Virus record (IMG/VR): IMGVR_UViG_3300029153_000010
Location: 1-34,984 of that record
Direction: 5' to 3' (one strand)
DNA: 34,984 bases
Source: a virus
A model generated the notes under the pieces. It saw only the letters and a list, made by a program, of their open reading frames with translations. It searched no databases and was not told the DNA's origin. The translations under genes were made by a program, and so were the position numbers. Shown one piece after another: positions 1 to 34,984 of this stretch (position 1 is its first letter; the number at the start of each line of letters is the position of its first letter).

Positions 1-219
1 TCATTCAACCGAAAGAATTTCCTGCGCGTCGTTCAGCTTTTTCAGCAGAAGCTCGGTAAGCATCGGCGTTACATGCTCCGTATCCAGCTGCTGATATTCC
101 TCGCTCGTCATGTGCCGAACCAGGACCTCCATGTCCATCATAATGTGCAGGGCGTCTGAGTTGATTTGCTGGTAATCGACTTCAGGGCGATTTGTGCTAT
201 TCTTTAGTTGCGTTTCCAT
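1..219 (-). CDS. small hypothetical protein (72 aa)
   Basis: I do not recognise this protein. It is acidic, largely helical in appearance and has no membrane segment or cysteine motif. The start is supported by an AAGGAG ribosome site about 7 bases before the ATG at 219. It is the last gene of the leftward block arc-ant-126aa-72aa, and the 75-base gap before it contains two hairpins. Its position downstream of an antirepressor suggests a small phage regulatory or accessory protein, which is inference only. The window begins on its stop codon. Confidence 0.6.
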   Translation of the reverse strand: METQLKNSTNRPEVDYQQINSDALHIMMDMEVLVRHMTSEEYQQLDTEHVTPMLTELLLKKLNDAQEILSVE

Positions 220-231
220 GACGCACTCCTT

Positions 232-249
232 TGCCCGTTGCAGCGGGCA
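232..249 (-). other. hairpin just upstream of the ribosome site of the 72-aa gene
   Basis: On the minus strand TGCCCG and CGGGCA form a perfect 6-bp stem around CTGCAA, immediately before the AAGGAG ribosome site. It could modulate translation of the 72-aa gene. There is no U-run, so it is not a classic terminator. Confidence 0.4.
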
Positions 250-265
250 CTTGGGTTAATCGTGG

Positions 266-285
266 CCACCGCCAGTGTGCGGTGG
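266..285 (-). other. intergenic hairpin, 7-bp stem
   Basis: CCACCGC and GCGGTGG pair perfectly around a 6-base loop in the gap after the 126-aa gene. No U-run follows, so it may be a processing or weak attenuation structure rather than an intrinsic terminator. Confidence 0.35.
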
Positions 286-294
286 TTACGGTTT

Positions 295-675
295 TCATTG
301 CTCTGTCTTGATAAGCCTTAGTTCTGGGCTTGATCGAACTTCGTGATCTTCCCACTTGATTCGATCCTCTTCTGGCTTGGATATAGAGCCGTCCTGAGCC
401 AGGTCATAGCCGCCAAGCACTCCATGAAGCGCCTGCATTCTGCCCTCGCCGTTTCGGAGGATGGCGATTACTGCGTCCTGCAGCGATTCCAGCTCATCCC
501 CAAGTTCTTCAGAGACATCGTCGCGCCCATAGAGGCACTCAAGCAGAGACTGCAGGTATTCAGCTTCTTCTTGGTTGAGGATTGCTGAAGCGCATCCGCG
601 CCATTTTTGGTACCAGATTCCTTTCGCCTCTCGCTCTTCCCTGGGCATCTCGCGGGGATATGCCTTGCCGTTCAT
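295..675 (-). CDS. hypothetical protein (126 aa) downstream of antirepressor
   Basis: No family is recognised. The protein is charged and soluble, with a helical acidic middle (about residues 34-75) rich in Glu and Leu. Its ATG overlaps the stop of the antirepressor gene (ATGA at 672-675), which implies translational coupling and co-transcription from the arc promoter. It may therefore be made when antirepression is switched on. An overlapping plus-strand frame looks like a shadow, because the ATGA overlap and the gene direction favour this strand. Confidence 0.6.
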   Translation of the reverse strand: MNGKAYPREMPREEREAKGIWYQKWRGCASAILNQEEAEYLQSLLECLYGRDDVSEELGDELESLQDAVIAILRNGEGRMQALHGVLGGYDLAQDGSISKPEEDRIKWEDHEVRSSPELRLIKTEQ

Positions 676-1457
676 GCCGCCTCTCCCTTTCGATATTTGG
701 CCAGCAGTTCGCTATCCTCTTGCAGCCGGCGCCACAGCTCGTTGATTGCGTCGATGTGGTAGCTCTTGATTTCCCCGTATTCAGCGCTTGGGATCTTGTC
801 TACCTCCAGGCCCATTTCATCGGAGATCGCTTTCAGCTTCTTGCCGACCTGCTGATACATGGTTCGGCTAATTGCGAACTCTTCGGCCAGCCAGGGGATT
901 GCCTTCACCTGCTTCCAGCTTTCTTCGTGGCCCAGTCGGCGCTCCAGTTGATTGGCCTTTCTGGTCGCGGCGGACGCCTTGGCCATGGCAGTTGCTTCGC
1001 GTTTACTGCCTATCCAGGCTTTTGTCTTCCTGGCTTCATTGCGCTCATGCTCCAGTTTCAGAGCCTTTTCGTGTTGATCCGCCCATGCTCGGGCAGCTTC
1101 GGCCGGGTTGCTGAAGTCAGGCAGCACCACGTTGCCAACCTGATAGCCGCCGGTTTTTCGGATTGAAGGTAAGACTTCTCCAACCACCCATTCCTCGAAC
1201 GCTTCTGCGGACGGGAGTTTGGATCGCATCACCAACCGGTACACATCCCTCTCAGGAATGATTTTTACCGTCTGCGGGCCTCCGGCAGAAGGGAGGACCG
1301 TTTCGTTCACCCCTTTGCAGTGGTCGCGAATTGCCTTCAGCGGGTTCTTGTACTCCAAGATTTCCGCGACATCGCGGGCCAGGAACCAAGGATCGTCTTC
1401 AATGTTGATTACACGCACTGAGTGGCCGTGAAAATCAAACGGAATTACGTTGCTCAT
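672..1457 (-). CDS. ant: BRO-N family phage antirepressor (Ant-like)
   Basis: Residues 1-110 look like a BRO-N domain. It has the FHGHSVRVI strand, the WFLARDVAEILEY helix, an ERDVYRLVMRSKLP segment and the EEWVVGEVLPSIRKTGGY ending typical of phage antirepressors. Residues 125-175 are a charged, coiled-coil-like linker, and residues 185-250 form a second helical domain, probably the effector. BRO-N proteins bind DNA and in phages often antagonise repressors. Its ATG overlaps the end of the upstream Arc-like gene (ATGA), so the two are translationally coupled, as arc and ant are in phage P22. P22 Ant is about 300 residues; this one is 261. The target repressor is not visible in the window. 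Confidence 0.85.
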   Translation of the reverse strand: MSNVIPFDFHGHSVRVINIEDDPWFLARDVAEILEYKNPLKAIRDHCKGVNETVLPSAGGPQTVKIIPERDVYRLVMRSKLPSAEAFEEWVVGEVLPSIRKTGGYQVGNVVLPDFSNPAEAARAWADQHEKALKLEHERNEARKTKAWIGSKREATAMAKASAATRKANQLERRLGHEESWKQVKAIPWLAEEFAISRTMYQQVGKKLKAISDEMGLEVDKIPSAEYGEIKSYHIDAINELWRRLQEDSELLAKYRKGEAA

Positions 1458-1624
1458 GCTGCTTTCTCCTGTTCTTGTGCGCGGTAGGCGCGCTGAAGCT
1501 GATAAACGATCTCAGCGTTCATGCTTCTCTCGTTGGCTTTGGCCTGGCTGCGTATCAGGTCGCGCATGCCTGATGGCAGTCGCACGCTAAATTTTTCAAG
1601 GTGATCGCTTGGGTAGTTATTCAC
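1454..1624 (-). CDS. arc: Arc-type ribbon-helix-helix repressor
   Basis: This is a 56-residue ribbon-helix-helix protein, the size of P22 Arc (53). The DNA-binding strand is KFSVRLPSGMRDLI, and the SMNAEIVYQLQRA helix carries the Arc-family N-A-E-I pattern. The start is GTG at 1624, because a perfect AGGAGG lies 7 bases upstream; the frame could be opened at a TTG at 1654, but that would place the ribosome site inside the gene. It overlaps the antirepressor by 4 bases. By analogy with Arc it should repress its own arc-ant promoter. It is clearly paralogous to the divergent protein at 1740 (both start near NYPS and share KF-R-P-GMR and RSMNAEIV). Confidence 0.85.
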   Translation of the reverse strand: MNNYPSDHLEKFSVRLPSGMRDLIRSQAKANERSMNAEIVYQLQRAYRAQEQEKAA

Positions 1625-1644
1625 GATCGCATCCTCCTTCTCTA

Positions 1645-1701
1645 TTGATGGCAAGTTGCCCCATCATAATTGCACAACTTTCAGTTGATGGCAAGTTGCC
1701 C
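1645..1701. promoter_or_regulatory. divergent arc/mnt operator region with two 17-bp repeats
   Basis: The 17-base sequence TTGATGGCAAGTTGCCC occurs at 1645-1661 and again at 1685-1701, exactly 40 bases apart, about four helical turns. Each copy contains the inverted repeat GGCAA-g-TTGCC, a shape suited to a ribbon-helix-helix dimer. The first copy lies just outside the arc ribosome site and start; the second is about 40 bases before the Mnt-like start. Possible -10 elements are CATAAT (1665-1670, plus), TAGTAT (1711-1716, plus) and TATGAT (minus, same area), but no ideal -35 spacing was found, so exact promoters are not assigned. Confidence 0.7.
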
Positions 1702-1739
1702 TCATGGCGCTAGTATCAATTTGCCTTTACTCTTTAGCT

Positions 1740-2051
1740 ATGAGCGAAAAAAATTACCCAAGTCAGCAGTTGGACAAGTTTCAGTTGCGCATGCCGGAAG
1801 GTATGCGGGAGCGTATTCGCAGCGCTGCAGAAAAAAACGGTCGGTCGATGAATGCGGAGATCGTGGCTCGGCTGGTGGAGAGCTTTGATGCCGAAGGCCG
1901 ATTGAAAGAGGCGGGCGACCTATCGGTCGCACTGAGCGAAAAAATTGAAGAGGCCCGGCGAGAAATAAGTCTCATGGAGAAAGCTAAATCTGAGGCTCAG
2001 GCGTTTTTTGATGAGATCAAAAAATCGGAAGGGGGCGGCAATGACCGGTAG
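1740..2051 (+). CDS. mnt: Arc/Mnt-type ribbon-helix-helix repressor (Mnt position)
   Basis: This is a 103-residue protein. The N-terminal 50 residues are an Arc-family ribbon-helix-helix domain (KFQLRMPEGMRERI strand and helix, then RSMNAEIVARL). The C-terminal half, about residues 55-100, is a charged coiled coil (ALSEKIEEARREISLMEKAK), which resembles Mnt in having a C-terminal oligomerisation coil. The ATG at 1740 is chosen because homology to the minus-strand paralogue begins here; no good ribosome site precedes it, suggesting low expression. It is transcribed divergently from arc-ant, as mnt is in P22, so it probably represses the antirepressor in the lysogen. That role is inferred from layout and family. 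Confidence 0.8.
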   Translation: MSEKNYPSQQLDKFQLRMPEGMRERIRSAAEKNGRSMNAEIVARLVESFDAEGRLKEAGDLSVALSEKIEEARREISLMEKAKSEAQAFFDEIKKSEGGGNDR

Positions 2052-2202
2052 ATCTTCTGTCGCGATTATTGTCGCTGCAGCGATTCTGGCCTTGGCGGCA
2101 ATCGCGTACCAGTACATGGCGCCGTACAACTCATGCGTTCGAGGGCTTGTTGAGGCTGGGGCTCCTGAGCGCGTGGCCTTGATGCAGTGTAGGGGTGTGT
2201 AA
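2041..2202 (+). CDS. small single-pass membrane protein (53 aa)
   Basis: The start is the ATG at 2041, which overlaps the end of the Mnt-like gene and has a purine-rich GGAAGGGGG upstream. Residues 6-26 form one hydrophobic segment (VAIIVAAAILALAAIAYQYM), followed by a short soluble tail with two cysteines. No family is recognised. Being cotranscribed with the lysogeny repressor, it is probably made in the lysogen. P22 has the superinfection-exclusion membrane gene sieA in the equivalent place, so an exclusion role is possible but unproven. A holin is less likely given this position. Confidence 0.6.
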   Translation: MTGRSSVAIIVAAAILALAAIAYQYMAPYNSCVRGLVEAGAPERVALMQCRGV

Positions 2203-2235
2203 GGTTACCTTCAGCGCTTTTACAGGAGCTCGCAA

Positions 2236-2535
2236 ATGAGTAGCGATCTCGCATTAGCCGTCACATTGTCTGCCGCAATAGCTTCAGCGGCTGTTTTGCG
2301 CAAGCGAATTTATGCCGCTGACGAGTTTCGTCAAATGGGATTGCTCGACTGGTGCGGACACATATCGCTGATAGGCATTGTCACCATCTTGGCGACATGG
2401 CCTATCGGCTGGATGCCATTGACCGTGGCGGGGCTTTTCTTGCTACTTCCTCTGTACCCAATTGCCATCCTTGGCGTTGCCGGCGTATTGGTCGAAACTT
2501 TCTCAGACCTCTGCAGCCTTTTCAGGAAACGCTAA
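2236..2535 (+). CDS. integral membrane protein (99 aa), candidate exclusion protein
   Basis: The ATG at 2236 follows an AGGAG ribosome site at 8 bases spacing. The protein has three hydrophobic stretches: about residues 3-20, 42-58 and 61-86, with a charged loop (residues 22-34) and a basic C-terminus (LFRKR). No enzymatic motif is seen. It sits in the mnt operon between the immunity block and the giant virion protein gene, the same slot as sieA in P22. It converges on the polyvalent protein gene, and the two stop codons overlap by a few bases with no terminator between them. The function is unknown; superinfection exclusion is a position-based guess. Confidence 0.65.
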   Translation: MSSDLALAVTLSAAIASAAVLRKRIYAADEFRQMGLLDWCGHISLIGIVTILATWPIGWMPLTVAGLFLLLPLYPIAILGVAGVLVETFSDLCSLFRKR

Positions 2536-5500
2536 TCAGCCTGATTGTATAACCGATTAAACCTATCCACCTCCTTTTTTATTCGCTTCTCTATCATTTC
2601 TAGTCTCCGCTGTTTAGCCTGGTCTGACAGAGTGGTGCTCGACTCCACTCGCTCTCTCTGCTCTCGCAGCGCTTTCCACCGCTTCTCGGTAGAGTCGAGG
2701 ACGGGCTTCAAGCGCAGCTTGTCTCGGTGCTCTCGAACGAAATCTACGCGCTCTCGACCTGATATCGCTTCTCGCCGCTTCACTATCTGATTGATTTCAT
2801 CGCGTCGATCGTAAAACTTCGACTGATCTGCATATGGAAGCACCCGTCCGCTGATTTTCCTTACGAACGGAATGTCGCGGGCCTCCAGCTCTTCAAAGGA
2901 GGACAGCTTTTCTGCCAGATTAACGGAGCGATTGGTGAAGAAGTCGTAGGCGCTGCCTCCGTAGTAGCTTACGAGATAGCTCATTACATCCGGACTTAGA
3001 TCTACTCCCCCTGTCATCTGCTCGTTTCCGCCTGTGATTTTGTTCAGGGTTTGAGCTATAGCCTGATACGCCTCTGGGGTGCTCCGGAACTTCATGGAGC
3101 TGTCCGGCTTCGGTGTCCCGCCCGGGAAGTCCTCACTGTAAATCGGGCCGCCCATAAAGTTTTCGTTAAGAGGCAGCGTTACGATGGGCTTGATTACGGT
3201 TGGGGTAACGTTTTTTGCTATCAACCCGAATGCTTCTTCGGACTGCTCAAACCCGATTGGCGAAAAGCTGCCCAGGGCGGCCAGCGTGACATTGCTTGCG
3301 GCATTGGCGGCTGATTGACTCTCGCTGAACAGCAGGTGCTCTGCTTGAGTGCCCATTACCGGGAAAATGTTGTAGCCGTAAGGCAGGGGAATCGTCCAGT
3401 ACTCCCCGGGCTCGCCGCCCACCAGTGACTTCATGATAACGATGTTCCGCTCTTTCACGTAGTCGGGCACCTTGTCCCACCAGTTCACCTCGTCGTCGTC
3501 GTCACCGGCCACAAGGCGGTTCAGCAGTGACAGCATAAACCCGCTCACGGCCATACCGGCGGCAATCTTCTGGGCCTTATTCATGCGACCCCACATCGGG
3601 TCGCCCTTCCTGCCGTTTAGCCGGCCCAGGGTGCGCACGAAGTTGTTGGTGCCTTGGATGGACGCGTTGGCGAACATGAAGAAGGCGTTTAACGCTGTCC
3701 CAACCTCACCTCGCCGGTTGAAGTTCACGGTCATGTTCTTGGCCAGGCTGGCCGCTTTCTCTCGGCTCACTCCGGCGTCAATCGCGTTCACGTAAGCCGA
3801 CAGTCGCACGCCGTTTTCAATGGCGCTGTTGGTGTTCTCCACCCAGTCCGTCGTCCACCGGAATGCCCGGCGCAAACCGTTCAGGCTGATTGGTCCGCCG
3901 CTGGCCATCTTCACCAGCTTCTCAATGTCCTGTACCTGGCCGTCGATGTCCTTCATGTCAAACCAGCCGGTTTTTGCACCATCGGCACGGAACTGGTCAA
4001 AGTGTTTCTGCCACTCCCCCGCTTTGCCCTCCAGCGCCTTGCCTTTCAGGCTGGCGTTAATGGCGCGAATGGCGGTGCCGGTGTCCTTCAGGGTCTTGGC
4101 GGCAATTTTCTCACCGGCAATCTTCCCATCTTCGGCGGTCTGCTCAGAGGTCAGATTCAGCAGTGCGGTCTGGATATCCCGGGAGAAGTTGGAAACCACA
4201 AACTCCGGACTGTAGCTCGTATTCAAGGACGACATTATTCTGGTCACATAGCTCAATGACCGTATAAAAACGTTGTTGTTATCGGGCCCAATGTTTCGCA
4301 TGGCATTCATCAGGCGCTCGTCTTCGATCTTCACGTAAAGGGTTTTGCCGCTCTCCTTCACGGTGAAGTATCGGTCGCTCATCATGGCCATGGGCACCAC
4401 CTGCTCCCTGACCTCAATGCGCGTTTTACCGGTGGCGGGGTCTTTCACTCGAACCGGCTTGCGCTCAACTTCCGGGTTTTCCTCGGTGTAAACCTTCCAG
4501 TAGCTGTCGTTCGGGAACTCGCGCACCAGGTTTAGGAAGGTCTGGCCAACCTCGTTTTTCCGGTGACGCAGAACGGCTTCGGACAAATCACTTATGGCGT
4601 AAGCGACTGGCGAGGCTGACAGGCTGCGCCGGCCGCCTGCAATCTTGGATTCAGCACCCGAAATGGCAAAGCCCTTGCCAATACGGGGACGCCCATCCTG
4701 AGATTCGTCGGCAGCCCAGCCTTTGAGCGGCACGTAATTCTGGTATGTGGCTTCCCAGGCGCCTATAGCGTCGGAGTCCAGGAGACCTGCTTCCTGCAGG
4801 ATTGAGCGGCGCCTTTCCAGCATCCGGTAAACCTGATCAGCCAGCATCTTGTACTCGCCCAGTTTTCCGGATTGCTCGATTCTTCCGATTACCTCTCTGG
4901 CCTCGGCATCGGTCATGCCAGAACCGCCGTCCGGCATTTCCTCGTTACGCTCGGCGATAACCGCGTTACGCTCTGGTGCGTGCTTGGCGTACAGGTACTC
5001 GTCCAGCTGCTCCAGGCTCACTTCGTATTCCGCCATATCCCGGGCCAGCGGCTCTACCATTTGCTCCTGAATCAAGCGGATATCGTTTTCGACTTTGCCG
5101 TGGAACAGCTCTTCGGCCACGTAAGCATCGGCGCTTTCCGGAATGTCGCCAGCGGTTTTCTTGATTTGCTCCTGCACGCCTTTCAGCACGGTGAACTTGT
5201 CGGCAATTTTGGCCACTGCTCGACGCACAAGCGTGTCGCTTGGGGCGCTGAAGGGCTGGGCGTCCAGCGTGGGGATACCGCCATCGGTTCGACTGAAAGC
5301 GGGAATATTGGCCTCTGATTCACTGGCTGAAGGGTTCTTGATATCAGCTGAGAAGTCGCGGCGGCCAGCCTGGCGGCCTCGGCGAAAGGCATTGGCAATC
5401 AGGTCAATGCGGCTGCGAAGGTCGTTAGCGCTGATGTTCGGCTTTACCCATCCAGCTTTGACCAGCAACCGCTTAATACCTCGCGTTAGGGTGCGCCAAC

Positions 5501-8500
5501 CTTTCTTAATCCAGTTGGGCCGTTCTTGCGCCAGAGTGCCCAGCATTTCTTCGGCGTACAGGCGATTGGCCTGCTCTTCATTGAGCCCCACAGACTCGGC
5601 CACCGGACGGTATTCATAAACGGTCTTCTGCCAAAGGGCCGCTACCTCCCGGCTTTGCTCCGCCGCCTGCTGAATATCGCGGTAAAGCTGTTGGCGATCT
5701 TCCGGCTTAAAGAATCCCAGGCCCTTGTGAACCAGGATCTCTTCCTGCAACGCTTCCGTGACCGCGCTTTCGCTATCAAAAGCTGTTCGGACGAGGTGAA
5801 CGGTGTTGTTCGCCCCGACGTACTGCCCGGCGATGGTGGCGCCTCGGTCCCTGGCCGGGTCGAACCCGGGAAGGGTGGTGGCGTTATCGTGGATTTCGAC
5901 CTGGACATCATCGGCGCCCTTGTACTGGCTGAGGAAGCGGTTCACTGTAGCCTGCACTCGGGCCTTGGGCAATCCCTTGGCGGTGGCGCCCTGCTTGCGC
6001 ATGAACATCGCCACGTTGCCCGCTTCGTCTTCCCGGGTTTGGATTGCCTGAAACAGGTTGTCATACGCGGCGCGGATTTCTGGGATTTCTGCCGCTTCCG
6101 GATAGGGATAGCTGTCGCTGTCCTGCATGCCCAGGGCTTCCGAAGCCTCCCAGTATTCCTCAGACACGATGTTGGCCAGGTAGTCGTTACTGGCGCCCTG
6201 GTCGCGCAACTTCTCGATCACATAGCTCTCAAAGGCGCGGGCGGCCATTTCGATATCCGTGGACCAGTAGGCCTTGGTGCGCACTTTGTCCAGCTTCTGG
6301 CTGCGCTGCTTGAGCTTGGTGCGGTTCACGGTGCGGCGCACGTTGCGGAAGGCTTCGGCCACCTCCGGGCGCACGGAGATGTGGGCAGAACCTTCAGTGG
6401 CATACCCCATATGCTGAGTGGTTCCGCGCTCCCGGCTGAAATAGTTGTCCAGCGAATGGAACCACTCATGGGCCAGCGAGCCCGCGCCATCCTTTTTGGT
6501 CAGGTTGATCACGATGTTGCCTGGCTCGTAATGCGCCTTCGGGGCCCGCTTGCCGCCTTTGCCCCGGGCGCCAAATGCCAGGCCCAGCTCGCCGTTCAGG
6601 GACAGTGCGCGGGCGGGAACATTCAGGATGCCAGCCAGGTCCATCAGGCCATCGTAGGCGTCGTTCAAATCCTGCTGACGACGCCCCTGCTCTACGTAGT
6701 TGCCAAACTGTACGCCCCGGAAGCCGAAGGTTTCTGCAAAAGCATCTGGCGTTACGTCGCCGCCATTGCGGTGGTCCTTGCCCACTCGGGGTGAGTTGCT
6801 TTCCTTCCGGTGGTTGGGGATCTGCTTCATCTTGGCCAGTCGGTCTTCCAGCTCGGCCTGGTTTTCCTGCAGATAAGTGCGGGCTTCTTTCAGGCTGGTG
6901 AAGTCATCTCGAATGCGCACTACATCGCTGCCGATCTTCTTTCCGATGAAGATGTCCTTGGCGTCGTGGCGGTCGGAGTAAATGTCGAAGCGGACGTTCT
7001 TGGCGGCCTTGCCTTTCTGGCCCAGGGAGTCGTGCACCTCGCGGAACTTGTCGATCGCCTCCTGCTTGCTGTCCGCTGCCACCAGGCGGCGCGGCATGTT
7101 GCCGAAGGCGCCGGTTTTGGCGGTGCGCTCGATCACCCACTTATCGAAGCTGCCTTTTTCGCCATCGAACATGCTGTAGTGCGCTGAGAAGAATCGCAGG
7201 CCCTTCAGGCTTTTCTCGTGGCCGACAGCGGCGTACAGGTCGGCCCGGTTGAATACATGCTGCTCCAGGGCGCGATAGCCATCCTTGCGGGCGAATTCGC
7301 GCATATCATCCACGTTGAATTCGCCTTCGATGACGGATTCAGTGAAGTTGCGCAGCGCTTCTACCTGGCGCGTCCAGCCCTTGAGTTTCCAGCCCTTGCG
7401 AGGCTTGGGCGGCACCTCATCTCGGGCGGCATGGGCAAAGCCAACGGCTTCCGGGTCGGCGCCGGAGTCCAGCAACTTCTGGTAATCCGGCTCCGGCCAG
7501 GATTCGGACAGCGGCACAGCGGCGGTGTCTTTCGCCTTGGCGTCCTGGAGCTTGCTGGCGTAATCCTTTCGGGCGCCTTCAATCTTCTCGCCGAAGTCCT
7601 CGATGGGCTGGCTTGGTGCTGTACCCTGCTTCGGGCTTGCCTCTGGGATCTCGGGCTGGGCTGGCTCCTGCTGCGGAGCCGCCTTGCTCTTGGCTTCTGC
7701 AAGGCTCTCCCCGGAGGTGTAATTGTTTCCCGCCCCGCGTTCCGCGTCATTGGCGTAGACCGGGAAGAATTTGATCCGGTTGCCGCCTACGCCGAACGAT
7801 TCATCAGTGATAATCTGCCCGTCATTTGAGCGCCAGATTTTACGGTTACTATCTTTCTTCCAGGTGAGGCTTGATGCGCCTGTGGCGGCTTCTGCCGGAC
7901 GCTGAGCTGAGCCTTCTTGCTGGGCTTGGGCTGCAGGCTGATCAAACATATTGCCCTGACCACGGGCCTCCGCCTGATCTATGGCGCTATCGCTGCCAGA
8001 CAGAACAAAGTCATCCGCCTCGGCGTCTGCCTGGGCGCGCTGCTCTTCCTCGCGGCGGCGAGCGGCCGCTTCCTGTTCGGTTTGTTGGCGCTGCTGCTCT
8101 TGCTCGGCCAGATCCTGCTCAGTTTGCGCCTGCAGATCCAGTTCTGGCGCTACTTCTTGCTGTCCGCCTTCCGGTTGTCCGCTTTTATCTGCTCCAGCGG
8201 CGTCTTGCTCAGGTACTCGTTCACCTGCTCGTTGCTCCTGCCCTGGCGCTTCAGTCGCTCGGCCGCTCTGTGCCGAATCAAGTCGTCCGCTGCCCGGTTC
8301 ATTTGCTCCCTGTTCATAGTTCATCAACTCCCGTTTCAGGTCTTTGACCACATCGGCCCGCTTTTCACCATCGTACACCCGGCGGGCGGCGCGGTTCACC
8401 ATGTCGTTCAATGCCGGCGTGGTAGTTACCCGGCCAATCAGGTCCAGGCTGCGGGCGCTTTGCTCGGTAATGCCCTCGTTCGCCTCTGTGGCGATCTGGT

Positions 8501-10721
8501 TGCCCGCTTCGCTGGCCCGGTCTGCGTTATCGTTCAGGCTCTTGAAAAGCCGCTTGTCGGAGTTCAGGCGCTGCCTGAGCGAATCCAGCACTTTGAGGCG
8601 ATCTTGCATCAGGCTGACTTCTTGCGCGTCATCCCCGAACAATCCGCCCTGGTCGCCTTGCGCTTCGGCAAATTCAGCTGCACGGATTTCGTTAATCAGC
8701 AACTGGCGCTGGTATTCGGTTTGCGGCTCCACCCTCTGGAACGCATCGGCGGCGGCCTCTTGCCGCCCCTCTTGCTCGAAGCTGCGGCCAATCGCGGCGC
8801 CGTCTTTCTCGCTCAGCTGGCCAGCGGTAACCATGCCAAACACGTTATCGCCCAGGCCAGCCAACGATTCGCCGTCGCGCACCACCTGGCTGGACGGCAG
8901 ATCGAATGTCTTGCGCACCTCAGTTGTCGGCACGTCGCTGTCACGGAACACCTTGGCCACGTCTACAGGCTCTGCCTTGCCATCGGCAATATTGTTCATG
9001 GCCGCCTCTACCCGGGCGCCGGCAACGTCTACGCCGTCGGATTCATTCACAATGCGGGCGTTGATTTCACCCTGGCCCAACCGGCGGGCAAGGTCCACGC
9101 GGTGGTGGCCGTCCGCCACGAACAGGGAGCCGTCATTCCGGCGATGAAGCAATACAGCGCCGGCGCGGTTATCATCCCACCTCTGAACGCCAGATAGGCG
9201 CTGATCTACGCCTTGATCGTTTACGCGGGAGCGGAACTGGTACTGCTGTGGATCAACCTGGATTTGATCGACCGGAACACGGAAAACGCCGGTGCCGTTG
9301 TCGGTCATGGTTTGCTGTTCCGGTTCTAGCTGGCTTTCCGTTGTCGGCTCCTGCTCAGCCTGCTGCGCCTGTGGAACCTCCAGCTCAGCGCTGAAATCAG
9401 ACGGCATTGGCCCCGGCTGCTGGCTCAAATCAAGGCCGCGCGGCTGCTCAGGCTGGGTGGGAGCGCTTTCTTCGGTTACCGGCTCAGCTTTCTGCTTCCA
9501 TTGCGGGGTTTCTGGCTGCGCCTGGCCTGTGCCCGGATCTTGCGGCGCTACCTGTTGAGTGTCTGGGTCAAGGATCGGCGTATCATCAAGCGGCTGACCC
9601 CCCTTACCTTCCTCTCCAGGCTGATTGCCAGTGCCGGGCTTCTGCATCGCTGTTTTGGCTTCTTGGCCAGCCTGAGTGCTTGAGCCGGCAACGGTGCCAT
9701 AAACGCCACCACCAACGGCGCCACCAAGCCCCCGATCTACACCTTCGGCCAGAGTCATTTCCTTGCCGGTGCCCAGCCTCTCACCGGCGTACTCAATAAT
9801 GCCTTCCTGAACGAATTCGGTCATGCCTTCGCGGCCGCCTGCCTTACCGCCCTGGCTGGCAATTCGGCCTGTTGCGTAAGCCACGCCTCGCTTCAGCGCT
9901 TCTTTGCCAAACTGCTCGGCCTGAACCTGCGTGAACCCCTTTACACCGAAACGCTCGAACAACGCAGATCCCAGCGCAAACGGAGTGGCTTCCAGTACAT
10001 CCGTAAGATCGGCTTCTTCCTTGCCCTTGTTCTGTGCGCGCACCTCGCCAATTTCGCCAGAACGGGCCATAACATAGCCGGGCAAATTCAGGGTTACAGC
10101 CACCATGTCCGGAATGGAGCGAGCGCCCTGCTCGATACCAAAGCCCAGCACTTCAGCCCAAGCGCTACCGCTCAGTGCACCGTTCTCTCCAAATTCCTGC
10201 TTGACGCCTTCCCATGTACTCTCTGGAACGTAGCCAAGATCGGAGTCTGACCAGTAGTCTGCCGCGATATCCAGAGGCTCTTTCCTGCCTGAGCTCTCTT
10301 TGTATTCGCGGTACTCATCCGGCTTTAGGTAGCTTGGAATAATGTCGCCATCTTTCCAGACAAAACCGCCAAGAGGCATCTGCTCATCGGCGTATTCGGC
10401 CAGCTCGTTGCCTGCTCGGAAAAGCCCTCCAGCCAGCTCGCCCGCACGCTCACCAGCCCCGCGAATCAGGTTCCAGCTTGGAGAGCCCTCGTCTTCGTTG
10501 GCCGCCTTTGAGCGCTCTTGCCTAGGAAGATCGAGGCCTTTCGGCTGGCCCGGCTCAGGGCCGCCCACCTGCTCGCCGCCAATTTCCACGCGGGAATCCA
10601 CGAGCTGCAAACCCTTGGGTTCGCCCGAACCATTCGGGAGCGGTTCGGCCTTGCTTTTCCAGGCGGGTGCAGATTGGCTTGCGCTGTCATCCAGTGGCTG
10701 GGCCTTGGCTTTCCAGTTCAT
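2532..10721 (-). CDS. giant polyvalent virion protein (2729 aa), probable ejection protein
   Basis: This protein strings together many domains, as in phage large polyvalent proteins that are packaged and injected. Visible parts: three copies of a W-K-x-K-A-x-P-(L/V) motif (residues 3-10, 21-28, 408-415), the last two followed by P-(K/R)-G-L-x-L; an Ala/Gly-rich part that may be membrane-active (about 225-350); a ParB-like nuclease domain at about 480-560 with D537-G-H-H-R541; a Gln/Glu-rich linker (about 800-930); an LPD-type domain with the zincin motif HEWFH at 1418-1422; a second, degenerate zincin-like segment near 1660 (EEILVHKGL); and a long helical C-terminal region (about 2150-2500) like the LPD38 domain. 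It closes the late operon, 5 bases after the 451-aa gene. Domain names come from family knowledge; processing or injection is inferred. Confidence 0.85.
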   Translation of the reverse strand: MNWKAKAQPLDDSASQSAPAWKSKAEPLPNGSGEPKGLQLVDSRVEIGGEQVGGPEPGQPKGLDLPRQERSKAANEDEGSPSWNLIRGAGERAGELAGGLFRAGNELAEYADEQMPLGGFVWKDGDIIPSYLKPDEYREYKESSGRKEPLDIAADYWSDSDLGYVPESTWEGVKQEFGENGALSGSAWAEVLGFGIEQGARSIPDMVAVTLNLPGYVMARSGEIGEVRAQNKGKEEADLTDVLEATPFALGSALFERFGVKGFTQVQAEQFGKEALKRGVAYATGRIASQGGKAGGREGMTEFVQEGIIEYAGERLGTGKEMTLAEGVDRGLGGAVGGGVYGTVAGSSTQAGQEAKTAMQKPGTGNQPGEEGKGGQPLDDTPILDPDTQQVAPQDPGTGQAQPETPQWKQKAEPVTEESAPTQPEQPRGLDLSQQPGPMPSDFSAELEVPQAQQAEQEPTTESQLEPEQQTMTDNGTGVFRVPVDQIQVDPQQYQFRSRVNDQGVDQRLSGVQRWDDNRAGAVLLHRRNDGSLFVADGHHRVDLARRLGQGEINARIVNESDGVDVAGARVEAAMNNIADGKAEPVDVAKVFRDSDVPTTEVRKTFDLPSSQVVRDGESLAGLGDNVFGMVTAGQLSEKDGAAIGRSFEQEGRQEAAADAFQRVEPQTEYQRQLLINEIRAAEFAEAQGDQGGLFGDDAQEVSLMQDRLKVLDSLRQRLNSDKRLFKSLNDNADRASEAGNQIATEANEGITEQSARSLDLIGRVTTTPALNDMVNRAARRVYDGEKRADVVKDLKRELMNYEQGANEPGSGRLDSAQSGRATEAPGQEQRAGERVPEQDAAGADKSGQPEGGQQEVAPELDLQAQTEQDLAEQEQQRQQTEQEAAARRREEEQRAQADAEADDFVLSGSDSAIDQAEARGQGNMFDQPAAQAQQEGSAQRPAEAATGASSLTWKKDSNRKIWRSNDGQIITDESFGVGGNRIKFFPVYANDAERGAGNNYTSGESLAEAKSKAAPQQEPAQPEIPEASPKQGTAPSQPIEDFGEKIEGARKDYASKLQDAKAKDTAAVPLSESWPEPDYQKLLDSGADPEAVGFAHAARDEVPPKPRKGWKLKGWTRQVEALRNFTESVIEGEFNVDDMREFARKDGYRALEQHVFNRADLYAAVGHEKSLKGLRFFSAHYSMFDGEKGSFDKWVIERTAKTGAFGNMPRRLVAADSKQEAIDKFREVHDSLGQKGKAAKNVRFDIYSDRHDAKDIFIGKKIGSDVVRIRDDFTSLKEARTYLQENQAELEDRLAKMKQIPNHRKESNSPRVGKDHRNGGDVTPDAFAETFGFRGVQFGNYVEQGRRQQDLNDAYDGLMDLAGILNVPARALSLNGELGLAFGARGKGGKRAPKAHYEPGNIVINLTKKDGAGSLAHEWFHSLDNYFSRERGTTQHMGYATEGSAHISVRPEVAEAFRNVRRTVNRTKLKQRSQKLDKVRTKAYWSTDIEMAARAFESYVIEKLRDQGASNDYLANIVSEEYWEASEALGMQDSDSYPYPEAAEIPEIRAAYDNLFQAIQTREDEAGNVAMFMRKQGATAKGLPKARVQATVNRFLSQYKGADDVQVEIHDNATTLPGFDPARDRGATIAGQYVGANNTVHLVRTAFDSESAVTEALQEEILVHKGLGFFKPEDRQQLYRDIQQAAEQSREVAALWQKTVYEYRPVAESVGLNEEQANRLYAEEMLGTLAQERPNWIKKGWRTLTRGIKRLLVKAGWVKPNISANDLRSRIDLIANAFRRGRQAGRRDFSADIKNPSASESEANIPAFSRTDGGIPTLDAQPFSAPSDTLVRRAVAKIADKFTVLKGVQEQIKKTAGDIPESADAYVAEELFHGKVENDIRLIQEQMVEPLARDMAEYEVSLEQLDEYLYAKHAPERNAVIAERNEEMPDGGSGMTDAEAREVIGRIEQSGKLGEYKMLADQVYRMLERRRSILQEAGLLDSDAIGAWEATYQNYVPLKGWAADESQDGRPRIGKGFAISGAESKIAGGRRSLSASPVAYAISDLSEAVLRHRKNEVGQTFLNLVREFPNDSYWKVYTEENPEVERKPVRVKDPATGKTRIEVREQVVPMAMMSDRYFTVKESGKTLYVKIEDERLMNAMRNIGPDNNNVFIRSLSYVTRIMSSLNTSYSPEFVVSNFSRDIQTALLNLTSEQTAEDGKIAGEKIAAKTLKDTGTAIRAINASLKGKALEGKAGEWQKHFDQFRADGAKTGWFDMKDIDGQVQDIEKLVKMASGGPISLNGLRRAFRWTTDWVENTNSAIENGVRLSAYVNAIDAGVSREKAASLAKNMTVNFNRRGEVGTALNAFFMFANASIQGTNNFVRTLGRLNGRKGDPMWGRMNKAQKIAAGMAVSGFMLSLLNRLVAGDDDDEVNWWDKVPDYVKERNIVIMKSLVGGEPGEYWTIPLPYGYNIFPVMGTQAEHLLFSESQSAANAASNVTLAALGSFSPIGFEQSEEAFGLIAKNVTPTVIKPIVTLPLNENFMGGPIYSEDFPGGTPKPDSSMKFRSTPEAYQAIAQTLNKITGGNEQMTGGVDLSPDVMSYLVSYYGGSAYDFFTNRSVNLAEKLSSFEELEARDIPFVRKISGRVLPYADQSKFYDRRDEINQIVKRREAISGRERVDFVREHRDKLRLKPVLDSTEKRWKALREQRERVESSTTLSDQAKQRRLEMIEKRIKKEVDRFNRLYNQAD

Positions 10722-10726
10722 TCAGA

Positions 10727-12082
10727 TTACTCCGCCGGTTTACGGTATTGGTTGCCTTCCTCGTCTACGAACACGGTGCCCGGGGGCAGGCGGTCGTAGT
10801 CGGCATCACTTCGAACGGTCGGGGTTTGAGGGCTTCTGTCAACACGCCCGCTGTAACTACCGTCGCCGTTATCCACGGCCCGCCCACCTGGCGGGTAGGC
10901 CTGACCCTGGCCGCTTGTGTCGAGCCCCGGCTGACCTTGGCCGGTTCCTCGCGTGCTCTGGCGAATAGTTCGCAGCGCCTCCAGCGCGTCGTTACGCATC
11001 TGCTCGGTGGTTTTGTAGCCTTCCATGCCGGGATAAATGCCGGCCTGCTCCTGCGCCTTCATTTCCTGATCCACGTAGTTGGCAACGAAGCGGGTGGGGT
11101 CGGTGCGGCTTTCGTTGAGCAGGCTCCAGGCTTGGTCGTAATTCTCAGCAAGACCCACCCGCATCATCCACTCGGCGGTTTGAACGTCAGCCGGGGCGCT
11201 GCCCGAACCGCCACGACCGCCGCCGTCTTCAGGGTCGTACTGGTAGAGCTTGCCGTCAGGGCCTGTTTGCACCCAGCCCAGCTCTTCATGCTTGAAGGGC
11301 TTGCTGTAGCCGCTTTGATCTTCCTGGCTGAAATCCGCCATCACTTCGCCGGTTTCCGGGTTCACCAGGCGGTCGTTGATCTGGATGCCTTTGGTACGCT
11401 CCGGAGTTTTGCCGGTGAGCACAGACAGAACGCGACTGGCCATCTCCTGACCACCGCCCGAGCGGATTGCGTTGCGTAGCACTCGATAGCCTTGCACCTG
11501 CTCTACCAGGCCACCTACCGGCACTTGCATTACCTCATCGTCACCTTCGGCCTCGGTACCCCGATTGGCGGTCAGCGGGGCGTTGTAAATGGCGCCGTCT
11601 TCGCCTTCCACCTCCAGGTCCAGCGCCACGGTGCCGGGTTCAGCGCCTGGATACAGGCCAGCCACCCGCTTTTTGCCGCCACTGCCCCGGTTGATGCGGT
11701 GATCAAACAGGTGGTTGATCGAGTACAAGGCGTCCGGATCGTTGGCGCTCATGGGGTCTTCGGGATCAATCACACGCTGAGCCACCTCAATATCCTGATC
11801 GGTTTGCGGGTCCAGTGCCGGCCAGTATTTGCGGTTGTCGGCCAGCCATTTCACCTCGTCCTCGGTGGGCTCAATGCCGGAGGCGATTTTCCCCAACACA
11901 AACTGAGCCTGCTGCTGCTCCTGCTGCTTGGCCGCCTGCTCCTTCTGCATTTCAAACTGCTCTTCGCGCATCTGCAGGCCGCGTTCAGCGCGCTCGTCCT
12001 GCTTCTTGCCGCGCTGGTAGCTGTTCATCACCTGAAAGCCTTGAGCAAAGCCGTGGCCCAGGCCGCGTGTGTCGAGTGCCAT
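10727..12082 (-). CDS. predicted internal virion / ejection protein (451 aa)
   Basis: No named family is recognised. Residues 20-65 are a very charged Gln/Glu-rich coiled coil. The middle, about 100-300, looks globular and acidic, and the C-terminus is Gly/Gln/Arg-rich and probably disordered. It lies directly upstream of the giant polyvalent protein and downstream of several small helical or glycine-rich proteins. Short-tailed phages place ejection proteins in this position, so an internal virion role is likely by context. Confidence 0.6.
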   Translation of the reverse strand: MALDTRGLGHGFAQGFQVMNSYQRGKKQDERAERGLQMREEQFEMQKEQAAKQQEQQQAQFVLGKIASGIEPTEDEVKWLADNRKYWPALDPQTDQDIEVAQRVIDPEDPMSANDPDALYSINHLFDHRINRGSGGKKRVAGLYPGAEPGTVALDLEVEGEDGAIYNAPLTANRGTEAEGDDEVMQVPVGGLVEQVQGYRVLRNAIRSGGGQEMASRVLSVLTGKTPERTKGIQINDRLVNPETGEVMADFSQEDQSGYSKPFKHEELGWVQTGPDGKLYQYDPEDGGGRGGSGSAPADVQTAEWMMRVGLAENYDQAWSLLNESRTDPTRFVANYVDQEMKAQEQAGIYPGMEGYKTTEQMRNDALEALRTIRQSTRGTGQGQPGLDTSGQGQAYPPGGRAVDNGDGSYSGRVDRSPQTPTVRSDADYDRLPPGTVFVDEEGNQYRKPAE

Positions 12083-12093
12083 ACCGGTTCCCC

Positions 12094-12354
12094 TTAGAAA
12101 AATTCGCTTGCCAGGTAGCCTACGCCGGCGCCGATAACGGCACCCCAGGGGCCGCCAACGGAGCCCATTTCGGCGCCCACCATCGCCCCGGCCATGGCGC
12201 CGGTTGCTGTTGTAGACATTTGCTGCTGTTTTTCGGCCTGCTCCATGGCTTCTTCGTGGCGCTTGGCTGCGCGTTGCTGCCCGGCCAGATCACCGAGCCC
12301 CTTCATTGCGTCGGACTCCATCTCACGGCGGAGCCCCATCAGTCCGTAGCTCAT
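12094..12354 (-). CDS. glycine-zipper protein (86 aa), candidate ejection pore component
   Basis: The N-terminal 50 residues are a charged amphipathic helix rich in Gln, Glu and Lys. Residues 52-83 carry a glycine-zipper pattern (GAMAGAMVGAEMG, then GAVIGAGVGYLA), a membrane-inserting type of helix. Its ATG overlaps the stop of the 142-aa gene upstream (ATGA). Because it sits between other predicted ejection genes, a role in membrane penetration during DNA delivery is plausible. This is an inference from composition and context. Confidence 0.6.
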   Translation of the reverse strand: MSYGLMGLRREMESDAMKGLGDLAGQQRAAKRHEEAMEQAEKQQQMSTTATGAMAGAMVGAEMGSVGGPWGAVIGAGVGYLASEFF

Positions 12355-12779
12355 TGGTTCATCACCTTGTCCGGAATGTTTGAAAGCCCCATACCGCCGG
12401 CCAGAATGGCCTGCTGGCGATCCAGGGCAGAAATGCGCGCCTCGTTGCCGGCGCTGGCCATGGCGGCTGAACGGTTGATGTTGTGAGCGCGGTTTTGGGA
12501 GGCGGCTTGTCGCGGGTTCTGGCTCAGGCCGTAGGCCTCACGCTGTTGGGCTGCCGCCTGTTGCGCGGAATCGAATGACAGGCCCATGGCGCTACTCGCC
12601 TGCTCGGCAGCATCCCACGGGGCGCTCGAATCTGTGGCCATGTCGGCCAGCTGGTCCACCTTCGGGGCGAAGCGGTTTTTCCAGTCGGTCCACTGGGCGC
12701 GATTGAGCTTGCCGAGAAGAGTGGAGGCGCCCTGGTCGCCGCTAAAGGCGTCGCTCGGGTCTACAAATTGATAGTTCAT
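12351..12779 (-). CDS. predicted virion protein (142 aa)
   Basis: An Ala/Gln/Ser-rich helical protein of no recognised family. It has no signal peptide and no clear membrane segment. It overlaps both neighbours by 4 bases (ATGA at each junction), so it belongs to a translationally coupled run of four small genes (232, 142, 86 and 451 aa) leading to the polyvalent protein. Tight coupling suggests parts of one assembly, probably the ejection apparatus. Confidence 0.55.
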   Translation of the reverse strand: MNYQFVDPSDAFSGDQGASTLLGKLNRAQWTDWKNRFAPKVDQLADMATDSSAPWDAAEQASSAMGLSFDSAQQAAAQQREAYGLSQNPRQAASQNRAHNINRSAAMASAGNEARISALDRQQAILAGGMGLSNIPDKVMNQ

Positions 12780-13474
12780 CCGAAGCTCCTTCCGTTAACC
12801 GAATCCATCAAGCTGTAGTTGCCGCCGGACGCATTCTGGAGGCCGAAGTTGTTGCTGGAGGTGTCGAAAGAGGTCTGGGCGTTGTATTGCGGCTGAGATC
12901 CGCCGCCCCAGCCGTTATTCATGCCGTAATTCACCCCGGCCCCGGCCATTTGCCCAACAAGCTGCAGGTTCGCTGAGCGGCGATTGAAGGCATTACGGGA
13001 TTCGGCAATGGCATCGGCCGAAGACTCTTGCGCAAGGCGCGACAAGCCCGCCTGAGCCTGCCCTGATTGGCCCTGGCCAATGGCCACGATGTTCTGCAAG
13101 CCTCGCACCTGTTGGCTGTCCTGCTCGAACTGGGCGCGGCCCGCCATCTCGCCGCCGGTGCCGGCAATGTCCTGGCTGAGCCCGGACATCTCGCCCTGAA
13201 AGCGCCCACTATTGGGGTTAATGCCTGCCTGAGACAGACCGCCTTCCATCTTGTTTTGAGCCTGAGACAGCCCCTGATTCTGCGCCTGAAACGTGCGGCC
13301 CCGGATGTAGGACATGTTGCCCTCGGAATCCATCTGGTCCACATGCTCCATGTACTTGTCTTCCAGTGGCGCCAGCTCCTGCTGCGCAAAGTTCCATTTC
13401 TCTGCCGCCACTTGGGCCAGGTATTTTTGCTCTGGCGTGTCTTTTACTTCGTTATCGCCGCCACCGCCGGACAT
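12776..13474 (-). CDS. Gln/Gly-rich predicted virion protein (232 aa)
   Basis: The protein starts with a glycine run (MSGGGGDNEV), has a helical first third, then a Gln/Gly/Ala/Ser-rich region with GLSQAQ, GLSQAG and GLSQD repeats (about residues 68-102), and ends in a Gly/Asn-rich low-complexity tail. No catalytic motif is visible. Composition and place match internal head or ejection proteins of short-tailed phages. An AAGGAGG ribosome site precedes the ATG at 13474. Confidence 0.55.
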   Translation of the reverse strand: MSGGGGDNEVKDTPEQKYLAQVAAEKWNFAQQELAPLEDKYMEHVDQMDSEGNMSYIRGRTFQAQNQGLSQAQNKMEGGLSQAGINPNSGRFQGEMSGLSQDIAGTGGEMAGRAQFEQDSQQVRGLQNIVAIGQGQSGQAQAGLSRLAQESSADAIAESRNAFNRRSANLQLVGQMAGAGVNYGMNNGWGGGSQPQYNAQTSFDTSSNNFGLQNASGGNYSLMDSVNGRSFG

Positions 13475-13476
13475 GG

Positions 13477-13989
13477 CTAACCTCCTTTCAGTGATTCTTC
13501 AGCGTCAGCCTGATAGGCCGGGTTCTGAGTTGGGTCTTTCTCAAGCTCGGCCAGATAGTCGCCAAGCGAGTCTTCATGGAAGTGTTCGCGCACTTTCGGC
13601 CCAACGGCTGCCATCCACTGCTCTCCACCCACCAGGTAGGCGCACTGCGTTACCAGGCCGGTTAGCTGGTCCCGTAACACGAATGCCAGGGTGCGGCTGT
13701 GTTCAGAGCCTGAGCGCTCCAGCACTACGCTGTCTCGCCAGTCCTGCAGGGACATGGCCATAAGAGGCCGAAGGTAGGGTTCGTGCTCGCGATAGAAGGG
13801 GTTGGCCGGGATTTCGATCAGCGATTTCCAGAACGCAGAAATGACCTGCTCGCCAGTCAGGGGTTTGTCGCCATCGATAATGTCGTCCAAAACCTGAGAA
13901 ACCTGAAACAGTTGCTGGCAGAACTGAATCGCCCCTTGATTGCCCCGCAAAACCTGTTGAAGAAATGGGGCTTCGTCGCTTCTTGGCAT
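13477..13989 (-). CDS. phage structural-cluster protein of unknown function (170 aa)
   Basis: A soluble mostly helical protein. Residues 34-41 read LDDIIDGD, an acidic patch, but no known enzyme family is supported by it. It ends 2 bases before the 232-aa gene, so it heads the ejection-type cluster. About 90 bases separate it from the AT-richer accessory pair, with AGGAG about 10 bases before its start. I do not recognise its homologues. Confidence 0.55.
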   Translation of the reverse strand: MPRSDEAPFLQQVLRGNQGAIQFCQQLFQVSQVLDDIIDGDKPLTGEQVISAFWKSLIEIPANPFYREHEPYLRPLMAMSLQDWRDSVVLERSGSEHSRTLAFVLRDQLTGLVTQCAYLVGGEQWMAAVGPKVREHFHEDSLGDYLAELEKDPTQNPAYQADAEESLKGG

Positions 13990-14078
13990 GGCTGGCTCCT
14001 GCTGGTCGATTTCACCAACAGTTTACCAGCTTGTAGTCGATTTGGCTTTTCGGGCGGATACTGTTCAGTCAATTAGCC

Positions 14079-15107
14079 CTATTCAGATAACGGGAACTCT
14101 GTGTACGGGTGCGATTTTCCTCCGTTGTCCAGCCAATGAGAGTGCAGCTTCCCGGTTTGGTACGCGTAATAAAGCGATATTGGCCGCTCACTATCAAACC
14201 AATCCCGATCGCCAAAAAAAGAAAGCGCATAAGCCCTAAGGTCCTCTGCTTCGTCATTTGTATTTGGGACTCGCTCTCTTTTGGCAATTCCGGCAGATGC
14301 CGAGGTAAAGGCTGGAGAGTCAAAGAACGGCAATCGATTATGATAGGCGTTTGCGGAATTCTTCTCCATCATAACGCCCGTCCACGCATCGTATTGGTTG
14401 AGGCACAGCCGGAAAAGAGCCACTAGGAAGGACCAGCTATCGGTTATCGGGAATGGAGTCGCCCGCGCCCATCGGTCAATGCCTCTGCGGGCGGCAGCTA
14501 CACGCCACTCGTTTCCGCCGCCTGCTTGCGCGACATGATCTATAAGGCTTTCGACTGCCTTCTTAGATATGAGGCTCGTGATGCGACCAAGAATTGAAGC
14601 TTGGTAGGCAGCCTGAAAGTCATCTCCAGCCCGTCCATCACAGTACCTTACAGACGACTCCCCGATCAGCGGCAGCCCTTGTCGATACTCCAAAACAGCG
14701 CCAGCGTCTGGAATTAGGCTTTCGAATAGGAGCGGGTATCGCTTGTACCCTGACGCGGTATATCTAACAATAACCCTTTCTGGCGACGGGGCGTGCTTTA
14801 TTAGGGCGGCTACTACAGGAACAGAATCGCAGTCGCCCGCGCACAAGACGGCCACTGGGTCTGATGACTCTGCCCATATTTGTTGCGCCCTTTCGTCCAT
14901 GCAGGCAGATACCGCCCGGGGCTGCACTGCCAAGGACTGATCTGTGGAAAGCTTGACGGGAAACGGCCACTTTAGAGTGCCGGTCTGGTCAATGGCGGTT
15001 CCGCCAAAAAATGCGGACATAGAATATAGCGCCTCAAAGTCTTCCTGCCCATAAAACCTAACCATTTCCGGCGTTTTTACGAGGTTAGGAGCAAACCAAA
15101 CTACCAT
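14079..15107 (-). CDS. PP-loop-like protein, possible asparagine-synthase-type ATP pyrophosphatase
   Basis: The protein has 342 residues. Residues 85-102 (PVAVLCAGDCDSVPVVAALI) have the layout of a PP-loop: a hydrophobic strand, then C-A-G-D-C-D-S in place of the usual S-G-G-x-D-S, then a helix. Residues 157-165 (CDGRAGDDF) recall the G-x-G-A-D-E-L-F segment of asparagine synthases, and the all-helical C-terminal half also fits. There is no glutaminase domain. PP-loop enzymes adenylate a carboxylate or carbonyl group for amide or thio transfer; the substrate here is unknown. It overlaps the 203-aa gene by 7 bases (ATGGTAG), so the two are translationally coupled. The pair is AT-richer than its surroundings, suggesting transfer. 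The family assignment is tentative because the first residues of the loop are changed. Confidence 0.6.
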   Translation of the reverse strand: MVVWFAPNLVKTPEMVRFYGQEDFEALYSMSAFFGGTAIDQTGTLKWPFPVKLSTDQSLAVQPRAVSACMDERAQQIWAESSDPVAVLCAGDCDSVPVVAALIKHAPSPERVIVRYTASGYKRYPLLFESLIPDAGAVLEYRQGLPLIGESSVRYCDGRAGDDFQAAYQASILGRITSLISKKAVESLIDHVAQAGGGNEWRVAAARRGIDRWARATPFPITDSWSFLVALFRLCLNQYDAWTGVMMEKNSANAYHNRLPFFDSPAFTSASAGIAKRERVPNTNDEAEDLRAYALSFFGDRDWFDSERPISLYYAYQTGKLHSHWLDNGGKSHPYTEFPLSE

Positions 15108-15712
15108 AAGGCCATCTCCAGCTGGGGCACTCTGTCAATGCCTGCCTGGCCGCGCCAAATTTCTCGGCGCTCTTTAAGTTCTTCAGGAATGGGGCGCCCG
15201 GCCTCCAAATAACTGATGGCTTCGTTTGCGGTTTCTTGCAGCATTTGCTCGGAGCCTGATGGCCGGATAAGGCTTGGGGCCGCCAAATGCACAGGCATGC
15301 CTAGTTTTCTGGTCAGATGGGTTTGAATGAGGCGGCGGCGGTCAACTTCCCACTCCATGGGCTCAGAAAATGATACGGCCGGATCAGCGGCAGGGGTAAA
15401 GAACACGCACCTCGAAAACTCAAGTGGAAGCATAGGCCCTTGACGAAAGCGCGCTCCGCCCAAGTATTGCCCCATATCCACAATCATCACGTCAAAGCTA
15501 TCATCAAAATCAAGATAGCTGCCGTTTTGCTCTGACTGAGAAAATGTCCGAGCTACCCCTGGGCAGCAAGTTGTGCAAGACAGCCCTCTCAATCTAATTC
15601 CCTCAGCAAGCGAGGACGCCGCAAAAGAAAGATTTGTGCCGTATAGCGAGCCGGTAATTAAGATTATGTCGCCAGACTCAATCTCGCCAGGATATAAAAT
15701 TCGACGTTTCAT
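15101..15712 (-). CDS. degenerate P-loop-like protein coupled to the PP-loop gene
   Basis: 203 residues. Residues 15-43 (GDIILITGSLYGTNLS, then a helix ending LRLRG) look like the first strand and loop of a MinD/BioD-type P-loop NTPase, but the catalytic lysine is missing (GSLYGTNLS at 21-29). Residues 73-81 (FDVMIVDMG) look like the following Walker-B-type strand. A cysteine cluster occurs at C46, C49 and C50. The second half (from about 115) is helical and charged. It follows the tail-tip gene by 11 bases and overlaps the PP-loop gene. It may be a pseudo-NTPase partner or chaperone for the PP-loop protein. The fold call is inferred, and the real function is unknown. Confidence 0.55.
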   Translation of the reverse strand: MKRRILYPGEIESGDIILITGSLYGTNLSFAASSLAEGIRLRGLSCTTCCPGVARTFSQSEQNGSYLDFDDSFDVMIVDMGQYLGGARFRQGPMLPLEFSRCVFFTPAADPAVSFSEPMEWEVDRRRLIQTHLTRKLGMPVHLAAPSLIRPSGSEQMLQETANEAISYLEAGRPIPEELKERREIWRGQAGIDRVPQLEMALW

Positions 15713-15723
15713 AGGCCTACCCG

Positions 15724-17685
15724 TTAGTAGTCGTTGTAAGCAGTCACGTTGGCGTCAGCTCGCCCAGAGAAGTTATAAGAAGAGTTTGTTGGGGTTACTC
15801 GAACTCGAAACTGCAAGCGCCCGTCTCCATAAAATGGATAGCCTTCCATTCGGAAAACCATGTCGGACGAGGCCTCATCTGTAGTGCATGACGTCCCCGC
15901 ACAGGTATCCTCGCAAGACGTTGACTTATTAACCTCAGAAACTGCAGACCAATAAGTTCCAGTTTTGGAGCTGTTTCTGTACATATTGCCCGTATCAATA
16001 ACCAGAGCTCCACCTTTGTAAACCTGAACCCTGAAATAAACGCTGTTATATGGGCTGTAAAGTCGAACATAGGTGTCTATATTCCTTCTTCTAAATCGCC
16101 GATATTCGCTAGTATCCGAGTAGTTGTAACTGTAGATATCAATAGCGTCCATCCAGTCATAGTCCTGAGCTCCATCTATGGAGTCCGACCAGTATTGATC
16201 GCTGGTTAAGGCAAGGTAAGGCTTGCCAGCTTCAGTGGGTGCGACAAATGCCGAGCCAACTACAACAGAGCCTTCAATCTTCGAACCCCTAATGACAGAG
16301 CCATCTACCAGGCCCCGAACAGTTACGTTGTTTAGCGATGCGTTGTTCGCCTCAAAATTACCGTTCTGCCAAAGCTTCCAGCCGGCTTGCCCCGGATCGT
16401 AATTGGCCGAATTTGCATCGCCAAAAAACGTCGCCGCCTCTGCCACGCTAAGGTTATCCGCTTCAATCAAATCACCCTTCAGCTTCCCCGCCACGGTGGT
16501 CACCGGTAGGTCGTTTTCATCCACGATCTGGCCAAACCCAACAGCCCCGATCTGGCCCTTCTTAATCGTGCCCTCCCGAATCCGCGCGGTGTTGATATAC
16601 ACCTCGCCGTTATGAACGATGAACGGGGCCACGGCATCGGATTTTGGGGCGCCTTGAGGTAGCACGGCAAAGCGGTCTGCGTTCACGTAGAACTCGCTGA
16701 ACTGGCCATCCTCGGTGTCGTCGGAGGGTGTAGAAGCCAGGCCATACCCGGCCACAGCGCCGTTGGCGTCGATCTTGACGGTGTATTGGGCTTTCACCCC
16801 GTCAATGACTTCGGCCTGCGTCTGCAGCGCGGTGGTGTTGTCGCCTACGGTGCTCTGGACCGTATTAATCTGCTGAGACAAGGCACTGTCGGCGTCGGCG
16901 CGGGCGGTCTGCTCTGACTGGATTGCAGCCAGGTTGTCGTTGGCCTGAGCCAGCACCGTATTAATCTGCTGAGACAAGGCACTGTCGGCGTCGGCTCGCT
17001 CTGTGCGCTCGGTTTTCAGTCGTGCCGCCACAGACCCGGCGAGGCTTTCAGGGCCGTCGATTAGGTCGATCCGGCTGTTCAGCTCTTTTGCCAGCTCCGA
17101 TTCCCGGATTTCACCACTCAGTTTCTCGATCAGATATCCGGTGTCCTCCAGGGCCCTGCCCGGAGTGCCGGCGGTGTCGTTGGCCGGCCCTTCGATGTTT
17201 GAGGTGGATACGAATGTGATCCAGTAGTAATAGGTCTTGATCTCCGCATCGGCCCGAACCACATCGGTGTAGAAAGCGCCGGCGTCGCGGCCTACCAATT
17301 CGGCGTTAGCGAAGTTGTCTTCCTCGGCCCGGTAGATATTGGTGTAGGCGTGATTGCTGTATAGCTCGCCGGGGATATCCCACACCAGGGAGATCAGGCC
17401 ATTGAAGCCACCCGACACAGCAAAGCCGGTGGGCTTGGGCGGTATGCGCATATCCTGCGGGGGCTCGCCTGGCTCCAGTGCGCCCGGGCTGCTCGGCTTG
17501 ACCCCTTTCTTCACCTTGCCAATGCCGCTGTCCAGCAGGTCGCGATAGGTGATCTTGCGGTCCAGTGGGTCGCCGCGAACCCCTTCGCCTACCTCCAGAA
17601 TCTCGGCAATGGCAGAGATCAGCGGTTTGATTTCCCGGTCAACCTTGGGCGATACCGGCGGCAGTGTGCGTCTACGCTTTGCCAT
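15724..17685 (-). CDS. tail tip / fibre protein with J-like central region
   Basis: 653 residues. A short basic N-terminus is followed by a fibronectin-III-like domain (about 80-180), a coiled coil (about 185-295) with two near-identical 32-residue units, and a region like the DUF1983 part of lambda-type tip proteins (about 296-460; KIDANGAVAGYGLA, FYVNADRFAVL). The C-terminal tip (about 470-653) is Tyr/Ser/Asn-rich with cysteines at 591, 595 and 600, and is probably receptor-facing. The DNA for the tip is AT-richer than the rest of the gene: 16081-16140 is 38% GC by hand count against 58% at 16681-16740. That suggests the tip was swapped in. The start overlaps the stop of the 538-aa gene (TGATG). 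Confidence 0.75.
   Translation of the reverse strand: MAKRRRTLPPVSPKVDREIKPLISAIAEILEVGEGVRGDPLDRKITYRDLLDSGIGKVKKGVKPSSPGALEPGEPPQDMRIPPKPTGFAVSGGFNGLISLVWDIPGELYSNHAYTNIYRAEEDNFANAELVGRDAGAFYTDVVRADAEIKTYYYWITFVSTSNIEGPANDTAGTPGRALEDTGYLIEKLSGEIRESELAKELNSRIDLIDGPESLAGSVAARLKTERTERADADSALSQQINTVLAQANDNLAAIQSEQTARADADSALSQQINTVQSTVGDNTTALQTQAEVIDGVKAQYTVKIDANGAVAGYGLASTPSDDTEDGQFSEFYVNADRFAVLPQGAPKSDAVAPFIVHNGEVYINTARIREGTIKKGQIGAVGFGQIVDENDLPVTTVAGKLKGDLIEADNLSVAEAATFFGDANSANYDPGQAGWKLWQNGNFEANNASLNNVTVRGLVDGSVIRGSKIEGSVVVGSAFVAPTEAGKPYLALTSDQYWSDSIDGAQDYDWMDAIDIYSYNYSDTSEYRRFRRRNIDTYVRLYSPYNSVYFRVQVYKGGALVIDTGNMYRNSSKTGTYWSAVSEVNKSTSCEDTCAGTSCTTDEASSDMVFRMEGYPFYGDGRLQFRVRVTPTNSSYNFSGRADANVTAYNDY
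16859..16899 (-). repeat. 41-bp direct repeat, copy 1 (tail coiled coil)
   Basis: This 41-base stretch is identical to 16955-16995. The copies are 96 bases (32 codons) apart and in frame, encoding ADADSALSQQINTV twice. It is a recent internal duplication in the coiled coil of the tail protein and could change stalk length by recombination. Confidence 0.85.
16955..16995 (-). repeat. 41-bp direct repeat, copy 2 (tail coiled coil)
   Basis: Second copy of the in-frame 41-base repeat at 16859-16899. Confidence 0.85.
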
Positions 17686-19301
17686 CAGATCAACTCTCCC
17701 GGGGACGTAGCCACTTGCACAGAGGCGGTTTCGTGACTGCCTTCCAGCTCAATTTCCCAGTCGCGCAGCAGGGAGTAACCGGCCGGCAACCGGAACATGC
17801 CGGCAGACTGCACGTCGTGCTCAATAACCGGCATGCCGTCGGCGTACAGGCGCATGGTGATCGGGTAGCCGTAGGCAATGACCTTGGCGCAGGTAAAGCC
17901 GGCGGCACCGGGCGGGATTTCGTGGATCTTAGAGCGCCAGGTGTAACTCATTGCTGGCCCACCTTCCCATGTGACAATGTTGCTGCCCTGAATCAGATAC
18001 AGGGTGTCTTCCAGCAGGTCGTAATACCCGCCGTCCGCGGTCACATCGTGAAACTCAATGCCCTCGCCAGGCGTGAACGTGAAACAGCCGCCGTCATAAA
18101 ACGCCAGGTATTTGCCGTCATACCGGTAGGCGTGGATGGTTTCGGGCTTCAGGGCCTGCCACTGTTCGCGCGTAAGCACCTTGCGGGTAACCACTTGGGC
18201 CTCACTGCCGCCCACGGCAATCAAGCCGTCATGGCCCGCGTACAAGCCGTAAGCGCCCATATCAACAATGGAGCGACTGGATACGCCGGGCTGGTTCGCG
18301 TCCAGTTCCATTTGCGCCATGGCTTCGGGCGTGTGGCCGGTGACAATCCACGGCTTGCCCTCGGTCACCACCAGAAGCCCGGCGCTGATTGCGGCAATGC
18401 CAACGATGTTGTGCTGAAACGCCAGCTGATACCCAACCGGCCAGGCATGGGGCAGGTACGGCTCAGAGAAGCACAGCGTGTTTTCGAAGAAGCCGGCCAG
18501 TACGCCGTTAGGTAGTTGCGTGAGCCCCTGCATCGCCGGGTTTGGCGGGTCGTAATACAGGCTCGGAAGTGCCAGGCCGAGGCTTTCGGACAGCTCGTTG
18601 TCGGTGAAGCTGGCTGTCGCCAGGGAGACTTCGGCCACGTTCTGGTATGTACCGCCACTCTCCACCCTATAGATTCGTTTTTTGGTGATGCGGTGATTGC
18701 CGGACGGCGCACCGGGCAATGTGACTTCTACAGCGCCACCGGCGGGCGCGCCCTCCACGTCATCCCATCGCAACACCAGTGCAGACGGATCGCTTGGCGG
18801 GCCTTCCTCGCCATACTCCGACACGAAGGTGACCACATAGGCGGTCTCCAGAGCGGTGTCGGGCGGATCTTCACGGTCGGCTGGCTCACTGACTGAGGGG
18901 GCCGACTCCGGTGCCGGAATGCCCAGCTCGTACCAGTCTGACGGGTAAGGGCCGGTGCCAGAAGTGGCGATCTGGAAAGTGCTCATCTTCGGCGTACCCT
19001 GGCCCGTCCAGTACACCCGGGCGTAGGCGTCATCGGCAATCGGTGAGCGCACCACATCGACATCGTATTCGGCGCCCCAGGAGAACCAGAAGCCCTCGCC
19101 GTCATTGCCCACGTTGTAGCGGTAAAGATTGGCGGGGTTGATGGTGGCCGGCAGCGTGTCTGCCGCGCCAACGCCTCTACGCGGGCGCAGGGTGCCGCTG
19201 CGAAGGTCCACGTTGCGGGCCACCTGGGCGGCAGATTCCGGCAATAGGCGAGCGTCCATGATGGGGATCTCCCCCTGGAAGTTGGCAAGTGCAATCTTCA
19301 T
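17685..19301 (-). CDS. phage tail structural protein (538 aa)
   Basis: Beta-rich, with an N-terminus (MKIALANFQGEIPIMDARLLP) common in short-tailed phage proteins that list matrix positions, and SGTLRPRRG just after it. A fibronectin-like segment at about 145-215 (YVVTFVSEYGEEGPPSDPS) is visible. The centre (about 250-400) has repeated Gly-rich beta segments suggestive of a propeller or similar fold. It overlaps the DUF1353 gene (ATGA) and the next tail gene. It is probably part of the tail tube or hub; no enzyme motif is seen. Confidence 0.7.
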   Translation of the reverse strand: MKIALANFQGEIPIMDARLLPESAAQVARNVDLRSGTLRPRRGVGAADTLPATINPANLYRYNVGNDGEGFWFSWGAEYDVDVVRSPIADDAYARVYWTGQGTPKMSTFQIATSGTGPYPSDWYELGIPAPESAPSVSEPADREDPPDTALETAYVVTFVSEYGEEGPPSDPSALVLRWDDVEGAPAGGAVEVTLPGAPSGNHRITKKRIYRVESGGTYQNVAEVSLATASFTDNELSESLGLALPSLYYDPPNPAMQGLTQLPNGVLAGFFENTLCFSEPYLPHAWPVGYQLAFQHNIVGIAAISAGLLVVTEGKPWIVTGHTPEAMAQMELDANQPGVSSRSIVDMGAYGLYAGHDGLIAVGGSEAQVVTRKVLTREQWQALKPETIHAYRYDGKYLAFYDGGCFTFTPGEGIEFHDVTADGGYYDLLEDTLYLIQGSNIVTWEGGPAMSYTWRSKIHEIPPGAAGFTCAKVIAYGYPITMRLYADGMPVIEHDVQSAGMFRLPAGYSLLRDWEIELEGSHETASVQVATSPGELI

Positions 19302-19702
19302 GGTGCCTCGATTTGGTCAGAGATTTGCGGGCGATTCCAGCCGCCACCCCGAACATTCAACCGCACTGCCCGGTAAAACAGCTGCCGAGAAACCCAGCTG
19401 GCCCCGGCTTCCTTCATCATCCGGTACAGCAGGCGGTCGGCTTCCAGTTTCGTGATATGCGGGTAGTAATGGCTGTAGCAGTAGTCGTGGATGCAAGACG
19501 CTTCCCAGGCCGGCGCGTAGCTTGGCGGATACAGCCACCAGAGCAGGCGCGGGACGGAGCTGCCGTTGAAAACATAGCCGGCGGGCACGGTGACACCCTC
19601 GTAGTGAAAGGGCTCAATCAGTTGCCAGCGGGTGGCGCTACCGGACAGCCAAGGCGTTTTCAGGTGGTTCGGGGCCTTGCGGGTGATCAGGCGGCTGGCC
19701 AT
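19298..19702 (-). CDS. DUF1353 family phage protein
   Basis: 134 residues matching the DUF1353 pattern: a P-A-G-Y-V-F-N-G-S-S-V-P-R segment (about residues 40-52) and a C-I-H-D-Y-C-Y motif (about 69-75) followed by A-D-R-L-L (about 88-92) and M-K-E-A-G. The family is common in phage tail regions and its biochemical role is not known to me; the conserved His and Asp suggest possible catalysis. It overlaps the DUF4376-like gene by 16 bases and the 538-aa gene by ATGA. Confidence 0.75.
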   Translation of the reverse strand: MASRLITRKAPNHLKTPWLSGSATRWQLIEPFHYEGVTVPAGYVFNGSSVPRLLWWLYPPSYAPAWEASCIHDYCYSHYYPHITKLEADRLLYRMMKEAGASWVSRQLFYRAVRLNVRGGGWNRPQISDQIEAP

Positions 19703-20196
19703 TCGAACACCGGCAACTCGCTGATCAGTTCAGGCTCAGTGGGCGCAGACCGGCTGCCTGCCTCAACATCACTCAGGATCTGGTAGCACTTGGCCCACAC
19801 TTGATCTCGCCACTCAACGCCCGCCTGTCCCTCGGCCGCGAACTTCGTGACGGAGCTGGTTGCGTAGGTGCACAAACTTAGGATGCCATCGTAGTTTCTC
19901 TCAGTAGCGGTTGCGTCCATGTGATTCTGTACGGCTTTCTCAAATCTTGCCTTCAAGCCCTCGGCTTCAGCTTGGCGCACCGCCACTGGATCTGCTGGCA
20001 ATTCGATCTCGCCCAGCTTCACGCCGTCTGAGCCTGCGTACACTGGCCGGGGCTTGCCCGCCTCCTGAACGTCAGCCCACAGCCCTTGCGGGGTGTCGTA
20101 GCCATGCACCACGGCATCCACTGGCAGTGCCGGCAGATCTACGGTTTGGCCGTTATGCTCCAGCGCTCGGCCAGTGTCGGTTTCAATGATTCTCAT
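19687..20196 (-). CDS. DUF4376-like tail fibre assembly protein
   Basis: 169 residues. The N-terminal half resembles tail-associated proteins beginning with a residue-listing strand (MRIIETDTGRALEHNG) and a region around residue 70-85 (PADPVAVRQAEAEG). The C-terminal half (about 92-150) matches the DUF4376 pattern NYDGILSLCTYATS, then a Trp-rich V-E-W-R-D-Q-V-W helix and a Y-Q-I-L end. Such proteins are usually chaperones or small parts of tail fibres. It overlaps the 3' end of the reverse transcriptase gene by 14 bases, which ties DGR expression to late tail genes. Confidence 0.65.
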   Translation of the reverse strand: MRIIETDTGRALEHNGQTVDLPALPVDAVVHGYDTPQGLWADVQEAGKPRPVYAGSDGVKLGEIELPADPVAVRQAEAEGLKARFEKAVQNHMDATATERNYDGILSLCTYATSSVTKFAAEGQAGVEWRDQVWAKCYQILSDVEAGSRSAPTEPELISELPVFEWPAA

Positions 20197-21202
20197 CGTC
20201 GCGCCTCAGTGTCAGGTTGTTCAGGATGCTGTTGGTCGTGTCCCAGGCGTTGCAGTGCTTCGCGTAAGCCAGATAGCTGTTCACCTTCTGGCGGAAGTCC
20301 GCCACGGTGGCCTGACCCCGGGAAAACTTGCGGGAAGCCCGCTGCATGTCGCGCTTGAATCGCTTGACGTTGCGCTTGCGCGGGAGAATATGGGTTGACC
20401 AGGTTCGATAACCACACCAATCCACGCCGGCAGAGGCGGGCTTAATGCAGGTCTTGGGGTTGAGCTTCAGGCCGGAATAGGCAATCTCTCCGGCCAGTTG
20501 ATTCAGGCGCTTGTGTGCCTGCTGCTTGCTGGGTGCCAGGATCACGATGTCATCCATGTACCTCAGATAGCGCCCGGCGCCTTTGTTATCGGTCATGGCG
20601 TGATCTACGCGATCCAGAACGATGTTGGCAGACAGCTGGCTGGTCAGCGCCCCGACAGGCAAGCCAATGCCGTCTTCGTGGCCGTAGGCGCCCAGAATAG
20701 TGCGCCAGAGATTCAAGGTGCGGTCGCAGTCGATCACCCTTTCTGCCTGCGCCATTACCGCGTCGTGATTTACGCTGGCGAAGAATTGGCTTACATCGGC
20801 CTGCACCACGTACACCGTGCCCCAGTTGCGCCGGCACTGCCTGAGCATCTTTTGCAGCGACAGAATGGCCGCATGCGTCCCTTTGCCCTTGCGGCAGGCG
20901 TAACTGTGGTCAATGAACCGGCGCTCGAACATGGGCTCCACCAGATCCACCAGGGCGTGGTGAACGATGCGATCCGGAAAAGGCGGGGCCTGTATGCGCC
21001 GCATCTTCGGCTCCAGAACCACAAACTCTCTGGCCCGCGATGGCTCCCACGTCTGCCAAACCAGATGGTTGTGCAGGTTCAGCAACTTCTCTTCCAGCCT
21101 GGCCGTATAGCCGGCTACCTCGCCACGGTACCGCTTGCCCTTTCGGGCTTCCCGGTAGGCCGCAAGCAGGTTGTCAAAATCGACAATGTCGTCGTACAGC
21201 AT
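20183..21202 (-). CDS. brt: DGR reverse transcriptase
   Basis: 339 residues from the ATG at 21202, chosen because AAGGA lies 5 bases before it; an ATG at 21208 overlaps that ribosome site. Reverse transcriptase motifs in order: QADVSQFF with catalytic D136, the DGR-type LPVGALTSQ at 181-189 (SQ replacing the QG seen in group II intron and most retroelement enzymes), and the active site YMDD at 215-218. No maturase, RNase H or endonuclease domain is present, which matches DGR enzymes of about 300-400 residues. It lies downstream of avd and the template repeat in the BPP-1 order. It copies the TR RNA with errors at adenines and, with Avd, feeds cDNA to the variable repeat. Confidence 0.97.
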   Translation of the reverse strand: MLYDDIVDFDNLLAAYREARKGKRYRGEVAGYTARLEEKLLNLHNHLVWQTWEPSRAREFVVLEPKMRRIQAPPFPDRIVHHALVDLVEPMFERRFIDHSYACRKGKGTHAAILSLQKMLRQCRRNWGTVYVVQADVSQFFASVNHDAVMAQAERVIDCDRTLNLWRTILGAYGHEDGIGLPVGALTSQLSANIVLDRVDHAMTDNKGAGRYLRYMDDIVILAPSKQQAHKRLNQLAGEIAYSGLKLNPKTCIKPASAGVDWCGYRTWSTHILPRKRNVKRFKRDMQRASRKFSRGQATVADFRQKVNSYLAYAKHCNAWDTTNSILNNLTLRRDDENH

Positions 21203-21479
21203 GACCATCCTTGTAGTTGGTGATCTGCAGCCACAGATGCCGCCGCAGTCTGTTTATGTTTCGCCTTTCGGCGAGGAAAGCGGCCCCGAGTGATTGGGCG
21301 CTGTCGCAGAGCTCGTAAGCGCTGCGCTTCTGGCCGGTTTTGTCGCTCGCGAGGCGGGCCCCGATGTTCGTGTTGGCGTTCGACGAATCGTTGTTGCAGT
21401 TCACGTACCAGAGCCCGGCATTCGCGCCATTGCTCCAGTTGCCGCCGACGTTGGGGCTGCCGAAATGAGCCGCTTCCCT
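21203..21479 (-). ncRNA. DGR template RNA region (contains TR and 3' spacer)
   Basis: This 277-base non-coding gap between avd and the reverse transcriptase holds the template repeat (21346-21456) and a 143-base spacer. In BPP-1 the corresponding spacer is part of the RNA that the enzyme and Avd bind. A hairpin CGCC-GAAA-GGCG (21262-21273) has a GNRA-type loop and may be part of that RNA. Ends are set by the flanking genes; the true transcript ends are not visible. Confidence 0.85.
21346..21456 (-). repeat. DGR template repeat (TR)
   Basis: 111 bases, aligned without gaps to the variable repeat at 21885-21995 (offset 539). The two differ at 11 positions: 21367, 21374, 21380, 21391, 21392, 21400, 21406, 21421, 21430, 21439 and 21440. 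All 11 are A in the TR coding strand, out of 26 adenines; none of the other 85 bases differs. If read in the VR frame, TR carries asparagine codons (AAC/AAT) at eight of nine changed sites and TAC at the ninth, the usual design that maximises amino acid variety. Confidence 0.98.
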
Positions 21480-21878
21480 TTACTTTTGTGACCGGAGCCA
21501 ACCGCCCAGCATTCTGCCAAGCTCGTTGATATGCTCTGACCACACCTTGTAACGCTTGGGCGTTATGTACTGAAATCGCTCAGCCTTTCTCACAAGATGC
21601 CGAAACACCTCAATTTCCACGTCCAGCTCGCTGAGCGTCGTCTTTTTGTGGTGCCGCTTCCATGCGGTCAGGGTTAAACGCAATATCTTGTCCAGGCATT
21701 GCCGGGTATCCGCTGTCAGCAGGTGCCTTTCCGCTTTTGGGTAATTGCTTCGTGTCAGCGCGATATGCGTGTAGTCGTCCAATTCTTCCAATTTGGTCAG
21801 CATCGCCTCGAATGGGCGAAGGTGCTGTCTTGGGGCGCTACCGCGCCCCTGAACATGATTCATGGCGTCGTGACTCAT
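21480..21878 (-). CDS. avd: DGR accessory variability determinant (Avd)
   Basis: 132 residues, close to the 128 of BPP-1 Avd. It is helical and basic with repeated K/R helices (KILRLTLTAWKRHHKK; EVFRHLVRKAERFQYITPKRYKVW), consistent with the four-helix Avd that forms a pentamer and binds the reverse transcriptase and RNA. The ATG at 21878 overlaps the stop of the diversified fibre gene (ATGA), so they are translationally coupled. A frame extends further upstream through the fibre gene but is a shadow. The 5' coding part also contains the GC-rich hairpin at 21832-21849 that may guide target recognition. Confidence 0.93.
   Translation of the reverse strand: MSHDAMNHVQGRGSAPRQHLRPFEAMLTKLEELDDYTHIALTRSNYPKAERHLLTADTRQCLDKILRLTLTAWKRHHKKTTLSELDVEIEVFRHLVRKAERFQYITPKRYKVWSEHINELGRMLGGWLRSQK
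21832..21849 (-). promoter_or_regulatory. DGR target-site hairpin/cruciform with GRNA loop
   Basis: On the coding strand GGGGCGC-GGTA-GCGCCCC forms a perfect 7-bp GC stem with loop GGTA. It lies 35 bases beyond the 3' end of VR. Phage DGRs such as BPP-1 need a short GC-rich hairpin or cruciform with a four-base GRNA loop downstream of VR for efficient homing; GGTA fits GRNA. Here it is embedded in the start of avd. Confidence 0.85.
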
Positions 21879-23824
21879 GACACCCTCGCGAGGCGGGCCC
21901 CGATGATCGTGTAGGCGTCCGACGAATCGCCGTTGCAGGTCACGCACCAGAGCCCGGCAGTCGCGCCACTGCTCCAGAGGCCGCCGACGTTGGGGTAGTA
22001 TTCGCCGACGTCGAGCCAATACCTCTGGTCTGGTAGCGTCGCGGTGTTGTCGTTGCTGGTTGAGAAGGTGTTCGCAATCCACGACTCATCACCGGTTGCC
22101 CGGAACGTAATCGGGTACTGAGTGCTGCCACCGTTCGGGACGCTCTCGCCCGTACTAGCCCAGGCCCCGTTATAGTTACGACGCTCAATGGTGCCGCTCA
22201 AAGTGCGGACACCGTCCATCCATTGGCGCACGTTGCCCCACAGCCCCACCATACCGCGATACGTGGCCTGTGCTACGTCCGAGGCGTCCACGTTGGCCGC
22301 GCTGGATTGGTTGACGCGCCCCTGCCCGGTGACGGTCTGGCTGTCCATGGAGGCGTTTTCGGTCAGATAGAGCCACTGAATAGCCAGCCACATATCGTAG
22401 TGCCAAAGCCGGAACCCGGCGACGCCGGAGACGTTGCGGGCCTCGGCATTGCTGATCGCTGTACCGATGGTCATATTTACCCAGGGCAATACACCGGGCA
22501 CAGATTGCATTTTGCCGCCGCTTTCACTGGCCTGATATTTGCCTACCTGAAAGCTGTCCACTTCTACGCCATCAAGCACAAAGGCCGGCATGACGCTGAA
22601 TCCGGTCAGTGGCTGGTCGCTGATCCACCATGCCGGATCGCCACCGGCAGTGCCGCGCTTCCAGTAGAATTTGGGGATCTCCACCATGTCCTGGCCATCA
22701 ACCACCACATCGGAGATGCCGCCCCACACAGGGTGACCGTTGAAGTAGCTGGTTGACGGGGTGGTGATGGTGTTGCCTGCCTCGTCAATGTGGTCCCAGG
22801 TACCGCCGGGGCCGCCTGTTGCTCTGAGTGCCACGCCAATAACCTGAGCGGCCAGCACGGTCACGGTGGCGCTGTAGGCGGCGGACTCAGCGCCGTACTG
22901 ATCCTCGGCCACCACTTCAAAGGTATAGTCGGTATCGCTAACTACGTCCGGGGCGGTCACGTCCACCAATTCGCCGTCCTGAATGCCATCGGTGGTTGCA
23001 AACACAAAGCCGCCATCGTCAAAAATGCGATACACCACGTTGTGGCCGTCTGCATCGGTAGCGCCAGTGAACGACACCTGAAACGTGGAGTTCTTGCCGG
23101 TCTGCGTCGGGGCGCTGATGGTGATTGGCCCCTGCGGCGGGTTGTTGGCCACTACATCAGCACTGACGGCCTCGGTCGCGCTGCGGTTGCCCAGATTATC
23201 GACTGCATAAACGGTGGCCGACACACTGCCGCCTGCCGGGATATCGACAGCTTTTGACAGCGTGGCTTCGCCGGCTGTGGCGGTGACGGTTTCGGTGGTG
23301 TTGTCCCACCAGGTGACGACGAACGAGGCGATGGAGCCGCCGGACAGAAGGCTTGTTGCGCTGACCTGGATGGTGTAGTTGCCTGCGTCGTAGACTTCGG
23401 CGGGGGCGGTTAGGGTTTGAGATAGGACTGACGATGTTTGAACCTCAGACCAGGCCGAATCCTGTCTTGCGTACTGCTTGCCGTTTGCCGGGGCTTCTGG
23501 GACTTTGGCTCCTGCCAGAGCTTTGATTGTGTCGAGAGTCCCGGCAGTTAAGCGGGCCTCAATCGGCGTCGCAGAGGCGTGAGGAAGAGCTGTCGTGCCC
23601 TCCTGTGCCCGCTCTATGGACCACTGGCCGGAAGTAGTGCCCGTTACTTTGACAATCTCAATATGGTTTGAATCTGCGGTTGATTGAAGCGTGGCCAAAA
23701 AGTATTCGCCACTGGAGAGTGCCGGCGTGTTCGCTTCGCCCGTCACCTGAATGATTTGATCACTTTCAGTGATTGCGCCTGCCAGTTCAGCGCGAACGTT
23801 GTTGGCAAATATCTGGTTGCTCAT
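21875..23824 (-). CDS. DGR-diversified tail fibre / receptor-binding protein
   Basis: 649 residues. Residues 1-105 form a phage tail N-terminal module (IFANNVRAELAGAITESDQ, GEYFLATL). Residues 130-225 and 235-335 look like two Ig or cadherin-like domains (the second has TGATDADGHNV). From about 340 to the end is a C-type-lectin fold of the formylglycine-enzyme-like kind used by DGR targets (NAEARNVSGVAGFRLWHYDMW, RGMVGLWGNVRQW), ending in the variable repeat and IGARLARVS. Overlap ATGA with the 105-aa gene upstream and ATGA with avd downstream. It corresponds in role to Mtd of BPP-1 but is longer and differently built. Variation would change host-receptor specificity. Confidence 0.92.
   Translation of the reverse strand: MSNQIFANNVRAELAGAITESDQIIQVTGEANTPALSSGEYFLATLQSTADSNHIEIVKVTGTTSGQWSIERAQEGTTALPHASATPIEARLTAGTLDTIKALAGAKVPEAPANGKQYARQDSAWSEVQTSSVLSQTLTAPAEVYDAGNYTIQVSATSLLSGGSIASFVVTWWDNTTETVTATAGEATLSKAVDIPAGGSVSATVYAVDNLGNRSATEAVSADVVANNPPQGPITISAPTQTGKNSTFQVSFTGATDADGHNVVYRIFDDGGFVFATTDGIQDGELVDVTAPDVVSDTDYTFEVVAEDQYGAESAAYSATVTVLAAQVIGVALRATGGPGGTWDHIDEAGNTITTPSTSYFNGHPVWGGISDVVVDGQDMVEIPKFYWKRGTAGGDPAWWISDQPLTGFSVMPAFVLDGVEVDSFQVGKYQASESGGKMQSVPGVLPWVNMTIGTAISNAEARNVSGVAGFRLWHYDMWLAIQWLYLTENASMDSQTVTGQGRVNQSSAANVDASDVAQATYRGMVGLWGNVRQWMDGVRTLSGTIERRNYNGAWASTGESVPNGGSTQYPITFRATGDESWIANTFSTSNDNTATLPDQRYWLDVGEYYPNVGGLWSSGATAGLWCVTCNGDSSDAYTIIGARLARVS
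21885..21995 (-). repeat. DGR variable repeat (VR) with IMH at its 3' end
   Basis: Encodes about residues 610-647 of the 649-residue fibre protein. Compared with TR it changes nine residues: N to L, N to S, N to T, Y to C, N to T, N to G, N to D, N to Y and N to I. The last 21 bases (21885-21905) are GC-rich and identical to TR, the place expected for the initiation-of-mutagenic-homing site. The gene ends 8 bases further on. Confidence 0.98.
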
Positions 23825-24138
23825 TGCAAGACCTTCAGCTTGAAATCAGGCAGTCTGACACCGTCATCATTCTCGAACGTGTACGCGACCAGGTGCGCCC
23901 TGTGCGGCCCGTAGTCTTTGGCTTCCAGCCAAGGGCCGGCATTTATCTCCAGTATGTTGTCCTCATACTTGGGGATAAACATCTCCTGCTCGTCCAGAAC
24001 GGACCCGTCGCGAAGCACCAAGGCCCAGCGAGTGACCGCCGCCAAAGGAAGCGCATCGGCCTCCTCAAGCGTGGCGCCTCGCCAGACTTTCACGGAGAAT
24101 GAGTTGTCACGCCCGATGTAGGTTGTGAACTCAATCAT
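23821..24138 (-). CDS. small tail-region protein (105 aa)
   Basis: Beta-rich protein with no recognised family; Trp and acidic residues spread through it, and a segment (TRWALVLRDGSVLDEQ) that looks like a single small beta domain. Its stop overlaps the start of the diversified fibre gene (ATGA). Small beta proteins in this position are often connectors or chaperones of the fibre, which is only suggested by context. Confidence 0.6.
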   Translation of the reverse strand: MIEFTTYIGRDNSFSVKVWRGATLEEADALPLAAVTRWALVLRDGSVLDEQEMFIPKYEDNILEINAGPWLEAKDYGPHRAHLVAYTFENDDGVRLPDFKLKVLQ

Positions 24139-24147
24139 GGCGGCGTC

Positions 24148-24570
24148 TTAGTCGTTGATTTGGAAAAACAGGTCGTCAACGGTCACGTTAGCGCCCGTGC
24201 CGGTTACTGTCTTGCCCGTGCCATAATCACGCGCAAGCAAGATCTCGCCGGTATCGTCTGCTGAGGTGCAGATGACCGCCCAGCGGAGCGTGCCCCAGTC
24301 ATCGGCGGTGGTCGTCCACGTTTGGTCAGCAAGGCGGGCTCGAATGCCGCCGACGCCTTCCTCAACAGTCCAGTCTGCCGGGTTTAGCGTTTTTACTGAG
24401 TAGCCGGAGCCGGGCTGCTCGTGTGTCGCGATTTCTGAAAGTTCGGTTAACTCGGTAATGCTCGCCTCATCTTTATAGAGACGCAGATACAGCTGAGTTG
24501 GCGTTGCGCCGCCGGCAAAATAAGCAGACAGCATGTGGTTTCGGAGCTCGGTAGAGATCAAGTCGGCCAT
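24148..24570 (-). CDS. phage tail-region protein (140 aa)
   Basis: A beta-rich protein of unknown family. It begins with MADLISTELRNHMLSAYF and has a YLRLYKDEASI segment, a pattern I have seen in fibre-attached proteins near DGR or fibre genes but cannot name. It abuts the end of the 373-aa gene (stop TAA followed directly by ATG). The role is unknown; a tail baseplate component is possible. Confidence 0.55.
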   Translation of the reverse strand: MADLISTELRNHMLSAYFAGGATPTQLYLRLYKDEASITELTELSEIATHEQPGSGYSVKTLNPADWTVEEGVGGIRARLADQTWTTTADDWGTLRWAVICTSADDTGEILLARDYGTGKTVTGTGANVTVDDLFFQIND

Positions 24571-25692
24571 TTAAATATCCTCGTAGGCTATGGTCAGGAA
24601 GTACTGGGTTGAGTGGTTGGTGAGGTAAAGGGCTCGTGTGTTGATCAGCGGATCAACCAGGCCGAACCCGATGGGGTTTTGGTCAAGCTGAGCGCCGGCG
24701 ATCAGGGTAGACCCGCTAAGTCGCGGCGACACAGTCAAACTCGCGGACAATTCTTGGTCAACGGAACGAGGCCCGCCGCCCAAATAGGGGCTTGAGAGCA
24801 GTGAAGAGGACATTGAGGCGCTGCTGGGCGACCCGCCTGCCAGCTTTGTAGAAACGACAACCTGGCCGCCTGCCAGTGCTTTCCTGGCGATGGGCAGGCC
24901 TTCAAGGTTGGCCCCAATGCTCAAGCTGCCCTGCAGGCCTGCCTCGACTTCATAATGGGCGCGCAAAAAAGCCGTCATCTGACCCTGGACAAGTCGGCCT
25001 GACTTCACGCCGCCGGAGACAACCGCATCGACTCTGGAATTGGCGCCAGTGGTCGCTTCGGATAACGCCCCGCCGGACAAGATGGCCTCTTTTCGCATGG
25101 GGCTGTCAGAAATCATCGAATTGACCGCAATTCCACCGGACAGCGGCGAAACCCGGCGAAGGCTCCCGCCAAATATCTGGCCTCGACTGGCGCCGTTTGA
25201 TAGCACCGCGTCAATGATGTACTTGCCGGAACCTGCAAGCGTTGTTGACTGAACCCCGTACTCTAAATCCGCCTCCGAAATTAAATTGCCGCCAATGCTT
25301 GCAAGGCGAAGAAGGCCTGAGCCGACCGTAACGGATCCAAGAATGCTCCCGCCAAGGCTAGGGCTGACTCGCACGCCATCTTCCATCGCGTGAGCCCGCG
25401 ACATGCCAGCTTTAACCTCAGCGCTTGTTGTTATGCCGCCCTGAAGATTGGCCGTATAACTGATGAGCCCGTCGAAGTGGGCGGGCGAGCGAACCCCGTC
25501 AACCAGGTGCGCGCTGGCTTTTAGTTGGCTGCCTGTTGATGCGTCTGCGGTGGTGCTGAATGCCAGTATGGCGGAGATGTTGGCGCCAGAGTAAAAGGTT
25601 GTCGAGCAGGCCAGGCCACCAGCAAGCCGCGAGCCCTCATCTTTTTTCCCGTTTATCTCCGCCCCATTAAGCGGTGCGCCATTTATAATCAT
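24571..25692 (-). CDS. repetitive Gly/Ser-rich structural protein (373 aa)
   Basis: It starts MIINGAPLNGAEING, as in phage proteins with a short N-terminal anchor. The remainder is built from irregular units of 15-20 residues with a Leu/Ser-x-Gly-Gly core (LAGGL, LQGGI, LGGSI, LSGGI, LSGGAL, LAGGQ, LAGGSP). Such patterning suggests a beta-solenoid or a stack of short beta hairpins, suitable for a fibre or tail spike shaft. The last 40 residues are non-repetitive (DPLINTRALYLTNHSTQYFLT) and may be a cap. No enzyme motif is seen. The function is inferred from context only. Confidence 0.6.
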   Translation of the reverse strand: MIINGAPLNGAEINGKKDEGSRLAGGLACSTTFYSGANISAILAFSTTADASTGSQLKASAHLVDGVRSPAHFDGLISYTANLQGGITTSAEVKAGMSRAHAMEDGVRVSPSLGGSILGSVTVGSGLLRLASIGGNLISEADLEYGVQSTTLAGSGKYIIDAVLSNGASRGQIFGGSLRRVSPLSGGIAVNSMISDSPMRKEAILSGGALSEATTGANSRVDAVVSGGVKSGRLVQGQMTAFLRAHYEVEAGLQGSLSIGANLEGLPIARKALAGGQVVVSTKLAGGSPSSASMSSSLLSSPYLGGGPRSVDQELSASLTVSPRLSGSTLIAGAQLDQNPIGFGLVDPLINTRALYLTNHSTQYFLTIAYEDI

Positions 25693-25716
25693 GGAATCAA
25701 CCCTGGATAGCGGTTA

Positions 25717-26274
25717 TTAGATGAAGCGGCGAGGCTTTACTCTTGACCCGCCATGGGCGTGCCCAAGGGCAGACAGCTGCCTGGCGCTGGCTACACCGAG
25801 TCGGTACTGCCTGTTGTAATAAGAGGCCAGTTCGGCGTTTTGCCATTTCTGAGGCATCATCAGCAGCCTCCACCGCGCGCCGTCAGCGATCACCTCGCCC
25901 CATCGCGACACCACCTCGTCTGGCGGCATGTCTCCTGGAGATGGCCGGCACGCCAACGCCCCCTCAAGCAAGCTTTCTTCGGGCTTCCTGGAAAATGTGA
26001 TGGTTTCCGGGGTGTGCTGGACAAAGGTAGAATTAGACTGCCTCACGCGGCGACCGCCAAGCAGGAGCCAGCGTATGCGAAGCGGCTCCCCGTCCATGCC
26101 GGCTACTTGCGGGTAATCGGTGTTTGCGGCTACCACCACTAGGCCCTGCTCGACCCATATATCAGCCTCGGTGCACATTTCTCTGGCCATTCGAGACAAT
26201 GACTCCCGAATAGTCATTATTGGCGCCTCCGGAATGTCTTGTAAGACCTGATTAACAAGATCATCGACTGTCAT
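25717..26274 (-). CDS. head-tail / tail tube protein candidate (185 aa)
   Basis: A mixed alpha/beta protein. N-terminal helices (VDDLVNQVLQDIPEAP, IRESLSRMAREMC) precede a beta part and a C-terminal basic helix with WQNAELASYYNRQYRLGVASAR. The layout and position after the 233-aa adaptor are like small tail-tube or connector proteins of short-tailed phages. Its ATG overlaps the stop of the 233-aa gene (ATGA). The family is not named with certainty. Confidence 0.6.
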   Translation of the reverse strand: MTVDDLVNQVLQDIPEAPIMTIRESLSRMAREMCTEADIWVEQGLVVVAANTDYPQVAGMDGEPLRIRWLLLGGRRVRQSNSTFVQHTPETITFSRKPEESLLEGALACRPSPGDMPPDEVVSRWGEVIADGARWRLLMMPQKWQNAELASYYNRQYRLGVASARQLSALGHAHGGSRVKPRRFI

Positions 26275-26972
26275 GCTCTGGCCCTCTGCGGGTTAGATGA
26301 CAGATCAGGCGCGTTGGGGGAGGTGCGCTGATCGGTCTGCGCCTTCCCAGACAGCTGCTGCATGAAGGCGTTGTAGTGCATCTGCGAACGGTTCAGGTTG
26401 GCGGCATGCTCCGCGTCTTTGGCGTAGGCCCGATACAGGATGTAATCGAGCGCCACCGGGGCGTAGGCGTCGTTCAGCTTAAACGTCTCGGCGCCCACAG
26501 TGTCGAGCCCGCTTGCCTTGTCGTGCGGCTCTAGCACGGCGGAATAGATGATTTCCAGAGCAGCGCCGGACGCCGCCGGCGGGTACACGTAGAACGTCGC
26601 CGGATCCAAGTCATCAAACACGTATTGCTCGATGTTTTGGCTGGCCGGGTCCGAATGCCAGGTTCGCCGGGTGGAATCCAGCGCCTTGCGGGTGGTGACC
26701 ATCACGGCCATTTGGTTGCTGCCGGTGCCGGTGTTGCGCACTACGTCGATCAACCGAAGCCCGGAGGCCGGGATTTTTTGCTTTGTGCCGGCGTCCAGCG
26801 CTTTTTCTTCGTTGACCGAGTAAGCATCCGGTTTCAGCTGCACAGCGGCCTGATAAAACTCATTCAGCCAACCAATCAACTCTTCATTGGTCCAGCGGGT
26901 GCCGGCGGCCGTCACCTCCTGCAGCACCAGTTTTGCGTTGTTGATGATCGCGGCAACGGTGGTGACGGCCAT
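26271..26972 (-). CDS. phage adaptor protein (DUF6682-like)
   Basis: 233 residues. The helical N-terminus (VAAIINNAKLVLQEVTAAGTRWTNEELIGWLNEFYQAAVQLKP) and the segment YVYPPAASGAALEIIYSA are typical of a family of podophage adaptor proteins placed just after the coat gene, probably attaching the tail to the portal. The C-terminal helices (ALDYILYRAYAKDAEHAANLNR) also fit. The DUF6682 label is from memory of the family pattern and should be treated as likely rather than certain. Confidence 0.65.
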   Translation of the reverse strand: MAVTTVAAIINNAKLVLQEVTAAGTRWTNEELIGWLNEFYQAAVQLKPDAYSVNEEKALDAGTKQKIPASGLRLIDVVRNTGTGSNQMAVMVTTRKALDSTRRTWHSDPASQNIEQYVFDDLDPATFYVYPPAASGAALEIIYSAVLEPHDKASGLDTVGAETFKLNDAYAPVALDYILYRAYAKDAEHAANLNRSQMHYNAFMQQLSGKAQTDQRTSPNAPDLSSNPQRARA

Positions 26973-26975
26973 GCT

Positions 26976-27344
26976 TTACACCTCCCGCATATTGCGCTTT
27001 TTGGCCAGCGCGGCGGTGTACGGGTAAAACACTTTGGTGCGAGTGTTCTGCAGCAGTCTTCCCTGGTATTTCAGGTCGCTGTCGTGATCAGAGGGGCCTG
27101 CTTCGGCTGGCTCTGTGGTTGCGGCCGGATCAGGCTCAGCGGTATCACCACCCTGCTCGTCGCCTGCCTCTTGTGGCTCCGGCTCGCCCTCGTGCTCGTC
27201 CAGATGGGCGTGTAACTCGGCGCGCAGAATGTCCATGTTTTTGCGGCGGTCCAGCTCCAGCGGCGGGGTCAGCTCTCGGCCAATCGCCTCCAGCTTTTCC
27301 TTGTTGCCGGCTTCGTCAATACGGGTGCGGATTTCCTCGCTCAT
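26976..27344 (-). CDS. small acidic protein between coat and adaptor genes (122 aa)
   Basis: The N-terminal 45 residues form a charged helical part that may be a small helix-extended-helix domain (RRKNMDILRAELHAHLDEHE). The middle (about 52-88) is Glu/Pro/Ala-rich and probably disordered. The C-terminus (RTKVFYPYTAALAKKRNMREV) is a basic peptide. Such a build fits a head-surface or head-tail joining accessory. AAGGAG precedes the ATG at 27344. The function is unknown. Confidence 0.55.
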   Translation of the reverse strand: MSEEIRTRIDEAGNKEKLEAIGRELTPPLELDRRKNMDILRAELHAHLDEHEGEPEPQEAGDEQGGDTAEPDPAATTEPAEAGPSDHDSDLKYQGRLLQNTRTKVFYPYTAALAKKRNMREV

Positions 27345-27379
27345 GGGGAAAGCTCCTTTAGTGCAATCAGGGAAAGGTT

Positions 27380-27397
27380 GCCGCCCCGAAGGGCGGC
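27380..27397 (-). other. UUCG-tetraloop hairpin after the coat gene
   Basis: Minus strand GCCGCCC-TTCG-GGGCGGC, a perfect 7-bp stem with the very stable cUUCGg loop, sits just after the coat stop. No U-run follows, so it is probably an mRNA-stabilising, processing or partial-termination structure that would set coat protein made in excess of downstream genes. Confidence 0.7.
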
Positions 27398-27406
27398 GTC
27401 AGGCGG

Positions 27407-28207
27407 TTAGCCGCGCTCCGCGTACAGGTGACCGGCCGCTTTCGGGTCGATCATCTCGTAGCCGAACACGTTCAGGCCTCGGATCAACTTGCCGAAGTCT
27501 TGCGGGTTCGGCAGCGTCTCCATGTTGGTCATCTGGCTGGCGAAGGTCAGCGCCTTCTTGTGGCCAAACATGACGTTGGTGGCTTTGTTGCCGGTAGTGC
27601 CGTCGGTCACAACACTCATGTTGTTGGACACGTACACATCGAACCGGTCCAGCTGGCCAACCTTGCCGTTTCGGAACACGGAGTCGTTGTCGCCCATGGC
27701 GCTGGCGTCGCGCAGGTCGGACTTCTTCAGCATGCCGTTCATCCACGCGGGGAGGATGATGTAGCGCTGATCGTCCGGCACGTTCTGCTCGTCCAGCACG
27801 GAGCCGCAATCCACGATTACGTCCATGATGTTGGCCTTGGTGATCGCCACCGGCGCGCCGGCTTCGCCCAGGTTGTAGGAGCCAGACTTCACGCCCGCTG
27901 CAGCGCCGGTGTTCTCGGCGGCCACATCGGCGTAGACATCGCCCAGGATTTGGGTGTCGATGGCAATCTTCATCTGCTGACCGGCGTCATCAGACCAGTT
28001 GTCCATCAGCTTGATGTCCGCCTGATAGGCGTCGATGTCATTGACCTCAAAGGCAAAGTATTTCGCCTGGTCAATGTGCAGCTCTACCTTGTCGGAAGTC
28101 GGCTTTTCGTAGTTCAGGCCGCCGCCAATTTGGTAATCGTTGATCACGATGGATGGGGTGGTGCGGATCTGCACCGTGTCGCCCTGGCTGCGAACTTCGC
28201 CTTCGTA
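27407..28207 (-). CDS. major capsid protein, exon 2
   Basis: Encodes 266 residues plus stop and continues exon 1 (29246-29386) after intron removal, giving a 313-residue coat protein. Exon 2 starts with YEGEVRSQGDTVQIRT, joining the exon 1 end EIANTD. The body (LHIDQAKYFAFEVNDID, YIILPAWMNG, then VGQLDRFDVYVSNNM) has the pattern of the HK97-fold coat of podophages of this group. An in-frame GTG at 28174 could make exon 2 seem a separate short gene, but the reading frame extends to the splice site. It lies after the scaffold gene, as expected for a coat gene. Confidence 0.9.
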   Translation of the reverse strand, partial: YEGEVRSQGDTVQIRTTPSIVINDYQIGGGLNYEKPTSDKVELHIDQAKYFAFEVNDIDAYQADIKLMDNWSDDAGQQMKIAIDTQILGDVYADVAAENTGAAAGVKSGSYNLGEAGAPVAITKANIMDVIVDCGSVLDEQNVPDDQRYIILPAWMNGMLKKSDLRDASAMGDNDSVFRNGKVGQLDRFDVYVSNNMSVVTDGTTGNKATNVMFGHKKALTFASQMTNMETLPNPQDFGKLIRGLNVFGYEMIDPKAAGHLYAERG

Positions 28208-29245
28208 CAGGCGTGTTATCCCGAAGGCTCTTTATCCCTCGGTTCTGCCGGTTTCATTCCCGACAGTTCGGACTATATCTTCACCCTTTGCGGGAGCCGT
28301 AAGGCTTTCTTCCATCCGCGTGCCGGCGAACTGTCCTGTAGTACTCGCGAGAGTAACAGGCGGTGCAAAGGCCTTTGCGTCTACTGCTGTAGATCACAGT
28401 TTGGCATTCAGTGCACTGGCCGACGGGTGTCTGGCACTCGTGGGAATGCATGTCTGATAAATGGCTCAGCTTGTAAAGCATTGGATCTGGAACAAATTCT
28501 TCTATTAAGCGCCCGAATTTTTTGCTTTCTCGGGTGTTCGCTTCAATGAAGAACTGGCTGCCTGGGCTGCACGTTTTCTTGCAGCGCTTTTTGAAGGTTA
28601 TCCCGTGGTTGTCAATAAACCACCGAATTACCAGATCCACTTCTTCTTCTGAGCACATTGTTGCAATGTTCGTGGCGACTGAGGTGACTCGACCGTGCTT
28701 GTTAGTGTTCCGCCTGGCGTGGCCATCATCCATATACCAAATGGCAATCGCTTCTGGCGTCAACATGTCAAGAACCTGCTCGGTAAGGCGCTTTTTGCCT
28801 TCAGGGTAAAGCCAGCGCTTGACTTGGCCAAAGTACGGATGACTAACTCCGAACTGGTACGCCGTGTACCTGCCTCCCGGGCCATTTCTAACCTTGGTGA
28901 CATTGACCTGCCTTCCTCCAAGAGCCCAACCAAGGCGCCTCGCCTTCCACTCAACATAGAGCTTCTGGCTTTCACCGTGAAGAACCCTCATTGATCGGGA
29001 TTCATACGGATACTTACCTTGACCAAGCCTCTGACGAACCTGAATGTGTCCGTCTCCAAGCGCCATTCCGACAATCACGCCGCGCTTTTCTTTGTTCATT
29101 GCAACACCTATTTCGTGGCACTGAGGCCATGAGGTATGAAATGCATCCCTAGTCTCTGAACCTTCCCAAGTCCGTTTGGGCTTGGCTGCTGATTCCCGTC
29201 TCAGGGTTCCAGCAATTCACCAGATTTTACACCGACCACGATTTA
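28208..29245 (-). ncRNA. group I intron in the coat gene
   Basis: 1038 bases. P1: exon end ACACCGAT (29246-29253) pairs with GTCGGTGT (29229-29236), with U.G at the 5' splice site. P10: exon 2 start TACGA pairs with TCGTG (29237-29241), next to the P1 strand. Core boxes: P AATTGCTGGAA (29207-29217), Q AATCAGCAGCCAAG (29181-29194), R GTTCAGAGACTA (29150-29161), S AAGATATAGTCC (28270-28281). The last base is G (28208). The first intron codon in frame is TAA, so unspliced RNA stops at residue 47. The R and S boxes flank the nuclease ORF, so the ORF is inserted in a peripheral loop on the P7-P8 side. Confidence 0.95.
28281..29099 (-). CDS. LAGLIDADG homing endonuclease (intron-encoded)
   Basis: 272 residues. 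Motif 1 is GVIVGMALGDGH (7-18, acid D16) and motif 2 AIAIWYMDDGH (117-127, acids D124/D125), so two LAGLIDADG motifs are in one chain, an active monomer type. A C-terminal zinc-ribbon-like part has C229-x2-C232 and C245-x2-C248. The stop TGA lies against the S box of the intron. It would cut intron-less coat genes at the exon junction and copy the intron by repair. There is no obvious ribosome site before the ATG, so expression may be limited or coupled to intron RNA structure. Confidence 0.93.
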   Translation of the reverse strand: MNKEKRGVIVGMALGDGHIQVRQRLGQGKYPYESRSMRVLHGESQKLYVEWKARRLGWALGGRQVNVTKVRNGPGGRYTAYQFGVSHPYFGQVKRWLYPEGKKRLTEQVLDMLTPEAIAIWYMDDGHARRNTNKHGRVTSVATNIATMCSEEEVDLVIRWFIDNHGITFKKRCKKTCSPGSQFFIEANTRESKKFGRLIEEFVPDPMLYKLSHLSDMHSHECQTPVGQCTECQTVIYSSRRKGLCTACYSREYYRTVRRHADGRKPYGSRKG

Positions 29246-29386
29246 ATCGGTGTTCGCAATTTCGGCGAAACAGGTGCGCTCATAGAGCTTTTGCACCATT
29301 TTTCCGGACCATACCTCCGGGATAAAACCCGGGGAGCTGGAGCTGGAATAGTCCGGATGGCTTGCGTCGCGAGTTGGACCTGCCAT
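29246..29386 (-). CDS. major capsid protein, exon 1
   Basis: Encodes the first 47 residues, from ATG at 29386 (ribosome site GAAGGAG, 7 bases spacing) to EIANTD. The frame meets TAA at the first base of the intron. The sequence (DYSSSSSPGFIPEVWSGKMVQKLYERTCFAEIANTD in two parts) has the coat N-terminal style: a disordered start, then a helix contacting the next subunit. It follows the scaffold gene by 40 bases and must be spliced to exon 2 at 28207 for a full coat protein. Confidence 0.92.
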
Positions 29387-29426
29387 GATATTTCTCCTTC
29401 AAAAAGAATCGGGAACCCGCCGGGGC

Positions 29427-30374
29427 CTACTGGATGCGGCCTTCCTTTTGGGCTCGGAAAATGTCGGCTTCCAGTCGCTGCGCCTCGTCTCGGCTGTATT
29501 TGCCTTGCGTCTTGTCCCGGTAGAACTGGCTGATCTGCGCGCGGGTCCACATGGTTTGCCCCTGCGGGGTCTCGGTGGCCCGGCTGGTTTGCGGATCAAT
29601 CTGGTCTTCGGGAATGCTCGGCTTTTGAGGCTGCGACTGGTCAATAAAGGCTTTGAACACGCCGGCTACCTGGCCTGCGTCCAGTGCCTGTTGCGCTTCA
29701 ACCAGCGTCTGCTGGCGCTGTTTACCGGTCTGCGGGTCAAACCCAGCCAGGAACTGATGGAAAGCGGGGTCGTTGTTAAGCGTCAGGTAGTTCGGCACCA
29801 GGTCTTTCAGGGCGGTCCAGAAGGTCGCTTCCGCGTTCTGGCGCTTTTCCTGTTCAAACTGGTTTACCTTCTGCTCCAACTCATCCACTTTCGGGTTGTG
29901 GCCGGTGTCACGACTGGTCATGCGCTTGACGAAATCCACCAGGTCTTCACCAAACTCTTCTTTGAACTTATCCAGCTGGTCATCGGGGATGCCGCTGTTG
30001 TCGCCGGAGGGTTCGGGCTTGGCGCTTTTCAGCTCTTCGATCTGGCGGTCACGTTGCTGCACCTGGGATTCCAGGTCGTGGACCTTCTGCTGCAGCGCGG
30101 GCACCTCGGCGTTGTACTTGCCTTGCAAGACGTTGAAGCGGTTTTCCCAGTAGCTTTCTGGCTTAGCCTCTTCAGGCTTCGGCTCAGGCTCCTGAGAGCG
30201 CTTGTCGTCTTCGGCAGCCTCTTTGCCGGTGTCTGCGGATTGCGGCTCAGTGCCGGTGGCTTCAGACTGCTTCTCGCTTTCTTCCGGAGCCGGGGTCTCG
30301 CCGGGGTTCTCGGAGGGCTCGAAGTGTGCGGTGGCGTTGTCCACCTGCTGCTGAACGGACTTCGGTAGTGGCAT
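29427..30374 (-). CDS. capsid scaffolding protein
   Basis: 315 residues from ATG at 30374, chosen because AGGAG is 6 bases before it; an earlier Met at 30401 lacks one. The N-terminal third is acidic and disordered (Glu/Pro/Lys-rich). A coiled coil covers about residues 75-125 (LQQKVHDLESQVQQRDRQIEELK) and another about 150-185. The C-terminus is basic and helical (KYSRDEAQRLEADIFRAQKEGRI), as needed to bind the coat. Position between portal and coat genes is standard for scaffolds. It is not expected in mature virions. Confidence 0.8.
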   Translation of the reverse strand: MPLPKSVQQQVDNATAHFEPSENPGETPAPEESEKQSEATGTEPQSADTGKEAAEDDKRSQEPEPKPEEAKPESYWENRFNVLQGKYNAEVPALQQKVHDLESQVQQRDRQIEELKSAKPEPSGDNSGIPDDQLDKFKEEFGEDLVDFVKRMTSRDTGHNPKVDELEQKVNQFEQEKRQNAEATFWTALKDLVPNYLTLNNDPAFHQFLAGFDPQTGKQRQQTLVEAQQALDAGQVAGVFKAFIDQSQPQKPSIPEDQIDPQTSRATETPQGQTMWTRAQISQFYRDKTQGKYSRDEAQRLEADIFRAQKEGRIQ

Positions 30375-30471
30375 ATCAACTCCTGATAAGTGAGCCGGCA
30401 TGGCCGGGGTTCACGATTCGGGGTCACGGGTTCGGCCGCCTGTCTGCAGTCAGGCACCGAGCGTTCGCCCA

Positions 30472-30508
30472 CAAAAAAACCGCCTCCCATCACTGGTGAA
30501 GCGGCTTT
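30472..30508 (-). terminator. rho-independent terminator between the 75-aa gene and scaffold
   Basis: On the minus strand GCCGCTTC pairs with GAGGCGGT (two wobble pairs) around an 11-base loop, followed by a seven-T run. It lies in the 162-base gap between the 75-aa gene stop and the scaffold start. It could lower read-through from portal or isolate the scaffold-coat transcript, but no clear sigma-70 promoter is seen in the rest of the gap. Confidence 0.75.
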
Positions 30509-30536
30509 CTGGTGGGGCCTGGCGTACCAGGCGGCG

Positions 30537-30764
30537 TTACTGGTCGAAGCGCTTTCGCACTACGTCCGGGGATTGCTCAATGTCGTCAATAAGCTCGCCC
30601 CGGGCTTTGATTGAACCCTGAAGGCGCATTAACAGGGCGTGCTCCTGCGTTTGCTCCAACTGCTTGCGGTCCTGCTCCTGCTTGCGGCTGAGCCAGTCCA
30701 AAACCTTGCGGCCCTCGGGGGAGCGCGCGATTCTGGCCAGGGCCTTCCATTCCTGCTCTTCCAA
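30537..30764 (-). CDS. small charged protein overlapping the portal 3' end (75 aa)
   Basis: The start is TTG at 30764, supported by AGGAGG 6 bases before it. The sequence is helical and highly charged with few low-complexity features (WKALARIARSPEGRKVLDWL, KQEQDRKQLEQTQEHALLM). It overlaps the final 179 bases of the portal frame in another frame. Similar small proteins follow portal genes in related podophages. The portal frame in the overlap is Gly/Pro/Ala-rich, as expected of constrained overlapping coding. The role is unknown. Confidence 0.6.
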   Translation of the reverse strand: MEEQEWKALARIARSPEGRKVLDWLSRKQEQDRKQLEQTQEHALLMRLQGSIKARGELIDDIEQSPDVVRKRFDQ

Positions 30765-32000
30765 CGGGAACCTCCTGCTGGGGTTGCTGCATCATGCCCA
30801 TGATCTCCAGAAGCAACTTGCGCGCTTCCAGCGGGGTCAGAGTGCGGGTTTTCTCGGTATCGGCCTGCGTTTCCTGCATTTCGGCCTGTGTCTTGGCGGC
30901 GTTGGCGGTGCGCTCTTGCGCCTGAGCGGCTTTCTCCTGCGCTTCCGCTTCCTTGATTGCCTGCTCCAGTTGCTGCATGGCCTGGCCAGCCTGCTGTTGC
31001 TGGGCCATGTTCTCCTGCATTTTCTCTTCGGAGGGGATCACGCCCGGCATGTCCAGCTTCTCGGCCACGGCTTCGAGCAGGTCGCGGCGCCCTTCCTGGC
31101 CGATAATGCCCATGTCGAACTCGTTGGCGGTCATGGCCAGGAACTCGGTGCGCATCTGGTGGGTTTGCTCGCGAATCAGCATGGCACTGGAGCCACGCGG
31201 CACCACGTTGCAGTCGCCTTTAATGGCCTTGTCGTCGCTGTACTGCATGTTGTGCAGCCAAAGCGCTTCAATCACACGGCGGATTACGCCCCAGTCAATG
31301 TGGCGAATGGCGTCCTTGATGCCTTTGTTGGCGCTTTCCATCAGCATGGACAAGCCCGAAGCGGTCTGACCGGCCCCGCCCACGGACTCGTTGCCGTAGG
31401 CGTAGCGGGGAATGTTCGTGGCGTCGTCGGCCTTGATCTCAAACCGCTCAAACACCGTCAGCAATTCATGTGCATTGCTGTTGGGCTGGTAGAAGCGAAC
31501 CGCCGGGTTGTTGCCGGTGATGTTGGAATCCTTGGTGCGCCAGACTTTCCACGGGTAGATATCCGTCGGGTCTTCGCTCGGGTCCAGGCGGTCTTCGTAC
31601 ACCTCTACCTGGGGGCCGGAGGAAATTGCCAAGTTGTTAGCCAGGGAGCGGGCGGTGGCGTTGCACATATCCTGAATGTCAGCCATCAGTTCCGGGATTG
31701 CGATACCCCAGAACGAGCCCGGCACCGGCTGAAAGCTGGCCTTGTGGTACGGCCGGCGCTCCAGTGGATCGCGGTTTATCTTCACGCGGATGACGTGGCG
31801 GCCAATCAGTGTCGCCTCAATCTCGTACTCGGCCAGCGGGTCTTCGATGTCGTCCGGATTCACGCCCCACTGCAGCAAACTGGTGCCCTGGGCGCCGCCG
31901 GAGTAGATCAGAGCGTCGATGGTCTGGCCCCGGGTCAGCCACTCATGGCCGCGGCCTTCAAGCTGAGCCCGCTCGCCGTCGGTCCAGAGCCACCCAAGCA
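30586..32000 (-). pseudogene. portal protein, 5'-truncated fragment
   Basis: The frame is open to 32154, but only residues encoded below about 32000 look like portal: ERAQLEGRGHEWLTRGQTID, then the podophage portal core (PGSFWGIAIPELMADIQDMCNA, then SLANNLAISSGPQVEV), the wing region, and a long C-terminal helix rich in Gln/Ala/Glu (about residues 385-455 of the open frame). Portals of this phage type are usually near 700 residues with a large N-terminal part, which is missing. The 5' part of the open frame is antisense to the plus-strand gene starting at 32013. No terminase gene exists in the window, and a minus-strand promoter or start is not visible. It is therefore most likely a broken gene. 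Confidence 0.75.
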
Positions 32001-32012
32001 GGAGGACAAATA

Positions 32013-32450
32013 ATGGCCGTATGTAGCGAAGCGTACATGGAAGTTCAGCAACAGGTTTCTGGCTTACAGGCTGAGCGTGATGAGCTCCGCCAACAGCTCC
32101 AGCAGGCCGAGGCGCGGGTGGCTGAGCTTGAGCCAATAGTCGAAGAACTGGCAAACGATCTTGAAAGCGAGGTAGAGGCTCGCCGCCCTGGTGAGCTTGA
32201 TCGCAGGATTGATCGTGATCTGGTTATCGTCAAAGAAGCCCGTGACGCGCTTTCCCGCAGTAACGGGGAAGCCTTCATCCTCCGCAAGCAGGCTGAGGCG
32301 GTAGATGCCAGCAAATCGCTCTTTTCCAGGTGGAATGGCTCAATAATCACTGTTGAACATGGGCGCGTGATACTGGAGCAAGAGGCCAGGCGCCTCCACC
32401 ACAGAGCCGACGAACTGGAAGCCGAGGATGCAGGAGACTCCAATGACTGA
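32013..32450 (+). CDS. coiled-coil early protein (145 aa)
   Basis: The start is ATG at 32013, with GGAGG (32001-32005) at 7 bases spacing. Residues 10-65 are a heptad-rich coiled coil (QQQVSGLQAERDELRQQLQQ) and residues 120-140 a second charged helix. No catalytic motif is seen. It is the first gene of a six-gene plus-strand operon that ends in the integrase; each gene overlaps the next by 1-8 bases. Its upstream region was probably changed by the deletion that cut the portal gene. The function is unknown. Confidence 0.65.
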   Translation: MAVCSEAYMEVQQQVSGLQAERDELRQQLQQAEARVAELEPIVEELANDLESEVEARRPGELDRRIDRDLVIVKEARDALSRSNGEAFILRKQAEAVDASKSLFSRWNGSIITVEHGRVILEQEARRLHHRADELEAEDAGDSND

Positions 32451-32757
32451 CCGCAAACCAGACAACCTTGTAGCCCTGCACTACCAGGAAACCGGCAGCT
32501 ACGTGGTGAAAGGCCAGGAAGCGCTGGCAATTAACCCGCTGGACAAGTGGGCGCTGCGGAAAATCCTGAAGCTGCAGAGTGATCGAGGTCGATTGATTGA
32601 GGCCCTGGAGCAAACCACCAGCGAGCTGCTGGACGAGATCAGGGTGAAGTATTCCGAGGAAGGCCTGAAATACCCATCCGTGCAGCGCAGCTACCGGGCG
32701 GACATGGCGCAGGTTGAGGCTAATCACAAATTGCTGAAGGAGCTATCTGGTGACTGA
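32443..32757 (+). CDS. hypothetical early protein (104 aa)
   Basis: Starts at ATG 32443 with AGGAGA 8 bases upstream, overlapping the previous gene by 8 bases. It is helical and has an N-terminal part KPDNLVALHYQETGSYVVKG. No family is recognised. It belongs to the integrase operon and may be an early small regulator or modulator. Confidence 0.55.
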   Translation: MTDRKPDNLVALHYQETGSYVVKGQEALAINPLDKWALRKILKLQSDRGRLIEALEQTTSELLDEIRVKYSEEGLKYPSVQRSYRADMAQVEANHKLLKELSGD

Positions 32758-33142
32758 TTACACGCTGACAATCACCGAAAAGCAGGCGCAGGAAATCAGC
32801 CGCGCATGCGAGATCCTGGCCCGCTTGCAAATGGGGCAGATTGATATGGCGCTGCGGGAGTTGCCGCTGGATAAGCCGCTGGATTACCAGCAGCAGCTGT
32901 ATATCGAGAATTACCTGAAATCGCTGTACCGGCAGGACGGCAAGCGCTACGACTCGGTTGCATGGGATCTGCATCAGGTAGTGCGGCACAGGCTGGCATG
33001 GGATCGAGCCATTGCAGCCGGCGAAGTGGGGCCGGATGGGCGACGGAATTGGGACACAATGATGGGCGTGATTTATGACGAGCCGATGCGAATGGGCGGG
33101 GAGCGGTTGGCGCGGATTGATAAAGCGGAGGGCAAAAGATGA
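32750..33142 (+). CDS. hypothetical early protein (130 aa)
   Basis: The start is GTG at 32750, chosen because AAGGAG lies 7 bases before it and the frame overlaps the previous gene by 8 bases. A charged helical protein containing LDYQQQLYIENYLKSLYRQ and an acidic C-terminal part. No motif is recognised. It ends in an ATGA overlap with the AlpA-GIY-YIG gene. The function is unknown. Confidence 0.55.
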   Translation: MTDYTLTITEKQAQEISRACEILARLQMGQIDMALRELPLDKPLDYQQQLYIENYLKSLYRQDGKRYDSVAWDLHQVVRHRLAWDRAIAAGEVGPDGRRNWDTMMGVIYDEPMRMGGERLARIDKAEGKR

Positions 33143-33741
33143 GCGATAAATTTTTAAGACTACCGGCCGTCATGGAAAAAGTTGGATTACGCAGGACGGC
33201 TATTTATGACAAAATCAGCACCGGCGATTTCCCGCAGCCTATCAAGTTGGGAAATGTGTCGGTTTGGCTGGAGTCGGAGGTTAACGGCTGGGCCGAAGAG
33301 AACGGCATTACTCCGGAGGTTCTGGCCGCGATTCAGGATAAGCATGATGCCGGCGACAAACACCAACTTATTTTTGATGAGCAGTCTCGCGCGCTCACCG
33401 GTCGATCCATTCGATCGGTCAACGAAATAGTCACGGCTGCCAAGCGGGGAACGGATACCAAGGTTTCCGGCGTGTACTTCCTCGTTAAAGGTGGCGAGGT
33501 GGTTTATGTTGGTCAATCAACTTCCGTTTACAGCCGGGTCACCACCCACTACGCCAGCAAAGATTTTGACTTCTGGAGCTATATCCCCTGCGAAAAGGAA
33601 GGTCTGGATATTCTGGAAAGTCTCTACATCCATTTCCTGCAGCCGAAGCTGAACGGCAAGACCGGCCAGACAGATCAGCTTAGCGCACCTATCTCTCTTG
33701 ACGACTTGCTGAAGCGGGTAACGCTTAAGGAGGCGGCATGA
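33139..33741 (+). CDS. AlpA-type helix-turn-helix fused to GIY-YIG nuclease domain
   Basis: 200 residues. Residues 5-52 are an AlpA-type winged helix-turn-helix (RLPAVMEKVGLRRTAIYDKI, then FPQPIKLGNVSVW), a fold used by excisionases and prophage activators. Residues 110-173 form a GIY-YIG domain: GVYF (Y113 in the GIY site), VVYVGQ (Y123), R133, H137, E160 and N172 in QPKLN, so all five usual catalytic residues are present. Residues 55-105 are a linker. It overlaps its neighbours by 4 and 1 bases in the integrase operon. It could be an excision factor with DNA nicking ability or a small homing or restriction enzyme; the function is inferred. Confidence 0.85.
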   Translation: MSDKFLRLPAVMEKVGLRRTAIYDKISTGDFPQPIKLGNVSVWLESEVNGWAEENGITPEVLAAIQDKHDAGDKHQLIFDEQSRALTGRSIRSVNEIVTAAKRGTDTKVSGVYFLVKGGEVVYVGQSTSVYSRVTTHYASKDFDFWSYIPCEKEGLDILESLYIHFLQPKLNGKTGQTDQLSAPISLDDLLKRVTLKEAA

Positions 33742-33959
33742 TGTTCCTGACAAAGGATGAGGTAGCCATCCTAACCGGAAAGAGTCGGAGGACTCAGCAA
33801 AAGCAGGTGCTGGAAGCGGCCGGCATTCGCTACCTGGAGAATGGAATCGGGGAGTTGGTGGTTTCCCGCGCTCATGTAGAGCAGAAGCTGGGCGGCCGGG
33901 AAGAAACTACAATCAGCGGAACAACACCGAATTTTGAAGCACTGAGGAATGCGTCGTGA
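33741..33959 (+). CDS. DUF4224 family small phage protein
   Basis: 72 residues from ATG at 33741 (AAGGAGG 7 bases before; an adjacent ATG at 33738 is closer to the ribosome site). It fits DUF4224: MFLTKDEVAILTGKSRRTQQ, then AAGIRYLENGIGELVVSR. The family is commonly next to integrase in phages and may be a small DNA-binding excision or regulatory partner; that role is inferred from its usual position. It overlaps the integrase start by 4 bases. Confidence 0.8.
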   Translation: MFLTKDEVAILTGKSRRTQQKQVLEAAGIRYLENGIGELVVSRAHVEQKLGGREETTISGTTPNFEALRNAS

Positions 33960-34984
33960 GCCCGAAACCGAAAACCCTGAACCGGGACATGCCAACCTAC
34001 GTTCACTGGAAGAACGGTGCCTGGCGATTCAAGACGCCCAAGCATTTAATGGCGTTCGTTCCTGGTCGGAAAACGTGGATTAAGTTGGGCACTGAAAAGA
34101 AAGAAGCCCTGAAGCGGTACGCCGAACTGATGGGGAATCTTTCCGAAGAGTCCGGCATGAGCAAGTTGTTCAACCGGTACGAAGCGGAGGTCATCCCGGG
34201 CAAAGCGCCGCGCACCCAGAAAGACAATCTGAAAGAGCTGAAGCAGTTGCGGGCCGTCTTTCACAAGATGCACCCGGCAGAGGTGACCACCATGCACTGC
34301 CAGCAGTACCTGGACATTCGAGGCAAGTCGTCAAAGACCCAAGCCAACCACGAAATCGCCCTGCTCTCCCACATATTCCGCAAGGCCATGCAGTGGGGCG
34401 TCGTGGACCGTAACCCGGTCAAGGGCGTTGAAAAGCACAAAATCAAAGCGCGGGACCGGTATGTGGAAGATTGGGAGCTGGACGAGTTTCTGAAGGAAGC
34501 CACCCCGTTTATCAAGGCTTGGGTGGACGTGAAGCTGATGACCGGTCTGCGCCAGGGTGACTTGCTAGCCCTGCCACTGAACGCCTTGCGGGAAGACGGT
34601 ATAGCGATCAAAAGCCGGAAGACTGGCCGGAAAGGCTTTATACCGTGGTCTCCTGCTCTCAGGAAAGCGATCAACGAACTGAAGGCATGCAACCCCAAGC
34701 AAGGCATGACGCTGGTATGCGACAGGTCAGGCAAGCCGCTCAGCGAAAGCGCATTTCAGAACCGGTGGCGGGCCGTGATGAATGATGCACTTGAGAAAGC
34801 AGAGCTGTCGGAACGATTCACCGAGCACGACTTGCGAGCCAAGCACGCAACCGATGTAGACGAGGCCGGCGGAGATGCAACGGCAAATCTTTTGCACGAC
34901 GATAAGCGCACTACTGAGGCTTATTTGCGGTCGAAAAAGGCGATCAAGATTGTGCCGTGGGATCGGAAGAAGACCGGGGAATAA
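33956..34984 (+). CDS. int: tyrosine recombinase integrase
   Basis: 342 residues from GTG at 33956 (AGGAA about 7 bases before). The N-terminus (about 14-60) is an arm-binding part and 65-160 a core-binding helical domain. The catalytic set is complete: R199 in TGLRQGD, a lysine near K222, H291 and R294 in HDLR, H314 in LLHDD, and the nucleophile Y323 in TEAYLR. It should integrate and excise the prophage at an attachment site that is expected just beyond the stop, outside the window. It is the last gene of the plus-strand operon and is apparently intact. Confidence 0.95.
   Translation: MSPKPKTLNRDMPTYVHWKNGAWRFKTPKHLMAFVPGRKTWIKLGTEKKEALKRYAELMGNLSEESGMSKLFNRYEAEVIPGKAPRTQKDNLKELKQLRAVFHKMHPAEVTTMHCQQYLDIRGKSSKTQANHEIALLSHIFRKAMQWGVVDRNPVKGVEKHKIKARDRYVEDWELDEFLKEATPFIKAWVDVKLMTGLRQGDLLALPLNALREDGIAIKSRKTGRKGFIPWSPALRKAINELKACNPKQGMTLVCDRSGKPLSESAFQNRWRAVMNDALEKAELSERFTEHDLRAKHATDVDEAGGDATANLLHDDKRTTEAYLRSKKAIKIVPWDRKKTGE

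Follow-up and report, generated by a model that had tools for sequence, protein, structure and literature searches.

The window, as we call the whole 34,984-base IMG/VR virus record analyzed here, carries on its minus strand a coat (major capsid) gene interrupted by 1,038 bases (28208..29245). Exon 1 (29246..29386, minus strand) comprises 47 codons, from the ATG at 29386-29384 to the GAT at 29248-29246. Exon 2 (27407..28207, minus strand) opens with TAC at 28207 and comprises 266 codons and a stop, ending at 27407. Joining of 29386-29246 to 28207-27407 generated an open frame of 313 residues (47+266), as anticipated in a first-pass annotation that had described the insert as a group I intron containing a homing endonuclease. 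The joined protein matched the Pfam family Phage_capsid_4 (PF25209, carried by exon 2), and exon 2 matched phrog_267, the major head protein. The peptide predicted across the joint is AEIANTDYEGEVR, and the predicted ligated exon sequence is AACACCGAT-TACGAAGGC. The first codon of the insert is an in-frame TAA, and the reading frame confirmed that unspliced RNA would direct the synthesis of a 47-residue product. An intron explains why this coat gene seems broken; annotation would treat it as two fragments.

Elsewhere in the window, a diversity-generating retroelement (20183-21208, minus strand; 21346-21456; 21885-21995) combines a reverse transcriptase (PF00078, phrog_1423) with two repeats, a template of 111 bases and a variable copy lying at the 3' terminus of a tail-protein gene (21875-23824); the 11 differences between the two repeats all fall at A residues of the template (11/11). 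A 2,729-residue polyvalent protein with LPD1, LPD5, and LPD38 domains is encoded at 2532-10721 (minus strand). The phage looks temperate, since it carries integrase, excisionase, and anti-repressor genes.

Empty-site relatives of the coat gene

The coat of contig L030 is uninterrupted at the same joint and shares 94% (exon 1) and 99% (exon 2) amino acid identity with that of the window. The DNA of L030 aligned to window positions 32000-29244 and then from 28207 on, with 89-93% nucleotide identity. Because this match breaks at the joint, the 1,038 bases are present in the window phage and absent from its near twin. Alignment of the coat with intron-less relatives had been set beforehand as a test of the first-pass annotation; it revealed no extra residues at the joint, which lies inside a conserved NTDYEGE stretch and is contiguous in L030 and in more than 60 of the best 80 coat relatives.

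The final base of exon 1 is T in the window versus C in L030, and this T supplies the U.G pair required for group I splicing. Over the terminal 30 bases of exon 1, identity to L030 is 83%, versus 95% overall, and for this reason the terminal T may have been acquired by co-conversion.

The ribozyme core and its splice sites

The internal guide sequence GUCGGUGU (29229..29236, minus strand) pairs with exon 1 positions 29253-29246 to form P1 (ACACCGAU:GUCGGUGU), a helix of 8 bp with the U29246.G29236 pair at the splice site. The adjoining UCGUG (29237..29241, minus strand) pairs with UACGA of exon 2 (28207-28203) to form the 5-bp P10. When all junction shifts were scored, P1 and P10 of the window fit the homology-defined junction with no competing shift, and every relative tested had a clear best P1/P10 junction, either the homology-defined one or one located 1 or 3 bases off. 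The splice sites of the first-pass annotation (29246/29245 and 28208/28207) are thus borne out by the break in the L030 alignment and by P1 and P10 at the joint.

The remainder of the minus-strand insert has group I anatomy: the P, Q, R, and S boxes that the first-pass annotation had reported, helices P3 to P9 including the P3/P7 pseudoknot, and a terminal G. Core alignment located P4 and P5, from the P box to the Q box, at 29186..29215, the R box (5' strand of P7, GAGACUA, with one bulged base) at 29150..29156, and the S box (3' strand of P7, UAGUCC) at 28270..28275. Covariation located the 5' strand of P3 (UCUGGUG) at 29218..29224; its 3' strand (UGCCAGA) lies at 28430..28436. The 5' strand of P8 (CACCC, 28425..28429) pairs with GGGUG at 28286-28282. 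P9 (28266-28260/28251-28245) and a second P9-type stem (28242-28236/28227-28221) occupy 28221..28266.

The named structure was counted in introns of 14 contigs, whose cores were aligned with the endonuclease body excluded. Pairing was found in 94.7% of 760 cells and fell to 33-47% when one strand was slid. Both-sided changes occurred at 28 of the 56 pairs, and the covariation score was 0.421 versus 0.166 for shuffled data. P4, P6, and P7 are almost invariant; covariation is seen in P3, P6a, P8, P9, and the second P9 stem. In P7, the bulge is present and the outer pair shifts from G-C to A-U among related introns. P9 and the second P9-type stem are paired in 99% and 100% of the cells, respectively, with both-sided changes in 11 of 14 pairs. 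On the evidence of these alignments, the insert is a group I intron, exact to the base, with a covarying core.

Comparison with the Rfam model Intron_gpI (RF00028) produced a match at 29255-28249 on the minus strand (42.3 bits; E value, 3.6e-9). The default scan was empty because this score is below the gathering score of 50, and the match was visible in the E-value mode. Related introns of L007 (64.4 bits) and L008 (52.7 bits) exceed the gathering score. The low score of the window could indicate a decayed intron that has lost splicing and left a broken coat gene. This is very unlikely, since the core helices are all intact and covarying, P1 and P10 match the exons of the window phage itself, the coat exons are intact and 99% like those of L030, and the endonuclease frame is open. 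The comparison of that frame with its L003 homolog (dN, 0.076; dS, 0.87) indicates that it is under purifying selection.

Even less credit can be given to a coat made of two separately translated pieces, with nothing spliced. Exon 1 does end at a stop, and a GTG at 28174 is in frame with exon 2, but there is no start codon at the beginning of exon 2, the joint falls within a motif that is contiguous in relatives, and the insert has a full ribozyme anatomy. An assembly chimera might be suspected in an IMG/VR virus contig, which is probably metagenomic, but is scarcely credible given that the same arrangement is found in L002-L004 and in more than 10 other contigs from other samples. Although LAGLIDADG endonucleases are also found in inteins, insertion at the protein level, as an intein or otherwise in frame, is the least probable explanation of all: a TAA in the coat frame opens the insert, there are many stops in that frame, and the endonuclease is read in a different frame from a start of its own.

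An endonuclease gene that shares the P3 and P8 helices

The intron contains a gene (28281..29099, minus strand) for a 272-residue LAGLIDADG homing endonuclease, in a frame other than that of the coat. The endonuclease that had been proposed from the first reading matched PF03161 with an E value of 1e-24. A single chain holds two LAGLIDADG motifs with the catalytic acidic (Asp) residues, and G15-D16 and D124-D125-G126 are shared without change by 15 endonuclease sequences. The nearest solved structures, over residues 7-212, are I-SceI and I-WcaI (profile E value, about 1e-15), also retrieved with the predicted fold (mean pLDDT, 86; Foldseek E value, 2.8e-11). A scan of the genome contigs for the endonuclease returned distant endonucleases only, with 22-29% identity.

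The I-SceI-like match stops near residue 213. In the C-terminal tail (residues 213-272), Cys 229, 232, 245, and 248 are invariant in six aligned relatives, and these CxxC pairs point to a putative zinc ribbon. In the predicted model, the pLDDT of the tail is about 64-79 and the final residues are disordered.

A possible hairpin (AUACCU...AGGUGU; 29104..29137, minus strand) covers the ribosome-binding site of the gene. It is less paired than the core helices, with pairing conserved in 74% of the cells and a predicted occupancy of 0.37-0.82, so that masking of the site is no more than possible. From its place between P7 and the start codon, this hairpin may correspond to P7.1, which together with P7.2 marks the IA2 subgroup.

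The first-pass annotation stands for the intron, endonuclease, coat gene, sites, and product; it had overlooked that the 3' strand of P3, P8, and the endonuclease stop, located in P8/J8-7, lie within the endonuclease frame. A search for the 3' strand of P3 downstream of the R box found none there, and the partner UGCCAGA at 28436-28430 is inside the gene, where it also encodes residues 222-224 (Cys-Gln-Thr). It is unusual for this strand to follow most of the gene, but the placement is supported by covariation. In 11 introns with distinct P3 5' strands, 76 of 77 pairs formed with the intron's own partner. Reassignment of the partners gave a mean of 61.1 pairs, and 76 was reached in none of 100,000 shuffles. 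The encoded residue tracks P3, with UCUGG associated with Gln (CAG), CCCGG and UUCGG with Arg (CGG and CGA), UUUUG with Lys (AAA), and CCAUG with Met (AUG). Residues 222-224 accordingly occur as Cys-Gln-Thr, Cys-Arg-Thr, Cys-Arg-Ala, Arg-Gln-Ala, Arg-Gln-Pro, Cys-Lys-Thr, or Arg-Met-Ala. Because this in-gene strand and its partner show covariation across 11 introns, RNA pairing constrains the protein sequence, providing a clean case of an RNA fold and a protein sequence under constraint from the same bases.

Three other placements were rejected. The P3 3' strand that Rfam sets near 28990, within the gene, is not recurrent in relatives, whereas UGCCAGA at 28436-28430 is. A CAC-G-CGGAU pairing in the window and L008 was false, originating from a scan limited to 130 bases that missed the true strand. 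The site proposed by a free search in L124 and L123 was also false; the homologous register pairs 6/7.

P8 (CACCC/GGGUG) immediately follows the 3' strand of P3, and the stop UGA is in P8/J8-7. The nuclease domain is therefore located between P7 and the 3' strand of P3 (residues 1-221), and the putative zinc-ribbon tail is encoded in the P8 loop. The endonucleases of L137 and L141 (about 210 residues) stop inside the P3 3' strand, pointing to read-through of P8 as the origin of the tail, the direction of this change being inferred. In L123, L124, L118, and L121, the endonuclease frames continue beyond the S box, reaching about 10 bases short of the 3' splice site in L123 and L124 (296 residues).

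Probable mobility of the intron and comparison with known systems

Introns of this family occupy three neighboring sites. The first, after coat codon 47, is used in the window, L003, L122, L008, L009, and L126 and, by homology, in L123 and L124. The second, one base downstream, is used in L137 and L141, and the third, three bases downstream, in L005, L007, and L118-L121. Each intron has its own matching P1 and mostly a matching P10 as well; L137 and L141 have a weak P10. The window grouped with L005, L118, and L121 at full support in the tree of endonucleases, within a set that also holds L122. In the coat tree, the window grouped with the intron-less L030 and L034, far from the coats of L005, L118, and L121. 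Such discordance is what horizontal transfer by homing would produce, and the intron combines the two hallmarks of a mobile intron, presence or absence in close relatives and a tree discordant with that of the coat.

Among the best 80 coat relatives, 13 coats are interrupted somewhere: at codon 31 (L031-L033), codon 44 (L072), codon 47 (L058, L059, and L095, with the same intron as the window), codon 50 (L053, L102, and L103), near codon 97 (L054), and near codon 233 (L107 and L108). Insertions other than those of the window family occupy about six further sites, and in four of these insertions the endonucleases are of the LAGLIDADG_1, LAGLIDADG_2, and HNH types. In this group of phages, the coat gene is thus hit repeatedly.

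Several of these insertions have features of their own. The coat of L124, found via its endonuclease, has two introns, a related one at codon 47 and an endonuclease-free group I intron near codon 36 (L124:2550-2860; Rfam, 69.9 bits). Small group I introns without an endonuclease (68 bits) are present at L107:3549-3814 and L108:3327-3592, within exon 2 of these related coats near codon 233. In the insertions at codons 31 and 44 (L031:1964-2951, L033:1960-2951, and L072:1934-2991), a LAGLIDADG_1 gene stops 2 to 5 bases short of the 3' junction. No intron was found by Rfam in these three insertions; they do have a P1 that covaries with the exon (GCUGG/CCAGC and GAUGG/CCAUC), and boxes resembling R and S (ACAGACUGAG and AAGCGACAGUC) are seemingly inside the gene. 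L129 and L134 have two tandem LAGLIDADG_2-like genes upstream of a distant coat homolog.

Taken together, these comparisons make it almost certain that the window, from a tailed phage of temperate type, harbors a mobile group I intron with a LAGLIDADG endonuclease in its major capsid gene, predicted to splice itself out and to home. The intron RNA would fold into a standard ribozyme core and excise itself, with P1 and P10 positioning both splice sites, thereby restoring the 313-residue coat. The intron TAA would halt ribosomes at the 5' splice site. The I-SceI-like endonuclease would be translated from unspliced RNA, possibly restrained by the weak hairpin at its ribosome-binding site. It is predicted to cut the intron-less coat genes of co-infecting phages, and repair off the intron-bearing copy would spread the intron. 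Since the gene crosses the P3 3' strand and P8, translating ribosomes must disrupt the ribozyme in that copy of the RNA, and translation and folding of the same RNA would compete. Its expected cutting of rival coat genes also makes the endonuclease a candidate agent of interference between phages, of the kind shown for gp210 of phage PhiPA3 (PMC11620839).

The introns of this family are probably specialized for the capsid gene: P3 pairing would dictate residues 222-224, the zinc-ribbon tail would derive from read-through of P8, and the site would have moved by 1 or 3 bases with re-tuning of P1 and P10.

Capsid introns with endonucleases are already known. In the Cluster J mycobacteriophage LittleE, a group I intron with an endonuclease interrupts the major capsid gene, and its splicing was established by RT-PCR (PMC3706429). 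As in the window, the site is empty in close relatives. Unlike that of the window, which is of the LAGLIDADG type, lies on the same strand as the coat, and overlaps the ribozyme core, the LittleE endonuclease is of the HNH type and is encoded leftwards, in the opposite direction. Lactococcal phage Tuc2009, as described in a citation in the same paper, also has a group I intron in a capsid gene and resembles the window by that description. I-SceI and I-WcaI (PDB 1r7m and 6x1j), the closest solved structures, share 18% identity with the window endonuclease, and the tail is outside both matches.

Overlap between endonuclease genes and intron cores is known generally (PMC3984707), and dual coding by the P3 3' strand is therefore a variant of a known arrangement. 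In the cyanophage Pf-WMP3, the gene for I-PfoP3I contributes to P6a, P6, P7, P7.1, and P7.2 (PMC3428280). Both phage group I introns have an endonuclease gene that shares core helices, but I-PfoP3I is an HNH enzyme encoded in a DNA polymerase gene, and the helices shared in the window are the P3 3' strand and P8. In the T4 td, nrdD, and nrdB introns (I-TevI, II, and III), the endonuclease ribosome-binding site is in an RNA hairpin (PMC2988022). The hairpin of the window is similar, although predicted and weakly paired, and the endonuclease families and interrupted genes differ.

Among the open-licence papers searched, we found no report of the LAGLIDADG type in this coat family, of a dual-coded strand of P3, or of small site shifts. 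Relative to LittleE, the novelty lies in these three details. The present family adds to the known systems a well-supported LAGLIDADG capsid intron with empty-site controls and natural covariation.
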